From Halobaculum sp. CBA1158 (GTDB lineage: Archaea > Halobacteriota > Halobacteria > Halobacteriales > Haloferacaceae): 64,000 nt of DNA. Both the position numbers and the translations under genes were made by a program. The notes under the pieces are model-generated. The model did not search any database. It was not told the origin of the DNA and was given only the letters and a program-made list of their open reading frames with translations. The DNA lies in NCBI RefSeq assembly GCF_021431925.1, contig NZ_CP090372.1, positions 124,001 through 188,000 on the forward strand, in the 5' to 3' direction. This document shows, one piece after another, positions 1-64,000 of the stretch (its first letter is position 1; each line of letters begins with the position of its first letter).

Positions 1-2
1 AC

Positions 3-1502
3 AGCACCACGCCGGCGTCGACGCCGCTGGCGTGGCCGTCGATCGCGACCGGACGCAGGCCCGACGGCCACGGTGTCTACTGGTTTCGGCAGTTGCAGTC
101 GGACTACTCGCATCGGGTCGCGACCAGCGACGACGTGACCGGCCCCCGTCTGTGGGACCTCCTCGCGCCCGCGACGGTCGCGAACGTCCCGATGACGTAC
201 CCCGCGCGCCCGATCGACGGCCACCTCGTGACCGGGATGATGACCCCGGGGTCGGGCGACGGGTTCACCCACCCGCCGACGCTCGCGGAGACGCTCGCCG
301 ACGAGGTGCCGGAGTACCGGATCGGGCTCGACTGGCAGCGGTTCGACGGCGACGAGGGCGCGTTCGTCGAGGAGATCGGGTCTGTTGTCGACTCGCGCGA
401 GCGACTCCTGGAGTACCTCCTCGGAGAGACGACGTTTCGACTGGGGTTCGTGGTGTTCACCGCGCCCGACCGACTCCAGCACCTCGTGTGGGACGAATCG
501 GTCCTGCTGGATCACTACCGCCGCCTCGACGAGGTGCTCGCGAGGGTGCACGAGCACGTCGAGGAACGAGACGGCACGCTGCTGGTGGTCTCCGATCACG
601 GCTTCGGGCCGATCGAGCGCGTCGTCTCGCCCAACCGCGTGCTCGAACGGGCGGGGCTGCTCGCCCGCCGCGGGAACGACGCCGGCGTCCGCGGCGTGCT
701 CGGTCGCCTCGGCGTCGACAAGACCGCGGTCCGCGGGTGGCTCGACCGCCTCGGCATCGACGACGAGGACGTCGTCGAGCGCCTCCCCCAGGGGCTCGTC
801 GACATGGTGGCGATGCAGGTGCCCGGAGACAACGCCGTCTACGACATCGACTACCCCGAGTCCGACGCGTTCGTCCGCGGTGACGGCTGTCTGTACGTCA
901 ATCGGACCGACCGCTTCGACCACGGTACCGTCGAGCCGACCGCCGTTCCCGAGCTGAAGCGGCAGATTGCCGATCTGTTCGAGGGAGTGACCGATCCCGA
1001 GACGGGCGAGGACGTCCTCGTCGTCCACGACGGCGACGACTGCTTCCCCGACGATCCCGAGTCGCCGGACCTCGTCGTGGAGGGGATCGAGGGCTACGAG
1101 GTGCACACGCCCCTGACCGACGGTGCCGTGTTCGACGCACGGGAGACGGCCGCGAGCCACCGCCCGGAAGGTATCCTCCTCGCGACCGGTCCCGACATCG
1201 ACCCCGGCGCGCGCCTCGACGACGCGAGCGTCGTCGACGTGTTCCCCACCGTCCTGCACGCGCTCGGGGAATCGATCCCGCCGGGCGTCGACGGTGACGT
1301 GCTGCGGTCGGCGTTCGCCGACGGCTCCGACCCGGCCGAGCGGGACCTCCGCGTCGCCGACGAAATGATCGGCGATGACGCCACGACAAGAGCCGACGAG
1401 ACCGGCGACAACGCGGACGAGGGCGGGGCCGACGATACGGACGAGGGCGGGACCGACGAGGCGGTCGAGGCGCGGCTTCGAGGTCTCGGCTACATCGACT
1501 GA
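3..1502 (+). CDS. AlkP-superfamily phosphodiesterase/nucleotide pyrophosphatase (5' partial)
   Basis: The reading frame is open to the left edge, so the N-terminus is missing. The first visible residues, STTPASTPLAWPSIATG, carry the Thr-rich nucleophile and substrate loop of the type I phosphodiesterase/nucleotide pyrophosphatase branch of the alkaline phosphatase superfamily. Further on, VVSDHGFGP provides the metal-binding Asp-His pair, and a C-terminal segment with HRPEGILLATGP and DVFPTVLHALG matches the end of the family fold. The last 40 residues are an Asp/Glu/Gly/Thr-rich tail. Such enzymes hydrolyse phosphodiester or phosphomonoester substrates at a two-metal site. The substrate cannot be read here. 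The nearby surface and sugar genes fit a role in glycan or envelope metabolism, which is inference. Confidence 0.88.
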   Translation, partial: STTPASTPLAWPSIATGRRPDGHGVYWFRQLQSDYSHRVATSDDVTGPRLWDLLAPATVANVPMTYPARPIDGHLVTGMMTPGSGDGFTHPPTLAETLADEVPEYRIGLDWQRFDGDEGAFVEEIGSVVDSRERLLEYLLGETTFRLGFVVFTAPDRLQHLVWDESVLLDHYRRLDEVLARVHEHVEERDGTLLVVSDHGFGPIERVVSPNRVLERAGLLARRGNDAGVRGVLGRLGVDKTAVRGWLDRLGIDDEDVVERLPQGLVDMVAMQVPGDNAVYDIDYPESDAFVRGDGCLYVNRTDRFDHGTVEPTAVPELKRQIADLFEGVTDPETGEDVLVVHDGDDCFPDDPESPDLVVEGIEGYEVHTPLTDGAVFDARETAASHRPEGILLATGPDIDPGARLDDASVVDVFPTVLHALGESIPPGVDGDVLRSAFADGSDPAERDLRVADEMIGDDATTRADETGDNADEGGADDTDEGGTDEAVEARLRGLGYID

Positions 1503-1508
1503 GACCGG

Positions 1509-2120
1509 TCACTCGCGACCGAGGAGTCGCCGCGGGAGTTCCGTCCCGGGCGCGCCGTCGGCGACCCACAGGCCGATAGCCGCCGCGATCAGCGCGGCGT
1601 CGGCGAGGAGGTACGCCGCGCCCGCCGGCGTGGCGACGTATCCGAGGAACGCCGCGAACAGCTCCGAGACGTGGCCGATCGCGTCGGTCGGCGGCGACGA
1701 CGACGCGGCGGGAACGAGCGGCCACAGCATGAACCCGACGGCCAGGTCGCCGGAGACGACCAGCGGGTATGCCACGTCGCCGAGGAGGTGCGAGACCCAG
1801 CCGATCGCGACCGCCGTCCCGAGGCCGGAGATCCCTCTCAGGCGTCCGACTCCGGCCGCGAGTCCGGCCGCCGCGAGCGCTGTGAACAGCGAGTGCCCGA
1901 GCGACCGGCCGGACGGGAGCACGCCGAGCACCCACGCCAGCGGCTTGTCGATCAGATCCGGTGCCAGCGCCGCGGCGACGACGGCGACGGCCACCGCGGT
2001 CGACTGCGGTCCGCGACCACGGACTCGCACGTAGAGCGACCAACAGAGGTACGCCACGGCGACGTGGTCCCAGGGCCACACGGTCAGCCGACGCTCGCGG
2101 TCGCGGTTCGCTCGACCCAC
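1509..2120 (-). CDS. YdjM-like (DUF457) membrane-bound metal-dependent hydrolase family protein
   Basis: A 203-residue membrane protein with about four hydrophobic segments. Conserved charged motifs lie at membrane edges: DHVAVAY near the start, DLIDKP, GHSLF, and HLLGD in the second half. This spacing of D, GHS and HxxxD is characteristic of the YdjM/DUF457 family, annotated as inner-membrane metal-dependent hydrolases, although few members have been tested. It converges on the phosphodiesterase gene with only 6 bp between the stop codons. The start may be a few codons downstream of the one given because the first 15 residues are charged and weakly conserved in appearance. Function beyond membrane hydrolase is unknown. 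Confidence 0.75.
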   Translation of the reverse strand: MGRANRDRERRLTVWPWDHVAVAYLCWSLYVRVRGRGPQSTAVAVAVVAAALAPDLIDKPLAWVLGVLPSGRSLGHSLFTALAAAGLAAGVGRLRGISGLGTAVAIGWVSHLLGDVAYPLVVSGDLAVGFMLWPLVPAASSSPPTDAIGHVSELFAAFLGYVATPAGAAYLLADAALIAAAIGLWVADGAPGTELPRRLLGRE

Positions 2121-2340
2121 CGATCCTCGTCGCCGACGCGCATCTGTCGTCCAACTGGAACTCCACGTCGGTTAGTTAGCGTCCGAGTAGCCCGGTTGCG
2201 GCGGGATCGAGTGCGCGACTCGGCGACGGGTCGATTCGGCGGCGACCCGCTGACGACCCGCTGCCGGTCCGGGTCAGGTCGCCGAGTACCGGAAGCCGGA
2301 CGCTTACAATGTGTCGTTACCACCCGAGTAGGATCAGAGT

Positions 2341-3717
2341 ATGACCACGAAGAGGCGATCCGAGACGGGCGGACAAGCACGGACCAGGGGGACCGCGGCG
2401 GTCGCCGTGGTCGCGGCCGTAGTCGTCGTTTGGAGCGCATCCGCAGCGGTCGTCGCACCGGCGGCGGCCGCCGACCTCCCCGGACCCGGGTCGGTGACGT
2501 ACGTGAGCGACTGCGGCGAACTCGACGAGTCGGGGATGTACGTGCTCGATCGGGACGTCGAGAACGCGACCGGGGACTGCTTCCGGGTGACGGCGGACGA
2601 CGTGACGCTGCTTGGGACGGGACACACCGTCGCCTCGGCCGACGGGAACGGCTCGGCGGTCGTGGCCGACGGCGTCTCCGGGCTCCACGTCGAGGGGCTG
2701 GTCGCAGCCGGCTGGTGGCACGGCGTCGCGGTCGGCGACAGCGAGGACGTACAGATCCGGGCGGTGACGGTCCGCGACGCCGGGGGCAGCGGGATCCGAC
2801 TCGACGCCGCCGCCGACGCCGTCGTCGCCGGCGGGAGCGTCGCGAACGCCTCCGGGCACGGGATCGTCGTCGCCGACGGCGAACGCGTCTCCATCGTCGG
2901 CACGGCGGTCCGGGCGAACGACGGCGACGGCGTCGCCGTCCGCGACTCACGCGCGACGAGCGTCCGCAACGCGACCGTCCTCGACAACGGCGGCGTCGGC
3001 GTTCGCGTCGGAACGGTCCCGGACGAGACGCGCGCGGACGCCGGGGTCCCCTCCTGGATGGTCTCGCTGCTCGGCGACACCAACACCGGGAAGCTGTCCG
3101 GACTGTTCGCGCCCCGGGAGGCCGGCGGACCCTCGCTGGTCGTCGCGGACAGCCGCATCGCGAACAACCGCTACGAGGGCGTCGCCGTCAGCGACGCCGC
3201 CGAGGTGCGGATAGCGAACAACACGATCGTCGGCGCGACCGACGGGATCAGGCTGCGCAACGTCTCGAGCTCGACGGTCGCCGACAACCGTGTGAACGGG
3301 AGCGTCGACGACGGGATGGCGTTCTCGTCGGTGACGGGGACGAACGTCACCGGTAACGTCCTCGCGGGCAACGGTGACGACGGCGTCTACCTCGTCGGCG
3401 ACGGTAACACCCTCGCGGGCAACGACGCCCGCGACAACGGCGATGACGGCTTCGACCTGCACACAGGCGTCGACAACACCCTCGACTCGAACCGCGCGGT
3501 CGGAAACGGCGACGACGGGCTGTACATCCGCGACGCCGACGGCAACGCCGCGATAGCGAACGTCCTGCTCGACAACGGCGACGACGGCCTCGACGTCCGC
3601 GACGCGACCGCGAACGCCCTCCACAACAACACCGCCTGCGGCAACGACCACTACGACATCCAGATCCGACTCGGCGTCACCGGCAACGACGTCGAGGGGA
3701 ACGACCGGAGCTGCTGA
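2341..3717 (+). CDS. Secreted right-handed beta-helix (NosD/CASH-type) protein
   Basis: A 458-residue protein with an N-terminal hydrophobic segment after basic residues (about 19-48) that looks like a Sec signal or signal anchor. From about residue 90 to the end it consists of short repeats of the type DGxxV/NN/ADNxV, with Asn and Gly at regular turns (for example ANNRYEGVAVSD, LDNGDDGLDVRD). This is the pattern of a parallel beta-helix of the NosD/CASH family found in surface and carbohydrate-acting proteins. No nos genes are nearby, so a copper-insertion role is not supported. A TATA-like box lies about 33 bp upstream of the ATG. It converges on the pilin genes. Confidence 0.8.
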   Translation: MTTKRRSETGGQARTRGTAAVAVVAAVVVVWSASAAVVAPAAAADLPGPGSVTYVSDCGELDESGMYVLDRDVENATGDCFRVTADDVTLLGTGHTVASADGNGSAVVADGVSGLHVEGLVAAGWWHGVAVGDSEDVQIRAVTVRDAGGSGIRLDAAADAVVAGGSVANASGHGIVVADGERVSIVGTAVRANDGDGVAVRDSRATSVRNATVLDNGGVGVRVGTVPDETRADAGVPSWMVSLLGDTNTGKLSGLFAPREAGGPSLVVADSRIANNRYEGVAVSDAAEVRIANNTIVGATDGIRLRNVSSSTVADNRVNGSVDDGMAFSSVTGTNVTGNVLAGNGDDGVYLVGDGNTLAGNDARDNGDDGFDLHTGVDNTLDSNRAVGNGDDGLYIRDADGNAAIANVLLDNGDDGLDVRDATANALHNNTACGNDHYDIQIRLGVTGNDVEGNDRSC

Positions 3718-3777
3718 GGCGTCGCTCGCGGTCCGATTTTCGAAAGAAGTCCGCCCGGATCGGCCGTCGATTCGGCC

Positions 3778-4218
3778 TTACGAGGGCGTTTCGCCGGTCG
3801 CCAGCGCCTGTGAGGTCTCGCCGTTGGGCGAGGTCCAGAGGACGCGCACGGTCGTACTCGGCGGTACTGCACCGGCACCGCCAGTCCCGTTGATCGTCGC
3901 GGAGCTTCCGGCAGTCACCGGCAGGGAGAACGCCGTACTGCCGCCGGTGGTGGCGTTCAACGAGACGCTTCCCGAGTTATCGGAGTCCAGCGTCGTCCCG
4001 CCCTGGTGCGTCGCCGTGACGTTGTAGTCCGACCCCGAGCCCTGCTCGTAGTCGAAATTGAAGTTCGCGTTTGGCGTGGTCTGCTGGACGCTGTTGCCCA
4101 GGCCGAGCACGAACGAGCCGATGACGGCCGCGAGGATCACGGTGATTGCGACCATCAAAATGACCCCAATGACCGGCGAGACGGCACGGTCGTCGCCGAT
4201 GAGTTCTTTGAAATTCAT
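3778..4218 (-). CDS. Type IV pilin (archaeal PilA-like), copy 1
   Basis: A 146-residue pilin. After a short basic leader, [18 protein letters not shown] begins the conserved hydrophobic helix; haloarchaeal prepilin peptidase cleaves such leaders just before this block. The rest is a Thr/Ser/Asn-rich extracellular domain. It is the third gene of a three-gene minus-strand array, 14 bp after copy 2. The helix segment is almost identical in all three, whereas the surface domains diverge. It is expected to assemble into adhesive pili at the cell surface. Which pilin is major cannot be told. Confidence 0.9.
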   Translation of the reverse strand: MNFKELIGDDRAVSPVIGVILMVAITVILAAVIGSFVLGLGNSVQQTTPNANFNFDYEQGSGSDYNVTATHQGGTTLDSDNSGSVSLNATTGGSTAFSLPVTAGSSATINGTGGAGAVPPSTTVRVLWTSPNGETSQALATGETPS

Positions 4219-4232
4219 ATCGTGTCTCTCAG

Positions 4233-4643
4233 CTAGGGTGCGGTGTCACTCGCGAGTACCTGCGAGTTCTCTCCATTCGCGTCTGTCCAGACAACCCGGA
4301 CAGTATCATCATTTCCAGGCGTGTATGAGGTTGTGGCTTGTGACCCCGCTTCGAAAGGTCCGGAGCCGAAAGACTGCGCACTACCGCCATTGACTGTCAG
4401 CTCTAAGCTGTCCTCTGCTGGGATGGTGTCACCACCGGTGTGGGTTGCGGTAACGTCACTAGCACCACTATCGTAGTCGAAGTTGAAGTTCGCGTTCGGT
4501 GCGGTCTGCTGGACGCTGTTACCCAGTCCGAGCACGAACGAGCCGATGACGGCCGCAAGGATCACGGTGATTGCGACCATCAAAATGACCCCAATGACCG
4601 GACTGACTGCCCGGTCGTCACCGAGTAGGTCGCCGACGTTCAT
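4233..4643 (-). CDS. Type IV pilin (archaeal PilA-like), copy 2
   Basis: A 136-residue pilin taken to start at the ATG at 4643; an in-frame GTG two codons upstream overlaps the stop of copy 3 and is less likely. It carries the [18 protein letters not shown] leader-junction and helix, then a short Ser/Thr/Asp-rich domain. Only 2 bp separate it from the stop codon of copy 3, so the genes are very probably co-transcribed and translationally coupled. Its C-terminal half contains [18 protein letters not shown], which parallels copies 1 and 3 and indicates descent by tandem duplication. Confidence 0.9.
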
Positions 4644-4645
4644 CG

Positions 4646-5047
4646 TCACGAGGGCACCTCACCCTGGGCGAGCGTCTGGGAGGTCTCGCCGTTCTCGGAG
4701 GTCCAGATGACCGCGACATCGTCGCCACCGGTGACGCTATTGTGTTCAAGAGAGTCACCAGCGCTCATTCCGTCAGTCGTTGAGGCCTCTTGGGTGCCTG
4801 CAACGTTTAGCGCGACTGTCTCACCCGACGGGATCGTATCGCCACCGGTGTGCGTGGCGGTGACGCCGGTGTCGTTGTAGCTCAGGTCGTAGTTCGCGTT
4901 CGGTGCCGTCTGTTGGACGCTGTTCCCCAGGCCGAGTACGAACGAACCGATGACGGCCGCGAGGATGACGGTGATCGCCACCATCAAGATCACGCCGATG
5001 ACCGGACTGACTGCCCGGTCGTCGTTCAGGAGATGTCTGATATCCAT
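4646..5047 (-). CDS. Type IV pilin (archaeal PilA-like), copy 3, first gene of the array
   Basis: A 133-residue pilin starting at the ATG at 5047 ([18 protein letters not shown]). An upstream GTG would add 14 residues with no leader-like character, so the ATG is preferred. The organisation is short basic leader, conserved hydrophobic helix and divergent extracellular domain ending in [16 protein letters not shown]. It is promoter-proximal in the three-pilin array. A possible TATA-like stretch (revcomp CTTAAACG) lies near 5130, implying a leader of about 50 nt, but this is weak. The neighbouring surface protein gene is on the same strand upstream. Confidence 0.9.
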
Positions 5048-5271
5048 GTGTATGGTTGCTCCCACAGCGTCGACGGGGATCGATCCCACGCGTTAGTGCT
5101 GTGTTAGTCGCGATAACGGCGCGCTACCGTTTAAGCGTGGGGGCTTTCGTATTCGGAAGAAAACATCGGATTTTCCCGGTGCTTTCTGTCGATTATATCC
5201 GAAAACGATCTCTCGATTGCATTTAAACCAGACACGTTCCGGGATCGGCAATCGAGGTCAGCCGTCGCCCG

Positions 5272-8200
5272 TCACTCGCGTCGACGGCGCGCGCCCGCGA
5301 GGGTCGCGACGAGCGCGGCCAGCCCGGCGAGTGCGGCGAGCACGCCGAAGCCGGGAGTGGTCGTCTCGGTCGCCGTGTCGTCGCCACCGGTGTCGCCGCC
5401 GGCGTCGGGCGTCGAGTCGCCCGCGACCGTGACCGTGACGGTGTGGTTCCCGACGACCGCCCGGAACTGCCCCGGCGCGGCGATCCGTCGGGTGAACTCG
5501 ACGCGGGTCGTCGCCCCGGGCTCGACCCGAACCTCGCGCGTCGCCACGGTCTCGTTGAACAGCGAGAGCCGGACCGGGATCGTGCCGGCGGCCTCGCCGT
5601 CGTTGCGGACGCGCGCGGTGAACGTCACCGCCTCGCCGACGCCGACGTCCGAGTCGTTCGCCGTCAGTCCGACGACTGAGACGTTCGGCTCCGGGGGTCG
5701 GACCGCGACGCGGAACTCCTGAGTCGTGTCGACCTCGATCGTGTAGGTTCCGGGATCCGCGAACTCGCGGGTGAACCGGACCGTCCGGCTCTCGTTGGGC
5801 GAGAGGGTGAACCGACGGATGGCGACCTCTTCGTCGTCGATCTCCAGCTCGATCGTCTTGGTCCCGGAGGCGTTCCCCTCGTTGGTCACGCTCGCGGTGA
5901 CGACGACCGACTCGCCCGCGACGATCGACTCGCTGTCGATCGACGCCGTCACCGCGGTGAGGTTCGGCTCCGGATCCGGGTCGGCGTCCGACTCCCCGTC
6001 AGCGTCGTCCGTCCCCCCGGTCGCGTCGTCGCTGGAGCCGCCGCCACCGCCTCCACCACCGCTCCCGCCTCCACCGCCTCCGCCGGCGGGTGCACCGGTG
6101 TCGTCGCTGCCGCCGTCCCCGGTGTCGTCGGTGTCGTCACCACCATCGTTGCTCGAATCGTTTGAGTCGTCGGAGTCGTCAGATCCGTCCCTGTCGTCAT
6201 CATCGCTCCCGGTTCCGCCGTCGTTACTGCCGTCTCCGTCGTCACCGCTGCCGTCGCCATCATCGGCGTCGGTGACGGTCACCCGTGTGTCCGCGGAGGC
6301 GACGGACTCGTTCTCCACGAGGAGGTTCAGGGTGACCGTGTAGGTACCGTTCGTCTTGTAGGCGTGTTCGACGGCGTTTCCGGTGTCGTTCGCGCCGTCG
6401 CCGAAGTCCCACCTGAGGGAGTACGGCGCTCCGTCGTCGAAGCTCGGGACCGCATCGAACCCGACCGATGTGCCGACGCCGACCTGCGTCGCGTCCGCGT
6501 CGATCTCGGGATCGGGCCGGGTCACGTTCACCGTCTCGGTCGCGGTCGCGGTCCCGTTCTGCTCGTCCGTCACGGTGACCGTGGGATCGTACTCCTCCGG
6601 TTCGTCGTAGGTGACCGTCACGGTCGATCCCACGGTCCCGTTGCCGGCGTCTCCGCCGTCGAGGTCCCACTCGTACGTCGCGTTCTCGTCGATCCCGGTC
6701 GCGTCGGCGGTCAGCGTGACCGGCGTGCTCACGGTCGCCTCCGAGGGGACCGAGAGGTCGACGTCGACCGCCGGTTCGGACCCCTCGACGACGACCGTCG
6801 CGGTCGCCGTTCCGTTCGCGCCGGCGTCTCCCTCGTCGTCGAGGACCAGCGTCACGCGAGCGGGATACTCGCCGGCCGCCGAGTACTCGTGTTCGACGAC
6901 CGGCGACTCCGTGGTTCGTTCGTCCTCGCCGTCGCCGTCGACGTCCCAGGCGAACGCCTCGACGTCTCCGGTGGACGCGCTGGCGTTCAGGGTCGCCGGC
7001 TCCCCCACCTCGACGGGGGTCGTCACCGTCAACCGCGCGACCGCCTCCTCATCATCGCCGTCGTCGTCTCCGCCATCACCGTCATCACCATCATCCCCGT
7101 CGTCACCGCCGGTCACGTCGATCGCGCCGGTCGCTGTGTCGGAGGCGTCTCGGGTGTCGTTCACGACGACGGACGGTTCGTACTGGCCGGACGCGTCGTA
7201 CGCGTGCTCGACGGTCGGCGAGTCGGTGACGCGGTCGACATCGCCGTCGCCCTCGAAGTCCCACGCGTACGAGTCGATCCCGACATCGTCGACCGAGTCG
7301 CTCGCGTCGAGCGTCACCGTCTCGTTTACCGACGCCTCGGTCGGCACCGAGAGGATCGCAGTCGGGGGATCGTCGGCGACCGTGATCGTCGTGCTCGCGG
7401 TGTCGCTGGCATCGCTCCCCTCTTCGCCCGTGACGGTCACCGTCACGGTCGGTTCGTACTCGCCCGTGTCCTCGTACGCGATCGTGATACTCGGGTCGGC
7501 GGTGGTGTTCTCGACGGTTCCGTCGCCGTCGACGTCCCACGCGTACGAGCCGATCTCGTCGGTCGGCTCCGAGTCGCTCGCGTCCAGCGTCACCGTCTCG
7601 TTCGGCGGGACCGACTCGGGGGCCGACAGCGACGCCGTCGGCTCGACGGTCCCGTTCGCGTCCGCGACCTCGACGGTCACGCTCGCCGTGTCCCCGTTGC
7701 CGTACGTGTCGAGGGCGGTGACCGAGACTGAGCGGTTCCCGGCCGCCTCGAAGGCGTACTCGACGGTCGGCGAATCGGTGACCCGGTCGGTCTCGCCGTC
7801 GCCGTCGAGGTCCCACTCGTAGGCGGCGACCTCGTCGTCGGGGTCGGTGGTGTCGCCGGCGTCGAGCGTCACGGACTCGTCGACCGCGGCGGTTCCGGGG
7901 GCCGACAGGGCGGCCGAGGGCGGCGTCTCGACGCAGCCGCCGGGGTGAATGAACACCCTGCGATCCAGGTCGAGCGTGTGCTCGTCGCCGTCGGCGTCGA
8001 ACACGGTCCAGTCGGTCACGCGGTACTCCGGCGTGCCCGAGTAGCCCCACTCGCCCCAGGCATCGGCGTCCTCGTTGTAGCTGGGGTCGATGACGATCGG
8101 TCCCTCCAACGAGTCGAGACCGCGGTAGGCACCTCCGTCGGTGCGGTTGATCGACCACTTCCAGTCGATGCTCGCGCGTCCGTCGCTCAGGTCCCACTCG

Positions 8201-8643
8201 TCGTCGCGGTTGGCGTAGATGTCGTCCTGGACGGCCCACTCGCCGTCCGGAAGCCCCTCGATGTCGTAGGTGGTGGTGCTGCCGCCGTCGCCGTCGCCGA
8301 GGCGGTCGTGGAGGACGACGAGGCTCGTGTCGTCCGGTCCGGCGTACAGCAGCAGCGAGCTCTCGCCGGTGCGCTGGAACTCGGTCGTTCCGTAGGAGCT
8401 GTACGTCGACGCCGACGGCGTCGTGTTCGGATTGCGGTAGTCGTAGAACGCGGAGACGGTCCGGTCGGCGTCCGCGTACGGGTCGACCTCGTAACACGAC
8501 GAGCCCTGTGCGACCGCGAACGTTCGGTCGTCACCGGCGGCCGCGCTCGCTGTGCCGGCGAGACCGACGGTGATCGAGGAGAACACCAGCAGTCCCACGA
8601 CCCCCACCACGAGCGGACGTGCCGACGCGGAGTACGCTCTCAT
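5272..8643 (-). CDS. Large secreted PKD/CARDB surface protein with PGF-CTERM anchor
   Basis: An 1123-residue protein. Residues 1-35 are a Sec signal peptide. Residues 36-240 form an N-terminal domain I do not recognise. About six PKD-type repeats follow (roughly 245-330, 335-425, 428-512, 535-620, 620-705, 707-790), most with a YEWDLDGDG- or YAWDVDGDG-like core. An Asp/Ser/Gly linker with long Gly runs covers about 790-880. Two CARDB-like domains (about 885-985 and 985-1075) precede a C-terminal TPGFGVL hydrophobic helix and Arg tail. That ending is the PGF-CTERM signal processed by an archaeosortase, giving lipid-anchored display on the S-layer. A TATA-like CCATAACAAAG lies about 30 bp before the ATG. 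A role in adhesion or glycan binding is inferred. Confidence 0.9.
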   Translation of the reverse strand: MRAYSASARPLVVGVVGLLVFSSITVGLAGTASAAAGDDRTFAVAQGSSCYEVDPYADADRTVSAFYDYRNPNTTPSASTYSSYGTTEFQRTGESSLLLYAGPDDTSLVVLHDRLGDGDGGSTTTYDIEGLPDGEWAVQDDIYANRDDEWDLSDGRASIDWKWSINRTDGGAYRGLDSLEGPIVIDPSYNEDADAWGEWGYSGTPEYRVTDWTVFDADGDEHTLDLDRRVFIHPGGCVETPPSAALSAPGTAAVDESVTLDAGDTTDPDDEVAAYEWDLDGDGETDRVTDSPTVEYAFEAAGNRSVSVTALDTYGNGDTASVTVEVADANGTVEPTASLSAPESVPPNETVTLDASDSEPTDEIGSYAWDVDGDGTVENTTADPSITIAYEDTGEYEPTVTVTVTGEEGSDASDTASTTITVADDPPTAILSVPTEASVNETVTLDASDSVDDVGIDSYAWDFEGDGDVDRVTDSPTVEHAYDASGQYEPSVVVNDTRDASDTATGAIDVTGGDDGDDGDDGDGGDDDGDDEEAVARLTVTTPVEVGEPATLNASASTGDVEAFAWDVDGDGEDERTTESPVVEHEYSAAGEYPARVTLVLDDEGDAGANGTATATVVVEGSEPAVDVDLSVPSEATVSTPVTLTADATGIDENATYEWDLDGGDAGNGTVGSTVTVTYDEPEEYDPTVTVTDEQNGTATATETVNVTRPDPEIDADATQVGVGTSVGFDAVPSFDDGAPYSLRWDFGDGANDTGNAVEHAYKTNGTYTVTLNLLVENESVASADTRVTVTDADDGDGSGDDGDGSNDGGTGSDDDDRDGSDDSDDSNDSSNDGGDDTDDTGDGGSDDTGAPAGGGGGGGSGGGGGGGGSSDDATGGTDDADGESDADPDPEPNLTAVTASIDSESIVAGESVVVTASVTNEGNASGTKTIELEIDDEEVAIRRFTLSPNESRTVRFTREFADPGTYTIEVDTTQEFRVAVRPPEPNVSVVGLTANDSDVGVGEAVTFTARVRNDGEAAGTIPVRLSLFNETVATREVRVEPGATTRVEFTRRIAAPGQFRAVVGNHTVTVTVAGDSTPDAGGDTGGDDTATETTTPGFGVLAALAGLAALVATLAGARRRRE

Positions 8644-8816
8644 TGCGACACCGTCGCCGCGAGTCGGGCTTTGTTATGGATCCGTTTCCTGATAGGTCTG
8701 CGTGTTCGGGGTGTTCGCCCCACGCAAGCGCCGTACCGGCGGGTCGGCCAGGAGAAGGGTAACAAAACCCGACGCGCCGAGACGGACGATACGCCAGCGT
8801 TTGGCCGGTCCCCACA

Positions 8817-10145
8817 ATGTATCGAGGACACACAGTCGGGGTGGTTATCCCGGCGTACAACGAGGAGCCGTTCGTCAGAGAGACGATCGAGACCGTGCCC
8901 GCGTTCGTCGACCGCGTCTACGTGATCGACGACGCGTCGACCGACGGCACCTGGAGCGAGATCCGCGCGGCCGCAGCGGCGGAACGCGACCGTCACGACG
9001 ACCACGCCCGCAACGGCGACGCCGCCGAGCCCTTCGGCGAACGGGTGGTCGCGATCCAACACGAACGAAACCGCGGCGTCGGCGGCGCGATCAAGACCGG
9101 ATACCTCCGGGCGCGCGAGGACGAACTCGCCGCGACGGCTGTGATGGGCGGCGACGGGCAGATGGACCCCGACGTGCTCGGGACGCTGTTCGACCCGATC
9201 CTCGACGGGGACGCGGACTACGTGAAGGGCAACCGCTTCCTCGGAACCCGGGACTACGGCGACATGCCGCGGTTGCGATTCGTCGGCAACGCCGTGCTCG
9301 GCGCGCTCACGCGGATAGCGAGCGGCTACTGGGCCACCGGCGACCCACAGAGCGGCTACACCGCAATCTCCCGGCGCGCGCTCCACGAGGCGGACATCGA
9401 GGAGATGTACGAGTTCTACGGCTACTGCAACGACTTACTGGTGAAGCTCAACGTCGCCGGGCTCCGGGTGGTCGACCTCCCGAGCCCGATCGTCTACGGC
9501 GACGAGGAGAGCCACATCCGGTATCGCACCTACGTCCCCAGGGTGTCGTGGATGCTGCTTCGCAACTTCCTGTGGCGGGTGCGCGAGAACTACCTCGCGT
9601 ACGACTTCCACCCGCTCGTCGTCGCGTACGTCGCCGGCGCGGCCGGGTCGGGCGTCGGACTCGCGGCGCTCGTGTGGGCGGTCGCCGCCGGCGGCGGGGC
9701 CACGTCGGTGATCGGCGGCCTGCTCGCGACGGCCGTGTTCATGCTCGGCCTCCTCTCGCTGGTCGGCGCGATGGCGATGGACAAACACGTCAACGATCAC
9801 CTCAACGACGTCGTCCTCCCCGACCGCGGAACGCCGGCGGGTGAGGCCGTCGGCGACGACCGGGGCGGTCGCGGCGACCGCGGGGATCCCACCGACCGCG
9901 GCGACGCGGTCGCCGCCGGCCGAGGGTCCACGCGGCCCGCGATCCCCCGGTACGGGACCGAAACCTTCGAGTCCGGCAGCGGCCGGCTCGATGCCACCGC
10001 CCGGGGTGACGACTCCGAACGGCCCGATCGCGGCGATCGGCCCGACGACACCGGTCGCCCCGAGTCGAACGGCGCGAGCGCGGAGTCGAACGGCGCGGCG
10101 GCGGGGACGGACGCCGATTCGGACGCCGAGGCCGACGCTCGATAG
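8817..10145 (+). CDS. Family 2 glycosyltransferase (dolichol-phosphate sugar transferase type)
   Basis: A 442-residue membrane-associated glycosyltransferase. It opens with VGVVIPAYNEE and has VIDDASTDGT and MGGDGQMDPD, the nucleotide-sugar and metal-binding motifs of GT2 enzymes. GNRFLGTRDYG and GDPQSGYTAISR follow as in the DPM1/AglD-like branch. Two hydrophobic helices at about residues 260-325 should anchor it in the membrane. Residues 340-442 are a low-complexity, Arg/Asp/Gly-rich tail that is probably disordered and looks species-specific. It is followed 60 bp later by glmM on the same strand, consistent with a role in building lipid-linked sugars for surface glycans. Donor and acceptor are not known. 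Confidence 0.88.
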   Translation: MYRGHTVGVVIPAYNEEPFVRETIETVPAFVDRVYVIDDASTDGTWSEIRAAAAAERDRHDDHARNGDAAEPFGERVVAIQHERNRGVGGAIKTGYLRAREDELAATAVMGGDGQMDPDVLGTLFDPILDGDADYVKGNRFLGTRDYGDMPRLRFVGNAVLGALTRIASGYWATGDPQSGYTAISRRALHEADIEEMYEFYGYCNDLLVKLNVAGLRVVDLPSPIVYGDEESHIRYRTYVPRVSWMLLRNFLWRVRENYLAYDFHPLVVAYVAGAAGSGVGLAALVWAVAAGGGATSVIGGLLATAVFMLGLLSLVGAMAMDKHVNDHLNDVVLPDRGTPAGEAVGDDRGGRGDRGDPTDRGDAVAAGRGSTRPAIPRYGTETFESGSGRLDATARGDDSERPDRGDRPDDTGRPESNGASAESNGAAAGTDADSDAEADAR

Positions 10146-10205
10146 CGTCCTCGTTCCCTCGATAGCCGGGCGATAACAAATCCCCGTCGGGGCGGCCGTC
10201 ACCAC

Positions 10206-11612
10206 ATGTTCGGAACGAGCGGCATCAGGGGGCCGATCGGCGAGACAGTCACCGCGGAACTCGCCCTGGACGTGGGACGGGCCGTCGCCTCCGAGGGGGC
10301 CGACCGCGTCGTCGTGGGTCGCGATACCCGCGAGACTGGACCGGCGCTCGTCGACGCGCTCTCGGCGGGACTGCGCGAGTGCGGATCCGACGTGGTGTCG
10401 CTGGGCGAGGTGCCGACACCGACGGTCGCACGAGCCGTCGAGTGGTACGACGCGGACGCCGGCGTCACGGTCACGGCCTCACACAACCCCGCGAGTGACA
10501 ACGGGCTGAAACTCTGGACCGACGACGGCGCGGCGTACGTCGGAACGCGACAGGAGGGCGTCGCCGACCGGATCCGACAGGGTCGCTACGACTTCGTCGC
10601 GTGGGACGAGTACGGCGACCGGACCCGCGGTCGCGACGCGCGAACGCGACACGTCCGAGCCGTCGTCGACGCCGTCGCAGCCGAGTACGTCGCGAACCGC
10701 GACGGAGCCGACCGGGGCGGTGGGACCGGTGCTGGCGGCGACGCGGTCGACCTGGGACTCGACGTGGTCGTCGACGCGGGCAACGGAAGCGGTCGGATCA
10801 CCGCCCGCGCGCTGCGGCGACTGGGCTGCTCGGTCGAGACGATCGCCGCCGAGCCCGACGGGACGTTCCCGAGTCGTCCGAGCGAACCGACCGCCGAGAA
10901 CTGCGAGACGCTCCGGCGGGTGGTCGCGGCGACGGACGCGGACCTAGGGATCGCCCACGACGGCGACGCCGACCGGATGCGAGCGGTCGACGGCCTCGGG
11001 GAGTTCCTCGCGGGCGACACCCTGCTGGCGCTGTTCGCCCGCGACGCCGCCGACGCCGGCGAGCGCGTCGCCGTCCCGATCGACACGAGCATCGCCGTCG
11101 ACACGACGCTGGAGGCGATCGGCGCGTCGACGACCCACACCCGCGTCGGCGACGGCCACGTCGCAGAGCGCACCCGCGAGTCCGACGTGGTGTTCGGGGG
11201 CGAGCCCAGCGGGGCGTGGATCTGGCCCGACCTGACGCGGTGTCCCGACGGGACGCTCGCGGCCGCGAAGCTCGCCGAGTTAGTCGCCCGTCGCGGTCCC
11301 CTCGACCGCCTCGCGGCCGGCGTCGAGACGGTTCCCCTGCGGCGGACAAACGTCGAGACCGACGCCAAGCGCGAGGTCGTCGAACACGTCGCCGAGCGGG
11401 TCGGCGACCGGTACGCGAACGTGACGACCGTCGACGGCGTCCGCGTCGACGTCGACGCCGGCTGGTTCCTCGTACGCGCAAGCGGCACCCAGCCGCTCGT
11501 TCGCGTCACCGCCGAGGCGGGCGTCGACTCGGAGATGGAGTCGCTGTTCGAGACGGCGACCGGTCTCGTCGAGGAGGCGCGCGAGGCCGTCGCGCCCGCC
11601 GCCTCGGACTGA
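10206..11612 (+). CDS. glmM: Phosphoglucosamine/phosphohexomutase
   Basis: A 468-residue alpha-D-phosphohexomutase. All four signature loops are present: TASHNPASDNG with the phospho-serine, AHDGDADRM for the Mg2+ site, GGEPSGAW for sugar recognition, and RASGTQPLVRV for phosphate binding. The MFGTSGIRG start is the archaeal GlmM/phosphomannomutase type. In UDP-GlcNAc synthesis it converts glucosamine-6-phosphate to glucosamine-1-phosphate, and the presence of GlmS and GlmU-like genes nearby favours that role over phosphomannomutase. A TATA-like GATAACAAA lies about 30 bp before the ATG, so the mRNA should be nearly leaderless. Confidence 0.88.
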   Translation: MFGTSGIRGPIGETVTAELALDVGRAVASEGADRVVVGRDTRETGPALVDALSAGLRECGSDVVSLGEVPTPTVARAVEWYDADAGVTVTASHNPASDNGLKLWTDDGAAYVGTRQEGVADRIRQGRYDFVAWDEYGDRTRGRDARTRHVRAVVDAVAAEYVANRDGADRGGGTGAGGDAVDLGLDVVVDAGNGSGRITARALRRLGCSVETIAAEPDGTFPSRPSEPTAENCETLRRVVAATDADLGIAHDGDADRMRAVDGLGEFLAGDTLLALFARDAADAGERVAVPIDTSIAVDTTLEAIGASTTHTRVGDGHVAERTRESDVVFGGEPSGAWIWPDLTRCPDGTLAAAKLAELVARRGPLDRLAAGVETVPLRRTNVETDAKREVVEHVAERVGDRYANVTTVDGVRVDVDAGWFLVRASGTQPLVRVTAEAGVDSEMESLFETATGLVEEAREAVAPAASD

Positions 11613-11658
11613 CCCGGGCGTCGGTCGCCGGCTATCGGTCGGCTCGCGTGGTTGTCTG

Positions 11659-11668
11659 CTTATAACAA
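11659..11668 (+). promoter_or_regulatory. TATA-like box for the sugar nucleotidyltransferase
   Basis: The stretch CTTATAACAA is centred about 33 bp before the ATG at 11698. It is an isolated AT-rich stretch in GC-rich surroundings and fits a haloarchaeal TATA element giving a leaderless or near-leaderless transcript. It supports the ATG at 11698 over the upstream GTGs. Confidence 0.5.
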
Positions 11669-11697
11669 GGGGCGCGCCCGTGGTGTCGAAATTCGTC

Positions 11698-12774
11698 ATG
11701 CACGCTGTGATACTCGCGGCCGGTCGCGGCTCGCGGATGCGCCCGCTGTCGGTCGTGACGCCGAAACCGATGCTCCCGGTCGGTGACCGACCGCTCGTCG
11801 CACACGTCGCCGACGCCGCCGTCGAGGCGGGGGCAGACGACCTCGTGTTCGTCGTCGGCGAGCGCGACGGCCACCTGAGTCAGTACTTCGGCGAGTCCTA
11901 TCGCGGACTCCCGGTCACCTACGCCGTCCAGGAGACGCCCGCCGGCACAGCCGACGCCGTGCGCTGTGCGACGGAGCACGTCCACGGCCGCTTCGCCGTC
12001 CTCAACGGCGACAACCTCTTCGAGCCTGCGGCGATCGCACGGCTGTTCGACCGGCAGGCCGCCGTCCTCGCCCACCGCGTCGACGACCCGCACGAGTACG
12101 GAGTCCTCTCGACCGCGCCCGTGGAGAGCGACGCCGCCGACGACGCCCCCGTGGTGACGGGGATCGTCGAGAAGCCGGACGAGCCGCCGACGACGCTGGC
12201 GAACGCCGGCGCGTACGTGTTCCCGGCGTCGATGGGCGACGCCTTCGACGTGCCCGAGAGCAGTCGCGGCGAGCGCGAGATCACCGACGCCGTCGGGACG
12301 CTGATCGACCGCCACACGGTGCGGGCCGTCGAGACCGACCGCTGGCTCGACGTGGCGCGTCCGAGCGACTTCGTCAGGGCCAACGAACTGGTGCTGGAGG
12401 ACGGCGACGCCATCGTCGACGGCGACGACTGGGGTGACGGCGTGTACGTCGCCCCCGGCGCGACCGTGGCCCCGGACGCGGCGGTGGAGGGACCGGCGAT
12501 GATCGGGGCCGATGCGACCGTGGCCTCGGGCGCTGTGATCCGCGGCCCCGCAGTCATCGGCGGCGGCGCGACCGTCGGCGCTGGCGCGGAGCTGACCCGG
12601 TCGGTGCTGTTCCCAGGCGCGAGCGTCGGCCCGCGGGTGCTGCTGTTCGGGGTCGTGCTCGGTCCGCGGTGTGACCTCTCGACGGGCGCGTGCGTCACCG
12701 GCAGCGTCGACGCCGACGAGACCACCTCCGTCGTGGCAACCCACCGCGCGCTCGACCGACCGCTGGCGTACTGA
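11698..12774 (+). CDS. Sugar-1-phosphate nucleotidyltransferase with left-handed beta-helix domain (GlmU-like)
   Basis: A 358-residue protein starting at the ATG at 11698; in-frame GTGs at 11680 and 11683 are less likely given the TATA spacing. Residues 1-230 are a complete nucleotidyltransferase domain: MHAVILAAGRGSRMRPLS for nucleotide binding, TPKPMLPVGDRP, and FAVLNGDNLFE with the catalytic metal Asp. Residues about 240-355 contain hexapeptide repeats (DAAVEGPAMIGADATVASGA) of a left-handed beta-helix. This architecture occurs in archaeal bifunctional GlmU/glucose-1-phosphate uridylyl- or thymidylyltransferases. With GlmM upstream and GlmS downstream, UTP:GlcNAc-1-P transfer is the leading inference. 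Whether the helix is an active acetyltransferase is uncertain. Confidence 0.87.
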   Translation: MHAVILAAGRGSRMRPLSVVTPKPMLPVGDRPLVAHVADAAVEAGADDLVFVVGERDGHLSQYFGESYRGLPVTYAVQETPAGTADAVRCATEHVHGRFAVLNGDNLFEPAAIARLFDRQAAVLAHRVDDPHEYGVLSTAPVESDAADDAPVVTGIVEKPDEPPTTLANAGAYVFPASMGDAFDVPESSRGEREITDAVGTLIDRHTVRAVETDRWLDVARPSDFVRANELVLEDGDAIVDGDDWGDGVYVAPGATVAPDAAVEGPAMIGADATVASGAVIRGPAVIGGGATVGAGAELTRSVLFPGASVGPRVLLFGVVLGPRCDLSTGACVTGSVDADETTSVVATHRALDRPLAY

Positions 12775-13024
12775 GTCGTCGCCGCGATCCGGCGTCCAGC
12801 GTCGGTCGCGGACAGAAACCCGAAGGAGCTCTTGCGGAGTATCCGGCCGAGAAAACCGAGACGGCGAAACCGGGACGGCGAACCCTGAACGGAGTCGGGA
12901 CTCCGACCGTCGAGCACAGACCGTCGAGTACAGACCATCAGGTCGTCTCGCGACGCGACTCGTCGGGAGAACGGTTCGGCCACCGTCGCCGAGTCGAGAA
13001 GCTACGACGCCGTTCGTCGGACGA

Positions 13025-13693
13025 TCACTCGCCTTCGGTCTCGGCTTCTGTCGAGGTCGCCGTCGGCACGCTCATCCCGCGGCAGGTGTACAGAACGCCC
13101 GCGAGGAAGGTAAACACGACCAGGCTCGCGATCAGGTAGTAGCCGAGCAGTTGCGTCGTCGCGAACAGCGCGCCCATTCCCAGGGTCGCTCCGGCGTACG
13201 GCCGCGGATCGACCGACTCGGACTCGGTCGCGGTGTCGTCGCCGTCGACAGCATCCCCGTCGGCCGACTCGTCTTCCTCCTCCAGATACTCGAACAGCGG
13301 ATCAGCCTCCGCCTGTAACTCCACCCGGCCCCTGTTGCGGTTGAAGTCGACGACGCTCGCGTCGTCCATCTTCGGGAGGTGACACTGGTACAGTCCGATG
13401 TACACGCGCTTGCGCTGTTGGGCACCCAGCTCCTGGACCGTGCAGTCGTTCTCGATGGCGGCGATGTGCTCGGCGAGTTCGCCGATGGTCGTCTCGCCGT
13501 CGACCGCGTCGAGATGGGAGAGAACGAGCCGGCGACGCTGGTTCTTCAGGATCTCGAAGGTGACGTCGAGCGGGAGCGGCTCGGGCTCGCGCTCCTCCGA
13601 TGGCGTCTCAACGGTGTTCGGTTCGTCTGTCTCGTCGTCCGCGTTCGGCGGATCGGTACGTCCGGTCGTCTGTGCTTGGGTTGCCTTGGCCAT
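13025..13693 (-). CDS. DUF7344-like winged-helix protein with two C-terminal membrane helices
   Basis: A 222-residue protein. Residues 1-45 are an acidic, probably disordered tail. Residues 46-140 are a winged-helix domain of the DUF7344 type (FEILKNQRRRLVLSHLD, then RKRVYIGLYQCHLPKMD). An acidic linker follows, then two hydrophobic helices at about 165-215. Such proteins are typical haloarchaeal one-component regulators tethered to the membrane. It lies between the two GlmU-like genes, is transcribed against the first, and has a paralogue at 17308. A role in regulating envelope genes is inference. Confidence 0.8.
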   Translation of the reverse strand: MAKATQAQTTGRTDPPNADDETDEPNTVETPSEEREPEPLPLDVTFEILKNQRRRLVLSHLDAVDGETTIGELAEHIAAIENDCTVQELGAQQRKRVYIGLYQCHLPKMDDASVVDFNRNRGRVELQAEADPLFEYLEEEDESADGDAVDGDDTATESESVDPRPYAGATLGMGALFATTQLLGYYLIASLVVFTFLAGVLYTCRGMSVPTATSTEAETEGE

Positions 13694-13830
13694 GATGTGT
13701 CGTGTTGTACGTCTCGTTCAACTGCTGTTCTCCTCGTCCGTCGATACCCCGGCCCGTCCCGTCGCGTTCAGCCGTATCCGGCGTGATGTAGCGACATCGG
13801 CAACCCGACCGCATAGGTTCGTCCGACCGC

Positions 13831-14997
13831 TCACTCCCGCTCACCCCCGATATCCGTGAAGACCGTGCTCCCCGGTCGCGTCGTCGCCCCCGGTGCGACG
13901 ACCGTCCCCACGTTGAGTCGCGTTCCGATGCCGAGTTTCGCCCCCTCGCCGACGACGACACCGAACTTCCGTCGCGCCGTCGACACCCGCGACCCGGCGT
14001 GTCCCAGCCGGACCGGACGCTCGTCGTGACGGAGGTTCGCCACCAGCGACCCCGCCCCTACGTTCGCGTCCGGCCCGACGACGCTGTCGCCCACGTAGCT
14101 CAGGTGCGGCAGCTTCGCGTTCGACAGTAGGATACTGTTTTTCACTTCCACGGCAGCCCCTATATTCACATCAATTGAAATATAACTGTTTCCCCGGACA
14201 TAACAGTTCGGCCCTATATTCGCACCGGGCATAACGAGGGCCGGTCCCTCGACGACGGCACCGGGTCCGAGCGTCGCGCCCTCGCGGACCGCGACCGGTC
14301 CGGAGACCTCGGCGTCGGGGTGAACGTCGCCAGCGAGGTCGCGCTCGATCCCGTCGAAGCCGTCGTCGGGGTCGTCGGTGCCGGCGAGGAGCCACTCGGT
14401 CGCATCGAGCAGCTCCCAGGGCCGCCGCACGTCGGCGACTCGATCGCACTCGACGCGGTCGAGGCCGCCCTCGCCGGCGAGGTCGCGTGCGACCGCCAGC
14501 GCCGCCGTCGGCGGGCGACCGCGGAGGGCGTCAGCGGGGACCGCGACGGGTCTGGGCTCGGGCCCGTAGAGAGGGTCGAACGGCTCACTCGGCCGCGTCA
14601 CCACGGCCGGTCGCCGGCGGACGGCCGCCTCCAACGCCGCGGGATCGACGACCGTCGTCGACGGGACACACACGATCCTGTCGTGATCTCCCGTCCGATC
14701 GCCGTCGGGAGCCTCGTCGGTGACCGTATCACCGGCATCGGCGACGACGGTATCGGCCGCGGCGTCGCCGTCAAGGCGGAGGCTACGGTCCGGATGTCGC
14801 CGCCGTAGGCCCCTCCGAACCGCGGGGGTGAGGCCGTCGCCGACCAGTTCGGTCGCGCCCGCGGCGATCAGCGCGTCGGCCGCGCGAACCGCACAAGCGA
14901 CGCCCGCTACCGGTAGATCCGCCGCCGACATCGACGGCGCGTACGGCGCTTCGGCCCCATCGCGGTGTGTAAGTACCCCGAGCATACCCGACTCCAT
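13831..14997 (-). CDS. GlmU-like beta-helix acetyltransferase with degenerate nucleotidyltransferase-like N-terminus
   Basis: A 388-residue protein. Residues about 240-388 are a clear left-handed beta-helix acyltransferase domain of the GlmU C-terminal type (GATLGPGAVVEGPALVMPGA, SYVGDSVVGPDANVGAG, NLRHDERPV). The N-terminal 230 residues keep the outline of a nucleotidyltransferase (DLPVAGVACAVRAADALIAAGATEL resembles the PVxxRPL...A...GA helix) but lack the GxGxRM nucleotide loop and the GD metal motif. It may therefore supply only the glucosamine-1-phosphate acetyltransferase step, complementing the enzyme at 11698. A CCTATAAC box about 25 bp upstream supports the ATG at 14997 as a leaderless start. 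Confidence 0.8.
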   Translation of the reverse strand: MESGMLGVLTHRDGAEAPYAPSMSAADLPVAGVACAVRAADALIAAGATELVGDGLTPAVRRGLRRRHPDRSLRLDGDAAADTVVADAGDTVTDEAPDGDRTGDHDRIVCVPSTTVVDPAALEAAVRRRPAVVTRPSEPFDPLYGPEPRPVAVPADALRGRPPTAALAVARDLAGEGGLDRVECDRVADVRRPWELLDATEWLLAGTDDPDDGFDGIERDLAGDVHPDAEVSGPVAVREGATLGPGAVVEGPALVMPGANIGPNCYVRGNSYISIDVNIGAAVEVKNSILLSNAKLPHLSYVGDSVVGPDANVGAGSLVANLRHDERPVRLGHAGSRVSTARRKFGVVVGEGAKLGIGTRLNVGTVVAPGATTRPGSTVFTDIGGERE

Positions 14998-15318
14998 CTG
15001 GAGAACACGGAGACATTGTTATAGGGTTGATATGCGCGGTTAGGAGACGGTATCTGCCGTCGACCGTTCGATCCGCGTTCTCTCTCGTGTCGTATTTTCG
15101 CGTATGACGGCCGCTATCCTTCGATATCGCGATGTAACAGCCTAATAACAATGCCCGGATGGCGGGATTGGCGCACGTTACCCCGGACGCTATCCGTTCG
15201 GCTCAACCATGACCTGTACACGCCAGCACGCCGGACCGACGGCACGACGCGAGAGGGCCAGCACGTCGAATGATCGGAGAGACAGCAGACGAGATCGGCC
15301 GACTGCGGGTGGGTCCTG
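14998..15318. other. Divergent intergenic region between the acetyltransferase and glmS
   Basis: A 321-bp stretch without a convincing gene. It holds the TATA-like box for the minus-strand acetyltransferase near 15018-15026 (CCTATAAC on the minus strand) and an AT-rich CCTAATAACAATG near 15140-15152 that may serve glmS, giving it an untranslated leader of around 150 nt. A minus-strand open frame across 15114-15332 has no recognisable domain and was not called. No hairpin or riboswitch could be supported by eye, although a long leader on glmS is worth noting given the glmS ribozyme in some bacteria. Confidence 0.5.
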
Positions 15319-17133
15319 ATGTGCGGTATCACCGCCTGCGCGGGCAGCGACGACGTTGTCGATGCCGTGCTTACCGGGCTGAAGAACCTGGAATACCGCG
15401 GTTACGACTCCGCCGGCGTCGCCACCCTAACCGAGGAGGGGATCGGCGTCCACAAGCGCGAGGGCGGCATCGACCGGCTCGTCGACGTCGTCGACGACTC
15501 GATCGCCGGACGACTCGGGATCGGCCACACCCGGTGGAGCACCCACGGCGCGCCGACCGACGAGAACGCCCACCCGCACACGGACTGCACCGGCTCGGTC
15601 GCGGTCGTCCACAACGGGATCATCGAGAACTACGACGAACTCCGCGGCGAACTGTCCGCCGCCGGACACCTGTTCACGAGCGAGACCGACACCGAGGTCG
15701 TCCCCCACCTCATCGAGGCCGAACTGGCCGCGGGCCACGAGCCCGAGGCCGCGTTCAGGCGTGCGATCGATCGACTGGAGGGGAGCTACGCCATCGCGGC
15801 GCTGATCGACGGGACCGACGCGATCCTCGCGACCCGGCGGGGCTCGCCGCTGGTGCTCGGCGTCGACGGCGACCGCCGGTTCCTCGCCAGCGACGTGCCG
15901 TCGTTCCTGGAGTTCACCTCGCGGGTCGTCTACCTGCACGACGGCGACGTCGTCCGGCTGGCCACCGACGGCCACGAGGTCACGGACGCCGACGGCGACC
16001 CCGTCGATCGAGGGATCGACACCGTCGACTGGGGCTCGGAGGACGCCGAGCGCGACGGCTACGACCATTACATGCGCAAGGAGATCAGCGAGCAGCCGGA
16101 CGCGCTCGAACGCGCCGTCCGCGGCCGGATCGCCGACGACGACCGTGACGTGGTGCTCGAGGACTTCCCGCCGGGAACGTTCGACGGGATCTCGGAGGTC
16201 CACTTCCTGTCGTGCGGGACCTCCCACCACGCTTCGCTGTACGCACGCCAACTGCTCTGCGACAGGGGCGTTCCGGCCCACGCGTTCACCGCCGGGGAGT
16301 ACGCCACCACGCCCGCCCCCGTCTCGGAGGAGACGCTCGTCGTGGCGGTGACCCAGAGCGGCGAGACCGCCGACACCCTGGCGTCGCTGCGTCACGCTGA
16401 CGCCGCCGGCGCGCGCACGCTCGCTGTGACGAACGTGGTCGGCTCGACGGCCGCCCGGGAGGCCGACGACGCGCTGTTCATCCGGGCGGGCCCGGAGATC
16501 GGCGTCGCGGCGACCAAGACGTTCTCCTCGCAGGTGGCCGTGCTCGCGCTGCTGGTCGAGCGGCTGACCGAGGACGTCACCGGAACCCCGAGCGACGACC
16601 GCGAGGGGATGCTGTCGGCGCTCCGGGCGCTTCCCTCCCACGTGGGTCGGGTGCTCGAGGAGTCGACGGCCGCGTCGCTGGCGGGACGCTACGGCGAGGC
16701 CGACGGGCGCTTCTTCATCGGACGCGGCGTCGCCTACCCGGTCGCCCGCGAGGGCGCGCTGAAATTCAAGGAGATCACCTACGAGCACGCCGAGGGATTC
16801 GCCGCGGGAGAGCTGAAACACGGCCCGCTGGCGCTGGTCACCCGCGATACCCCGGTGTTCGCGGTGTTCTCCGGCCGCCACGACACGAAGACGCTGAACA
16901 ACGTCGAGGAGGTCCGGTCGCGCGGCGCGCCCGTCGTCGCCGTCGCGAGCGAGCGCAACGACCGGGTGCTCGAGTCCGTCGACGAGTGCCTCGCGGTCCC
17001 GGAGACCCACCCGGACCTGCTGGGCGTGCTGGCGAACGTGCAGCTCCAGCTCGTGTCCTACCACGTCGCGGACCTGCTCGACCGGTCGATAGACAAGCCC
17101 CGGAACCTGGCAAAGAGCGTGACAGTAGAGTGA
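15319..17133 (+). CDS. glmS: Glutamine-fructose-6-phosphate aminotransferase (isomerizing)
   Basis: A 604-residue enzyme of normal family length. It begins MCGITACAG, with Cys2 as the glutaminase nucleophile after Met removal. The glutaminase domain has EYRGYDSAG, HTRWSTHGAP and HNGIIENYDELR (residues about 1-240). Two SIS sugar-isomerase domains follow (about 280-600), with LSCGTSHHASLY, VTQSGETADT and the C-terminal KPRNLAKSVTVE ending that is diagnostic of GlmS. It converts fructose-6-phosphate plus glutamine to glucosamine-6-phosphate, the first committed step to UDP-GlcNAc. It is transcribed divergently from the GlmU-like acetyltransferase. Confidence 0.97.
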   Translation: MCGITACAGSDDVVDAVLTGLKNLEYRGYDSAGVATLTEEGIGVHKREGGIDRLVDVVDDSIAGRLGIGHTRWSTHGAPTDENAHPHTDCTGSVAVVHNGIIENYDELRGELSAAGHLFTSETDTEVVPHLIEAELAAGHEPEAAFRRAIDRLEGSYAIAALIDGTDAILATRRGSPLVLGVDGDRRFLASDVPSFLEFTSRVVYLHDGDVVRLATDGHEVTDADGDPVDRGIDTVDWGSEDAERDGYDHYMRKEISEQPDALERAVRGRIADDDRDVVLEDFPPGTFDGISEVHFLSCGTSHHASLYARQLLCDRGVPAHAFTAGEYATTPAPVSEETLVVAVTQSGETADTLASLRHADAAGARTLAVTNVVGSTAAREADDALFIRAGPEIGVAATKTFSSQVAVLALLVERLTEDVTGTPSDDREGMLSALRALPSHVGRVLEESTAASLAGRYGEADGRFFIGRGVAYPVAREGALKFKEITYEHAEGFAAGELKHGPLALVTRDTPVFAVFSGRHDTKTLNNVEEVRSRGAPVVAVASERNDRVLESVDECLAVPETHPDLLGVLANVQLQLVSYHVADLLDRSIDKPRNLAKSVTVE

Positions 17134-17307
17134 TACTACTCGACCGCACTCTGCTGGCCTCCGACTCCCCGGATCGACGACGGAGCGGTCGCGCACGCCT
17201 TCGACCGCCGCCCCCCGGGCGACGGTCCTCCCGTGCGCGTCCGCTCCGTCCGGGTGCGATGGCCCCGGCTCACCCGGGGTGGTGAGTACGCGGAGTATCC
17301 CGAGCAG

Positions 17308-17826
17308 ATGTCGACATCAGACCCACACACGCTGAGCAGGGACGAGGTATACGACATCCTGAGCAACGCACGACGACGGTTCGTCATCTACTACCTACGG
17401 GACCGGGGCGAGCCCGTGAAGCTCGGGGAGCTGTCCGACCGCGTGGCGGCATGGGAGAACGACGTTCCGGTGGAGGAGCTCACCGACCAGCAGGTCAAGC
17501 GAGTGTACGTCTCGCTGTACCAGACGCACATCCCGAAGCTCGAGGACACGGGCATCGTCGAGTACGACGCCGACACCGGCGTCGTCCGACTCACCTCGCA
17601 GGTGTCGGACCTCGACGCGTATCTCCCCGACGAGGACGAGGGGTCGATCCCCTGGCAGGGGATCTACCTCACGCTCGCGGTCGTCGGCCTCGCCGTCTAC
17701 GGGGTCGCCACCGCCGCACAGGGGGCGATCCCGCAGTCGGTTCTCAACGCCGTCGGCCTCCTCGTGTTCGTCTCCTTCGGGGCGGTCGTGATCGCGCAGT
17801 ACCTGTACGAACGGAGGAACCGATGA
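17308..17826 (+). CDS. DUF7344-like winged-helix protein with two membrane helices
   Basis: A 172-residue protein; the ATG at 17308 is chosen because residues encoded upstream are Arg/Pro-rich and noncoding-like. Residues about 8-105 are a winged-helix domain (VYDILSNARRRFVIYYLRD, then QVKRVYVSLYQTHIPKLED). Two hydrophobic helices at about 120-165 should anchor it. It is a paralogue of the protein at 13025-13693; both keep the KRVYxxLYQxHxPK core. Its stop overlaps the ATG of a 41-codon reading frame, which in turn overlaps the next regulator, so three frames are chained. Confidence 0.82.
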   Translation: MSTSDPHTLSRDEVYDILSNARRRFVIYYLRDRGEPVKLGELSDRVAAWENDVPVEELTDQQVKRVYVSLYQTHIPKLEDTGIVEYDADTGVVRLTSQVSDLDAYLPDEDEGSIPWQGIYLTLAVVGLAVYGVATAAQGAIPQSVLNAVGLLVFVSFGAVVIAQYLYERRNR

Positions 17827-17948
17827 CACGAACCGACCACACGAACCGCGGACCCGACGAGCGGAACGGGGGGAGCGCCGGGAGGCGAAACAGCGAGAAC
17901 ACCGGGTGGCGAGGCGACGGCAGCGCCGGGTCGGGTGATCGCGCGTGA
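17823..17948 (+). CDS. Possible small coupled protein (41 residues)
   Basis: This frame starts at an ATG overlapping the previous stop (ATGA) and ends at a TGA overlapping the GTG of the next gene (GTGA). It encodes a hydrophilic Arg/Gly/Asn/Ser-rich peptide with no domain. The double 4-bp overlap is the main argument that ribosomes pass through it. It could be a real small protein or just a coupling frame that keeps ribosomes moving to the downstream regulator. No family is recognised. Confidence 0.4.
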   Translation: MTRTDHTNRGPDERNGGSAGRRNSENTGWRGDGSAGSGDRA

Positions 17949-18223
17949 CGACCGACTGGGACGTGATCGGCTACGTCATCAGCTCCGACCACAGGGTCGC
18001 GGTCCTCGGACGGCTCGCCGAGGGCCCGGCGACACCGACCCGCGTCGCCGACGACGTGGAGCTGTCGGTGTCCCACGTCTCGCGGGCGATCGGCTCCCTC
18101 CGGGAGAAGGAACTCGTCGAACTGCTCGTCCCCGAGGACCGGCGCAAGGGTCGAGTCTACGGGATCACCTCGAAGGGCGAGGAGGTCTGGAACGACATCC
18201 GTGCGAAGGATCTCGCGGAGTGA
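17945..18223 (+). CDS. Winged-helix (MarR/ArsR-like) transcriptional regulator
   Basis: A 92-residue single-domain protein starting with GTG. The sequence VISSDHRVAVLGRLAEGP...TPTRVADDVELSVSHVSRAIGSLREKELVELL is a classical winged helix-turn-helix, with a wing (PEDRRKGRVYGITSKGEEV) at residues 60-80. It is the last gene of the chain beginning at 17308, and a hairpin-plus-T-run terminator follows about 30 bp after the stop. Its target is unknown. Coupling to a membrane-tethered winged-helix protein suggests that the two act in the same response. Confidence 0.85.
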   Translation: MTTDWDVIGYVISSDHRVAVLGRLAEGPATPTRVADDVELSVSHVSRAIGSLREKELVELLVPEDRRKGRVYGITSKGEEVWNDIRAKDLAE

Positions 18224-18251
18224 GCGGACGAGGGGGACGGCGTGGTGACCG

Positions 18252-18286
18252 GGCGGCGCGCGCCGCCGTTCGGGTTCGCGTTTTTT
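18252..18286 (+). terminator. Hairpin plus T-run terminator
   Basis: A perfect 16-bp GC palindrome (GGCGGCGC followed by its complement) at 18252-18267 is followed 13 bp later by six T at 18281-18286. It lies 28 bp after the stop of the regulator at 17945-18223 and should end that transcript. Confidence 0.6.
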
Positions 18287-18510
18287 GCTTAGACGCCGTG
18301 GGGACAGTCCCGTCGCTCGCGGTCGCGAAAACGGGGGAGGAGAGGAGCAGGTGTTGGATGCCAGGGGAATGGGAATGGGGCCGTGCTGTGTCTCCCCCGG
18401 GCGTCGCTACGCGCCGGTCCCCCTTTGTTAGTCTGTGTTCTTCCTGATACGTCGATCGCGCAATATCACCCTACCCGGACCGAGCGCCCGCGCTCGCGAC
18501 GGTCGACGTG

Positions 18511-19068
18511 TCAGCTTCCTATTACTCCCGCGACGACGACGGCGTTGTGGACGGCGAACCCGAAGTTACAGGCACAGCCGACGCCGTAACAGGCGATCCG
18601 GCCGGCGTGTCGGTGGTCCGGGGACTCAGGGCTGTCCGAGCCGGCCGGGCGGTCGTCGACGGCGGGCGTGGAGAGCCGAACGCCGCCCTCGATGACCGCG
18701 GCCGTGACGGCGACCGTGAGCGCGCCGAGGACGACGAGCCCGGGAAGCGTGCCGAGTTCCGTCATCGCCGCGGCGGCGACGGGGTTGCGTTCGCGGATCG
18801 CGGGGTCGCTGGCGAGTCCGACGAGCGTCGTCGCAACGTCGGCGGTCTTGGCGAGCGCGAGCGCCACGACGCCGCCAACAGCGATGCCGTCGAGTCCGAC
18901 GTCGACGACGCCGTCGCCGTCGGCGGCGCGGTCCGCGTGAGTCGGAGTATCGCCGGATCCGCCGGCGGCGACACCGCTCGGTTCGACGGCGGCGTCCGCC
19001 GATCCGACACCCGGAGCGTCCCTCGGATCGTCCGCTCGTACGGAGTCGCCGGCGTCTGCTGGCTGCAT
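18511..19068 (-). CDS. DUF5658-like membrane protein
   Basis: A 185-residue protein. The first 60 residues are a Gly/Asp/Ala-rich hydrophilic tail. Three to four hydrophobic segments follow from about residue 60. TTLVGLASDPAIRERNPVAAA resembles the DUF5658 family, in which a ...TT...G...E.NP motif sits between helices. No catalytic motif is visible. The gene is isolated on the minus strand between regulators. The function is unknown and the family assignment is from motif memory only. Confidence 0.65.
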   Translation of the reverse strand: MQPADAGDSVRADDPRDAPGVGSADAAVEPSGVAAGGSGDTPTHADRAADGDGVVDVGLDGIAVGGVVALALAKTADVATTLVGLASDPAIRERNPVAAAAMTELGTLPGLVVLGALTVAVTAAVIEGGVRLSTPAVDDRPAGSDSPESPDHRHAGRIACYGVGCACNFGFAVHNAVVVAGVIGS

Positions 19069-19250
19069 CGCTCTCGGACTCGGCCGGTCCGCGGTTCGTT
19101 ATTCACGTCGTTCGCCTCGAGAAGGGGAGGGGAGTGGCCGCGGAAACGCGGTCTCGACAGGGCCCGCGAGGGGCGGTGATCGACGCGAAACGGGCGTCTG
19201 AGACCGGTTTGGAATTAACTAACAAAGGTGTCGGGGCTCCCGCTCCCGAT

Positions 19251-19433
19251 ATGGCCACGGCGAGCCGACCCGACTCGATCGACACGACCGCGGAAGCGGA
19301 GACGCTCGGAGCGTGTCCTTCCTGCGGGACGCGGATCCCGACGTACTGTCACCTGATCAGCTACCGGCAGCGCGGGTGGCCGACGATGTTCGCGGAGTGC
19401 GACGACTGCGGTGCGGTCGTTCACCCGCGGTAG
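19251..19433 (+). CDS. Small CxxC/CxxC zinc-ribbon-like protein
   Basis: A 60-residue protein starting at the ATG at 19251; the longer frame upstream has no coding character. It contains two Cys pairs, CPSC and CDDC, about 30 residues apart, with TYCHLISYRQRGWPTMF between them, typical of a small single zinc-ribbon. Haloarchaea encode many such proteins; function is unknown. A GGAATTAACTAACAAAG stretch about 35 bp upstream of the ATG could be the promoter. Confidence 0.65.
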   Translation: MATASRPDSIDTTAEAETLGACPSCGTRIPTYCHLISYRQRGWPTMFAECDDCGAVVHPR

Positions 19434-19497
19434 TTCGGCGTCGACCGGGACTATCGACCGGATAACGATACGGACACGCGCCGCCGGTGCGATCGCA

Positions 19498-19608
19498 ATG
19501 CGACGGAACATCCTCGTGTACGCAGTACTGGCGACGATCGCGCTCGGGATCGCGGGCGGACTCGAACGGTGGACCCGTCCCGACCTCGCGGACGAGTACG
19601 ACGACTGA
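19498..19608 (+). CDS. Very small single-pass membrane protein
   Basis: A 36-residue frame starting at the ATG at 19498. It has two Arg, then a hydrophobic helix of about 18 residues (NILVYAVLATIALGIAGG) and an acidic tail ending ADEYDD. The positive-inside start, clear membrane helix and acidic C-terminus are features of real haloarchaeal micropeptides rather than random frames. No known family is recognised. It follows the zinc-ribbon protein by 64 bp on the same strand. Confidence 0.5.
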   Translation: MRRNILVYAVLATIALGIAGGLERWTRPDLADEYDD

Positions 19609-19845
19609 GACGACTTCGGCGGCCGATCGGCGATTCGAACCCGACCCCTCATTTTCCGGCGGCTCCGGACCGACGGCGCGGCGAGTTCGCGCTCGACCGC
19701 GCCACGGGTAAGCCGACGGTACGTGAGTCTCACGCGTTCGACGGCGTCGGCGCGTTCCAGTCGAGATGGAACCGGCGAATTCTCGACCGAGAGCCTCCAA
19801 AACGGCGATTTATTAGTATCCTACCCGATTGTATCCGCGATATTA

Positions 19846-19855
19846 CTTTATCCGG
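19846..19855 (+). promoter_or_regulatory. TATA-like box for the small protein at 19875
   Basis: TATTACTTTATCC is the AT-rich stretch centred about 25 bp before the GTG at 19875. The spacing fits a leaderless haloarchaeal transcript and is the main argument for that start. Confidence 0.45.
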
Positions 19856-19874
19856 CATCGGAGTATGGAGCGAC

Positions 19875-20009
19875 GTGCCGAACTGGATCACAGACGAGGA
19901 GCAAGAACGGATACAGAAGTTCGCGGCGACGCCGCGATACAGGCGCGGACCGCACTTCCTCGAGCCGGACGAGGGCGAAACGGACGGGAACGACGACGAC
20001 GAGTCGTAG
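19875..20009 (+). CDS. Small acidic haloarchaeal protein, leaderless GTG start
   Basis: A 44-residue frame read from the GTG at 19875: it begins with PNWITDEEQERIQKFAATPR after the start and ends in an acidic tail of Asp, Glu, Gly and Asn. The helical, charged first half and acidic end look coding, and a TATA-like box sits at leaderless distance. Similar short proteins with an ITDEEQERI-like start are, to my recollection, common and uncharacterised in haloarchaea. The longer frame upstream is Arg-rich and not coding-like. Confidence 0.55.
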   Translation: MPNWITDEEQERIQKFAATPRYRRGPHFLEPDEGETDGNDDDES

Positions 20010-20269
20010 ACGCGGCGCTGAATCGGCGGCGGAGACGCCGTCGGATCCGGGGCCGAGCTGTCACCGCGATCGGCGGCCGACGCGGCGAGATCGCGATTTG
20101 TCGGACTCGGTTAGCAGCGATCCCGATCGGCAGCGATCCCGATCGACCGAAACCCCGGGAACGTATTCTCGCGAGGCCGTACCGACCAGCGACGACCGCG
20201 CGTCTATCGTCGGCCGACGAAAGCCGAACGGAACACACCGAAACCCCAGGGTACCGCGGTTGTACGGGT

Positions 20270-20278
20270 GTATAACTA
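20270..20278 (+). promoter_or_regulatory. TATA-like box of the regulator transcript
   Basis: GTATAACTAA is the best TATA match in the 20-21 kb region. It lies about 30 bp before the ATG at 20305 but about 115 bp before the regulator ATG at 20388. This suggests that the transcript begins at or near a short upstream reading frame. Confidence 0.5.
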
Positions 20279-20304
20279 ACGGGCCTCTCGGCCGACTCCG
20301 TCGT

Positions 20305-20391
20305 ATGTGGCACGCCACCGCGACGCCGCACCGCCACCCCACCGTTCCGGCTCCGATCGTCACGACCGCGACGCGGGGAGGTGGGGCATGA
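20305..20391 (+). CDS. Possible 28-residue leader peptide overlapping the regulator start
   Basis: The ATG at 20305 lies at leaderless distance from the TATA-like box at 20270. The frame encodes a His/Thr/Pro/Ala-rich 28-residue peptide (MWHATATPHRHP...) and ends in a TGA overlapping the ATG of the regulator (ATGA). It would make translation of the regulator dependent on translation of the leader. There is no domain or homologue I can name; the call rests on position only. Confidence 0.4.
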   Translation: MWHATATPHRHPTVPAPIVTTATRGGGA

Positions 20392-20759
20392 CCCGCTCGA
20401 CCGCCTCCGAACCGGCCGGGAGTATCGACGCCCCGGTCGTCAGCGCCACCCCAAGGGAGGCCGCACGCCTGTTCGACGCGCTCGACAGCGAGGCGTGTCG
20501 AACGGTCGTGCGCGCTCTCGAGGACGGGCCGATGACCGCGAAGGAACTCCAGCAGACCGGCGACATCCCCCTGTCGACGGTGTACCGCTGCGTCAACGAA
20601 CTGGTCGACACGCCGCTGGTCGAGGAGACGACCCGGGTGAGCGAGGGAGGACACCACGCCAGCGAGTACTCCCGACCGGTCGAGGCGCTCGTCGTCGCGC
20701 TCGACGACGAGTCCGCGTTCCGCGGATCGGAGGAGTCGGTGCTCAGATTGACCCTTTGA
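20388..20759 (+). CDS. ArsR/TrmB-like helix-turn-helix regulator
   Basis: A 123-residue protein with a winged helix at about residues 20-95: REAARLFDALDSEACRTVVRALEDGPMTAKELQQTGDIPLSTVYRCVNELV. The remaining residues form a short wing and an acidic C-terminus. This is a common haloarchaeal single-domain repressor type. The start at 20388 is preferred over an earlier in-frame codon because it overlaps the leader frame and the residues upstream look random. Its target is unknown. Confidence 0.82.
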   Translation: MTRSTASEPAGSIDAPVVSATPREAARLFDALDSEACRTVVRALEDGPMTAKELQQTGDIPLSTVYRCVNELVDTPLVEETTRVSEGGHHASEYSRPVEALVVALDDESAFRGSEESVLRLTL

Positions 20760-20837
20760 GCGGGACGGAACGGCGTCGACCGGGGACCGAGTCGGGGATC
20801 GGAGTACTCGGACCGTGACGGGCGTCTGCCGGCGCGA

Positions 20838-21596
20838 TCAGTCGTCGGCTCTCGCGCGCTCGAACCGGTCTGCGGGGAGTCGGAGGTCGTCGAGCCCCGG
20901 CAGGTGCTTGACGTTGTAGACGACGCGCATGTCGCCGGTCACGGGTCGACCGATACACGACAGCCGGAACCCGTCATCGACCATCTCCTCCGAGAGGATG
21001 TTGTCGACGGTGGCGTCGAGTTCGCCCTCGACGACCGCGACGGCGCAGTTCGCGCACGCGCCGCCGCGGCAGGCGTACGGCCACGCGTACCCGCGGTTCT
21101 CGGCGGCCTCGAGCAGCGTCTCTCCCGACTCCGCGAGGAACTTCCCGTAGTCGTCGGGGTGGAGGTCAGCGGCGGCGGCCTTCTCGAACAGGTCCGGATC
21201 GTCGATCGACCAGCCGTGGTCGGACAGCACCTCGTAGTTCAGGTACTCGATACGCGAGCCGCCGGGCGTGCGCGTCGCCGGGTCCGCGTCGTCGTCGCGA
21301 CCGTCTCCGCCCGCTCCGCCGGGCGCGCGCGATCCGGGCGCATCGGCGTCGCCGCCGGCGGTCGGACCCTCGGGAGTGGCGGCGTCGGCACTCGGGGCGT
21401 CGCCGTCGGCGGCCTCCAGCGGAGGCGACGCCTCGCCCGCCAGTATCGCCTCGTAGGCCCCGCGGACGCGACGGAACTCCTCGACGGAGCCGCCGCGGTC
21501 GGGATGCGCCTCCTTCACCCGGCGACGGTAGGCCCGCTCGACCTCCGTATCGTCCGCGTCGGCGTCGACCCCCAGTACGTCGTACGGAGAAGCCAC
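20838..21596 (-). CDS. J-domain/[2Fe-2S] ferredoxin fusion protein
   Basis: A 252-residue protein from the GTG at 21596. Residues 1-55 are a complete J-domain (YDVLGVDADADDTEVERAYR with HPD at about 31-33). Residues 60-115 are a low-complexity linker. Residues about 120-252 are a plant-type [2Fe-2S] ferredoxin with the ligand set CRGGACANC (C-x4-C-x2-C) and the distal Cys in LSCIGRP. A TATA-like CATTTAAC about 25 bp upstream supports this leaderless GTG start, and the longer open frame upstream is Arg-rich noise. It may couple an electron carrier to an Hsp70 partner, for instance in Fe-S protein maturation (inference). I recall similar fusions annotated in other haloarchaea. Confidence 0.85.
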   Translation of the reverse strand: MASPYDVLGVDADADDTEVERAYRRRVKEAHPDRGGSVEEFRRVRGAYEAILAGEASPPLEAADGDAPSADAATPEGPTAGGDADAPGSRAPGGAGGDGRDDDADPATRTPGGSRIEYLNYEVLSDHGWSIDDPDLFEKAAAADLHPDDYGKFLAESGETLLEAAENRGYAWPYACRGGACANCAVAVVEGELDATVDNILSEEMVDDGFRLSCIGRPVTGDMRVVYNVKHLPGLDDLRLPADRFERARADD

Positions 21597-21838
21597 GAAC
21601 GGTCGTAGGGGCGAGCGCGTTAAATGCCCTGTTGTCGGGGAAGGCTCGAGAACGCCGCGGGTGACGCGAGAACGCGACGGCCGAACGCTCGTTCGGATGC
21701 CCCCTCGTCGGAGCCGATGGCCGGACGATCTCGGGGGTGATCGAGGAGCCCGAGGGACTATCGAGGTGGTTGCGGGCTGTTCGGAGGACGCGTACCGGGG
21801 CGCGTTCACGACCGCTTCTGACTCCTCTCCGGGCGCGT

Positions 21839-22465
21839 TCACTCCTCGTACAGCGATCGGACGCGTGAGACGCCGTCGAGGTCGTCGATCACGGCGGCGA
21901 CGGGGGCCGGAACCGACGTGCGCCACCCGTCACCCTCACCGGTATCATGGTCGTCGGCGCGTCCGCCGGCGGCCATCGCCTCCCGGATCGCGGTCCCGCT
22001 GACGGTCCGCTCGGCCGCGGTCGTGTGAACGGTCCGCCCGTGCTCGCGGAGGCGGTCCACCTTGATCTCGTGCCAGTCCTCGAGCACGCGCACGAGGTGG
22101 AGCGCGTCGACGGGGGCGTAGTGCTCCCACAGCTCCGGCCGGTTGATCGGGAACGGGAGGACGCGTACCGGAACCCCGAGGTCGACCGCCGACAGCGCCG
22201 CCGTCACCATCCGGTGGCGCTCGTGATAGCGGAAGGGGTTGTTCCGCGGGTCGTCGCGGTCCGGGTCCGCCGACTCGCTCCTGACGTGTGCGGGGTCGGC
22301 GTTGGTGACCCCGACGAGCAGTTCGTCGCACTCGCCCGCGGCCCACTCGCAGTACGCGAGGTGGCCGTCGTGGAACGGCTGGAACCGCCCGTGGACGTGG
22401 CCGACGACGCGGTCCACGTCGAGCCGGTCGGACGCGGCGTCCCCCGGGACCCCGCCCTCACGCAT
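21839..22465 (-). CDS. NMN adenylyltransferase-like nucleotidyltransferase
   Basis: A 208-residue protein from the ATG at 22465. GHVHGRFQPFHDGH contains the HxGH nucleotide-binding motif and SGTAIREAM the second (STxxR-type) motif of the cytidylyl/adenylyltransferase superfamily, as in archaeal NadM. YHERHRMVTAAL and NRPELWEHYAP also fit NadM. The N-terminus is longer than NadM and there is an acidic insert near 175-190, so it may be a paralogue with another substrate. Its start overlaps the SelD-like gene by 8 bp; it is the last gene of a four-gene overlapping unit. Confidence 0.78.
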   Translation of the reverse strand: MREGGVPGDAASDRLDVDRVVGHVHGRFQPFHDGHLAYCEWAAGECDELLVGVTNADPAHVRSESADPDRDDPRNNPFRYHERHRMVTAALSAVDLGVPVRVLPFPINRPELWEHYAPVDALHLVRVLEDWHEIKVDRLREHGRTVHTTAAERTVSGTAIREAMAAGGRADDHDTGEGDGWRTSVPAPVAAVIDDLDGVSRVRSLYEE

Positions 22466-23954
22466 CCGCGTCACCACCGTCCGTTCCGACCGGGTCGATC
22501 GACGGCCACCGCGAAGCGGCCTCGACCGCCGCCGTGAGGTCCCCGGCGGTGGCGTCGACGACGGGCGCGTCGCCGGCGACGGGATCGCCGGTCGCGGCGG
22601 CGTCAACGACCGCGCCGATCCGACGGGGGTCGGCCCCCTCGACGGCGTGGAGTCGGTCGGCGACCCGATCGAGTACCCTCGGGGTCGCGACGACCGCCAG
22701 CGGGCCGTTCGTCTCGACGGTCGCGTCCGGGACCGTCCAGTCGGTCGCCGAGGCGGCACCGTCGAGCAGCGGGAGCCGATCGAGTCGCAGCGACCGCCCG
22801 GTCCCGGCGGCCAGCCGGCCGATCCCCGCGATCCCTTCGCCCGAAACGTCGGTGACGCGGGCGACGTGCTCGGCGGGATCGAACGACTCCCTTGGGGCCG
22901 GGCGAAACGCCGACAGCGCCGTCGCTTCCGGGCGGGTGTCGCGTCCGAGCCGCGTCAGCCCTCGCGCTTCGAGTCCCTCGTCGCCCCGGGCGACGCCGCG
23001 CGCGAAACACGCCAGGCCGCCGAGGGGCCGGGTCACGAGCACCTCACACCCCACCGGGAGCGAGCGACTGTTCCGCCCCGCGACGTCCGCCGGCCGGTCG
23101 CCCCGGGCGGAGGCGCTCGCGCCGAAGAACCACCCGTCGCCGTCGTGGGCCAGCACAGCCGCGGCCCGGACCGTCACGTCGCTCGGCAGGCCCGATCGGT
23201 ACCACTCCCGCACGCGGTCCGGATCGGGCGTCTCGTCGCGGGGAGTCGCCACGAGCGGACGTACCGATCGGTCGGTCGTCGCGCCGACGGCGTGTGCGTC
23301 GTTGAGGGCGTTCAACGCCGCGATCCGGGCGGATTCCGCCGGGGAGATCCCGGGAAACGCGCGGACCGCGTCGACGTTCGCGGCGACGGCGGCGGCACCG
23401 TCACCGGCGGCCGATTCGACCGGGGACTCGGCGGCGACACCAGTGGCCGCGTCCCTCGCGATACCGTCCGCGGTCCCGCCCGCCTCGGCCCGGGCGCGGC
23501 GGTGTTCGAACCACACCGTCCCGCCGGTCGCCCCCGGCACCTGCACCGCGTGGCCCTTCCCGATCCGGACCGGGGGACCGTCGAGTCCGGCGTACGCCGT
23601 CGCCAGCGCGTCTCCCAGTCGGTCCGGGTCCGCCAGGTCGCCGCCGAGGAACGCGCACGCGACCGTCGTCACCGGGCGCTCGCGGTCGTCGCCGCCGAAG
23701 GGCGTCCGCGGCCGCGTGCCGTCGAGCGCGACCGCGTCCGTCTCGCGCTCGAACGCCGTCGCCGGCGGGGTGGCAGAGGCGGGGATCACGGCCGCGTCGG
23801 CGTCGGGGCCCAGCGAGACGGTGGTGTCCGCGAGCGCGTCAGCGACCCGCGCTCGTGCGGGCAACACCACCCGTTCCAGCGGCGTCTTCCCCGCGCACCC
23901 GCACCGCGCCGGGTCGACGCCGTCGCGTCCGTCGACACCGTCGACCGTCGTCAC
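22458..23954 (-). CDS. SelD/AIR-synthase-like ATP-dependent protein (no selenocysteine)
   Basis: A 498-residue protein starting with GTG (GTGA overlap with the preceding stop). Near the start is CGCAGK (Cys18, Cys20, Lys23), resembling the catalytic Cys/Sec-Gly-Cys-Lys loop of selenophosphate synthetase. GPDADAAVI matches the metal-binding DDAA motif, and a later segment (ALNDAHAVGA) matches the second AIR-synthase core motif. It is longer than SelD, with Asp/Ala/Gly-rich inserts around 190-230. Members of this fold phosphorylate selenide, sulfur or amides using ATP. No selenocysteine machinery is visible in the window, so the substrate is unknown. The tight coupling to a nucleotidyltransferase suggests cofactor or sulfur chemistry (inference). 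Confidence 0.68.
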   Translation of the reverse strand: MTTVDGVDGRDGVDPARCGCAGKTPLERVVLPARARVADALADTTVSLGPDADAAVIPASATPPATAFERETDAVALDGTRPRTPFGGDDRERPVTTVACAFLGGDLADPDRLGDALATAYAGLDGPPVRIGKGHAVQVPGATGGTVWFEHRRARAEAGGTADGIARDAATGVAAESPVESAAGDGAAAVAANVDAVRAFPGISPAESARIAALNALNDAHAVGATTDRSVRPLVATPRDETPDPDRVREWYRSGLPSDVTVRAAAVLAHDGDGWFFGASASARGDRPADVAGRNSRSLPVGCEVLVTRPLGGLACFARGVARGDEGLEARGLTRLGRDTRPEATALSAFRPAPRESFDPAEHVARVTDVSGEGIAGIGRLAAGTGRSLRLDRLPLLDGAASATDWTVPDATVETNGPLAVVATPRVLDRVADRLHAVEGADPRRIGAVVDAAATGDPVAGDAPVVDATAGDLTAAVEAASRWPSIDPVGTDGGDADA

Positions 23955-25240
23955 GGCTCCTCACCCCACAGCGGTCGCACGTCCGTCACGGGGTAGTCCC
24001 GGACCGCCGGCGTTCGGCGCAGGCCGTCGAGCACGACCCGGTCGGCGGCCGCGCGTGCGACCCGAAGGAGGTCGCGTCCGCCGACGCCGCGGAGCGCCCC
24101 GGTCGCCGCCGGGCGCTCGCCGACGGCCTCCACGTCGTCCGTGCGGACGGAGTCGGCGACCATCGTCACGGGCACGGGCTCGCCCGAGTGAACCACGTCC
24201 TCGGTGCTCGGCGTGGTGTGGTCGGCGGTGACGACCGTGACGAGTTCGTCGTCCGCGAGCGCCCGGTCGACGACGGCCGTCAGCGAGTCGTCGATCGCTT
24301 CGATCTCGTCGCGCTTGGCGGCGGGGCCGGCCGCGTGCGACACCTCGTCTGGCTCCGGGTAGTGGACGTGGAGGAACTCCCGCTCCGCGAGGGCGTCGAG
24401 CGCGCGTTCGGCGCGCGCCGGGTAGCCGTCGGGGGGCGACTCGTGGGCCAGACCGACCGTGCGCGCCAGCCCCGTCAACACCGGCTTGGGCGTCACGCTC
24501 GCGCCGTCGAGGCCGTGACGCTCCGCGAACGGCTCCGGGTCCGTCGGCGTCGCCGCCCACTTCGAGAGCACCACGTCCGCCGGACCGGGGTCGTCGGCCA
24601 GCGCCTCGCGCGTGTGACGCGTGTAGCGGCGTAACGCGGTCGCGGTCCGCTTCGCGGCCGCCGGGTCCGTCGCGTCCGCGACCGGTTCGCTCGCGATGAC
24701 CGGAAGCCCCTCGGCGAACGGGTCCACGTCCGTCACGGCGGGCGACACCACCTCGTCCGCAGTAATCGTGACTAACGCCCGGTTCTTCCAGGTGTATTCG
24801 ACCGATACGGATCCGGAACCGATCGCCGGTACCGAGACCGATTCCACGCCGGGAGCCGCCGCGAGTGTGGCGTAGTCGGCGGCGGCCTCGGAGAGGTGCC
24901 GGTCCGCGACCGTCCCGTCCGCGTGCAGCGACGCGAACGAGGCCGAGCAGACGACGCTCCCGGGGTCGGGATCGAGTCCGAACCCGCGCGCCTCCAGCAC
25001 CCCCCGACCCGGGAGTTCGTCGGGGTCGTACCCGAACAGCCTGGCGTGTGCGAGGTCGCTGGAGAGGGGGACGCCCGGCTCGGCGACGTGCATCGTCCCG
25101 TTGATCCCGGCGCTCGCGAGTCGGTCGAGGTTGGGCGTGTCGGCCGCCTCCAGAGGAGTTCGGCCTCCGAGCGCCGGCGCGGGCCGATCGGCCGCGCCGT
25201 CGAGCAGCAACAGGAGGATCCGGCGGTCCGTCCCGCGCAT
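23951..25240 (-). CDS. apgM: Archaeal-type cofactor-independent phosphoglycerate mutase (ApgM-like)
   Basis: A 429-residue protein of the alkaline phosphatase/iPGM superfamily. It begins RRILLLLLDGAADRP followed by LGGRTPLEAADTPNLDRLAS, the hallmark ApgM start. SSDLAHARLFGYDP carries the presumed catalytic Ser and metal Asp. Near the C-terminus, HVHYPEPDEVSHAAG and TADHTTP supply further metal ligands. The family interconverts 3- and 2-phosphoglycerate, and relatives include phosphonopyruvate decarboxylases. The catalytic loop reads PLSSD rather than the more usual PGSD. Its ATG overlaps the acyl-CoA dehydrogenase stop by one base and its stop overlaps the SelD-like gene. Confidence 0.8.
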   Translation of the reverse strand: MRGTDRRILLLLLDGAADRPAPALGGRTPLEAADTPNLDRLASAGINGTMHVAEPGVPLSSDLAHARLFGYDPDELPGRGVLEARGFGLDPDPGSVVCSASFASLHADGTVADRHLSEAAADYATLAAAPGVESVSVPAIGSGSVSVEYTWKNRALVTITADEVVSPAVTDVDPFAEGLPVIASEPVADATDPAAAKRTATALRRYTRHTREALADDPGPADVVLSKWAATPTDPEPFAERHGLDGASVTPKPVLTGLARTVGLAHESPPDGYPARAERALDALAEREFLHVHYPEPDEVSHAAGPAAKRDEIEAIDDSLTAVVDRALADDELVTVVTADHTTPSTEDVVHSGEPVPVTMVADSVRTDDVEAVGERPAATGALRGVGGRDLLRVARAAADRVVLDGLRRTPAVRDYPVTDVRPLWGEEP

Positions 25241-26508
25241 CACTCCAGGCCGAGCGTCTTCGCGATGGTCCGCTTCTGCACCTCCGTCGTCCCCGCGGGG
25301 ATCCGGAGGTTCCTGGCGACCCGGAACACGCGCTCGACCCCGCCGGCGCGCATCAGCCCGTAGCCGCCCAACACCTGGATCGCGCGGTCCGCCCAGTCGA
25401 ACAGCAGGTCCTCGGGGTAGTACTTCAGCATCGAGAGCTTCCGGCGAGCGGTTTCCGGCTGGTCGAGGTCCGAGAGGTTCGCCTCGGCGTCGTACGCCCC
25501 CAGCAGCGAGGTCCCGAACTCGCGCAGGGCGTGTATCTCGGTCGCGGTCTCGACGATCGGCCATTGCACCGCCTGATTGGTGCCGATCGGCTCGCCGAAC
25601 GTCTCGCGCTCTTTCGCGTAGGTGAGCATCCGGTCGAGGAGGTACCGCCCCATCCCGGCGCACATCCCGGCGCGGCCGGCGCGACGCCAGTTCACCCACG
25701 ACAGCGCCAGCGGGAGGCCGTCGCCGACCTCGCCGACGAGCTGGTCGCCGTCGACCCGGCAGTCGCGGAGGTGGACGTCCGAGGTGATGCCGTCCATCAT
25801 GATGTTGAGGTTCGGCTGACCCACCTCGTACCCGGAGTTGTCGGTGTCGACGAGGAACATCCCCATCGTCTCGTGGGCCGGGCCGTCGGCGTCCTCCACC
25901 TTCGCGAGGATCTGCGCGGTGTCGGCGAACGGGCCGTTCGTGATGTAGCGCTTGTCGCCGTTGAGCACCCAGCCGTCGCCGTCGCGCTCGGCGGTCGTCG
26001 AGATGGCGGTCACGTCCGACCCCGCCCCGGGTTCGGTGATGCCGATGCAGGCCGTCTTGCGGCCGTTCACGAGGGGTTCGAGCCACTCCTCGCGCTGGTC
26101 CTCGTCGAGGTGGAGCAGGGCCGGCGACGGCCCCTCGGTCCACGCCATCATCGAGCGGGCGACGCTCGACCCGTGGCCGGTGCCGTAGCGGAAGACGGCC
26201 TCCTGCACGTAGAAGTGCTCGCGGTTCGACAGGCCGCCGCCGCCGACCTCCTCGGGGAGGTGAAGCGCGTACAGCCCCTCGTCGGCGCTCCGCCTGCGGA
26301 TCTCCGCTTGCATCGCTCGGGTCTCGGGCTTCATGAGGCCGTCGTCGTCGAGGTAGTCGAGCGGACCGCCGATGTCGTCGGCGTGTTCCTCCTCGTACGG
26401 GAGGACCTCCTCCTCGATGAACGAGACGACGCGGTCGACGACCGGCCGCACGTCGTCGGGAACCGTGTACTCACCGACGAGCGCGTCGTCCTCCGGAAAC
26501 GTAGCCAT
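25240..26508 (-). CDS. Acyl-CoA dehydrogenase
   Basis: A 422-residue flavoprotein of the acyl-CoA dehydrogenase family. CIGITEPGAGSDVTAI is the FAD/substrate motif, GDKRYITNGPFA follows, and the C-terminal QVLGGYGLMRAGGVERVFRVAR and GTTEVQKRTIAKTLG are family signatures. It should oxidise an acyl-CoA to the 2-enoyl-CoA and pass electrons to ETF. It starts the overlapping unit 26508-21839. The upstream region contains TTCACAT (26519-26525), a partial match to the 16-bp element shared by the livJ and maoC promoters. Confidence 0.92.
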   Translation of the reverse strand: MATFPEDDALVGEYTVPDDVRPVVDRVVSFIEEEVLPYEEEHADDIGGPLDYLDDDGLMKPETRAMQAEIRRRSADEGLYALHLPEEVGGGGLSNREHFYVQEAVFRYGTGHGSSVARSMMAWTEGPSPALLHLDEDQREEWLEPLVNGRKTACIGITEPGAGSDVTAISTTAERDGDGWVLNGDKRYITNGPFADTAQILAKVEDADGPAHETMGMFLVDTDNSGYEVGQPNLNIMMDGITSDVHLRDCRVDGDQLVGEVGDGLPLALSWVNWRRAGRAGMCAGMGRYLLDRMLTYAKERETFGEPIGTNQAVQWPIVETATEIHALREFGTSLLGAYDAEANLSDLDQPETARRKLSMLKYYPEDLLFDWADRAIQVLGGYGLMRAGGVERVFRVARNLRIPAGTTEVQKRTIAKTLGLE

Positions 26509-26608
26509 ACGCTAGCGGTTCACATACGGCCGAATAAGTGTTGGCTCGACCCGGAGCGCTTACCGGATCTCCGTCGACCGCTCCGGAGCGCAGCCGGCAG
26601 TTCCCCGT

Positions 26609-27718
26609 TCAGTCGTCGGTCCACTCGAGCACGGTCGCGGCCCACGTGTAGCCCGTGCCGGCCGCGAGCAACAGGACCACGTCGCCGTCGCCGACGCGGT
26701 CGCGGTCGAGGCCCGCTCGCAGCGCCAGCGCCTGGTCGGCGCTCTGGACGTGGCCGTAGTCGTCGAGGTAGTAGCTCTCGTCCTCGTCGACGCCGAGTTC
26801 GCCGCGGAGGTACTCGTGGAACGAGCGCTTCATGTGGGTGAGCGCGAGGAAGTCGACGGCGTCGCGGTCGTAGCCGGAGGCCGCCAGCGCGTCGTCGGCG
26901 ACCGAGAGGAACGCGGGCGCGGACACGTCCGCGAGTCGCTCCTTCATGTCGTCGGGGTCGGGCACGGTCAGGGTGTGCTCGCCGGCGTCGACGGTCTCTC
27001 GACTCGGCGGCCGTGCGGACCCACCGGCCGGCATCACCACGTCGCGTGAGAAGCTCCCGTCGGTGGTCGCCGCGGATTCGCGGACGAGCGCGCGAGTGCG
27101 GTCGGCGGCCGGTTCCGCCTCCAGCACGGTCGCGGCCGCGCCCGAGCCGAAGTTGAACATGAAGCTCGCGTCCTCGTCGCCGTAGTCGACGAGGTCCTCC
27201 TCGCGGCTCGCCGTGACGAGGAGGGCCGTGTCGATGTCGCCGACGCGGAGCTGTGCTGCGGTGTGGCGGATCGCGACGGGCGCGCCCGCACACAGCGTGT
27301 ACGACTCGTGGGCGTACGCGTCGCTCGCACCCAGGCGCTCGCACACGTCGGCGGCCGCCGACCAGACGACGTGGTCCTTGTACTCGCTGCCGTGGTAGAG
27401 CACGAGGTCGAGGTCGGCGGCGTCGACGCCGGCGTCCGCCAGCGCCTCGCGGCCGGCGGCGACGCACATGTCCGAGACGTGGTCGTCGTCGGGCGGGCAC
27501 ACGCGCTTCTCGCGCAGTCCCATCTTCTCGACGATCACGTCCTCCGGGATCCCGCTTTCCGCGGCGATCGCCTCGCCGGTCAGCACCTCGCTCGGCACGT
27601 ACGTCGCGAGCCCTGTGAGTGCGACCGTCCGCCCCGGCGACCCCCTCGCGTCGGAGAGCTGAGGGGCGTCGCCTGCGCCGGTGGCCTTGTCGCCGGCGAC
27701 GGCGTCGCCCTCACTCAT
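26609..27718 (-). CDS. KAS III/HMG-CoA synthase-like thiolase-fold enzyme
   Basis: A 369-residue thiolase-fold condensing enzyme. The nucleophile is Cys143 in YTLCAGAP and the first active-site His is His295 in LTHMKRSFHEYL. Where FabH has YGNTSA, this protein has YGHVQSA, so the third residue is His323 instead of Asn. The residue set is thus Cys-His-His rather than Cys-His-Asn. The N-terminal 30 residues are an unconserved tail. It overlaps the livM stop by 8 bp and is presumably the last gene of the liv operon. It may condense or cleave an acyl-CoA derived from the imported substrate (inference). Confidence 0.82.
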   Translation of the reverse strand: MSEGDAVAGDKATGAGDAPQLSDARGSPGRTVALTGLATYVPSEVLTGEAIAAESGIPEDVIVEKMGLREKRVCPPDDDHVSDMCVAAGREALADAGVDAADLDLVLYHGSEYKDHVVWSAAADVCERLGASDAYAHESYTLCAGAPVAIRHTAAQLRVGDIDTALLVTASREEDLVDYGDEDASFMFNFGSGAAATVLEAEPAADRTRALVRESAATTDGSFSRDVVMPAGGSARPPSRETVDAGEHTLTVPDPDDMKERLADVSAPAFLSVADDALAASGYDRDAVDFLALTHMKRSFHEYLRGELGVDEDESYYLDDYGHVQSADQALALRAGLDRDRVGDGDVVLLLAAGTGYTWAATVLEWTDD

Positions 27719-29066
27719 TCAGCCACCTCCGGACGTGTCGCGGGACGGCCTTCGCGAGCGTGCCGCCCATGCGGTCGCGGGCCGTGCCCAGCAGCCCGTT
27801 CGGGACGTAGAGGACGAACAGCACGAACACGAGGCCGACGTACAGCGCGGCGTGGCCGTTGAGGAACGTGTCGATCGCCTCCGCGACCGTGAGGCCGTTG
27901 TACAGCTCCGTCGCCAGCGTCGCGTCTCCGACGTTCGCCCGGAGGTACGGCAGCAGGCCGCCGCCGCCGCCCTCTTTCGAGAGGAATTCGCGGACCGTCT
28001 CGTCGAAGAGGTGGCCGAATAGCGGGCCGGCGATGGTGCCGAAGCCGCCGATGATCGACGCGAGCAGGGCGTCGCCGGCGACGAGGAAGTAGAAGCCGTT
28101 CTCGGGCGTCACCGACCGCCGGAAGCCCGCGAACAGCGCCCCGGCGACGCCCGCGAAGAAGCCCGAGACGACGAACGCCGCGAGCTTGTACGCGTAGGTG
28201 TTGTACCCGACCGCGCGGGCGCGCTCCTCGTTCTCGCGGATCGCGATCAGGGTTCGCCCGAACGGCGAGTGGACGAGCCGCTGCAGCGCGAAGTAGCACA
28301 CGAGCACGACCGCGCCGATCGCGTAGAACGACACCTCCGTCGGCGACAGGTCGATGAAGCCGAACAGCCCCTCGATGGTGTCGCCGGTGAGCTGTCCGAT
28401 CGCGACCGAGAGCCCGTCGACACCGGGAACACCGATCCTGAAGCCATCCAGCGATCCCGTGACTGCGACGCCGTCGCGGGGGGCCGAGGAGACGAAGTCC
28501 CAGTCGCGGACGAACACGTACAGCACCTGCGAGAAGCCTAACGTGATCATCGCGAAGTAGACGCCCGACAGCCGGAAGGAGACGCTCCCGATCGCGAGCG
28601 CGACGACCGCGGCGGCCAGTCCCGCGAGCACGATCAGCAGCATGAACGGCGTCTCAGGGCCGAGCATCGGGATCTTCCCGTTGGCCGCGAGCACGACGAG
28701 GTACGCGCCCGTGCCGTAGAACGCCGCGTGGCCGAACGAGAGGTAGCCCGTGTAGCCGCTGATGAAGTCGAACGACATCGCGAACAGCCCGAAGAACAAC
28801 ACGACGACGAGCGTCTCGATGCGCGGCAGGAGAGCGACGAACTCGGCGGACAGCCCGGAGTTCACGAGCACCGAGTACACGCCCGGGTACGCCGCGAACA
28901 CGAACACGACCGCGAGGTGGACCAGGTGGTCGCGCGCGTACGTGAGCGGCCACGCCTCGTCGGTGGCGACCGCTTCTGACGCGGGAGTCGTCGCTTCCGC
29001 GGTCTCCGTAGCGTCGGCCGCCGCGACCGCCTCGGCGGAATCGGGGTCGGAATCGGGGTCGCTAAT
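27711..29066 (-). CDS. livM: Branched-chain amino-acid-type ABC transporter permease LivM (apparent ATT start)
   Basis: The obvious frame begins at a GTG at 28907 (398 residues), but the same frame stays open upstream and encodes a typical haloarchaeal start, (I)SDPDSDPDSAEAVAAA...LTYARDHLVHLAV. No ATG, GTG or TTG occurs there; the first codon would be ATT at 29066-29064, overlapping the livH stop as ATTAG. GGAGGTG sits 7 nt before it. With that start the protein has 451 residues. It has 8-10 membrane helices and the LivM signatures DFISGYTGYLSFGHAAFYG and GRTLIAIRENEERARAVGY. It is an importer permease working with LivH, G, F and J. Confidence 0.85.
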   Translation of the reverse strand: MSDPDSDPDSAEAVAAADATETAEATTPASEAVATDEAWPLTYARDHLVHLAVVFVFAAYPGVYSVLVNSGLSAEFVALLPRIETLVVVLFFGLFAMSFDFISGYTGYLSFGHAAFYGTGAYLVVLAANGKIPMLGPETPFMLLIVLAGLAAAVVALAIGSVSFRLSGVYFAMITLGFSQVLYVFVRDWDFVSSAPRDGVAVTGSLDGFRIGVPGVDGLSVAIGQLTGDTIEGLFGFIDLSPTEVSFYAIGAVVLVCYFALQRLVHSPFGRTLIAIRENEERARAVGYNTYAYKLAAFVVSGFFAGVAGALFAGFRRSVTPENGFYFLVAGDALLASIIGGFGTIAGPLFGHLFDETVREFLSKEGGGGGLLPYLRANVGDATLATELYNGLTVAEAIDTFLNGHAALYVGLVFVLFVLYVPNGLLGTARDRMGGTLAKAVPRHVRRWLNE

Positions 29067-30126
29067 GGCCCCCCACCTCCGAGACGCCGTACAGACCCTG
29101 CGGCTTCACGATCAGCGTGATCACGAGCACGAGGAACACGACCATCTCCGGCAGGCCGGTGAAGTCGATGAAGTTCTGGAACCACCACGTCATCGACGAG
29201 TCGACCATGCCGACGATCACGGCGGCGACGATCGTGCCCCGGAAGGTGCCGAGGCCGCCGACGATCACGACGACGAACGCCGGCAGCAGCGTCTCCGCCG
29301 CCAGCGGGACCGACGCCCCCCACGAGGGGTCCCAGGCGAGCAGCACGCCCGCCGCGCCGGCGATTCCCGTCCCGAGCGCGAAGACGACGGTGAACACGCG
29401 GCGCACGTCGACGCCGAGCGCCGACAGCATCTCGCTGTCCTCGCCGCCCGCCCGCACGAACAGTCCGTACCTGGTTCGGGTGAGGAACAGGTGGACGCCG
29501 ACGACGGTCAGGACGCCGAAGGCGATCTGGAACAGCTCCAGGCCGCTGGCGGAGACGCCGCCGACGCCGATCGAGGCGGCGAGGAACTGCGGCTTGGTGC
29601 CGAGCACGTCCTGCCACACGGTCGACGGCTGGAGCCCGTAGAACAACACGAGGATCCGCGCGATCTCGTCGAGCACCAGGGTTAGCCCGAAGGTGAGCAG
29701 GATCTGATACAGCGGTGGCCGGTCGTAGATCGGCCTGATAAGCCCGATCTCCACCCCGCCGCCCAGCGCCGCGAGCAGGCCGAACGCGACGACGACGGCG
29801 ACGCCGAACGCCAGCAAACGGGCGGCCCCGCCGCTGGACTGGCCGACGACCGCGACGAGCACGAGCCCGCCGATGTACGCGCCGAGCATCGTGAGCGATC
29901 CGTGTGCGAAGTTCAGCACGCCCATGAGTCCGAACACGAGCGTCAGTCCGGCGGCGATCATCACGTAGAGGCTCGCCTCGGCGACGCCCCGCACGAACAC
30001 CTCCGCGAGCGTCGACGGCGAGAGGAACTCGAACAGCGCGTCCGCGAACTGCAACGGGAGCGCGGACGGCGACGGAACCGCAAGCGTCGACGCCGCGAGC
30101 GACGGCACGGCAGCGGCGACGCTCAT
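29062..30126 (-). CDS. livH: Branched-chain amino-acid-type ABC transporter permease LivH
   Basis: A 354-residue permease. After a 45-residue Ala/Ser-rich N-terminus there are about eight hydrophobic helices. LYVMIAAGLTLVFGLMGVLNFAHG is the LivH signature, followed by RPIYDRPPLYQILLTFG and LGVDVRRVFTVVFALGTGIAG. It forms the membrane channel with LivM. Its ATG overlaps the livF stop (ATGA) and its TAG stop overlaps the proposed ATT start of livM. The importer family handles branched-chain amino acids, urea or organic acids; the actual ligand here is not known. Confidence 0.93.
   Translation of the reverse strand: MSVAAAVPSLAASTLAVPSPSALPLQFADALFEFLSPSTLAEVFVRGVAEASLYVMIAAGLTLVFGLMGVLNFAHGSLTMLGAYIGGLVLVAVVGQSSGGAARLLAFGVAVVVAFGLLAALGGGVEIGLIRPIYDRPPLYQILLTFGLTLVLDEIARILVLFYGLQPSTVWQDVLGTKPQFLAASIGVGGVSASGLELFQIAFGVLTVVGVHLFLTRTRYGLFVRAGGEDSEMLSALGVDVRRVFTVVFALGTGIAGAAGVLLAWDPSWGASVPLAAETLLPAFVVVIVGGLGTFRGTIVAAVIVGMVDSSMTWWFQNFIDFTGLPEMVVFLVLVITLIVKPQGLYGVSEVGGH
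29074..29080 (-). promoter_or_regulatory. Shine-Dalgarno sequence for livM
   Basis: On the minus strand GGAGGTG is complementary to the conserved 16S rRNA 3' end and is spaced 7 nt from the ATT at 29066. It lies inside the end of livH. It argues that translation of livM begins at ATT rather than at the GTG 53 codons downstream. Confidence 0.6.
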
Positions 30127-30845
30127 GCCGACAGGTACCTCCTGAGTCGCTCGCCGTCGGGACTCACGTCCGCTGTGTCGCCGTCGTCGACGACCGTGCC
30201 GTGATCGAGGACGTAGAAGCGGTCGGCCACGTCAAGCGCCAGCGGGAGGTTCTGCTCGACGAGCAGCATCGTCGTGTCGGTGGCGGCCTCCGTCAGGGCC
30301 TCGGCGACCGCCTCGACGATCAGCGGCGCGAGCCCCTCGCTGGGCTCGTCCACCAACAGCAGGTCGTTGTCGCCGACGAGCCCGCGGGCGATCGCGAGCA
30401 TCTGCTGTTGGCCGCCCGAAAGGTCGGCGGCGTTCGCCTCCCGGCGCTCGCGCAGGTCGGGGAACGTCTCGAACGCGAGGTCGAGCCCCGCCTCCGCGTC
30501 GTCGGCGTCCGGCACGGCGACGCGGACGTTCTCCTCGACCGAGAGCTGCCCGAACATCCGGCGGTCCTCCGGGATCCACCCGACGCCGCGGGCGGCGACC
30601 TCGTGGGTGTCGCGGCCGACGACCTCCTCGCCACGCAGACGGATCGACCCCTCTCGCGGCGGCGTCAACTGGAGGATCGACCGGATCGTCGTCGTCTTTC
30701 CGACGCCGTTTCGGCCCATCAGCGCGACCACCTCGCCCTCGTGCACCTCGAGGTCGACCCCCTCGAGCACGTGGCTGTCGCCGTAGTACGTCTGGATCCC
30801 CTCGACGGCGAGCAGCGGTTCGCCGTCGTCGGCGTCGACACTCAC
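30123..30845 (-). CDS. livF: ABC transporter ATP-binding protein LivF
   Basis: A 240-residue ATPase starting with GTG (GTGA overlap with livG). Walker A is GRNGVGKTT, the Q-loop region QLTPP follows, the signature is LSGGQQQMLAIARGL, and Walker B is LLLVDEPSEGLAP. The H-loop in this type is replaced in part (VEQNLPLALDVADR), as is normal for LivF. It pairs with LivG to drive the LivHM importer. Confidence 0.94.
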   Translation of the reverse strand: MSVDADDGEPLLAVEGIQTYYGDSHVLEGVDLEVHEGEVVALMGRNGVGKTTTIRSILQLTPPREGSIRLRGEEVVGRDTHEVAARGVGWIPEDRRMFGQLSVEENVRVAVPDADDAEAGLDLAFETFPDLRERREANAADLSGGQQQMLAIARGLVGDNDLLLVDEPSEGLAPLIVEAVAEALTEAATDTTMLLVEQNLPLALDVADRFYVLDHGTVVDDGDTADVSPDGERLRRYLSA

Positions 30846-31717
30846 GCGGGCTCACCCCCGTCGCCGCCGGAGTCGGCGGCCGCGTCGCCTCCGGCGGTGT
30901 CGTCGCTGCCGGCGTCGCCGCCGGCGGGCGACCCCGATCCGGGCTCGTAGCCGCCGAGGTACGCCTTCTGGACCTCGGGATCGTCGCGGACGGCGGCCGG
31001 TTCGTCGTCGGCGATGACCGCGCCCTGATTGAGCACGACGACGCGGTCGGACACCTCCATCACGATGTCCATGTTGTGCTCGACCAGGAGCACGGCGTGG
31101 TCGGTCGCCACGTCCTCGATGAGGTCGACCACGCGGTCGACGCTCTCGGAGGAGACGCCGGCGTTGGGCTCGTCGAGCAACAGCACGTCCGGGTCGCCCG
31201 CGAGCGCGACGGCCACTTCCAGTTGACGCTTCGCACCGTGAGAGAGGGCGGAGGCCGGTTTTTCCGCGCGGTCCGCGAGATCGACCCTGTCGAGGATCGC
31301 GTACGCCTCCTCGACGTGCTCGTCGAGGCGACCCGCGTTGCGCCAGAAGTTCCGCCCGTCGCCGGCGGCGGCCTGGGCGGCCACGCGGACGTTCTCGAGC
31401 ACGGTCGAGCCGGCAAAGACGTTCGTCACCTGATAGGATCGGTGGACGCCGAGCTGTGCGATCGCGTGGGGATCCGCGTCCGTGATGTCGAGCCAGCCGT
31501 CCTCGTCGTCGGCCGCCGCGCGCGCGGCGTCCGTCCGTATCTCGACGGTCCCCTCTGTGGGCTCGAGCACCCCCGTCAGGAGGTTGAAGAACGTCGTCTT
31601 GCCAGCGCCGTTGGGGCCGATGAGCGAGCACAGTTCATCGCCGCCCAGTTCGAAGTCCACGTCGTCGACCGCTGTGAGGCCGCCGAACCGCTTGGTGAGG
31701 CCTCTCGTGTGCAGCAT
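30842..31717 (-). CDS. livG: ABC transporter ATP-binding protein LivG
   Basis: A 291-residue ATPase. It has Walker A (GPNGAGKTT), the signature LSHGAKRQLEVAVAL and Walker B (VLLLDEPNAGVS), then VEHNMDIVMEVSDRV, all LivG-type. A C-terminal tail of about 35 residues is Gly/Asp/Ser-rich and looks disordered. It follows livJ by only 4 bp, and its stop overlaps livF. One insert near 60-75 is acidic (AADDEDGWLDITDAD). Confidence 0.93.
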   Translation of the reverse strand: MLHTRGLTKRFGGLTAVDDVDFELGGDELCSLIGPNGAGKTTFFNLLTGVLEPTEGTVEIRTDAARAAADDEDGWLDITDADPHAIAQLGVHRSYQVTNVFAGSTVLENVRVAAQAAAGDGRNFWRNAGRLDEHVEEAYAILDRVDLADRAEKPASALSHGAKRQLEVAVALAGDPDVLLLDEPNAGVSSESVDRVVDLIEDVATDHAVLLVEHNMDIVMEVSDRVVVLNQGAVIADDEPAAVRDDPEVQKAYLGGYEPGSGSPAGGDAGSDDTAGGDAAADSGGDGGEPA

Positions 31718-31721
31718 CGAC

Positions 31722-33152
31722 TTACAGCGAGCAGTTCATCCCGTCGTCGTCGGCCGGGATGGTCGTCTCGTCGGCCCCGATGCGCGCGACGGGCTCGCTG
31801 GGCTGGACTGGCGCGCCCCACGAGTCGCTCCACTCGTCGGCTGTGGGGACGACGTTCGCGACTGTCATCTCCGAGCGTGCCTGGTTATTGTACTCCTGGA
31901 ACGTGTACGCGTCAGACCCCTTCGGCGTGTCGGCGACGGTCATCCCGCGCATCTCGGCGGCGATGTCCGCACCCTCGGTCGACCCGCTCCCCTCAACGCC
32001 CTGCACGATGGCGGAAGCGGCCGTGAACGTCCCCGAGGTGAACAGGTCCGGGACCTTCCCGTAGGCGTTCACGTAGCCGTCGACGAACGCCGAGTTGATC
32101 TCGTTGTCGTACTGGTTCCAGTGGTAGCGCGTCGTGAACGGGCCGATCCCGGCCCCCGCCAGCTTCTCCTCGGTGAGCGGCTCGCCGAGTTGGTTCTGGA
32201 GCAGGCCGCCGACGACGTTGTTGGTGATCTCGGTCGCGAAGCCGCCGAAGACGGTGTAGTCGTAGTCGCCGTTGAGGTACGACGTGAACAGGTTCGGCAG
32301 CGTCGCGACGGTGAAGCCGCCGACGATCCCCTCCGCGCCGGCCTCGGCGGCGTTGTCGAGCAGGCCCTCCCACTCGCTGTACCCCTGCGGGACGAAGCGC
32401 TTGCCGACGATCTCGACGCCCTCCGCCTCCAGGACCGCCTCGTAGTTGTTGACGACCGCACGGCCGAACGAGTAGTCAGCGCCGAACAGGAACACCCGCG
32501 AGACGTCCGATTCCCGGGCGACGTAGCGACCCCCGGATCGCGCGTCCATCGCCGTGTTCTCGGAGGCGCGGAAGATCTGCTCGCCGCAGGTCGCGGACTC
32601 CGCCGTCGACGACGCCGACGCCGCCGGCCCGATCATGTACGGGACGCCGGCCTGTTTCGCGACCGTCTCGGAAACCCGGTTGGCCGCCCCCGAAGAGGCG
32701 CAGCCGAACAGCATGTCCACGTCCTCGTTCGTCACGAGGTTCGTCGCCAGCGACTGCGCCGTGTCGGCGGAGAACTGCGAGTCACGGATCAGCAGTTCGT
32801 AGTCCACGTCGCCGACGGTGACCGTCTGGCTCCCCGTCTCCGCCTCCACCGACGGCGACGCGCCGGCCTTGTAGGCGAGCCCGGAGGAGAACCCCCACAG
32901 CGCCTGTTGGCCGTAGTACTGCAGGTCGCCGGAGATCGGCTGCATCACGCCGATCTTCACCGTCCCGGACGCCCCGCCTGAACCGCCTGTCGTCGTGCCT
33001 TCCATATCGTCGCTCGCCTCCGTGTCGGCCTGCGTGTCGGTCGATCCCTCGGTCTCGGTTCCGTCGCCGCCGCCCGAGCAGCCGGCGAGCGCGGCGATCC
33101 CGGACGCGCCGAGCGCCGCCAGCGTCCTGCGTCGTGTGATACGCTTGCTCAT
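31722..33152 (-). CDS. Periplasmic-type binding lipoprotein of the liv importer
   Basis: A 476-residue substrate-binding protein. The N-terminus RITRRRTLAALGASGIAALAGC combines a twin-arginine motif with a lipobox, so it should be exported folded by Tat and lipid-anchored. A 40-residue acidic/Thr linker precedes a type I periplasmic-binding fold (GTVKIGVMQPISGDLQYYG). This form resembles the amide-, urea- and short-chain-acid-binding members (AmiC/UrtA-like). It is the first gene of the operon. The 16-bp element at 33190-33205 lies 37 bp upstream of its ATG. Confidence 0.9.
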   Translation of the reverse strand: MSKRITRRRTLAALGASGIAALAGCSGGGDGTETEGSTDTQADTEASDDMEGTTTGGSGGASGTVKIGVMQPISGDLQYYGQQALWGFSSGLAYKAGASPSVEAETGSQTVTVGDVDYELLIRDSQFSADTAQSLATNLVTNEDVDMLFGCASSGAANRVSETVAKQAGVPYMIGPAASASSTAESATCGEQIFRASENTAMDARSGGRYVARESDVSRVFLFGADYSFGRAVVNNYEAVLEAEGVEIVGKRFVPQGYSEWEGLLDNAAEAGAEGIVGGFTVATLPNLFTSYLNGDYDYTVFGGFATEITNNVVGGLLQNQLGEPLTEEKLAGAGIGPFTTRYHWNQYDNEINSAFVDGYVNAYGKVPDLFTSGTFTAASAIVQGVEGSGSTEGADIAAEMRGMTVADTPKGSDAYTFQEYNNQARSEMTVANVVPTADEWSDSWGAPVQPSEPVARIGADETTIPADDDGMNCSL

Positions 33153-33189
33153 ACGGATGGATACTGCGACCTATCCGGCAAGAACTGCG

Positions 33190-33205
33190 GGGTTAACATG
33201 TGAAC
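33190..33205. promoter_or_regulatory. 16-bp element upstream of the liv operon
   Basis: GGGGTTAACATGTGAA (plus strand) is the exact reverse complement of the element at 37786-37801. It includes two small palindromes, GTTAAC and ACATGT. It ends 37 bp before the livJ ATG, near where a TATA box/TFB site should be, so a repressor or activator binding here could control the operon. Confidence 0.6.
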
Positions 33206-33247
33206 GAGCCGGCGGTCGTCGGCGCGATCGCGGTGGCGACTCCTTCC

Positions 33248-33952
33248 TCACTCCTCCAACTCGGACATCGCGTCGACGACGCGCTGGAGCATCTTGCGCT
33301 GGCCGCGCCGGAGGTTCTTCGAGACGGCCGGTTTGGACACGTCGAACTCCTCGGCGAGCGTCCCCAGCGTCGCCGATCGCGGGCTCTCGAAGTAGCCCTC
33401 CGAAGCGGCCGTCTCCAGCGTCTCCCGCTCCACGTCCGAGAGGTCCTTACAGCCCTCGATGAGCGTCATCGCCGCGCCGGCGTTCTGGATGAAGCCCTGA
33501 AGCTCCGGGAGGTCGGGCTCGTCGCGCTCGAGCACCTCGTACTCGTTGTCGCGGTCGAGCCGCGAGAGCGTGCCGTCCGCCTCGCCGCGGTCGTCGAAGC
33601 CGACGTGCCACAGCTCCGAGCCGTCGGCGATGTAGAACGGACCGGTGATGTAGCCGCCGCCGTCCCGGACCGTCTCCATGGCCGCGGTCTCGTCGATGAC
33701 CGATCGGATGTGGGCCACGCCCCCGGTCTTCGAGAGCAGTTTGTATTCGCGCAGGCCCTCGTGGTCGCGAAGCTCCCGGAGCCCGTTCCCGAGCACCTCG
33801 CGGTCCTCTCCCTCGACGACCATCCGCGTCTCCAGGGAGTCCGTCGCCGTGTCGAACTCCCAGTGGACCGCCGAGAACGCCAGGTCGTGCTCCTCTGTGG
33901 CGTGGATGAACGGGCAGTCGTACTGCTCCATGTCCAGCGTGACGTCGATCAT
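33248..33952 (-). CDS. Bat-type (HTH_10) transcriptional regulator
   Basis: A 234-residue protein from the ATG at 33952; an earlier start at 33988 is possible but falls in the promoter. The C-terminal 60 residues are a bacterio-opsin-activator HTH_10 domain (LSDVERETLETAASEGYF...ATLGTLAEEFDVSKPAVSKNLRRGQRKML). The N-terminal 160 residues form the Bat-associated sensor-like domain. It lies just upstream of the liv operon on the same strand and is the obvious candidate regulator for the 16-bp element shared by livJ and maoC (inference). Confidence 0.88.
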   Translation of the reverse strand: MIDVTLDMEQYDCPFIHATEEHDLAFSAVHWEFDTATDSLETRMVVEGEDREVLGNGLRELRDHEGLREYKLLSKTGGVAHIRSVIDETAAMETVRDGGGYITGPFYIADGSELWHVGFDDRGEADGTLSRLDRDNEYEVLERDEPDLPELQGFIQNAGAAMTLIEGCKDLSDVERETLETAASEGYFESPRSATLGTLAEEFDVSKPAVSKNLRRGQRKMLQRVVDAMSELEE

Positions 33953-34257
33953 GGTGCCCCCGATGGTACTGGCAAATCTCTCCTTCACCTACATAATCGT
34001 TTGTGTTGGTCAGGAGGTAGTGTTCAGAGAAGCCGATTCCACGCGAACGCGAACGATCCCGCCGTCGAGCGAGCCGCACTCATCGACGAGACCACCGATG
34101 AACTCGCGGAGATCGAGCAGGTCGCAACGCTCGACAAGGAACTGAACCACAGGACGACGGCTGAGACTGGCAGGACGGCCCGGTCAGGGCTCCGATGTGT
34201 ACGCTCTGTGCAAACGCCGAAACGGTTATCAATTTATGTGCAGAACTTGCACATAGA
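33953..34257. other. Intergenic region with a coding-like remnant
   Basis: A 305-bp gap between the minus-strand regulator and the plus-strand toxin-antitoxin genes. It holds both promoters. On the plus strand at about 34048-34160 a frame encodes NDPAVERAALIDETTDELAE and EIEQVATLDKELNHR, which looks coding but has no start codon and runs into random sequence. It may be a gene fragment left by rearrangement. Confidence 0.4.
34235..34255. promoter_or_regulatory. Perfect 8-5-8 inverted repeat (putative autoregulatory operator)
   Basis: Arms TATGTGCA and TGCACATA separated by 5 bp, ending 2 bp before the ATG of the RHH gene at 34258. The left arm overlaps the TATA-like TCAATTTATG (34229-34238). 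Ribbon-helix-helix antitoxins typically bind such palindromes to repress their own operon. A half-site TGTGCA occurs again near 34207. Confidence 0.65.
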
Positions 34258-34626
34258 ATGAGCGCAAGCGACGATCCGCGACGGGTCCACTTCCAGTCGC
34301 CGGAGTATCTCGTCGACCGGCTGGACGCGATTGCGGAGCTCTTCGACACGGATCGGACGGATCTGCTCGTCGAGGCGATTCGCGAGTACATCGAAAATAC
34401 GGCCGATAGCGAGACGTTCCAGAAACTCGTCGCGACGAAGTACTACGACGACCAGCTCGAGTTCGAGACGGTCAAGCAGCTGATCGGCGCTGAGACCGCC
34501 CAGCGCCTCCGTCTTCTCAAAGCGGATCTCGAGGACGAACCACTCGATCTCGCTGCCCCTGACGACAGCGACGTTTACGATAGCGACGCGACGGCGGTCG
34601 AGCCCGCAGCCGACGACGAGCGATGA
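34258..34626 (+). CDS. Ribbon-helix-helix antitoxin-like protein
   Basis: A 122-residue protein taken from the ATG at 34258, since the TATA-like box and palindrome lie immediately upstream. Residues 5-50 have the RHH pattern: RRVHFQSPEYLVDRLDAIAELFDTDRTDLLVEAIREYIE, in which a beta strand is followed by two helices. The C-terminal half is acidic and should contact the toxin. The gene overlaps the PIN-domain gene (ATGA). This is a standard type II toxin-antitoxin arrangement (VapBC-like), although haloarchaeal RHH/PIN pairs are little studied. Confidence 0.82.
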   Translation: MSASDDPRRVHFQSPEYLVDRLDAIAELFDTDRTDLLVEAIREYIENTADSETFQKLVATKYYDDQLEFETVKQLIGAETAQRLRLLKADLEDEPLDLAAPDDSDVYDSDATAVEPAADDER

Positions 34627-35192
34627 GCGGCCGGCAGTTGCGAACGGTCGTCGCCGACACCAGCGCGCTCGTCAGTCTCGCGGTCCCCCGAGCCGACGCG
34701 GCCGCCGATACTGACACCCCCGACCCGTTTCAGTACCTCCTCACGTCGTGTGACGTATTCGTACCACCAGAAGTGGTCGCGGAACTCCGTGACATCACGC
34801 AGTACCAGGACATCCACGCCGCGGCTGCGAACAACGTCCTCGCGGCCCGCGACTACTACACGGTTGAGGGTCCCTACGAGCGTGAGGATACGCCGGACAC
34901 CCGACCGACGTTCGGGCTCGACGACGGCGAAACCGACGGTATCGTCCTCGCGAACGCGCTCGGCGTGGACGGGTTTCTCACCGACGAGTTCGGCGGGACG
35001 AACTTCCCACTCATCCACGCCGTACTGCAGGGCCCACGGATCGTCCCGACGCCGCGGCTTATCGTCGACTACGCCCGCAACGGCCATCTCAGTCACGAGG
35101 CGGCTCGAACGCTGATCACGACGATTCGCCCGCATCGGAACTGGGAGAACAGTCCGTACGTCACGCAGTTGCTCTACCGTCTCGAAGCGTAA
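34623..35192 (+). CDS. PIN-domain toxin-like ribonuclease
   Basis: A 189-residue PIN-domain protein. VADTSALVSLAV supplies the first catalytic Asp (about residue 12), PPEVVAELRD the Glu, LDDGETDGIVLANALG the central acidic pair and GFLTDEFGG the last Asp. The full quartet is present, so Mg2+-dependent RNase activity is expected. It overlaps the RHH gene by 4 bp, and the antitoxin would neutralise it. At 189 residues it is longer than typical VapC (about 130), with an insert near 65-100. The RNA target is unknown. Confidence 0.85.
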   Translation: MSGRQLRTVVADTSALVSLAVPRADAAADTDTPDPFQYLLTSCDVFVPPEVVAELRDITQYQDIHAAAANNVLAARDYYTVEGPYEREDTPDTRPTFGLDDGETDGIVLANALGVDGFLTDEFGGTNFPLIHAVLQGPRIVPTPRLIVDYARNGHLSHEAARTLITTIRPHRNWENSPYVTQLLYRLEA

Positions 35193-35295
35193 CCGGCCTC
35201 CCAGGTAGCGACGGCGAACGCCCAACGCCGGCGACGACTACGCAGACGAGGATCGTCGAACCGCACGGTGGCGGTCAGAACGAGTCGATCCCCGT

Positions 35296-36945
35296 CTACT
35301 CGTCGACGAAGCGCTCGCGGACGGCCTCGCGGTCGATCTTCGAGGGGCCCGAGTACGGGAACTCGTCGACGAACGCAAGGTGTCTCGGGTGTTTGAACCG
35401 CGCGATTCGGCCGTCGAGGAACTCGGTGAGCCCGTCGATCGTCAGCGACTCGTCGCCCTCGACGACCGCCTTCCCGACCGTTCCCCAGGTGTCGTCGGGG
35501 ACCGGGACGACGACCGCCTCGCGGACGTCCGGGTGATCGGTGAGGACGTTCTCGACCTCGGCGGGAAAGACGTTCTCGCCGCCGCTGACGTACATGTTCT
35601 TCTTGCGGCCCTCGATGTGGTAGTAGCCCTCGTCGTCCACGCGCGCGAGGTCGCCCGTGGACACCCACCCGTCGCCGAAGGTGGCCGCCGACTCCTCGGG
35701 GGCCTCGAGGTACCCGTCGGCCGCCGCCGGACTCGACAGCTCCAGTTCGCCCACGTCGCCCGGGGAGACGGGGTCGCCGCCGTCGTCGACGATCCGGGCT
35801 GAGACGTGCGGCGCGGGCACGCCGACCGCCTCGGCCTTCTCGCGGGGCCAGTCGTCGGGCATCGCGAAGTTGTTCGGTCCGCACTCGGTGAGGCCGTACC
35901 CCTGCGAGAGGTCGACGCCGCGGTCCCACCACGCCGAGAGCACCGACCGCCGACAGGGGCCCCCTCCAGACTTGGCGAACCGAAGCGACGAGAGGTCGGC
36001 GTCGGCCCAGTCGTCGTGATCGCTCATCATCCGAAGGACCGCCGGCACCGCCACGAGCACGCTCGCGTCCCGACGGTCGACGATTTCGAGCACCCGCCCG
36101 GGGTCGAACTCGCGAGCGACGACGACCGTCGCGCCCATGTGGAACAGCGGCACGGTGAGGACGTTCCAGCCGCCGGTGTGGAACATCGGGAACGGCATGG
36201 GCGCGAGGTCGTCCGCGCGCAGCCCCCACGCCGCGATGGTCGTCATCGAGTTCCAGTACACCGCCCGATGGGGGATCACCGTCTCCTTGGGCGTCCCGGT
36301 CGACCCCCCGGTGTGAAGCAGGAGGTGCGGATCCGACAGCGACGCGTCGCCGCCGACGGCGACTCCCATAGCCCCATCGACTCCGGCGGCCCCGTCGACT
36401 CCCGCGGCCCCGTCGACTCCGGCGAGCGCGTCGTCGTAGCCGCGGCCGCCGAGGTCGTCGACCGCGCGGGCGACGCGCTCGGCGTCGTCGCCGGCGACGA
36501 GGATCGGGGCGTCGCCGGCCGCCGCGCGGTCCAGGCCGGCGGCCGCGTCGTCGGCGACGCCCGCGCCGACGAGCACCGCCGCGGGGTCGACGGTGTCGAT
36601 CAGTTCCGCCAGTTCCGGCGGCGCGAGCCGGTGCGACAGCGGCGCGAGCGCCGCCCCGATCTTCCCGGTCGCGAAGAACAGGTCCACCAGCGCCGGCCGG
36701 TTGCGCGAGAGCGCGACAACCCGGTCGCCGTGGCCGACCCCGAGGTCGACGAGCAGGCGGGCCGTCCGCTCAGCCCGCTCGTCGAGGTCGGCGTAGGTGT
36801 ACTCCGTCCCCGTCGTCGCGTCGACGAGCCCCACTCGGTCGGGAGAGAGTCGCGCGCGACGACCCGACCAGTCGCCCACCCAGTCGGGGGCCGCGCCGGC
36901 GATCCCCGACCCGGCCGGCGGGTCGGTCCGCTCGCCCTCAGACAT
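35296..36945 (-). CDS. AMP-forming acyl-CoA synthetase/ligase
   Basis: A 549-residue ANL-family ligase. LLHTGGSTGTPKETVIPHRA is the nucleotide-binding loop, YGLTECGPN the adenylate motif, and STGDLARVDDEGYYHIEGR with KKN the hinge. The C-terminal SGPSKIDREAV has the catalytic Lys. It activates a carboxylic acid as an acyl-AMP and transfers it to CoA. An 18-bp triplicate in the DNA (36373-36426) gives a GVDGAA repeat near residue 180, on the surface linker. It overlaps the upstream hydrolase by 8 bp. The substrate is unknown; one delivered by the neighbouring importer is inferred. Confidence 0.92.
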   Translation of the reverse strand: MSEGERTDPPAGSGIAGAAPDWVGDWSGRRARLSPDRVGLVDATTGTEYTYADLDERAERTARLLVDLGVGHGDRVVALSRNRPALVDLFFATGKIGAALAPLSHRLAPPELAELIDTVDPAAVLVGAGVADDAAAGLDRAAAGDAPILVAGDDAERVARAVDDLGGRGYDDALAGVDGAAGVDGAAGVDGAMGVAVGGDASLSDPHLLLHTGGSTGTPKETVIPHRAVYWNSMTTIAAWGLRADDLAPMPFPMFHTGGWNVLTVPLFHMGATVVVAREFDPGRVLEIVDRRDASVLVAVPAVLRMMSDHDDWADADLSSLRFAKSGGGPCRRSVLSAWWDRGVDLSQGYGLTECGPNNFAMPDDWPREKAEAVGVPAPHVSARIVDDGGDPVSPGDVGELELSSPAAADGYLEAPEESAATFGDGWVSTGDLARVDDEGYYHIEGRKKNMYVSGGENVFPAEVENVLTDHPDVREAVVVPVPDDTWGTVGKAVVEGDESLTIDGLTEFLDGRIARFKHPRHLAFVDEFPYSGPSKIDREAVRERFVDE

Positions 36946-37747
36946 CGGCGAGGAACGAGGCGATCCGGTCGTTCACGCGCGCCGCGTCCTCGATGAAAAA
37001 GAGGTGCGAGCCGCCCTCGACGAACTCGGACTCGGCGTCGGGGATGGCCGACGCGAGGAGTTCGCCGTTCTCGACCGGGAGCACTCGGTCCGCGGTGCCG
37101 TGTGCGACCAGCGTCGGGAGCGTCAGGTCCGCGAGGTCGTCGCCGGCGTCGAACGCCCGGACCGCGGCCGCCTGCGCCTCGCGAGCGCGGGGCGGCGCGT
37201 CGGAGTCGAGTCGCCAGTCGACGATCCGCTCGATCAGGCCCTCGTTCGCCTCGATGAACCCGTCGCTCACGGCCGGTTCCATCTTGTATCGGATCGCCTC
37301 GCGCTCGTCGGCGTCGTCCGGCACAGAGAACATCCGCTCCAGCGTCGCGTCCGGCGTCGGGACGGCGTCGGGACCGCCCGGCGAGGTGCAAAGCAGCGTC
37401 AGCGACGCGGCGCGGTCGTCCCGCAGCGCGAACCGCTGGGCGACCATTCCGCCCATCGACGCGCCGACGACGTGGGCCGACTCGACGCCCGCCTCGTCGA
37501 GGACGGCCCCCAGATCGCCTGCCATGTCGTCGATGCTGTACGGCCCCTCGGGGACGTCCGACTCGCCGGTCCCTCGGTTGTCCCAGACGATCACGTGGTA
37601 GTCGTCCGCGAGGGCGTCGGCCTGCCAGTTCCACATCCAGCGGCCGTAGCCGAGCCCCTCACAGAGGACGACCGTCTCGGCGTCGGTCGGGTCGCGACCC
37701 CGTCGTTCGTAGGCGACGGCGACGCCGTCGTTGTCCGCGGTAAGCAC
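36938..37747 (-). CDS. Alpha/beta hydrolase
   Basis: A 269-residue hydrolase from the GTG at 37747; a TTG at 37777 would add 10 residues but the element spacing favours GTG. The nucleophile Ser is in GASMGG, the acid Asp in GTADRVLP and the catalytic His in GGSHLFFIED. The oxyanion region is VLCEGLGYGRWMW. Family members include esterases, thioesterases and C-C hydrolases. It is co-transcribed with the acyl-CoA ligase (8-bp overlap), so it may release the acid that the ligase then activates (inference). Confidence 0.87.
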   Translation of the reverse strand: MLTADNDGVAVAYERRGRDPTDAETVVLCEGLGYGRWMWNWQADALADDYHVIVWDNRGTGESDVPEGPYSIDDMAGDLGAVLDEAGVESAHVVGASMGGMVAQRFALRDDRAASLTLLCTSPGGPDAVPTPDATLERMFSVPDDADEREAIRYKMEPAVSDGFIEANEGLIERIVDWRLDSDAPPRAREAQAAAVRAFDAGDDLADLTLPTLVAHGTADRVLPVENGELLASAIPDAESEFVEGGSHLFFIEDAARVNDRIASFLADV

Positions 37748-37785
37748 GTGGATCGGATGTCGGTGTGGGACCTTCAACGGGGCGC

Positions 37786-37801
37786 TTCACATGTTAACCC
37801 C
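37786..37801. promoter_or_regulatory. 16-bp element in the hydrolase/maoC divergent promoter
   Basis: TTCACATGTTAACCCC (plus strand), identical over all 16 bp to the element before livJ. It ends 33 bp before the maoC ATG and starts 38 bp before the hydrolase GTG, so it is about equally placed for both genes and for livJ (37 bp). The position overlaps the probable TATA/TFB region. Confidence 0.6.
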
Positions 37802-37834
37802 CGACGCTTTCGTCCCCCGACGCCACCCGCGAGT

Positions 37835-38236
37835 ATGCCAGTCGCGACCGTCGGCGACGACGCCGAGGCGAGCATCGACGTGACGACCGAATCGATCGAC
37901 GCCTACGCCGAGCTAACCGGCGACCGCAACCCGATCCACCTCGACGACGACTACGCCGCCGAGACGATGTTCGGCGGGCGGATCGCCCACGGGATGCTCG
38001 GCGCGGGGGTCGTCAGCGCCGCCCTCGCACGCCTCCCCGGAGATATCATCTATCTCTCCCAGGAGTCGTCGTTCGAGGCACCCGTCCGCCCCGGCGACAC
38101 GGTCGTCGCCGAGGCGACCGTCCTCGAGGCGCTCGAGGGCGACCGCATCCGCGTCGGGACGGTCGCGACCGTCGACGGCGAGGTCGTCATCGACGGCGAG
38201 GCGACCGTGCTCTCGGTTCCCCACGAAACGGAGTGA
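37835..38236 (+). CDS. MaoC-like (R)-specific enoyl-CoA hydratase
   Basis: A 133-residue hot-dog-fold hydratase. AYAELTGDRNPIHLDDDYA contains the catalytic Asp/His hydratase-2 motif, and FGGRIAHGMLGAGVVSAAL completes it. The enzyme hydrates trans-2-enoyl-CoA to (R)-3-hydroxyacyl-CoA. It is divergent from the hydrolase and ligase genes and shares their regulatory element with the liv operon. Together with the acyl-CoA dehydrogenase at 25240 this would give the first beta-oxidation steps of the imported acid (inference). Confidence 0.92.
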   Translation: MPVATVGDDAEASIDVTTESIDAYAELTGDRNPIHLDDDYAAETMFGGRIAHGMLGAGVVSAALARLPGDIIYLSQESSFEAPVRPGDTVVAEATVLEALEGDRIRVGTVATVDGEVVIDGEATVLSVPHETE

Positions 38237-38291
38237 CCGATCGGGCCGGTTTCGATGTGGGGAGTTCCGACCGCCCTCTCACGACTGCCGT

Positions 38292-38561
38292 TCAGGTGGA
38301 CGCGTGTTCACGCGTCCACCCAGGGTCGTGGCCGGAGCAGTCGATGAGATCGAAGCGACACGCCGGACAGTAGTCGGGGATGACAGATTCGCTTCGGGGA
38401 ACGTACACCGCGCCGCCGCACTTCACGCACGCATCCGCGACGATGGTCGCGCAGTCCGCACAGATGTTGAAGTCGTCGGCCGTGAGGTCGCGCAGCGGTT
38501 CGAGTTGTTTATCGAGGAGATACTCGTCGATGACCGTCTGGCAGTTCTGGCACGGTTTCAT
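38292..38561 (-). CDS. Multi-zinc-ribbon protein
   Basis: An 89-residue protein starting at the ATG at 38561. It contains four Cys pairs: CQNC, CADC, CVKC and CPAC, spread along the chain, which fits two zinc-ribbon modules. The upstream open frame is noncoding-like and overlaps the cspA promoter. It is divergent from the cold-shock gene. Such proteins may bind nucleic acid or a protein partner; no function is known for this one. Confidence 0.75.
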   Translation of the reverse strand: MKPCQNCQTVIDEYLLDKQLEPLRDLTADDFNICADCATIVADACVKCGGAVYVPRSESVIPDYCPACRFDLIDCSGHDPGWTREHAST

Positions 38562-38685
38562 GGCGGTGCGTATCACTCCTCGCGACCGCTCGGTAAGTAT
38601 CTGCGCCCCCGGAACCCATGTTGAGGGTCGTGGTACCTCGACTCGCGGAAGTGTTATCGGTGGTCTGGGCGTACGTATGTTCGTA

Positions 38686-38892
38686 ATGGCAAACGGTAAG
38701 GTTGACTTCTTCAACGACACTGGCGGCTACGGTTTCATTTCGACTGACGACGGCGACCTCGACGACGACGAGGACGTGTTCTTCCACATGGAGGACGTCG
38801 GCGGCGAGGACCTGACGGAGGGGACGGAGGTCGAGTTCGACATCGAGTCCTCACCGAAGGGACCCCGCGCGGCCAACGTCGTTCGGCAGTAA
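38686..38892 (+). CDS. cspA: Cold-shock-domain protein
   Basis: A 68-residue single cold-shock-domain protein from the ATG at 38686. It has the RNP1-like GGYGFIS and RNP2-like DVFFHMED motifs and the MANGKVDFFND start typical of haloarchaeal CspA. An in-frame ATG at 38677 would add only three residues. It is acidic, as expected for a cytosolic haloarchaeal nucleic-acid chaperone. A hairpin and T-run terminator follows. It is divergent from the zinc-ribbon gene. Confidence 0.95.
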   Translation: MANGKVDFFNDTGGYGFISTDDGDLDDDEDVFFHMEDVGGEDLTEGTEVEFDIESSPKGPRAANVVRQ

Positions 38893-39206
38893 CGCCGAGA
38901 CGCACTCGTCGCTCGCAGCGACACCCGACGGTTTCGATTTTTTATCCGACGACACGTAGCAGCCGACGGTCCGCGACCGATTCGGAGCCGCCGTCATCGA
39001 GACCGGGTCGACACGCGCGATGTGTGCGAGGACGACTGGACCGCGATCGATCGGGTAGCGAGATCGGAAGTAGTCGAGAGCTGAACTGTCCGGGCGAGGT
39101 GTTCCACGAGGACATCTGGGACGAGATCCCGACAGATCGGCTCCAGTACACCGATTGATACACGAACGATAAGAGCTTTGTAGTAATGGTGGAAGTACGT
39201 TGATAT
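38893..39206. other. Intergenic region with degenerate coding traces
   Basis: A 314-bp gap. After the cspA terminator, plus-strand sequence at about 39020-39157 resembles a decayed gene. One frame gives CEDDWTAIDRVARSEVVES then a stop; another frame from about 39078 gives ELNCPGEVFHEDIWDEIPTD and ends at a TGA at 39155-39157. The two would join through a frameshift. No family can be named. The promoter of the following lipoprotein must lie in 39157-39206. Confidence 0.35.
38908..38943 (+). terminator. Terminator after cspA
   Basis: An inverted repeat GTCGCT-CGC-AGCGAC at 38908-38922 is followed, 15 bp on, by a six-T run at 38938-38943. It begins 15 bp after the cspA stop. Confidence 0.55.
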
Positions 39207-40130
39207 ATGCCAAGTAGACGAGACGTGCTGAAGGGCGGTGCGGCGGTCGGCGCGGCGTCTGTGACGGGCCTGTCGGGCTGTCTGGGCGGCGTCCTCGGCG
39301 GCGGATCGAGCAACTTCCAGAACTGGCTCATCGACCCGTACCTGCTGCCGGGCCAACCCGAGCGATACCCGGTCGTGTCGCTGTCGCCGTCGTCGCTGGA
39401 GGAGCACTCCGGCGAGTTCGACGGCGACGAGTGGGACCAGATCCGCACCTTCGCGGTCCAGCGCTACCAGTTCACGCGGCTGTACGCCGACGAGGTCGAT
39501 CGATTAACCCTGGGCGGCGGCGGCTATCAGGGCGGCGGATTCGAGGTCACACAGGGCGGCTTCGACGGCGAATCCGTTGGCGAGGACCTCACGCGGGCGG
39601 AGTTCCGCGAGCTCCAGGAGTATCAAAGCTACAGCGTGTACGAGCGCGACCAGGACCGCCAGCTCGGGATCGGGATCGACGGCGGCACCATGGCCGCCGC
39701 GAGCAGCTTCGGCGACGCGGACGCGATCCGCGTGTTGGAGGACCTCATCGACGTACAGCGCGGCGAGGTACGCAGTTACTCGGAGGTCAACGACACCTTC
39801 GGCGGGCTGATGGACGCCTCCACTCCCGGCGACGTGTTCACCGCGCGGATCACCGGAGATCCGGCCGACGAGACCGACGCCGAGAGCGGGCAGTTCCGGA
39901 ACCAGGTCGGACAGTCGACGAGCGCGAGCGTCAACGGCGAGGACAGTGACCTCGAACTGGTGTTGACGTTCCTCAGCGACCGCGACCCCCGCGAGCGCGA
40001 CCTCGAGGAGTGGACGCTCAACGATCGCTTCGACCTCTGGCGCGACATCGAGATATCGGTCGACGGCGCGAGCGCCACCGTCTCGGGGTCGGTTCCGACG
40101 CGCGACGTGTTCTCCGCGATCAACTTCTGA
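39207..40130 (+). CDS. Tat-type lipoprotein of unknown function
   Basis: A 307-residue protein. MPSRRDVLKGGAAVGAASVTGLSGC combines twin Arg and a lipobox Cys at 25, so it should be exported by Tat and lipid-anchored outside. The mature part has an Asn/Asp/Glu-rich composition and a segment DPYLLPGQPERYPVVSLSP. No catalytic motif is recognised. The even distribution of acidic residues suggests a folded extracellular domain. Its neighbours give no functional hint. Confidence 0.8.
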   Translation: MPSRRDVLKGGAAVGAASVTGLSGCLGGVLGGGSSNFQNWLIDPYLLPGQPERYPVVSLSPSSLEEHSGEFDGDEWDQIRTFAVQRYQFTRLYADEVDRLTLGGGGYQGGGFEVTQGGFDGESVGEDLTRAEFRELQEYQSYSVYERDQDRQLGIGIDGGTMAAASSFGDADAIRVLEDLIDVQRGEVRSYSEVNDTFGGLMDASTPGDVFTARITGDPADETDAESGQFRNQVGQSTSASVNGEDSDLELVLTFLSDRDPRERDLEEWTLNDRFDLWRDIEISVDGASATVSGSVPTRDVFSAINF

Positions 40131-40193
40131 GGTCGGGGGCCAACGGCGGCGGCAGGCCGTCGGACCGTCGCCGACACCCCCTCCTCACACGGC

Positions 40194-41654
40194 TCACTCC
40201 TCGACGACGAGGACCCTGAGGTCGTCGACGTTCGTCCCGGTCGGTCCGGTGATCACGAGCCCGCCGGCCTCCCGAAAATAGCCGACTGCGTCGTTGTCGT
40301 CCAGCGCCGCGAGGGCCGCCTCCGCGTCGGCGACGCTATCGGGCGTCACGAGCGCGCCCGCGGCGTCGGTACTGCCGTCGCGACCGTCGGTGTCGACCGC
40401 GAGGAACGCGCAGTCGCCGTCCCGATCCGACAGCGGCGAGCGCCGGTCGACGAGGTCGACCCCGGCCGCCAGGGCGCACTCGGCGTTCGGGCCGCCCTCG
40501 CCGTCGCCGGCGACCGTGACCGTCGTTTCGCCACCCGAGAGGAGGACCGCCGGCGGGGCGACCGGGTCGCCAGCGGTCGCGACCTCCTCGGCGATCCCGA
40601 CGTGGAAGGTCCCGCACTCGCGGGCCTCCCCGCGGAGGCGACTCGACACCACGAGCGCGTCGTAGCCGCGGTCGCGGGCGACCCCGGCGGCCGCGTCGAT
40701 CGCCGTCCGCCCGTCCGCGAGCACGTGGGTCGAGACGCGCGCGAACGCCGGGTCCTCCGCCCCCGGCGTCTCCGGGGTCTCGCCGCGAGCGCCCGATTCG
40801 AGGCGCGCTCGGACCGACTGCGGCGCGTCGACGCCGTGGCGGTCGAGCACCGCCAGCGCGTCCGCGAACTCCGTCGGGTCCGGGGAGACCGGGCCGCTCC
40901 CGATCACAGCGGGATCGTCGCCCACCACGTCGCTGAACAGCAGGCCGACGACCGTCGCCGGGGCGGCCGCGCTCGCGAGTCGACCGCCCTTCACCCGCGA
41001 GAGATGTTTTCGGACCGCGTTGACCCCGTCGATGTCGACGCCGGCCGAGAGCAGCGCGTCGGTCGTCTCCCGAAGATCAGGGAGGTCGACGCCCGCCGCG
41101 GGTGCCGCAAGCAGCGCGCTCGCGCCGCCGGTGACGACTGTGAGCACGAGCGTTCGCTCGTCGGCTCCCTCCGCCAGTTCCAGCACGCGTTCGCCGCCCG
41201 CGACGCTCCCCGGCGTCGGCACGGGATGCCCGCCGGCGACGCGGTCGATCGGGTCGGACGACCCGTCTCCCCCCGGCCCGTCCGGTTCCGCCTCGTCTCC
41301 GACGGCCCCCGGAACCACGACGACCCCGTCGTCGAGGCGGTCGCCGAGCAGGTCCACGAGCGCGTCGGCGACGCCGCCGGCCGCCTTCCCCCCGCCGACG
41401 ACGAGCACCTCGTCGTGGTCGCCGAGGTCGTACGTCGCGTCGGCGACCCGGAGCGCGTCGCCCTCGAGCGCGACCGACTCCCGGATCACGGCCTCGGGCA
41501 TGGCGGCCTCGATACCGGCGCGGAGACACGCGAGCGCCGTCCGAACCGCGGGGCCCGAGCGGTCCACGGGGGAGTCCTCGCCGGGGTCGCCGGCGACCCT
41601 CCCGAGGAGCGCTTCGGGGGGCGGAAGGTCGTCCCCCCGGGCGTCGTCCGTCAT
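40194..41654 (-). CDS. Glycerate 2-kinase (MOFRL family)
   Basis: A 486-residue protein from the ATG at 41654. The upstream in-frame extension is noncoding-like. The N-terminal DUF4147 domain has VVGGGKAAGG and VTGGASALLAAP. The C-terminal MOFRL domain has LSGGETTV, and DCAFLAVDTDGRDGSTDAAG carries the family's signature DGxDG motif. The enzyme phosphorylates D-glycerate to 2-phosphoglycerate. In haloarchaea this step serves glycerol or serine-derived carbon and sugar-acid degradation. The ApgM-like enzyme at 23951 acts on the same product pool, though the genes are 15 kb apart. Confidence 0.92.
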   Translation of the reverse strand: MTDDARGDDLPPPEALLGRVAGDPGEDSPVDRSGPAVRTALACLRAGIEAAMPEAVIRESVALEGDALRVADATYDLGDHDEVLVVGGGKAAGGVADALVDLLGDRLDDGVVVVPGAVGDEAEPDGPGGDGSSDPIDRVAGGHPVPTPGSVAGGERVLELAEGADERTLVLTVVTGGASALLAAPAAGVDLPDLRETTDALLSAGVDIDGVNAVRKHLSRVKGGRLASAAAPATVVGLLFSDVVGDDPAVIGSGPVSPDPTEFADALAVLDRHGVDAPQSVRARLESGARGETPETPGAEDPAFARVSTHVLADGRTAIDAAAGVARDRGYDALVVSSRLRGEARECGTFHVGIAEEVATAGDPVAPPAVLLSGGETTVTVAGDGEGGPNAECALAAGVDLVDRRSPLSDRDGDCAFLAVDTDGRDGSTDAAGALVTPDSVADAEAALAALDDNDAVGYFREAGGLVITGPTGTNVDDLRVLVVEE

Positions 41655-41841
41655 ACCGGGGGCGACGCTGGGGACGGGGTTAACTCCGACGCCCGCGGGA
41701 GCGACGCGACTTCCCGATAGTGACACGACCGCGGCGGCGACATGACCCCGACAACGACACCACCTCGACGGCGACGATGACTCCGACGGCGACGTGGCAT
41801 CCGACGGCAACGTTGATACGATCGCGACCGAGTCGTGAGAT

Positions 41842-43671
41842 ATGTCATCTAGTCCCATCGACTACGGTCGCCTCGACGCCGGCCGCGAGTGCAACTACTG
41901 GGCGATGGATCCGACCCTCCGGACGGCCGCGGCGCGGGCGTACCCCGACGGCGAGTTCGAGTGGGCCGAGCCCCTCCTGTCGTCGTTCGGCGACGCCTGC
42001 GGCCACGGGATCGCCGAGCGCTCCGACCGGATCGACCGCCACCCGCCGGAGCTTCACACCTACGACGCCGACGGCGAGGTGGTCAACCGCGTCGAGTACC
42101 ACCCGGACCAACACGAGTCCGAGCACGTCGTCTACGGGGAGTTCCGGCTCACTCACGACGCCTTCCACGCGCCGCCGGGGCGCGAGGAGCCCGCGAGCCT
42201 CACGCACACGCTCGCGATGCAGGCGCTGTTGTCGTACTGCGACGTCGGCTTCTGCTGTCCGGCGTCGATGACGACGGGCGCGGCGCTGGTGTTGGATCGG
42301 GCCGACCACGACCGCGGGGAGTACCTCCGGCGACTCACCAGCGCCGACCCCGACGAGCACGTCGAGGGCGCGATGTTCCTCACCGAGAAGCAGGGCGGCA
42401 GCGACGTGGGGGCCAACGAGGTGACCGCCGAACGCGTCGCCGGCGACGAGTACGCGATCCGCGGCGAGAAGTGGTTCTGCTCGAACGTCGACGCGCAGGG
42501 GGCGCTCGTGCTCGCACGGACGCCCGACGCCCCGGCGGGGACCGACGGGCTGTCGCTGTTTCTCGTCCCCCACGAGGTCGACGGCGAGCCGAACGCGAAG
42601 CTGGTGCGGCGACTGAAGGACAAACTCGGCACGCTGTCGGTGCCGACCGGCGAGATCGAGTTCCGCGGCGCGACCGGCTACCTGATCGGCGAGGAGGGCG
42701 ACGGCTTCCGGCTGATGGCCGAGATGATGAACTACGAGCGGCTGACGAACGCCACGGGCGCGGTCGGCGTGATGGGCCGGGCGCTGCTGGAGGCGAAGGT
42801 GCACGCGGCGAACCGCGAGGCGTTCGGCAGCCGGCTCGACGAGCACGCGCTCATGCGGCGCGACCTCGCCGAGATGACCGTCGAGTACGAGGGCGCTGCG
42901 ACGTTCGCCTTCGAGGCCGCCCGCTGGTACAACGCCCACGAGCGCGGCGAGGGTGACGACCGCGACGGCGACAGAAACGGCGACGACGTCGATCGGGCGT
43001 TCAAGCTCATGCGCCTGCTGGTGCCGATCGCGAAGTACCGCACCGCCCGCGACTCGGTGGGGATCGCCTCCTACTGCATGGAGGTGCTCGGCGGCGACGG
43101 CTACGTCCGCGAGCACGTCACCCCGCGTCTGCTCCGGGACACGCAGGTCCTCCCGATCTGGGAGGGGGCCTCGAACGTCATCTCGCTGGACGTGCTCCGT
43201 GTGCTGGAGCGCGAGCGCGCCCACGAGGCGTTCGTTCCCTACGTCGCGGACCTCCTCGACGTGGACGACGACCGCCTCGCCGACCTAGCCGGAGAGGTCG
43301 ACGACGCGTTCGGCGAGTTACAGACCGCGCTGGCGACGCTCGCGACCGAGGACGCCGAGTACGCGCAGTACCACGCCAAGGAGCTCGCGAACCTGATCTA
43401 CGACGTGACGACCGCGGCGCTGTTGCTCGATCGCGCCGACGACGCGCTGGCGGGCGACGACGCCGAGGGGTCCGCCGGGGGCGGCCCGGACGCCCGCCCC
43501 GCGCTCGTCGCCGAGGCGTTCGTCGCCGAGCACCTCCGGACCGAGCAGGCTCGTGGGATCGCCTCCGGCGAGTCGCCGTGTGACGAACACTTCGACGCGC
43601 TGGCGCGGTATGCGAGCATCGACCCGGCGGAAGTCGACCTTGGAGCGTCGCCGGCGGCGGCCGACGACTGA
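41842..43671 (+). CDS. AidB-like acyl-CoA dehydrogenase
   Basis: A 609-residue flavoprotein, longer than normal acyl-CoA dehydrogenases (about 380-420) as in the AidB/FadE-12 branch. FLTEKQGGSDVGANEV is the FAD-binding core, RGEKWFCSNVDAQGALVLAR follows, and C-terminal VLGGDGYVREHVTPRLLRD plus PIWEGASNVISLDVLRV are AidB-type signatures. Residues about 355-372 carry an acidic insert. The exact role (acyl-CoA oxidation or DNA-alkylation response) cannot be read from sequence. No acyl-CoA partner genes are adjacent. Confidence 0.92.
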   Translation: MSSSPIDYGRLDAGRECNYWAMDPTLRTAAARAYPDGEFEWAEPLLSSFGDACGHGIAERSDRIDRHPPELHTYDADGEVVNRVEYHPDQHESEHVVYGEFRLTHDAFHAPPGREEPASLTHTLAMQALLSYCDVGFCCPASMTTGAALVLDRADHDRGEYLRRLTSADPDEHVEGAMFLTEKQGGSDVGANEVTAERVAGDEYAIRGEKWFCSNVDAQGALVLARTPDAPAGTDGLSLFLVPHEVDGEPNAKLVRRLKDKLGTLSVPTGEIEFRGATGYLIGEEGDGFRLMAEMMNYERLTNATGAVGVMGRALLEAKVHAANREAFGSRLDEHALMRRDLAEMTVEYEGAATFAFEAARWYNAHERGEGDDRDGDRNGDDVDRAFKLMRLLVPIAKYRTARDSVGIASYCMEVLGGDGYVREHVTPRLLRDTQVLPIWEGASNVISLDVLRVLERERAHEAFVPYVADLLDVDDDRLADLAGEVDDAFGELQTALATLATEDAEYAQYHAKELANLIYDVTTAALLLDRADDALAGDDAEGSAGGGPDARPALVAEAFVAEHLRTEQARGIASGESPCDEHFDALARYASIDPAEVDLGASPAAADD

Positions 43672-43802
43672 ATCGGAGGGCTCTGTTGAAATGGCATTTT
43701 TATGATTCTTTATCGGATGAAATAGCCGTTAGGTGGGAGTGCGTATTCATCGAACTCTGTGGAATTCTAGAAAGTACAGATTCCAACTTGGTATTGACAA
43801 GA

Positions 43803-43811
43803 CATTTAATT
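43803..43811 (+). promoter_or_regulatory. TATA-like box of the lipoprotein in the AT-rich segment
   Basis: ATTTAATTA lies about 25 bp before the ATG at 43832, a leaderless distance, and supports that start over the longer frame. Confidence 0.45.
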
Positions 43812-43831
43812 ACTCCAAGGTAACACCGAAT

Positions 43832-44194
43832 ATGAATCGTAGGACACTAATAAAGGGTGTTGTCGGCTGTTCCGTCTTTTCATCGGGGTGTTTAGGATTT
43901 ATTAGCGAGCCGTTTTCTCTCTCGATTTTTAATCGAACCGATATTTCACGTCGGGTTTCTCTGGAGCTCACTTCCGACAAAACAGCAGAGTCAGTATTAT
44001 CAGAACAATTCGTTATGGAGCCCGACACGGCAGAATATCCCGATATTGAATTGCGAAGCGGAGTCACGCACGAATTCTCACTAGAGGTTGAAGACGGAGA
44101 GAGATTAGAACTACCAATCAGTCCATCCACTACGTCTCTCGAAGTAGAGATCGAGCAAGGTGGGAGCTTAGATTATCAAGCGGCCGTCTCGTGA
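43832..44194 (+). CDS. Small lipoprotein of unknown function in an AT-rich segment
   Basis: A 120-residue protein beginning MNRRTLIKGVVGCSVFSSGC, with twin Arg and a lipobox Cys at 20, so Tat export and lipid anchoring are likely. The rest is a beta-strand-like domain (RRVSLELTSDKTAESVLSEQ) with conserved-looking alternation of polar and hydrophobic residues. Codons use A/T at third positions far more than neighbouring genes, marking recent acquisition. No family is recognised. Confidence 0.72.
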   Translation: MNRRTLIKGVVGCSVFSSGCLGFISEPFSLSIFNRTDISRRVSLELTSDKTAESVLSEQFVMEPDTAEYPDIELRSGVTHEFSLEVEDGERLELPISPSTTSLEVEIEQGGSLDYQAAVS

Positions 44195-44325
44195 CCGCTG
44201 ATCCGAGAAAAATAGACAAAGCGACTTGGTCGGTATCTGCTCTATATTGAGCGATTGAGACTGTGAGAAGCTGTCAGATTCGGTGTGCTTCTACAGAGTC
44301 ACACAAGAAGCCAACCGAAACGCCG

Positions 44326-45204
44326 TCACGGCCAATCTGGATCGACGCCCACGAGGTCGGCGCTGGCGGTCCACAGTCGCGCGCGGATCCCCGGGTCGGC
44401 GGCCTCGCTCGCGGGGGACGCGGGCTCGCCGTCGACGACGTACGCGCCGGTCGTCTCGCCGAATCGCTCGTCGGTGACGAGCCGGCACACCCGCCCGGCG
44501 GCGTCCTCGACGGTCGTCCCGACGCCCGGGATGAGACCCGCGACGCGGACCGCGAGGCGCGTCCGAAGGGGAGCGTCCCGGAACAGCCCCGTGGACGGGA
44601 CGAACCCCGGATGCACGCAGTTGGCCGTGACCCCGGCGTCGTCGGGGATCCGATCCGCGAGTTCGAGCGTGAACGCGATGGTCGCGAGCTTCGACCGGGC
44701 GTACGCCGCCAGCGCGTCGTACTCCCGGGTGAGCTGGAGATCGTCGAGTGCCAGCGTCGCGCGTCGGTGCACGTCCGAGGCGGTCACGACGACCCGCGCG
44801 GGAGCCGACGCCGCGAGCATGTCGAACAGTTCGTGAGTCAGCAGGTACGGCGCGAGGTGGTTCACCGCGAGCGTGAGTTCGATACCGTCGGCCGTCTCCG
44901 TGCGGGCGTCGACCGACAGCCCGGCGTTGTGAACGAGCGCGTCGATCCGGTCGTACGCGTCGCGAAGCTCCGCCGCGAGGTCGCGCACGGCCGATTTCGT
45001 CGCCAGGTCCGCCCGATGGAACCATACCTCCCCGGAGGTGTCGCCGGCGTCAGCGTCGGCGACGTCCGCGCCGCGCTCCCGGTCGCGGCCGACGACCGCG
45101 ACGGTCGCGCCGCCCGCGGCGAGATTCCTCGCGGCGACGCGGCCGATCCCGCTCGTTCCGCCGGTCAGGACCACGACGCGGTCGTCGGTGGCGTGTTCGG
45201 TCAC
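44326..45204 (-). CDS. Short-chain dehydrogenase/reductase
   Basis: A 292-residue SDR enzyme starting with GTG. VVLTGGTSGIGRVAA is the cofactor-binding TGxxxGIG motif, LVHNAGLS the NAG motif, VVTASDVH provides the Ser and YARSK the catalytic Tyr/Lys pair. It is longer than minimal SDRs, in the retinol-dehydrogenase/WW-oxidoreductase-like group. It is followed (upstream on the map, 72 bp) by a lipoprotein on the same strand. The substrate is unknown. Confidence 0.92.
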   Translation of the reverse strand: MTEHATDDRVVVLTGGTSGIGRVAARNLAAGGATVAVVGRDRERGADVADADAGDTSGEVWFHRADLATKSAVRDLAAELRDAYDRIDALVHNAGLSVDARTETADGIELTLAVNHLAPYLLTHELFDMLAASAPARVVVTASDVHRRATLALDDLQLTREYDALAAYARSKLATIAFTLELADRIPDDAGVTANCVHPGFVPSTGLFRDAPLRTRLAVRVAGLIPGVGTTVEDAAGRVCRLVTDERFGETTGAYVVDGEPASPASEAADPGIRARLWTASADLVGVDPDWP

Positions 45205-45276
45205 GGCTCTTCGGTCGGTTCGGCCGGATGCGACGAGGAGGTTTCGGTCGGCCGTCTGGATGCGCCCGGGGTGTCG

Positions 45277-46014
45277 CTATCGCCCCCCGTCTATCGCCTC
45301 GATCGCGAGGTCGAACCCCCAGTCGGCGCTCGCCTCCGGGTCGCCGATGGTCCCGTCGTCGTAGGCGGCGTATCTCGCCTCGAACCGGAACTCGCCGGTC
45401 GGGAAACAGCTCCCGTCTACGGGCGCGTCCGGCAGGGCGTACAGCCCGACGAAGGCGGTGAGCGTACCGCCTGCGGGGATCTCGACGGTGCCGTACTCGG
45501 CCGTCTGGACGGGCTGTGAGTCGAGCCGCCAACAGCCCGCGTCGGCGAGTTCGAGTTCCGGGGTCGCGCGGTCGGGCTCCCCGTCGGTTGAGCGGTCGGA
45601 GTGGGGGAGCCACACGAGCGCGGCGTCCTCGGCGTACGTGTACTGAAACACGACGTTCCGGTACTCGCCGATCGTGACGGCCGCGTCGGTCGTGTTCTCC
45701 ACGTCGACTCGGAGCACGACCGGTGACCCCTCGGTGACGTACGGGTCCGCGAGCGACACGCGCGGAGCGACCGGGAGGTCGGGCGCGTCGTCGACGGACG
45801 CCACGGTCGCCTCGTGGGTCGCGTCGGCGGGGCGCGCGCGGTCCGACGGGGCGGTGTCGGTGCCGTCGTCCGCCGGATCGTCGTCCGCCGGATCGTCGTC
45901 CGCCGAGCCCGGCGTGTCGGACGGTATCCCCGGGCCGCCGGAGCCGGTACAGCCCGCCAGTCCCGCGAGCGCGACGACCCCGCCCGCGCGGAGGAGGGTC
46001 CGTCTGGAGTGCAT
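45277..46014 (-). CDS. Lipoprotein of unknown function
   Basis: A 245-residue protein. MHSRRTLLRAGGVVALAGLAGC has twin Arg and a lipobox Cys at 22. A 50-residue Asp/Gly/Pro linker follows; within it the DNA has a short direct repeat encoding DDPADDDPADD. The mature domain (about 80-245) is beta-rich with VTEGSPVVLRVDVENTTDAA, the look of an immunoglobulin-like fold related to BsuPI/DUF-type intracellular or surface domains. No catalytic residues are seen. Confidence 0.78.
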   Translation of the reverse strand: MHSRRTLLRAGGVVALAGLAGCTGSGGPGIPSDTPGSADDDPADDDPADDGTDTAPSDRARPADATHEATVASVDDAPDLPVAPRVSLADPYVTEGSPVVLRVDVENTTDAAVTIGEYRNVVFQYTYAEDAALVWLPHSDRSTDGEPDRATPELELADAGCWRLDSQPVQTAEYGTVEIPAGGTLTAFVGLYALPDAPVDGSCFPTGEFRFEARYAAYDDGTIGDPEASADWGFDLAIEAIDGGR

Positions 46015-46129
46015 ACCCGTCGATCCGGCGGCTCGGGTAGTAAGCCGTGCGGAGAGTCAAAGCGGCGTTTGTTCCTTCGCGGGTCGCCGACTGCGACACG
46101 CCCTTACCCCCCGGCGACGAACCGCGGGC

Positions 46130-46426
46130 GTGACCGAGACCGAGACGATGCGGGCGCTCGTCCTCCACGTGGTGTCGCCCGCGGACCTCGACGACGGCGG
46201 GCTGACGCCCGCGGTCCGCGAGCGCGCGGGGTCGGGATACGTGCTGGTGTGTCGCCGCGGCGGCCGGCCGTCGTGGCTCGACAGGCTGCGGGCGTTCCTG
46301 GCGCGCGAGCCGATAGACGCCGTGACCGTCGTCGCCGACGAGCCGGCCGAGGAGGGCGACGAGCTCACCCTTCACCTGGAGGCGACTGAGACGCCCGGCG
46401 TCTACGAGGAAGTGCGGCGGGAGTGA
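46130..46426 (+). CDS. Conserved small haloarchaeal protein
   Basis: A 98-residue protein from a GTG at 46130 (or the ATG at 46148). A CCCTTACC stretch about 25 bp before the GTG favours the first. The sequence MRALVLHVVSPADLDDGGLTPAVRERAGSGYVLVCR is alternating hydrophobic and charged, and the end ETPGVYEEVRRE is acidic. It appears to be a globular domain without known motif. It converges on the HalX response-regulator gene with 24 bp between the stops. Function is unknown. Confidence 0.6.
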   Translation: MTETETMRALVLHVVSPADLDDGGLTPAVRERAGSGYVLVCRRGGRPSWLDRLRAFLAREPIDAVTVVADEPAEEGDELTLHLEATETPGVYEEVRRE

Positions 46427-46450
46427 CTCGGCGGCCGCGTCGCGACCGAC

Positions 46451-47002
46451 TCAGGAGAGCTTCGCGAGGTCGGCGAACGCGCCGCGGGTGTCGATCCTGT
46501 CGAGGGTGGCGTCGATCCGTTCGCGGACCTCCTCCAACTCGACACACAGCTCCTCGTACTCGTCGGTGTCGTCAGCGTCTCCGACCTCCAGGGCCGCCTT
46601 TTTCGAGGCGAGCGCGAAGAACTCCTGGCTGTGCTCGTCGTAGGCCGCCCGCTCGAGCAGCGTCTCGATGAGCCCCAACAGCTCCGGCTTGTCGACCGGC
46701 TTGACCCGGTAGTCGTCGAACGGCATGTCGACGATGTCGACGGTCGGCTCGACGGCCGTGAGCATCGCGACCTGTGGCTCGATCCCGTTCGAGCGAATCT
46801 CTCTGAGCACCTCCTCGCCGCGCATGTCCGGCATCCGTCGATCGAGCAACACAACGTCGACGGCGTCGCTCACGACCTCGAGCGCCTCCTCACCGGAGGT
46901 CGCAGTCAGGACTCGATACGCCCCGCCGAGATAGTTCGCGTACAGGTCGACGAGCGCCGACTCGTCGTCCACGAGGAGGACGGTCTCGTGCTCGTCGGTC
47001 AT
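46451..47002 (-). CDS. HalX-domain response regulator
   Basis: A 183-residue protein. Residues 1-115 are a receiver domain: VLLVDDES with the acidic pair, VVLLDRRMPDM with the phospho-acceptor Asp, TAVEP for the Thr/Ser switch and YRVKPVDK with the Lys. Residues 120-183 are a HalX domain (SKKAALEVGDADD...LEEVRERIDATLDRID), an acidic helical module found only in haloarchaea. There is no DNA-binding domain. The partner histidine kinase is not in the window. It is divergent from the 75-residue gene. Confidence 0.93.
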   Translation of the reverse strand: MTDEHETVLLVDDESALVDLYANYLGGAYRVLTATSGEEALEVVSDAVDVVLLDRRMPDMRGEEVLREIRSNGIEPQVAMLTAVEPTVDIVDMPFDDYRVKPVDKPELLGLIETLLERAAYDEHSQEFFALASKKAALEVGDADDTDEYEELCVELEEVRERIDATLDRIDTRGAFADLAKLS

Positions 47003-47147
47003 GATGAGAAGTCACGACCGGAACAGGTCATGTTTGGGGGTCACGTCGTCGGCATAAATATCTAGCACTCCAAATATCGATCGTGAGTTCTGCGTCGCGT
47101 TCCCGGGCCGCCCGGAGATTCATTACGGTTCGCGCGTACGCCGAGGC

Positions 47148-47375
47148 ATGGACATCGATACCGAGGAGTTGCTCACCTCGCTGACGAAGCGGGAGGACAA
47201 CGAGGCGATCAAGTCGTACCAGAACACGGTCGCAGTCGCGTGTCCGGCCTGCGAGGAGCCGTTCGACGACCTCGTCGTCTGCAAGCAGAACCCGACGAGC
47301 CTCGACCTCTCGAAGCGGTTGGACCTGTGCGTCGGCGTCGACGACGGTCAGGCGTACATCTTCACGCACGGATAG
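47148..47375 (+). CDS. Small CxxC protein (DUF7385-like)
   Basis: A 75-residue protein starting MDIDTEELLTSLTKREDNEA and containing one CPAC pair and a further Cys in VVCKQNPTSLDLS, with a conserved-looking RLDLCVGVDDGQAYIFTHG end. This composition resembles a short haloarchaeal family sometimes noted as a flagella-accessory-like domain. One Cys pair plus two single Cys could bind a metal. It is divergent from the HalX gene. Function is unknown. Confidence 0.65.
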   Translation: MDIDTEELLTSLTKREDNEAIKSYQNTVAVACPACEEPFDDLVVCKQNPTSLDLSKRLDLCVGVDDGQAYIFTHG

Positions 47376-47476
47376 CCGCCGTCGCCAGCGAGCGGCTGTC
47401 GGCTCGCCGACCCGCTCAACGTCGCGAGGGCGGACGACACCGCGCCCGTTATGCCCGCGGCGCGCCGAGGCGAACC

Positions 47477-48199
47477 GTGACCGAGTGGCCCCCGACCGAT
47501 CCGACGGACGCCGACGCCGTCGCCGAGCGACGCGACGACCTCGTCGCGGCGGTCCGCGAGCACGCCGGCCGCATCGCCTACCGGCTGTCGAGACTGGAAG
47601 GCGGCGACTACGGCAGTCGCGAGTTCTCGACCGACGGGGGCGTCTGGACCGTGAAGTACGAGGGCGGCGACCTGGAGTACCTCCGGTTCTCGCCCCGCGG
47701 CGGCGACGACGTGTACGCCGTCTCGACGAAACACCCGCCCGAGCCGACGGCGCTGGCGACCGCGCTCGACGACTACGACGCGTTCGTCCGAGCGTTCAAC
47801 GACCACGTCGCGGGCGCGGCGGGCGTCCTCGACGACGTGTCCGTCGAGTTCCCGGAACCGGCGTCGGCCGAGCGCGCCGTCGCCGAGCGCGACCGCGTGC
47901 TCGATGCGATCCACGACGTGTGCGACCGGATCGCCGGCGAGCTTCACCGGTACGAGGGCGGCGAGTACGGCACCTTCACCACCCGGGTCGACGGCGACCG
48001 CTGGGAACTCAACTGGGACCGCGAGGGGGTGTCGTATCTCCGAGTCGGGGGCGAAGGCGGCGTCTACCTCCTCTCGCAGTACGCGGCCCCGTCGGCGACG
48101 GACGTGCGCCGGTACGCGCCGAACGTTCGAGGGCTCGTCGCGGCGTACAACGACCACGTCGCGGACCTGGAGGCGGACCTGGCGCGCGTCGAGCTGTGA
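47477..48199 (+). CDS. Internally duplicated haloarchaeal protein
   Basis: A 240-residue protein from a GTG at 47477. It consists of two copies of a domain of about 100 residues. The first half has RIAYRLSRLEGGDYGSREF...VKYEGGDLEYLRFSPRGGDD...AFNDHVAG and the second RIAGELHRYEGGEYGTFTT...NWDREGVSYLRVGGEGG...AYNDHVAD. Aligned by these anchor motifs they are clearly homologous. No catalytic residue is obvious. The fold would be a pseudo-dimer. A TATA-like GTTATG about 30 bp upstream supports a leaderless GTG. Confidence 0.72.
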   Translation: MTEWPPTDPTDADAVAERRDDLVAAVREHAGRIAYRLSRLEGGDYGSREFSTDGGVWTVKYEGGDLEYLRFSPRGGDDVYAVSTKHPPEPTALATALDDYDAFVRAFNDHVAGAAGVLDDVSVEFPEPASAERAVAERDRVLDAIHDVCDRIAGELHRYEGGEYGTFTTRVDGDRWELNWDREGVSYLRVGGEGGVYLLSQYAAPSATDVRRYAPNVRGLVAAYNDHVADLEADLARVEL

Positions 48200-48229
48200 G
48201 GACGCGGACGGACCGTGACCCGGCCGAGC

Positions 48230-49240
48230 TCAGAGGCCGGCGTAGGGGCCGCCCTTCGCCTCGGTGAGCCGGTCGACCTGCTCGTCGGAGAGGTCGATCG
48301 TCGCGGCCGCGAGGTTCTCCTCCAACTGGTCGACGGTCCGTGCGCCGACGATCGGCGCTGTGACGCCGTCGCGGTGAGAGAGCCACGCGAGAGCGGTCTG
48401 TGCAGGCGAGGCGTCGACCTCGTCGGCGACGGCGTCGAGTTCGTCGTGCACGTCGAAGTTCTCCTCGGTGAGGTACGCCTCCTCGAAGCGGCCGGACTCG
48501 GCGGCGCGCGACTCGCCGGTGAGACCGTCCTCGCGGTCGTACTTCCCGGTGAGGAAGCCCTGGCCCAGCGGGCTCCACGGACAGACGGCGAGCCCCTCGT
48601 CGCGGGCCATCTCCAGGTAGTCTCCTTCGATCTCCCGGTCGACGAGGTTGTACCGCGGCTGTAGCACCGAGAACGGCTCCCAGCCCTCGTCGCGGGCGAT
48701 CTGGTTGGCGCGGGCGATCTTCCAGGCGTCCGGGCGCAGCGTCGACGCGCCGAGGTAGTGGACCTTCCCCGACTCGACGAGGCCGTTCAGCGTCCGCAGC
48801 AGCTCCCGGGTGTTCGTCGAGTCGTCCCAGCGGTGGATGTACAGCACGTCGACGTAGTCGGTGCCGAGCCGGTCGAGCAGGGCGTCGATCCGGTGGCGGA
48901 TGTTCTTTCGGTTCGTTCCCCAGCTGTTGGGGTCGTCGTCGCGGATCTGCCAGAAGATCTTCGAGGCGACGGTGTAGCGCTCGCGGTCGCGGTCGGCGAG
49001 CCAGTCGCCGATCCAGCGCTCGCTCTTGCCGCCGCCGTACACGTCGGCGGTGTCGATGTATCGGCCGCCCGCCTCAGCGTACGCGTCGAGCAGTTCGTGG
49101 GCGCGCTTCTCGCCGATCTCGACGTTCCCCTCCTCGGTCTCCTTGCCGAATCGCCAGGTGCCGAACTGGAGTTCGCTCGTCTGGATACCGGTGTCGCCGA
49201 ACTGGACGAACTCGAGGTCGATGTCGTCGGTGTCGGTCAT
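48230..49240 (-). CDS. Aldo/keto reductase
   Basis: A 336-residue NAD(P)H-dependent aldo/keto reductase from the ATG at 49240. YIDTADVYGGGKSE contains the catalytic Asp and Tyr, TVASKIFW the Lys, and DVLYIHRWD the His. The C-terminal cofactor region includes APIVGARTVDQLEENL. It belongs to the bacterial/archaeal AKR branch related to Gfo- and YajO-type reductases. It is followed by the LLM flavoprotein on the same strand 100 bp upstream. The substrate is unknown. Confidence 0.93.
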   Translation of the reverse strand: MTDTDDIDLEFVQFGDTGIQTSELQFGTWRFGKETEEGNVEIGEKRAHELLDAYAEAGGRYIDTADVYGGGKSERWIGDWLADRDRERYTVASKIFWQIRDDDPNSWGTNRKNIRHRIDALLDRLGTDYVDVLYIHRWDDSTNTRELLRTLNGLVESGKVHYLGASTLRPDAWKIARANQIARDEGWEPFSVLQPRYNLVDREIEGDYLEMARDEGLAVCPWSPLGQGFLTGKYDREDGLTGESRAAESGRFEEAYLTEENFDVHDELDAVADEVDASPAQTALAWLSHRDGVTAPIVGARTVDQLEENLAAATIDLSDEQVDRLTEAKGGPYAGL

Positions 49241-49340
49241 CGATCGGTCGTTCGTCGCTTCCGGGGAAAAGGGTTCAGCAATCGGCACGCTGTGGAGGCG
49301 GCGACGCCGACGCGGGCGCGACGCTCACAGGCGGTCGATC

Positions 49341-50264
49341 TCACAGGCGGTCGATCACGTCGTCCGCGAACCGTTCGAGCCCGGCCTCGGGGTCGTCGCC
49401 GCCGCCGGGCGAGACGAGCACGTGGTCGACGCCGAGGCGGTCGAGCGACCGGAAGTACTCGACGAACCACTCCGCGCCGGCGCGGTAGCCGAGGTGTCGC
49501 GGCTCCGGTTCGGCGTCCGGGTCGGCCGCCAGTTCCGTCCGCACGGCCATCGCGTACGGCGCGTCGCCGGCGACCGCACGCCAGTCCTCGAGATACGACT
49601 CCAGCGTCGACTCCGGGAGGTGATAGAAGAACCAGCCGTCGCCGTGCTCGGCGATCCAGTCGAGTTCCTGTCGCGCGAATCCGGTCGGGAGGACCGGGAT
49701 CGATCCCGCCGCCGGCTTCGGCACCGTGTCGAGGTCGCCGTCGAGTCGGCCCCAGTCGCCGGCCGCCTCGGGGAACGACTCGCTCCAGGCGGTTCGCAGG
49801 AGCGCGACCGACTCGCGGAAGCGCTCGCCGCGCCCGTCGGCGTCGACGCCGAAGGCGGGGAACTCGGGGTCGCGATCCCCCGTCGCCGCCCCCAGCACGA
49901 ACCGACCGCCGGAGATCCGGTCGAGGCTCGCGGCGCTCTTTGCGACGTGCAGCGGATGGCGGAGCGGGAGAACGACGCTCGCTGTGCCGAGGGCGACCTC
50001 GTCGGTGTGGGCGGCGGCGTATCCCAGCCACGTCCAGGGGTCGAACGTCTGACCGGCGTCGCCGAACCGCGGCCAGTACAGCGGCACGTCGCGGGCCCAC
50101 AGTCCGGCGTACCCGAGCGACTCTGCGCGGGCGGCGAGGCGCATCTCCTCCTCGGGATCGGGACGCTCCTCGCGCGCGCCGGTCAGCGGGAAGCCCGTCC
50201 CGAACGTGAGGTCGTCGCCGCCGAACAGCCGGTCGTAGCCCGGGTGGTCATCGAGGTCGGCCAC
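49341..50264 (-). CDS. Luciferase-like (LLM class) flavin- or F420-dependent oxidoreductase
   Basis: A 307-residue protein from the GTG at 50264; the longer frame upstream is Arg/Gly-rich noise. EEMRLAARAESLGYAGLWARDVP is the TIM-barrel start, LGTASVVLPLRHPLHVAKSAASLDRISGGRFVLGAATG is the LLM core, and PVLPTGFARQELDWIAEHGDGWFFY follows. It resembles the BA3436-type luciferase-like subfamily. Haloarchaea contain F420, so either FMN or F420 is possible. The DNA next to its 3' end has a short direct repeat (CACAGGCGGTCGATC, 49325-49355). Confidence 0.87.
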   Translation of the reverse strand: MADLDDHPGYDRLFGGDDLTFGTGFPLTGAREERPDPEEEMRLAARAESLGYAGLWARDVPLYWPRFGDAGQTFDPWTWLGYAAAHTDEVALGTASVVLPLRHPLHVAKSAASLDRISGGRFVLGAATGDRDPEFPAFGVDADGRGERFRESVALLRTAWSESFPEAAGDWGRLDGDLDTVPKPAAGSIPVLPTGFARQELDWIAEHGDGWFFYHLPESTLESYLEDWRAVAGDAPYAMAVRTELAADPDAEPEPRHLGYRAGAEWFVEYFRSLDRLGVDHVLVSPGGGDDPEAGLERFADDVIDRL

Positions 50265-50317
50265 GCCGAAGGGTGGCGGCCGAGGCGGTTTGTCGGCTCC
50301 GGTCGCGGCGATCCGGC

Positions 50318-51328
50318 TCAGTCGTCGCCGACGAGCACCGACTCCGGGAGGTACGCCGTCACCGTCCAGTTTGGCGCGTCGACCACCTGGCTGACCTTCA
50401 GGTCGACCGCCACCGACGCCAGCACGTACGCGTCGGCCCGCGAGAACCCCCGGCGCTCGTGGAGGTGGGCGATCGTCCCCCGGATCGCCTCGCGGGCGGC
50501 CTCCATCAGGTCCGAGTCGACCCCGCAGGTGGCGTGCATCGGCTCGTCGCGTCCGGTCGGCGTGAACGGTCCGGTCGTGTCGAGTTCCGGACGGTCGATC
50601 GGCCGGTCGCGGACCACGTCGAGGCGCGCCGTGGCCGACATCGGGGCCTCGATCCCGGTGAGACACACCTCGCCGTCGCCCTGGGCGGCGTGGCAGTCGC
50701 CCAGCGAGAACAGCCCGCCGGCGACCTCGACCGGGAGGAACAGCGTCGCCCCCGCGGTGAGGTGTTTCACGTCGAGGTTGCCGCCGACGCGGCGCGGCGG
50801 GGTCGTGGAGTGAGCGCCGTCCGCCGCGGGCGCGACGCCGAGGTTCCCGGGGAACGGCGCGATCGGGACCGCCACCTCGGGGGCGTCGTCGGCCGCGAAC
50901 TCGGCGACCGGCACGCCGTCGCGGGTCGCGTCGAGGTCCCACTCGCGGACGTGGGCGTCGGGGAACTCCTCGGGCAGCAGTCCGGCCTCGCGCTCCGGCT
51001 GCGGGACGGCCGTGAGTCCCCAGCCCTCGTGCTCGAACGCGAGCAGGTCGACCCGGAGCGTGTCGCCCGGTTCGACGCCCTCGACCGCGACCGGACCCAC
51101 CAGCGGGTGGCCGGGCGCGTCGACGGCCAACACGTCCTCGACCGTCGCCGGCGGCCGCGCCTGTCCGTCGTACGCGTCCCGACAGTCGAAGCGGACGACA
51201 GTCCCGGGGTCGACCGTCGCGACCGGGTCGCGGGCGCTGTCCCAGTCGTAGTGGACGTGGGCGTCCGCGTCCTCGAGGCGAACGTCCGGGTCGGGAACGT
51301 CGTCGACGGCGAATCGGCGATCCGGCAT
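50318..51328 (-). CDS. Acetamidase/formamidase
   Basis: A 336-residue protein from the ATG at 51328. GNLDVKHLTAGATLFLPVEV and LFSLGDCHAAQGDGEVCLTGIE are FmdA/AmdA-type signatures, with the GDCHAAQGDGE segment at the active site. C-terminal SRADAYVLASVAVDLKVSQVVD matches the family. It hydrolyses short amides such as formamide or acetamide to ammonia and the acid. The open frame runs on upstream through the repeat array but is not coding there. It is divergent from the DUF2249 gene. Confidence 0.92.
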   Translation of the reverse strand: MPDRRFAVDDVPDPDVRLEDADAHVHYDWDSARDPVATVDPGTVVRFDCRDAYDGQARPPATVEDVLAVDAPGHPLVGPVAVEGVEPGDTLRVDLLAFEHEGWGLTAVPQPEREAGLLPEEFPDAHVREWDLDATRDGVPVAEFAADDAPEVAVPIAPFPGNLGVAPAADGAHSTTPPRRVGGNLDVKHLTAGATLFLPVEVAGGLFSLGDCHAAQGDGEVCLTGIEAPMSATARLDVVRDRPIDRPELDTTGPFTPTGRDEPMHATCGVDSDLMEAAREAIRGTIAHLHERRGFSRADAYVLASVAVDLKVSQVVDAPNWTVTAYLPESVLVGDD

Positions 51329-51476
51329 GTCAACGATTCCACCGTGCGAGCCGATAACGGTACCGTCCGCGACAAGCGATCTCGTTGCGGGCGCGTCCCG
51401 GTGGCGGACCCGCCTCGCCGGACGGACGAACATCATCGGGTGAACCACCAACGGGTCCACCGTACTGGGATCGATC

Positions 51477-51794
51477 ATGGCATCCGTTGACGCCGACGGC
51501 GACCGCGACCGCGACGCCGACAGCGACGCCGGCCGAAACGCCGACAGCGACCGCGACGCAGACCCCGACCGCGACGCGGCCGAGACGACCGTGCTCGACG
51601 TGCGGGAGATCGACGCCCCGCCGTTCGAACCCATCATGACCGCCCTGGGCGACCTCGGCCCCGGTGAGACGCTCGTGATCGTCAACAGTTTCGAGCCCGA
51701 ACCGCTGTACGAGCAACTCGACCGGCGGGGGTTCAGCCACGGCACGACGCAGATCGGTCCCGACGAGTGGCGGGTCGCGGTCGAACGCGAGTGA
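51477..51794 (+). CDS. DUF2249 protein
   Basis: A 105-residue protein. Residues 1-36 are an Asp/Arg/Ala low-complexity tail. Residues 37-105 are a DUF2249 domain: TTVLDVREIDAPPFEPIMTALGDLGPGETLVIVNSFEPEPLYEQLDRRGF. The domain is often found beside nitrogen-oxide or hemerythrin genes, but the molecular role is unknown. The last eight codons before the final Glu (51765-51788) are unit 1 of a 24-bp repeat array that extends beyond the stop. A paralogue follows at 52002. Confidence 0.88.
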   Translation: MASVDADGDRDRDADSDAGRNADSDRDADPDRDAAETTVLDVREIDAPPFEPIMTALGDLGPGETLVIVNSFEPEPLYEQLDRRGFSHGTTQIGPDEWRVAVERE

Positions 51795-51932
51795 CCGGTC
51801 GCGGCCCAATGCGGGTGACAGTTCCCGATCGGACGCGAGTGACCGATCGCGGCCCAATGCGGGTGACAGTTCCCGATCGGACGCGAGTGACCGATCGCGG
51901 CCGAACACGAGTCACAAATCGCGGCCGAACGC
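51765..51932 (+). repeat. 24-bp tandem repeat array starting inside the DUF2249 gene
   Basis: Seven imperfect 24-bp units with consensus GAGTGACCGATCGCGGCCCA plus AYGC. Unit 1 (51765-51788) is the coding end of the DUF2249 gene; units 2-7 lie beyond the stop. Units 2-3 and 4-5 are nearly identical as 48-bp pairs; later units are diverged. The array reads as successive slippage or unequal-crossover copies of the gene's own 3' end. No other function is apparent. Confidence 0.8.
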
Positions 51933-52001
51933 CAGCCGCCGCCGGCCGCGAAAGATGTTCGGGGTGAACGATACCCCGCCGACGGACGGAGGGTCGAGCG
52001 C

Positions 52002-52234
52002 ATGCCAGCCGAGACCATCGACGTGCGAGACCTGCCGCCGGCGAAGCGCCACCCGACCATCCACGACGCGTTCGCCGACCTCGACGCGGCGAGTCGCTGA
52101 AACTGGTCAACGACCACGACCCGCAGCCGCTGTTTTACGAGTTCCAGGCCGAGGTCGACGACTTCGACGCCGAGGGGTACGAGGTCGAACAGCGCGGTCC
52201 CGGCGAGTTCGTCGCCGAACTGCCCAAGAAGTAG
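52002..52234 (+). pseudogene. DUF2249 paralogue broken by a one-base deletion
   Basis: Reading from the ATG at 52002 gives MPAETIDVRDLPPAKRHPTI and FADLDAASR then a stop at 52098-52100. A +1 shift at about 52088-52091 restores the family sequence: ESLKLVNDHDPQPLFYEFQ...FVAELPKK to a TAG at 52232-52234. Relatives have LDAGESL here, so one G of a GGG has been lost. The remaining sequence is undamaged, indicating a recent mutation, a sequencing error or (less likely) frameshifting. It is a DUF2249 domain without the acidic tail of the neighbour. Confidence 0.8.
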
Positions 52235-52438
52235 GCGTCTCCCCGTCTCTCACCTCCGCATCTCGTTCTCCTCCGCATCTCTTCCCCGTCCGCGGTTCCC
52301 GGTGGACGGCCCTGGGACGGTGTCAGAACCGTGATCGAAACTCCCGGAACGGGTTGTGGCGTGCGGATTGATCGGTTCCCGTACCCGACTTCGCCGACGA
52401 CTAGCTATTTGTGAGCACGCCTCAATGGGTCGGTTGAC

Positions 52439-53965
52439 ATGTCCGAGTCACCACCCAATGTGCGGTCGCCGACCCCCGAGGAGATCCGCGAGTTGGCCGA
52501 GCAACACCACATGTCGCTGTCCGACGACGAGGTCGAGGACTTCGCGGCGATCATCGACGGGATGATGGACGGCTACGAGCGGATCGACCAGCTGTCGGCT
52601 CCCGCGCCGGAGGTGAAATACCACACCCGCGATCCGGGGTACGAACCCGACGCCGAGGAGGACCCCCTCAACGCGTTCGTCCGGAAGTGCGAGGTGCAGG
52701 GTGCCGACGACGGTCCCCTGTCGGGGTACGAGGTCGGGCTGAAGGACTCCGTCTCGCTCGCGGGCGTCGAGATGACGCTCGGCTCGAAGCTGTTCGACGG
52801 ATACGTCCCCTCGATCGACGCGACGATCGTCACGCGAATGCTCGACGCGGGCGCGACGATCACGGGGAAGCTCAACATGGAGGACATGGCCCTGTCCGGC
52901 AGCGGCGAACTCTCCGCGACCGGGCCGGTGTACAACCCCCGCGACGACGACTACGTCGCCGGAGGCTCCTCCAGCGGGAGCGCGGCGGCCGTCGCCGCGG
53001 GCGACGTGGACGTGGCGATCGGGGGCGACCAGGGCGGATCGGTCCGGATCCCGGCGTCGTGGAGCGGCATCGTCGGTCACAAGCCCACCCACGGCCTCGT
53101 TCCCTACACCGGCGTCGCCGGCCTGGGGCGGTCGTTCGATCACGTCGGGCCGATGGGGTCCTCCGTCGAGGACTGCGCGCTGCTGCTCGACGTGCTCGCG
53201 GGCGCGGACGGACTCGACCCCCGGCAGGGCCACGTCCCCACGCAGGAGTACGCGGCGTCGCTGGGGAGCGATCCCGAGGCGTTCACCGTCGGCGTCCTCG
53301 AGGAGGGCTTCGGGCACGAGCAAAGCGAGTCGGGCGTCGACGAGACCGTCCGGTCCGCCCTCGACGCGTTCGAGGCGGCCGGTGCCGAGGTGACCGACGT
53401 CTCGGTCCCGATGCACCTCGACGGCCTGCCGATCTGGAACGCGATCGGCCTCGAGGAGATCACGGCGACGGTGAACGCGGAGTGCGTCGGCCACTACGGA
53501 AAGGGGTTCTACGACACGCAGTTCGCCGACGCGTTCGGTCGCGCTCGCCGCGCGCAGGCTGACGACTACCTGACGACGATGAAGCTCACCCTGATCGCCG
53601 GACAGTACCTCTCGGACGAGTACCGCGGGCACTACCACGCGAAGGGACAGAACCTCGCGCGGAAGCTGACGGCCGCCTACGACGACGCCCTCGCGGACGT
53701 GGACGTGCTCGCGATGCCGACGACCCCGCAGACCGCACACGAGGTCGACCGCGACATCTCGCGCGTCGAGGCGATCGACCGAGCGCTGAACATGCTCCCG
53801 AACACGGCCCCGTTCGACAACACCGGCCACCCGGCGATCAGCGTTCCCGCCGGGGAGACCGACGGGCTCCCGGTCGGAGTCATGTTCGTCGCCGACACCT
53901 TCGACGACGCGATCGCGCTCGCGAGCGCTCACGCCTTCGAGCGGCACGTCGACGCCGGAATCTGA
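52439..53965 (+). CDS. Amidase-signature-family amidase
   Basis: A 508-residue amidase. The catalytic Lys is in YEVGLKDSVSLAG, the cis-Ser in GGSSSGSAAAVAAG and the nucleophile Ser in GGDQGGSVRIPASW. The N-terminal 70 residues form a helical arm (RELAEQHHMSLSDDEVEDFA) of the GatA/AtzF-like type. Because the neighbouring FmdA also cleaves amides, a role in amide-nitrogen use is possible, but the arm and length fit general amidases better than GatA. A promoter element CTAGCTATTTGTG lies about 33 bp upstream. Confidence 0.9.
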   Translation: MSESPPNVRSPTPEEIRELAEQHHMSLSDDEVEDFAAIIDGMMDGYERIDQLSAPAPEVKYHTRDPGYEPDAEEDPLNAFVRKCEVQGADDGPLSGYEVGLKDSVSLAGVEMTLGSKLFDGYVPSIDATIVTRMLDAGATITGKLNMEDMALSGSGELSATGPVYNPRDDDYVAGGSSSGSAAAVAAGDVDVAIGGDQGGSVRIPASWSGIVGHKPTHGLVPYTGVAGLGRSFDHVGPMGSSVEDCALLLDVLAGADGLDPRQGHVPTQEYAASLGSDPEAFTVGVLEEGFGHEQSESGVDETVRSALDAFEAAGAEVTDVSVPMHLDGLPIWNAIGLEEITATVNAECVGHYGKGFYDTQFADAFGRARRAQADDYLTTMKLTLIAGQYLSDEYRGHYHAKGQNLARKLTAAYDDALADVDVLAMPTTPQTAHEVDRDISRVEAIDRALNMLPNTAPFDNTGHPAISVPAGETDGLPVGVMFVADTFDDAIALASAHAFERHVDAGI

Positions 53966-54150
53966 ACGGACCGCCGCGATAGTTTTCTTCGTTCGTAATA
54001 CGCGTGGCCCTCAGTACGTTCGGGAAGTCGCCGTCTGCGAGCGACTGTTGAATTCCGCCCGCGTCTCGACTCCGACCGGTGCGATCGGCTCGATCGAGAT
54101 CCTCGAACCGAGTTCACGACCCCGCCGATCGTCCTCGGGTGCGATTTGGG

Positions 54151-54531
54151 TTACTGATCGCCCTCCGACCGCGGGTTCCCGATCGGCAACACAGTCGTGA
54201 GTCGCTCTGCCACGCTCGGGTCGATCACGCCGGCCAGTTCCATCGCCTCCGACTCGTGAGTCTCCAACTCGAGCACGCTCCGAAAGAACCACGACAGCGT
54301 CACGTACGAGTCGTGGAGCGCTTCCGCCCGGTCGCGGCCCGCTGGGGTGAGCGTCGCCCCGTCGTACGGTTCGTACACCACCAGCCCCTGGTCGTCAAGC
54401 CGATGAAGCATCTCCGTCGCCGACGCTTGGGATCTCGCCAGCCGGTCGGCCACGGCTCCGGACGAGGCCGGAGCCCCGGTCTGCTGCGATTCGATGTACA
54501 CGGCCAGGAGGTACTGGTCTGCGCTACTCAT
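54151..54531 (-). CDS. DtxR-family-like regulator with altered metal site
   Basis: A 126-residue protein with the DtxR winged-helix (QYLLAVYIESQQTG...SGAVADRLARSQASATEMLHRLDDQGLVVYEPYDGATLTPAGRDRAEALHDSY) and a short dimerisation region. The segment ETHESEAMELAGVIDPSVAERL stands where metal-binding members have an E...C.LEH...S pattern, so the EH ligand pair appears replaced by AG. There is no C-terminal SH3/FeoA domain. It sits at the end of the uptake cluster and could be a diverged repressor. Its DNA target may be the palindrome at 61265, which is inference. Confidence 0.75.
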   Translation of the reverse strand: MSSADQYLLAVYIESQQTGAPASSGAVADRLARSQASATEMLHRLDDQGLVVYEPYDGATLTPAGRDRAEALHDSYVTLSWFFRSVLELETHESEAMELAGVIDPSVAERLTTVLPIGNPRSEGDQ

Positions 54532-54688
54532 CTCGTCTTAGCCCCGTCTGCTGTCTCCTGCGGTGACGAATCGGCGCGTCGGTCGACTTCGTCCCGGTCT
54601 CTCCGCCCTCGGCATCGGGCCCACGGATCGAGATCGATACCCGTGCCCACGCGTGTGCTCGCCGTCGCTGAGGCCTGTTGCCCATCGG

Positions 54689-55477
54689 TTAGGCCCTCCG
54701 GACTAACTGGTCTCGCACGGCCGATTGACATGATCGACACGTCTCATCGAGGGTTGTCACCGTCGCCAGCACCGGATGGTCGACGGGAAGCTCCTGGTAG
54801 AGATACGGGACGAGGCGTCGGTGGCGGATGCCAGCGTCGAACCCGTCGTTCGTCGTCCCTCGGAGAAACGCCTGTCGCTCGCGGGCCACGTCCTCACAGC
54901 GGTCGCGATGGCTGGCTAGCGTCTCGTGGCGCTGTTTGAGCGCGTCGAACCCCCGGTCGGTCAGCGGCGTCTCGTTCGCCTCGACGATCCACGCCACGAT
55001 GTCGTCGACCGTCGCGGCTGCGTCCGCAAGCTGTTCCGTCTCTCGACCGAGCGCCGTCTGCAAGGCCGCGGTCTCCGACCGCCGTGACCGCGCTTCCGCA
55101 ACCACCATCCGCTTGAGGTCGGGAGTCAGCGAGGCGTCCGTCGTCGGTGCGAGTGCTACTGCGATCGTATCGGTGAACTCCTCGCGGATCGTCTCCAGAA
55201 GCGGTTCGGAGCCGTCGGTGTCGGCGACGCTGTGGGGAGGGATCGTCTCGGCGAAGGCGTTCCGCACCGTGCGACAGCGATCAGTACTGACTGTATCTGC
55301 CGTGAGGTGAGTGGTTCCGACGACTGCGGCACTTCCCGCCGATGCCGACGTCCGCTCGGTCTCCAGGCCCCGTACTCGACGGATGAAGGTCTCGTAGGCG
55401 TCCAGCCTCGCGTCGGCGGCCTCTTGCTCGGTCCGAACGCGGGCCTGCGCGTGCTCGATGTGGGTGTCGATGGTCAT
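54689..55477 (-). CDS. DUF7260-like coiled-coil protein
   Basis: A 262-residue, largely helical protein. It starts DTHIEHAQARVRTEQEAADARLDAYETFIRRV, a heptad-like helix, and ends in a CRSC pair (ETCRSCQSAVRDQLVRRA). Haloarchaea carry many such proteins (DUF7260 to my recollection) of unknown function. Its ATG overlaps the stop of the 63-residue gene (ATGA), so it belongs to the iron-cluster transcript. The region 54532-54688 after it contains a possible short frame that is not convincing. Confidence 0.75.
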   Translation of the reverse strand: MTIDTHIEHAQARVRTEQEAADARLDAYETFIRRVRGLETERTSASAGSAAVVGTTHLTADTVSTDRCRTVRNAFAETIPPHSVADTDGSEPLLETIREEFTDTIAVALAPTTDASLTPDLKRMVVAEARSRRSETAALQTALGRETEQLADAAATVDDIVAWIVEANETPLTDRGFDALKQRHETLASHRDRCEDVARERQAFLRGTTNDGFDAGIRHRRLVPYLYQELPVDHPVLATVTTLDETCRSCQSAVRDQLVRRA

Positions 55478-55665
55478 GGTACGCGTCCCGGTCGGACCGC
55501 GGTTTCCACGTCTCCCGCGCCCGTATCGGAGAGCGTCTCGAGGACGCCACCCGCGACGCGGACCGGCCGGTCATCCGTACGGCCGCGGACGACGCGATAC
55601 GGACCGTCATCGGCTACCAGGCCTCCGATCTGTTCTCTGCTGTCGATGAGTGTGGGGCCGACCAT
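55474..55665 (-). CDS. Small hypothetical protein in the iron cluster
   Basis: A 63-residue frame from the ATG at 55665 (MVGPTLIDSREQIGGLVADDGPY). It lies 27 bp after the FAD protein stop and overlaps the next gene by ATGA, so it is translationally coupled on both sides. The sequence is beta-strand-like, rich in Gly, Val and Arg. No family is known to me; position and overlap support it being real. Confidence 0.55.
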   Translation of the reverse strand: MVGPTLIDSREQIGGLVADDGPYRVVRGRTDDRPVRVAGGVLETLSDTGAGDVETAVRPGRVP

Positions 55666-55692
55666 GGCGGGGTTATGTGGTGTCTCGAACGG

Positions 55693-56433
55693 CTACTCGT
55701 CGCTGAGAGTCGGGTGGGTGACCTGCTCGTCGGGATGCGGTTCGGCGAAGCGGTCGCGCATCGTCTCCAGCGACCGCAGTTCCAGCGCGCGTCGGTCGTC
55801 GTCGTCGATCTCCTCACAGCCGGGCGGGAGGTCGCGCCCTCGGTCCGTGAAGTACCCCTCCGGTGCGACCCAGTCGTGGTAGAACGGGCGCTCGTCGTCC
55901 TCGAGGATGGCCACGCCGACCTCCGCGCCGTGTCCGGCACAGACGATCGCCTGGTGGGGCTTTTCGGCGAGCCGGCCGGCCGCGTACAGGCCCTCGACAC
56001 CCGTTCGACCGCGCTCGTCGGTGTCGATGAACGCCTTCCCGCGGTCGATGATGCCGACGCCGTCGACGCCATCGAGATAGTCGACCGTGTTCTTCGTCGC
56101 CGCGACGACGTATTCGGCGTGGTACCGGTCCCCGCCTTCGGTCTCGACCGTGAACCCCGTTTCGTCGTCGTTCTCTTCGAGGCGGACGACCGTGTCCTCG
56201 ACGCGCTCACAGCCGGCCGCTTCGGCCTGTTCACCGAGCAGGTCGAGCAACTGACGGGCGTTGACGCCGGCGGGGAAGCCGGGGAAGTTCTCGAGATGTG
56301 CGTTGCGTCGGAGGATCGACTCGCCCGAATCGACGACGAGGGTGTCCAGCCCGTGACGGGCCGTGAAGACGGCCGCCGAGAGGCCGGCGACGCCGCCGCC
56401 GACTATCGTGGTATCGTAGCGTTCAGTTTGCAT
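55693..56433 (-). CDS. FAD protein of thioredoxin-reductase type lacking the NADPH domain, copy 2
   Basis: A 246-residue protein. YDTTIVGGGVAGLSAAVFTARHGLDTLVVD is the FAD-binding Rossmann motif, NFPGFPAGVNARQLLDLLG follows, and GRTGVEGLYAAGRLAEKPHQAIVCAGHG is the distal FAD-binding motif. Thioredoxin reductases have an NADPH domain with a CxxC between these blocks; here the chain passes from one to the other and there is no CxxC. The family relatives with this layout include thiol oxidases and ferredoxin/flavodoxin-type reductases. It overlaps the first copy by 11 bp. Reduction of imported ferric complexes is a possible role (inference). Confidence 0.83.
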   Translation of the reverse strand: MQTERYDTTIVGGGVAGLSAAVFTARHGLDTLVVDSGESILRRNAHLENFPGFPAGVNARQLLDLLGEQAEAAGCERVEDTVVRLEENDDETGFTVETEGGDRYHAEYVVAATKNTVDYLDGVDGVGIIDRGKAFIDTDERGRTGVEGLYAAGRLAEKPHQAIVCAGHGAEVGVAILEDDERPFYHDWVAPEGYFTDRGRDLPPGCEEIDDDDRRALELRSLETMRDRFAEPHPDEQVTHPTLSDE

Positions 56434-57346
56434 GTGTGGTGTCCGTCCCTTCGAGTTCGGTTACGTGTTCCCGAATCAGATCGTCGTCGACGTGTTCGAG
56501 CAGTTCCCGCTGTCCCGCGCGGTCTCGTTGCCGCCGTTCGTCCTCGTCGAGACACCGACCGAGGAACTCCGCCTTCAGGTCCTCGCGTGCGGCCGCGATG
56601 GCCTCCGAGTCGAGGTCGTGGTCGGCCGGGAGCATCTCTCGATCGAACCACTCGTCGACGTGCTCGTCCCAGCCCTCGCCACCGTAGCGGCCGTCGTGGA
56701 CGACCCAGTCGACGTAGCGCTCGCCGACCGCCGGCCAGTAGCGCTCGCTCATGTGGTCGCGGGCGAGTGTCAGACCGACCCGCGAACCGTGTCCGGCGTT
56801 GATCCCGACTTGATGGGCGGTCTCGTCGCTCATCCACCCGGCGACGTACAGTCCGTCCACCGCCGTTCTGCCGTCGTCGGTCGGGACGAACAGGTCGTCG
56901 GCGTCGGCCTCCACGTCCTCCGACTCGTCGAGTGCCTCGGCGACCGGCGCGAGCACGGTCTCGTCGTATGCGGCCGCGACGACGACTCGTTCGGCGAGAC
57001 ACTCCCGTTCGGCCGTTTCGACGAGGAACGCGCCCTCGTTCTCGTGCGGTCGAACCGCCGTGACGCGGTCGTCGACGACCTCCACACCCTCGTGGGTGGC
57101 GTGCGCTCGACCCAGGTCGAGGAATCTGTTCGGGCTGATCCCGCCCGGGAAGCCGAGGTAGTTCTCGACGTGTGCACACTGCGTGATCGCCGCCTTCCCG
57201 CCGTCGAACACCGTCGTGTCGAGGCCGTAGCGGGCGACGAACACGGCGGCCGCGAGGCCGGAGGCCCCACCGCCGACGACCGCGACGTCGTGTTCGATCG
57301 GGGAGTCCGGGTCGGTCGCGGGCGTCCGTGTGGGTTTGGTGGTCAT
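56423..57346 (-). CDS. FAD protein of thioredoxin-reductase type lacking the NADPH domain, copy 1
   Basis: A 307-residue protein from the ATG at 57346; the longer open frame is noncoding-like. HDVAVVGGGASGLAAAVFVARYG binds FAD, ENYLGFPGGISPNRFLDLG follows, and DGLYVAGWMSDETAHQVGINAGHGSRVG is the distal motif. Like copy 2 it lacks an NADPH domain and CxxC. A C-terminal extension of about 95 residues (YWPAVGERYVDWVVHDGRYG onward) is Glu/Asp/Arg-rich and absent from thioredoxin reductase. About 175 bp separate it from the binding-protein gene upstream. Confidence 0.83.
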   Translation of the reverse strand: MTTKPTRTPATDPDSPIEHDVAVVGGGASGLAAAVFVARYGLDTTVFDGGKAAITQCAHVENYLGFPGGISPNRFLDLGRAHATHEGVEVVDDRVTAVRPHENEGAFLVETAERECLAERVVVAAAYDETVLAPVAEALDESEDVEADADDLFVPTDDGRTAVDGLYVAGWMSDETAHQVGINAGHGSRVGLTLARDHMSERYWPAVGERYVDWVVHDGRYGGEGWDEHVDEWFDREMLPADHDLDSEAIAAAREDLKAEFLGRCLDEDERRQRDRAGQRELLEHVDDDLIREHVTELEGTDTTHAN

Positions 57347-57521
57347 GCTATCGACGGAGTGGTACCGGCCGTTCCGCCGTGATGAACGGCTCCTCGTTTG
57401 CCGCCGACAGACCGATTCCACCGCACTCGAGACGACAGACCTGAACCGTCGGTGGATCCGGGATCCCGTACTCCGAGGGAGCACCGAACGAATCCGCGAT
57501 GACCCACTCCCGGGCTCGCAT

Positions 57522-58772
57522 TCACAGATCACCCGCGATGATATCTCGTACCCGCTGTCGGTCGAACAGCTGGTTCTCTTCGGGCACCTCCGGGAAGGCC
57601 TCGGGGTCGAACGTGCCGAACTCCTCGGGATACAGCTGCTGGGCCTTCATTTCGGTCTGTAGGAGGTTGACGATCGGGCCCTGCTCGCCGTACGCGCCGG
57701 GGTAGACGTTCCCCTCCGTGACTGCGGTGAGTTCGCTCCCGACGGAATCGTCCTCCATCGGCGTCACATACTGGTCCCGAAACGCCTCCGCGGAGAACGA
57801 ATCGGTATCGCCCGTCGTCCCGATCCCCCAGTGAACGATGATGATCTCGGGATCGATGTCGAGCAGGCGCTCGTAGTCGATCTGACCGCCCTCCTCCAGG
57901 TCCTGTGAGAAGGCGCTCTTCACGTCGAGATCCCGGTACGGCTTCATCTCGTACCCCTCGTCTTTCGTGTTCAGCGGGTAGAACTGCCCGGCGTTCGGGT
58001 CGGAACCGCCGTTGATCAGTCCGACTTCCGGTCGCTCGCTCTCGGGCGGAAGTCGGTCCGTGATCTCCGTCTGGACCTCCTCGTGGACCTCGGCGAACGC
58101 CTCGTAGCGCTCGCGCTCTTGGAAGAGGTCGGCGAGCCGGTCGAACGCCTCATACAGCGTGTACAGCTTGTAGTCGTGGAACTCTCGCCGGCGTCGCGAG
58201 TTGTTCCCGAAGAACGGGGCGACGGTGTCGTTGATCTCTTTGGTGTCCGACTGGTCCCACGAGCCGTCCCAGCCGGTCCCGTGGAGGTAGTTCGGATCGA
58301 TGAGGAACACGTCCGGGTCGAGCTCGTAGAAGCTCTCCTTGTCCCAGCCTCCTTCGGACCACATCGACGGAAGGTCGCCCTGTGGGGGAACGTCGAGACC
58401 GAACGGCTCGAAAAAGAACCCCGGGATCATGTTGCCGGCGGTGAGGAAGCCGTCGCGCTGTCCGAGCGCGAACGCCATGTCCGCCCACGCGCCGTTGTAG
58501 ACGGCGTACGTCTCGGGCACTTCTTCGAAGGTCAGACAACCGGCCGGTTCGATACAGGCCTCGTAGCTGGTCGTCTCGGGGCCATCCGTCGTTGTGCCCC
58601 CATCCGCATCGCTCGTCTCGGCGTCGGCGGTGTCCGAACCACCGTCGTCGAGGTCGTTCTCGGCGTCACCGCCCGTACAGCCGGCGAGCAGTCCGCCGAC
58701 AGCGACGGTCCCGGCTGACTTGATCGTGTCTCTGCGCGTCGGTTCCCCGCGCCGAGTCCTCTCGCCGCTCAT
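57522..58772 (-). CDS. FecB/FepB-type substrate-binding lipoprotein, copy A
   Basis: A 416-residue protein. PTRRDTIKSAGTVAVGGLLAGC provides twin Arg and a lipobox Cys. An acidic linker precedes a type III binding fold with YEACIEPAGCLTFEEVPETY, in which two Cys flank IEPAG, and DIDPEIIIVHWG for the C-lobe. The family binds ferric siderophores, haem or cobalamin. The end LFDRQRVRDIIAGDL is nearly the same as in copies B and C. It follows copy B by 2 bp. Confidence 0.9.
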   Translation of the reverse strand: MSGERTRRGEPTRRDTIKSAGTVAVGGLLAGCTGGDAENDLDDGGSDTADAETSDADGGTTTDGPETTSYEACIEPAGCLTFEEVPETYAVYNGAWADMAFALGQRDGFLTAGNMIPGFFFEPFGLDVPPQGDLPSMWSEGGWDKESFYELDPDVFLIDPNYLHGTGWDGSWDQSDTKEINDTVAPFFGNNSRRRREFHDYKLYTLYEAFDRLADLFQERERYEAFAEVHEEVQTEITDRLPPESERPEVGLINGGSDPNAGQFYPLNTKDEGYEMKPYRDLDVKSAFSQDLEEGGQIDYERLLDIDPEIIIVHWGIGTTGDTDSFSAEAFRDQYVTPMEDDSVGSELTAVTEGNVYPGAYGEQGPIVNLLQTEMKAQQLYPEEFGTFDPEAFPEVPEENQLFDRQRVRDIIAGDL

Positions 58773-58774
58773 TA

Positions 58775-60013
58775 TCAGATATCTCCGTTGACGATGTCCG
58801 CGACGCGCTGAGCGTCGAACAACTCACCGAGCCCGGCCACGTCGCCCGGCTCCGGTGCCTGTCCGAACAGCTCCGGGTAGATCTGTCTCGCCGACAGCTC
58901 GACCTGGAAGAGGTTCATGATCGGGCCCTGTAGCGCGGACCCGGTCGCGTAGATGCGGTCGTTCTGTACCGCGGTCAGCTCCCGTCCGACGGGGTGTTCG
59001 TCGAGTGCGAAGAACGCCTCCGTCCGCTCTCGCATCTCCTCGGTTCCGTTCGTCCAGTCGAAGTTGTGGAGGAGCACGTCTGGGTCGACCTCCAGCATTC
59101 CCTCCATATCGTAGGCTCCCTCGTAGTTCTCGGCGTATGTCTTGTCGCTGTCCGCGAACGCGTCCCGCGCGCGAAGCGGTCGCGTGTGCGCCTTTCCGAA
59201 CCCCGGACCGTTCAGCCGATACGGGGAGAACGACTCCTCGTCCGGGTTGTACACGACCAGCCCGACGACCGGGCGCTCCTCTTCCGGCGGCAGCTCGGCG
59301 TAGATGGAGTCCAGCATCTCGTCGCGGACCTCCGTGAGCGCCTCACTCCTGCTCTCGACTTGGTACACCTCCGCGAACGCGTCGAGGAGCTCCCACAGCG
59401 AGTAGAACTCGTAGGAGTCGCGACACCACTCCGGCGGCTCGCCGTGTGCCCGACTGAACCGATTGGCGAAAAAGGGCCCGACGTTCTCCTCGAGTTCCTC
59501 GAAGTCCTCGCGGTCCAACCCGGAGTCGAACGAGGTGAACCGACACGGATCGACGTGGTGGACGTCGCCGTCGAGTTCGTAGAACTGCTCTTTGTCGAGT
59601 CCGCTGTCCCACAGTCCCGGGAGGTCGTCGACGTCGACCGAGACGCCGGGGAGCGCCTCGACGTACCCGGTGTAGTACCCGTCCGAGAACCCGAGCGAAG
59701 CGATCGCGTCCTGCTGGCCGAGCGCGACCAGATGGTCCGCCCACTGCGGGTCGTAGACGACGGCCCGCTCCGGGACCGACTCGAAGGTGACCTCGCCCAT
59801 CGGCTCCATCGTCACCGAGTAGGACTGATCCTCGGCGTCCTCCGTCTCCCCGTCCGTCGTCTCGTCTTCGGTCGAGGTGTTCCCCTCGGGGGCGTCGCCA
59901 GCGCCGTCGCCGGTACAGCCGGCGAGCAGGCCGCCGCCCACGACCGCGCCGCCGTATTTCATATAGTCTCTCCGTGTCGGTGCTTCCGTCGTGCTGGTGT
60001 TGTTATCGCTCAT
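58775..60013 (-). CDS. FecB/FepB-type substrate-binding lipoprotein, copy B
   Basis: A 412-residue paralogue with Tat lipobox PTRRDYMKYGGAVVGGGLLAGC. The segment SVTMEPMGEVTFESVPERAV aligns with copies A and C, but both Cys of the CIEPxGC motif are absent. The C-lobe has LEVDPDVLLHNFDW and the last residues LFDAQRVADIVNGDI. It lies 3 bp after copy C and 2 bp before copy A. The loss of the Cys pair suggests a different ligand or no disulfide. Confidence 0.9.
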   Translation of the reverse strand: MSDNNTSTTEAPTRRDYMKYGGAVVGGGLLAGCTGDGAGDAPEGNTSTEDETTDGETEDAEDQSYSVTMEPMGEVTFESVPERAVVYDPQWADHLVALGQQDAIASLGFSDGYYTGYVEALPGVSVDVDDLPGLWDSGLDKEQFYELDGDVHHVDPCRFTSFDSGLDREDFEELEENVGPFFANRFSRAHGEPPEWCRDSYEFYSLWELLDAFAEVYQVESRSEALTEVRDEMLDSIYAELPPEEERPVVGLVVYNPDEESFSPYRLNGPGFGKAHTRPLRARDAFADSDKTYAENYEGAYDMEGMLEVDPDVLLHNFDWTNGTEEMRERTEAFFALDEHPVGRELTAVQNDRIYATGSALQGPIMNLFQVELSARQIYPELFGQAPEPGDVAGLGELFDAQRVADIVNGDI

Positions 60014-60016
60014 TGT

Positions 60017-61261
60017 TCAGATATCCCCGTTGATGATGTCCGCAAGCCGCTGGCGGTCGAACAGGCGGTGCTCCTCCGGGAGCGGCTCGGTCAGGCGATC
60101 GTACGGCGGCTCCGCGTAGGGATGTTCACCGAAGAGGTCCGGGTACAGCACCTTCGCAAACAATTCTGTCTGGAAGAGACGACCGACCGGTCCCTGCACC
60201 CCGCCGTGGATCGGGTAGATCCGATCCTCTTCGACGGCGGTCACTTGACTTGCAACGGGATCGTCTTGTAGTGATCCGACCATCAGCTCGTAATCTCGCT
60301 CCGGATCGCGGAGGTTCCCGAGGCCGCCGTGATAAATAATCACCTCTGGATCAACATCTAAGAGGAGTTCGAAGTCAGCCTGGAAATTGATACCTTCTTT
60401 CCCTTCGTGGTAACCGGAAAAGGCGCTATGATTCTCGATCTCAAGGTCTCGGAACGGTCCGTACTGCGCGCCAGGGAGTCCCAGTTCCCAGACAAATACT
60501 GTCTGTCCGTCATCCCAAAAGTTCGTGTTCATATACGCCACCGATGGACGCTCGGAAACCGGCGGAAGCTCGTTACGAATCTCGTCGACCAACTCGGTGT
60601 GGAATTCTGAGAGGGCTTCGGCGTTCGGTTGCTCTTGGAACGCCTGTGCGACCCTCTGGAATCCCTCGAACAAGTCGTAGTACACACCCCCCTCGTAATC
60701 AGGTCGCCGCAGGTACGACCCGTAGAAGGGGCCGAGGTTCTCTTCGAGCTCTCCGATATCGGAGTCTTCGAGACCGAACCGATTCTTCGCGTTTCGGTGA
60801 TCGAGGATGTGAATATCGGCATCCCACTCGTAGAACGGTTCTTTCCCTTCGACCCCAACCGAATTCTCAACGGAACTCGAATCGAAGGAGACGCCAGGAA
60901 GCTGTTCCAGATACTCGGCCGGGTAGCGGTCCGGGATTGCGGTCGCGAGCAGGTTCTCGGTTCGGTCTAGCGCGATGAGCATGTCAGTCACGGTCTGCTC
61001 GTAGGTGACGATTGACTCTGGCACCTCCTCGAACGTGTAGCAGCCGTTGGGCTCGATACAGGCTTCGTAGGAAGTTTGCCTTTCTTCCTCGGTCGGTGTG
61101 TCTGTGTCCTGATCGGTTCCGGATTCAGTCTCGGTCGGTGTCGCTCCGGAATCCGACTGACCCGCACAGCCGGCGAGCAGGCTCCCGCCGACGACCGTCC
61201 CGCCGTACTTCATGTAGTCACGCCGCGTCGGTGCCTCATGTTCACTAGCGTCGTCTGCCAT
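60017..61261 (-). CDS. FecB/FepB-type substrate-binding lipoprotein, copy C (first gene)
   Basis: A 414-residue protein from the ATG at 61261. Tat lipobox is PTRRDYMKYGGTVVGGSLLAGC. The Cys pair CIEPNGC is kept. C-lobe LLDVDPEVIIYHGG and the end LFDRQRLADIINGDI parallel the other copies. It heads the operon and sits directly downstream of the TTTTAGG palindrome, which lies between a TATA-like TTTTTGTATTTT and the start; expression should be controlled there. Confidence 0.92.
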   Translation of the reverse strand: MADDASEHEAPTRRDYMKYGGTVVGGSLLAGCAGQSDSGATPTETESGTDQDTDTPTEEERQTSYEACIEPNGCYTFEEVPESIVTYEQTVTDMLIALDRTENLLATAIPDRYPAEYLEQLPGVSFDSSSVENSVGVEGKEPFYEWDADIHILDHRNAKNRFGLEDSDIGELEENLGPFYGSYLRRPDYEGGVYYDLFEGFQRVAQAFQEQPNAEALSEFHTELVDEIRNELPPVSERPSVAYMNTNFWDDGQTVFVWELGLPGAQYGPFRDLEIENHSAFSGYHEGKEGINFQADFELLLDVDPEVIIYHGGLGNLRDPERDYELMVGSLQDDPVASQVTAVEEDRIYPIHGGVQGPVGRLFQTELFAKVLYPDLFGEHPYAEPPYDRLTEPLPEEHRLFDRQRLADIINGDI

Positions 61262-61264
61262 ACG

Positions 61265-61282
61265 TTTTAGGCCCACCTAAAA
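61265..61282. promoter_or_regulatory. TTTTAGG-N4-CCTAAAA palindrome (metal-regulator-type operator)
   Basis: A perfect 7-4-7 inverted repeat. On the gene's strand it sits between a TATA-like stretch (about 61281-61291) and the ATG at 61261, so a bound protein would block initiation. Core TTAGG...CCTAA resembles DtxR/IdeR-family sites. It was not found upstream of other genes in this window. Confidence 0.65.
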
Positions 61283-61317
61283 ATACAAAAAGCTACCGAA
61301 ACGGCGGATCCCGAGAT

Positions 61318-63222
61318 TCACCGCTCGACAGCGGACTCCGCCGTCCGTTCCAGGAACTCCTCGGGCAGCGACTCGATCTCGCCGGCCTGCACGCCCCAGA
61401 GGTTCGCGTACAGTCCATCGGCGGCCAGTAGCTCCTCGTGGCTACCACGTTCGACCACCTCGCCGTCGTCCAGCACGACGATGGTGTCGGCGTCCTTCAC
61501 CGTCGAGAGCTGGTGGGCGATCACCAGCGTCGTCCGGTCGGCCGCCAGCCGGTCGAGCGACCGCTGGATCAGGTACTCCGTCTCCGTGTCGACCGCGCTC
61601 GTCGCTTCGTCGAGCAGCAGGATCTCGGGATCCTGTAACACCGTCCGGGCGATGGCGATTCGCTGGCGCTGCCCGCCCGAGAGTTTCACGCCGCGCTCGC
61701 CGACCCGCGTATCGTAGCCCTCCGAGAGCCCCTGGATGAAGCCGTGGGCCTCCGCCGCCTCCGCCGCGGCGACGACATCCTCGCGGTCGGCATCGAACCG
61801 GCCGTAGCGGATGTTCTCGGCGACTGTCCCGTCGAACAGGAACGTGTCCTGGCTCACGTAGCCGATCGAGGAACGGAGGTCCGTGAGTCGCACGTCCCGT
61901 ACGTCGTGGCCGTCGACCCGGACGGCACCGTCGCTCACATCGTACAGCCGCAGGAGCAGTTTGGCGACCGTGGACTTCCCAGCCCCGGTCGGGCCGACGA
62001 TGGCAACCGTCTCGCCCGAACCGGCCTCGATGTCGACGCCGTTGAGCACCGTCTCGCCGTCGTCGTAGGCGAAGGTCACGTCGTCGTACTCCACGCGGCC
62101 TTCGACATCTTCCAGCGCGATGGCGTTCGGCGCGTCCTCGATGCGGACGGGCACGTCCATCAGCCCGCAGATACGCTTGCCCGACGCCTTAGCGTTCTCG
62201 TACCAGTCGACGATGCTCGACAGCTGGGCCATCGGCCCGGTCAGCCGCTGGGTGAGCAGCATGAACACGACGAAATCGCCGGTCGTCAACTCCCCCGAAA
62301 AGAACAGCGGCGGCCCGGAGAACACCCACAGGCCGCCGAGGACGAACGTCGCGAGCAGCGCCGCGCCCGTGATGAGTTCCATCCCCGGCCGGTAGAAGTA
62401 GCTCAGCTTCAACACGTCCATGTTCGCGTCGAAGACGTCCCGCGAGACGCGGCGCACGCGGTCGTTCTCGTACTCCTCGGTGCTCGTGGTCTTGACGAGT
62501 TCGATCCCGCTGAGGCCGTTCTCGATGCGGGTGTTGAGGTCCCCGATGGTCTCACGGTGACGGGTGTACCGCGGTTCGATGACGCGCATGAACCACCAGG
62601 TGAACCCGACCAGCAGCGGCACCGCGCCGAGCGTCACCAGCGCGAGCTGGCGGTTCGTGTACAGCAACGCCGTCGTCACGCCGACGACGATCACGCCGAT
62701 CCGGACCGAGTCGCCCAGCGCGTTGTCGAAGAACGTTTCCAGGTTCGACGTGTCGTTGTTGAGGATGGACATCACCTCCCCCGTCTCCTTGTTGTCGAAG
62801 AAGGTCATGTCCAGGCGCTGCATCTTCTCGTAGGCGTCGACCCGGATCGCGTACATCACGCCGTGGGCGAAGTAGTTGATCGCGACGCCACGCACCCACT
62901 GGAGAAGCGCACCCCCGAGCAGCGCAGCGGCGACGACGCCCGTCGAGAACCAGAACTGCGCCTCCTGTCCGATCGGGAGCCACGCGTCGGGCACGAGCGG
63001 CAGCGCGTACGCGCTCTCCTGGGTGAACACCGCGTCGATGGTCGTCCCGAGGACGATCGGCGTCACGAGCACCGTCCCGTACGCGAGTACGCTCGTGACC
63101 AGGCCGATCGTGAGCCACAGCGCGTGGTCGGGCGTATAGGCGCGGAACAGTCGCCAGAGCGGGCGCTCGACTTGCTCGCGGTAGGCGTCCAGTTCGGTCT
63201 CGAACTCGTCGCTGGCGGCCAT
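61318..63222 (-). CDS. ABC exporter with fused membrane and ATPase domains
   Basis: A 634-residue half-transporter. Residues about 30-330 have six membrane helices of a type I exporter (MsbA/MDR-like). The ATPase has Walker A GPTGAGKST, Q-loop QDTFLFDG, signature LSGGQRQRIAIARTVL and Walker B ILLLDEATSAVD. In the cluster, export of a metallophore or of its precursor is possible; lipid or drug export are alternatives. Its ATG overlaps the stop of the FecE-type ATPase by one base, so import ATPase and exporter are co-translated. Confidence 0.93.
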   Translation of the reverse strand: MAASDEFETELDAYREQVERPLWRLFRAYTPDHALWLTIGLVTSVLAYGTVLVTPIVLGTTIDAVFTQESAYALPLVPDAWLPIGQEAQFWFSTGVVAAALLGGALLQWVRGVAINYFAHGVMYAIRVDAYEKMQRLDMTFFDNKETGEVMSILNNDTSNLETFFDNALGDSVRIGVIVVGVTTALLYTNRQLALVTLGAVPLLVGFTWWFMRVIEPRYTRHRETIGDLNTRIENGLSGIELVKTTSTEEYENDRVRRVSRDVFDANMDVLKLSYFYRPGMELITGAALLATFVLGGLWVFSGPPLFFSGELTTGDFVVFMLLTQRLTGPMAQLSSIVDWYENAKASGKRICGLMDVPVRIEDAPNAIALEDVEGRVEYDDVTFAYDDGETVLNGVDIEAGSGETVAIVGPTGAGKSTVAKLLLRLYDVSDGAVRVDGHDVRDVRLTDLRSSIGYVSQDTFLFDGTVAENIRYGRFDADREDVVAAAEAAEAHGFIQGLSEGYDTRVGERGVKLSGGQRQRIAIARTVLQDPEILLLDEATSAVDTETEYLIQRSLDRLAADRTTLVIAHQLSTVKDADTIVVLDDGEVVERGSHEELLAADGLYANLWGVQAGEIESLPEEFLERTAESAVER

Positions 63223-64000
63223 CAGCCGTCCCCGCCGTCAGCCTGGGCGACACGTTCAGTCGGCCGCTTCCGTTCGTCATCGTCGTGGCGAGGCCGGAGT
63301 GGTTCGATACGGGGCCCACGCGGAGTCAGGTCAACCTCCGCGTCGATCTCGAACACGTCACCAAGCAACTCCTCGGTGACGACCTCCTCGGGCGTCCCGC
63401 GCGCCTGAATCGCGCCCTCCTTGAGTGCGACCATCTCGTCGGCGAGCCGCGCGGCCTGCTGGATGTCGTGGAGAACGACGACGACGGTGATGTCGCTTTC
63501 CTCACGCAGCGTCTCGATGATCTCCATCACTTCGAGCTGGTGGTGGAGGTCGAGGAACGTGGTCGGCTCGTCCAGGAGGAGGACGTCGGTGTCCTGGGCG
63601 AGCACCATCGCGATCCACGCCAGCTGTTTCTGCCCGCCGCTGAGGCTCCCGACCTCGCGGTCGCACAGGTGCTGACAGCCGGCAAGCTCCATGGCTCGCT
63701 CGACGGCCTCCTCGTCCTCGTCGGTGGCGCTCTCGAAGAACCCGCGGTGCGGGTAGCGACCGTGGTAGACGAGGTCCTCGACGGTGATGCTGTTCGGCGA
63801 CGTGCTCTCCTGGGAGAGCAGCCCCATCGTTCGCGCGAGTTCCTTCTTGTCGAACGTCTCGATCGCCCGGCCGTCGACGAGCACCGAGCCGGCGTCGGGT
63901 GCGAGCTGGTCGGCCAGCCCCTTCAGGAGCGTGCTCTTGCCGGAGCCGTTCGGGCCGATCAGCGCCGTGACCGCACCCGGTTTGGCCGTGATCGACTCGC
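63222..64000 (-). CDS. FecE/FhuC-type ABC ATPase (5' partial)
   Basis: The frame is open to the right edge and the visible N-terminal part contains Walker A GPNGSGKST just inside the window. Then QESTSPNSITVEDLVYHGRYP is FecE-like, LSGGQKQLAWIAMVLAQD the signature, and LLLDEPTTFLDLHHQLEVME Walker B. It powers uptake of ferric siderophore or haem with the FecB proteins at 57522-61261. The permease would be beyond the edge. A C-terminal tail of about 30 residues is basic/acidic and variable. Confidence 0.93.
   Translation of the reverse strand, partial: ESITAKPGAVTALIGPNGSGKSTLLKGLADQLAPDAGSVLVDGRAIETFDKKELARTMGLLSQESTSPNSITVEDLVYHGRYPHRGFFESATDEDEEAVERAMELAGCQHLCDREVGSLSGGQKQLAWIAMVLAQDTDVLLLDEPTTFLDLHHQLEVMEIIETLREESDITVVVVLHDIQQAARLADEMVALKEGAIQARGTPEEVVTEELLGDVFEIDAEVDLTPRGPRIEPLRPRHDDDERKRPTERVAQADGGDG

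Follow-up and report, generated by a model that had tools for sequence, protein, structure and literature searches.

How does translation of a gene begin when its reading frame holds no canonical start codon at its 5′ end? This question is raised by livM, a permease gene of the haloarchaeon Halobaculum sp. CBA1158, which is joined to the preceding gene, livH, through an ATT codon that overlaps the livH stop. Very few genes are known to start at ATT, and an overlap of 5 nt between a stop and a start is considered practically impossible because canonical start codons end in G.

The window analyzed here is a stretch of 64,000 nucleotides (contig NZ_CP090372.1, positions 124,001 to 188,000), and all positions are counted from its first letter. 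Its minus strand carries an operon for an ABC importer of the branched-chain-amino-acid type, in the order substrate-binding protein, livG, livF, livH and livM.

31722..33152, minus strand: substrate-binding protein (Peripla_BP_6)
30842..31717, minus strand: livG-type ATPase
30123..30845, minus strand: livF-type ATPase, joined to livG and to livH by ordinary 4-nt GTGA and ATGA overlaps
29062..30126, minus strand: livH-type permease (BPD_transp_2), 354 aa, Pfam PF02653 with E=2.5e-36, ending in GVSEVGGH before the stop
27711..29066, minus strand: livM-type permease read from ATT, 451 aa, Pfam PF02653 at residues 84-353 with E=1.2e-36 and 126.6 bits
26609..27718, minus strand: 3-oxoacyl-ACP synthase-like gene, overlapping the end of livM; a conserved neighbor

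The LivM of the window meets the criterion of a Pfam BPD_transp_2 domain. Its score against the NCBIfam LivM model NF008450 (94.7 bits) is below the cut-off of 366, so the substrate of the transporter is unproven.

The livH-livM junction

Direct reading of the minus strand gives the junction as GGAGGTG GGGGGCC ATT AG C, with the following features.

29074..29080, minus strand: Shine-Dalgarno-like GGAGGTG, within the livH coding sequence
29067..29073, minus strand: spacer GGGGGCC, 7 nt between the Shine-Dalgarno (SD) sequence and ATT, constant in length, with one silent site free to vary
29064..29066, minus strand: ATT, the inferred livM start codon, found at 112 of 112 non-redundant ATT loci and 138 of 144 junctions of the order
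29062..29064, minus strand: TAG stop of livH, its T common to ATT (ATTAG, a 5-nt overlap)
28908..29066, minus strand: N-terminal extension of LivM, (I/M)SDPDSDPDSAEA..., lost with a GTG start
28905..28907, minus strand: GTG, codon 54 and first canonical livM start, in the first hydrophobic segment; not conserved and rejected as the true start

The livM frame contains no ATG, GTG or TTG from an upstream TGA to the GTG at 28907; 5′ of ATT it reads a stop followed by SRRVCTASRRWGA before the isoleucine. The original prediction had claimed that no canonical start occurs until a GTG 53 codons in, that ATT at 29066 overlaps the livH TAG as ATTAG, and that GGAGGTG lies 7 nt upstream of ATT (29080-29074). 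All three claims are exact. The distance between stop and start meets the criterion for a termination-reinitiation pair (about -8 to +6 nt), and the overlap of -5 is outside the known canonical types of such pairs (-4 with ATGA or GTGA, -1 and -8). As a separate observation, a 12-bp tandem duplication (GACCCCGATTCC twice) opens the livM N-terminus at 29060-29037 of the minus strand.

Distribution across haloarchaea

The exact junction pattern, GGAGGTGGGNGGNCATTAG, is present in 132 of the 392 genomes of the order, almost always once, with carriers in 11 families and in 41 of 95 genera. No match to the reversed pattern, used as a control, occurred in the 392 genomes. An independent protein search identified a livM ortholog in 146 of the same genomes, and comparison of the two coordinate lists by eye placed the pattern directly 5′ of livM. 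The exact pattern is missing from 14 of the ortholog genomes, which were inspected singly; two of them have truncated genes and were excluded, which left 144 intact orthologous junctions. ATT is found at 138 of these. Six of the 14 genomes retain it (one as ATTAA, not ATTAG), five, all from one genus (g80), have an ATG in an ATGA overlap at the matching place, and one (G411) has a TTG in a TTGA overlap there. A canonical start at the matching place in homologs was taken as a criterion for coding from ATT, and it is met by these ATG and TTG genomes. All close relatives in the genus that have livM, and all orthologs of the family that were read, have an identical junction.

The ATT junction is not a one-genome oddity. 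Sequencing error and a mutated ATG, the second of which the original prediction had kept as an alternative, are excluded by conservation over the 11 families and 41 genera. Comparison of livM N-termini among relatives, the check that accompanied that prediction, shows that they share the ATT and not the GTG at 28907. A pattern scan of named genomes located the livH tail with CATTAG on 78 named contigs, all of them from Halobacteria, with carriers that include Haloarcula, Halorubrum, Natrialba, Natronomonas, Halorussus, Halobacterium, Haloferax elongans and Halosimplex. No orthologs beyond the order were detected in a sample of 247 genomes of the phylum. In one genome a second livH-livM copy was noted (L119 / L024, G006:C3:20822-23900), which has the same ATTAG junction and a livM split by a frameshift.

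Selection on the ATT codon, SD sequence and stop codon

The 'AT' of the putative start codon is supplied by the junction histidine codon of livH. This codon is CAT at 112 of 112 non-redundant ATT loci, and CAT accounts for 5.1% of histidine codons across the same genes. Loci obtained from the protein search alone carry no pattern bias, and CAT is used at the junction in all 57 of them. Conserved histidines elsewhere, in the motifs NFAHG of LivH and SFGHA of LivM, are encoded by CAC in 286 of 288 cases. The livH stop is TAG at 111 of the ATT loci and TAA at the remaining one, which keeps ATT; TGA never occurs there, and it is the stop of livM itself in 78 of 99 cases.

Changes at silent positions were counted on a tree of 110 ATT orthologs. 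The silent livH positions in the SD sequence, ATT and stop changed 0, 0, 1, 3, 0 and 1 times, those inside GGAGGTG accounting for 0, 0 and 1. There were 33 changes at the free silent site between the SD sequence and ATT (site -7) and 19-48 at several silent sites further upstream. Such counts are the mark of a fixed element of the form SD-N7-ATT-stop, and the ATT codon itself is under selection.

Ancestry and natural replacements

When 116 orthologs were placed on a tree with paralogs as the root, the g80 clade (ATG) and G411 (TTG) were the only members without ATT. The tree was made quickly and contains many weak branches; both exceptions are nested within it, so ATT is inferred to be ancestral to the livM orthologs and to have been replaced only twice. 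The N-termini read from canonical starts (MSTET, MSPES and MSSEK) match those read from ATT (ISTET, ISAET and ISSPD). The replacement in G411 (locus L113) is an economical one, in which CATTAGC has become CATTGAGC and ATT is thereby made a canonical TTG in a 4-nt overlap.

Probable coupled reinitiation at ATT

We consider production of LivM by termination-reinitiation at the ATT of the 5-nt overlap to be the best explanation of this locus, and a very probable one. That livM naturally initiates at ATT, in a manner coupled to the stop of livH, was the central proposal of the original prediction, and it draws support from the conservation at 138 of 144 junctions and from the ATG of g80 at the matching place, in the absence of protein-level proof. 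The ribosome that terminates livH at TAG would be held by the strong intragenic SD sequence GGAGGTG, whose pairing with the anti-SD sequence is assumed on general grounds. The held ribosome would then step back two bases, bringing ATT, with the T that it shares with the stop, into the P site, and would restart there, presumably with initiator Met-tRNA, to give a protein that begins M-S-D-P-D.... In a 5-nt overlap the last base of the start codon is also the T that opens the stop codon; this rules out NTG and leaves ATT as the natural near-cognate start. Sequence, conservation, reading frame and ancestry are established by the comparisons above; initiation at ATT, methionine as the first residue and strict coupling are inferred from them. 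Conservation alone cannot separate initiation from frameshifting, nor can it fix the identity of the first residue.

With such a mechanism livM would be essentially silent to independent initiation, and the output of LivM would be tied to that of LivH, its partner in the permease dimer. The likely effect is that no LivM forms without LivH, which would suit a 1:1 permease pair, this purpose being an inference. In Haloferax volcanii, reporters revealed strict coupling of overlapping genes through termination-reinitiation, and SD sequences, which are not used de novo in haloarchaea, often aid reinitiation (PMC6728339); the livH-livM element agrees fully with this picture. In E. coli, ATT is a weak start with about 0.3% of the activity of ATG, as the work of Hecht et al. 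is cited in PMC10666635; low LivM output would be expected for this reason unless the context helps. A broader proposal, which could as readily prove wrong as right, is that this junction represents a class of start codon that serves only coupled reinitiation. Its AUU, part of a -5 ATTAG overlap fixed ancestrally and throughout the order, would be inert for de novo and leaderless initiation and used by SD-anchored post-termination ribosomes, so that LivM would be made only after LivH.

A wider set of genes with this arrangement was sought. Elsewhere in the genome, GGAGGTG-N4-8-ATTRR occurs at two sites, and neither marks a junction of genes followed by a long open frame. The looser GGAGG-N5-10-ATTAG gave few matches in the genus, no more than its reversed control, and none except livM recurs with the same sequence. 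Within the window, no other ATT followed by AG, AA or GA and an open frame has both an SD sequence and a plausible gene pair. These scans do not point to further ATT genes that carry this SD sequence; weaker SD sequences were outside the survey.

Alternative readings of the junction

The main rival, less likely than reinitiation at ATT and in our view improbable, is a programmed +1 frameshift at GGC-CAT-TAG, in which paused ribosomes would shift and produce a LivH-LivM fusion with an acidic linker, the SD sequence acting as a stimulator as in bacterial prfB. At every ATT junction livM is indeed in the +1 frame of livH, with a stop at the site and an SD sequence upstream. Fusions also exist: a paralogous LivH-LivM pair (L222, in genome G066) is one open frame of 657 aa, and a metagenome-assembled genome (L120, G051:C1:2300200-2302722) has livH and livM in one frame (..EVGAISDS..), apparently through loss of one G from the G run. 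This assembly has a second frameshift in livM, and its fusion may be an error. The criterion for frameshifting was a conserved slippery codon together with a constant frame relation, and it is not met by the orthologs, g80 and G411 included. About half of the orthologs have the slippery G run interrupted by another base (GGGCGG, GGGTGG and GGGAGG), and slippage on this run was itself rejected as a candidate since the run is not conserved. The frame relation differs between the ATT junctions and the g80 and G411 lineages, where a canonical start occupies the same position. In paralogous livH-livM pairs of the same genus, seven of them clearly read, livM starts at an ATG or GTG that begins one base ahead of the livH stop (4-nt ATGA and GTGA overlaps). 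The SD sequence is 7 nt from ATT, a spacing suited to initiation, and 6 nt from CAT; the corresponding spacing in prfB is about 3 nt. Finally, it can be inferred that a histidine tRNA on CAU would pair poorly with AUU.

Much more doubtful is a start at a downstream canonical codon, here the GTG at 28907 as annotation pipelines place it, with the ATT region left untranslated. This reading agrees with public records: in nine of nine plasmid records from relatives (L202-L210) the annotated livM start falls 85-298 nt beyond the livH stop, at internal codons that vary. Such positions differ between genomes. Of 112 non-redundant orthologs, 75 lack any canonical start in the stretch from ATT to the conserved core, and 84 lack one upstream of ATT. 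In loci L051 and L084 the first such codon comes so late that a protein begun there would be missing most or all of the first segments; in L084 it is codon 106, at the MSFDF motif and past the first membrane segment. Absence of a canonical start at the livM 5′ end was a criterion for a start at ATT and is met, with none in the window before codon 54. The stretch from ATT to the core is 12-109 codons long in the orthologs, poorly conserved in sequence and rich in D, E, S, T and A, as is usual at haloarchaeal termini. The original prediction had judged it to be coding-like, and the orthologs bear this out: there are no in-frame stops in 4583 codons, compared with 24 and 63 in the other two forward frames, and GC3 is 85% versus 73% for GC1 and 64% for GC2. 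A downstream start would also leave the invariant SD-N7-ATTAG unexplained. The GTG at 28907, offered by the original prediction as an alternative start, is not conserved and is located in the first hydrophobic segment.

A third reading moves the start to a GTG that is in frame with livM and two codons 5′ of ATT (GTG GCC ATT), with ATT as an internal codon, and very little speaks for it. This GTG occurs in 24 of 112 orthologs, those in which the variable base is T (for example L041, L049 and L115); the window does not have it, nor do about four fifths of the orthologs. Its T comes and goes at the fastest-changing site of the junction, the one with 33 changes, while ATT is unchanged among these loci, and the codon is only 3 nt from GGAGG.

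It is just as hard to sustain that ATT is incidental in a block kept for another reason (the LivH C-terminal EVGGH, or an RNA or DNA element): the EVGGH tail before the livH stop is nearly invariant as protein among orthologs, and alifold predicts a weak hairpin over GGUGG-CCAUU (z about -2), but selection on the protein leaves silent sites (CAT, GTG and the G before GAG) free to change, and EVGGH is not essential, since the tail in the ATG genus g80 is GQGDHG. An additional role of the conserved block is not excluded.

Comparison with known systems

The infC gene of E. coli, which encodes IF3, resembles livM in that a conserved gene with an SD sequence starts at ATT, a codon of low efficiency de novo. 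The pcnB gene also has an AUU start. To our knowledge, archaea lack the bacterial IF3. The ATT of infC serves autoregulation by IF3 (PMC5472188), whereas that of livM is part of a 5-nt overlap with a preceding stop. In bacteria, IF3 regulates the non-canonical starts of both infC and sigR (PMC5472188). Like livM, sigR of Streptomyces keeps a non-canonical start across a genus, has a AGGAGGTG ribosome site and is mis-annotated; it differs from livM in that its start is GTC (GTT in two species), bacterial, repressed by IF3 and kept within 34 Streptomyces genomes, not order-wide (PMC5472188).

The ATGA and TAATG overlaps of Haloferax volcanii share with livM the stop-start overlap, the intragenic SD sequence and the encoding of subunits of one complex (PMC6728339, PMC10666635). 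Those pairs have -4, -1 or -8 overlaps with canonical starts, in contrast to the -5 overlap with ATT at livM. In a survey from 2023 that covered 2.66 million gene pairs, -5 overlaps were more than 1000-fold rarer than -4 overlaps, and it was left open whether they reflect annotation error or ATT starts; such overlaps are all but ruled out there, ATT being only suggested as a possible explanation of rare cases (PMC10666635). The orthologs of Haloferax HVO_1510 are similar to livM in having no canonical start, with peptides detected upstream of the first ATG, for which an atypical CTG or slippage was proposed; unlike livM, their start varies between species and is unresolved, with no conserved ATT or overlap (PMC8305020). 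The +1 frameshift of prfB has an SD-like sequence upstream of a stop at a frame junction, as at livM. The livM junction differs from it in having no conserved slippery codon, in its initiation-type spacing and in the canonical starts of two lineages. We found no published description of the livM case among reports of ATT starts in haloarchaea, within the open-licence literature.

The livH-livM junction provides more than 100 natural copies under strong silent-site selection, together with natural replacements by ATG and TTG. These copies and replacements make the question of the -5 overlap and ATT directly testable in a tractable archaeon.

Annotation, paralogs and neighboring genes

Gene-finders miss the ATT start, and the LivM protein is cut short in annotation as a result. 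Public annotation of livM can be systematically truncated, and all nine plasmid records start too late. The late starts leave false intergenic gaps in these records, and in one (L208) a hypothetical protein, probably spurious, is annotated on the minus strand within the gap. Open frames of about 650-680 aa are seen in many paralogs of the family; their lengths suggest that fused LivH-LivM paralogs are common in haloarchaea. Immediately 3′ of livM, a 3-oxoacyl-ACP synthase gene (PRK06840-type) is present in nine of nine plasmid relatives. It is an unusual partner for a liv operon and may hint at an acyl or carboxylate substrate.
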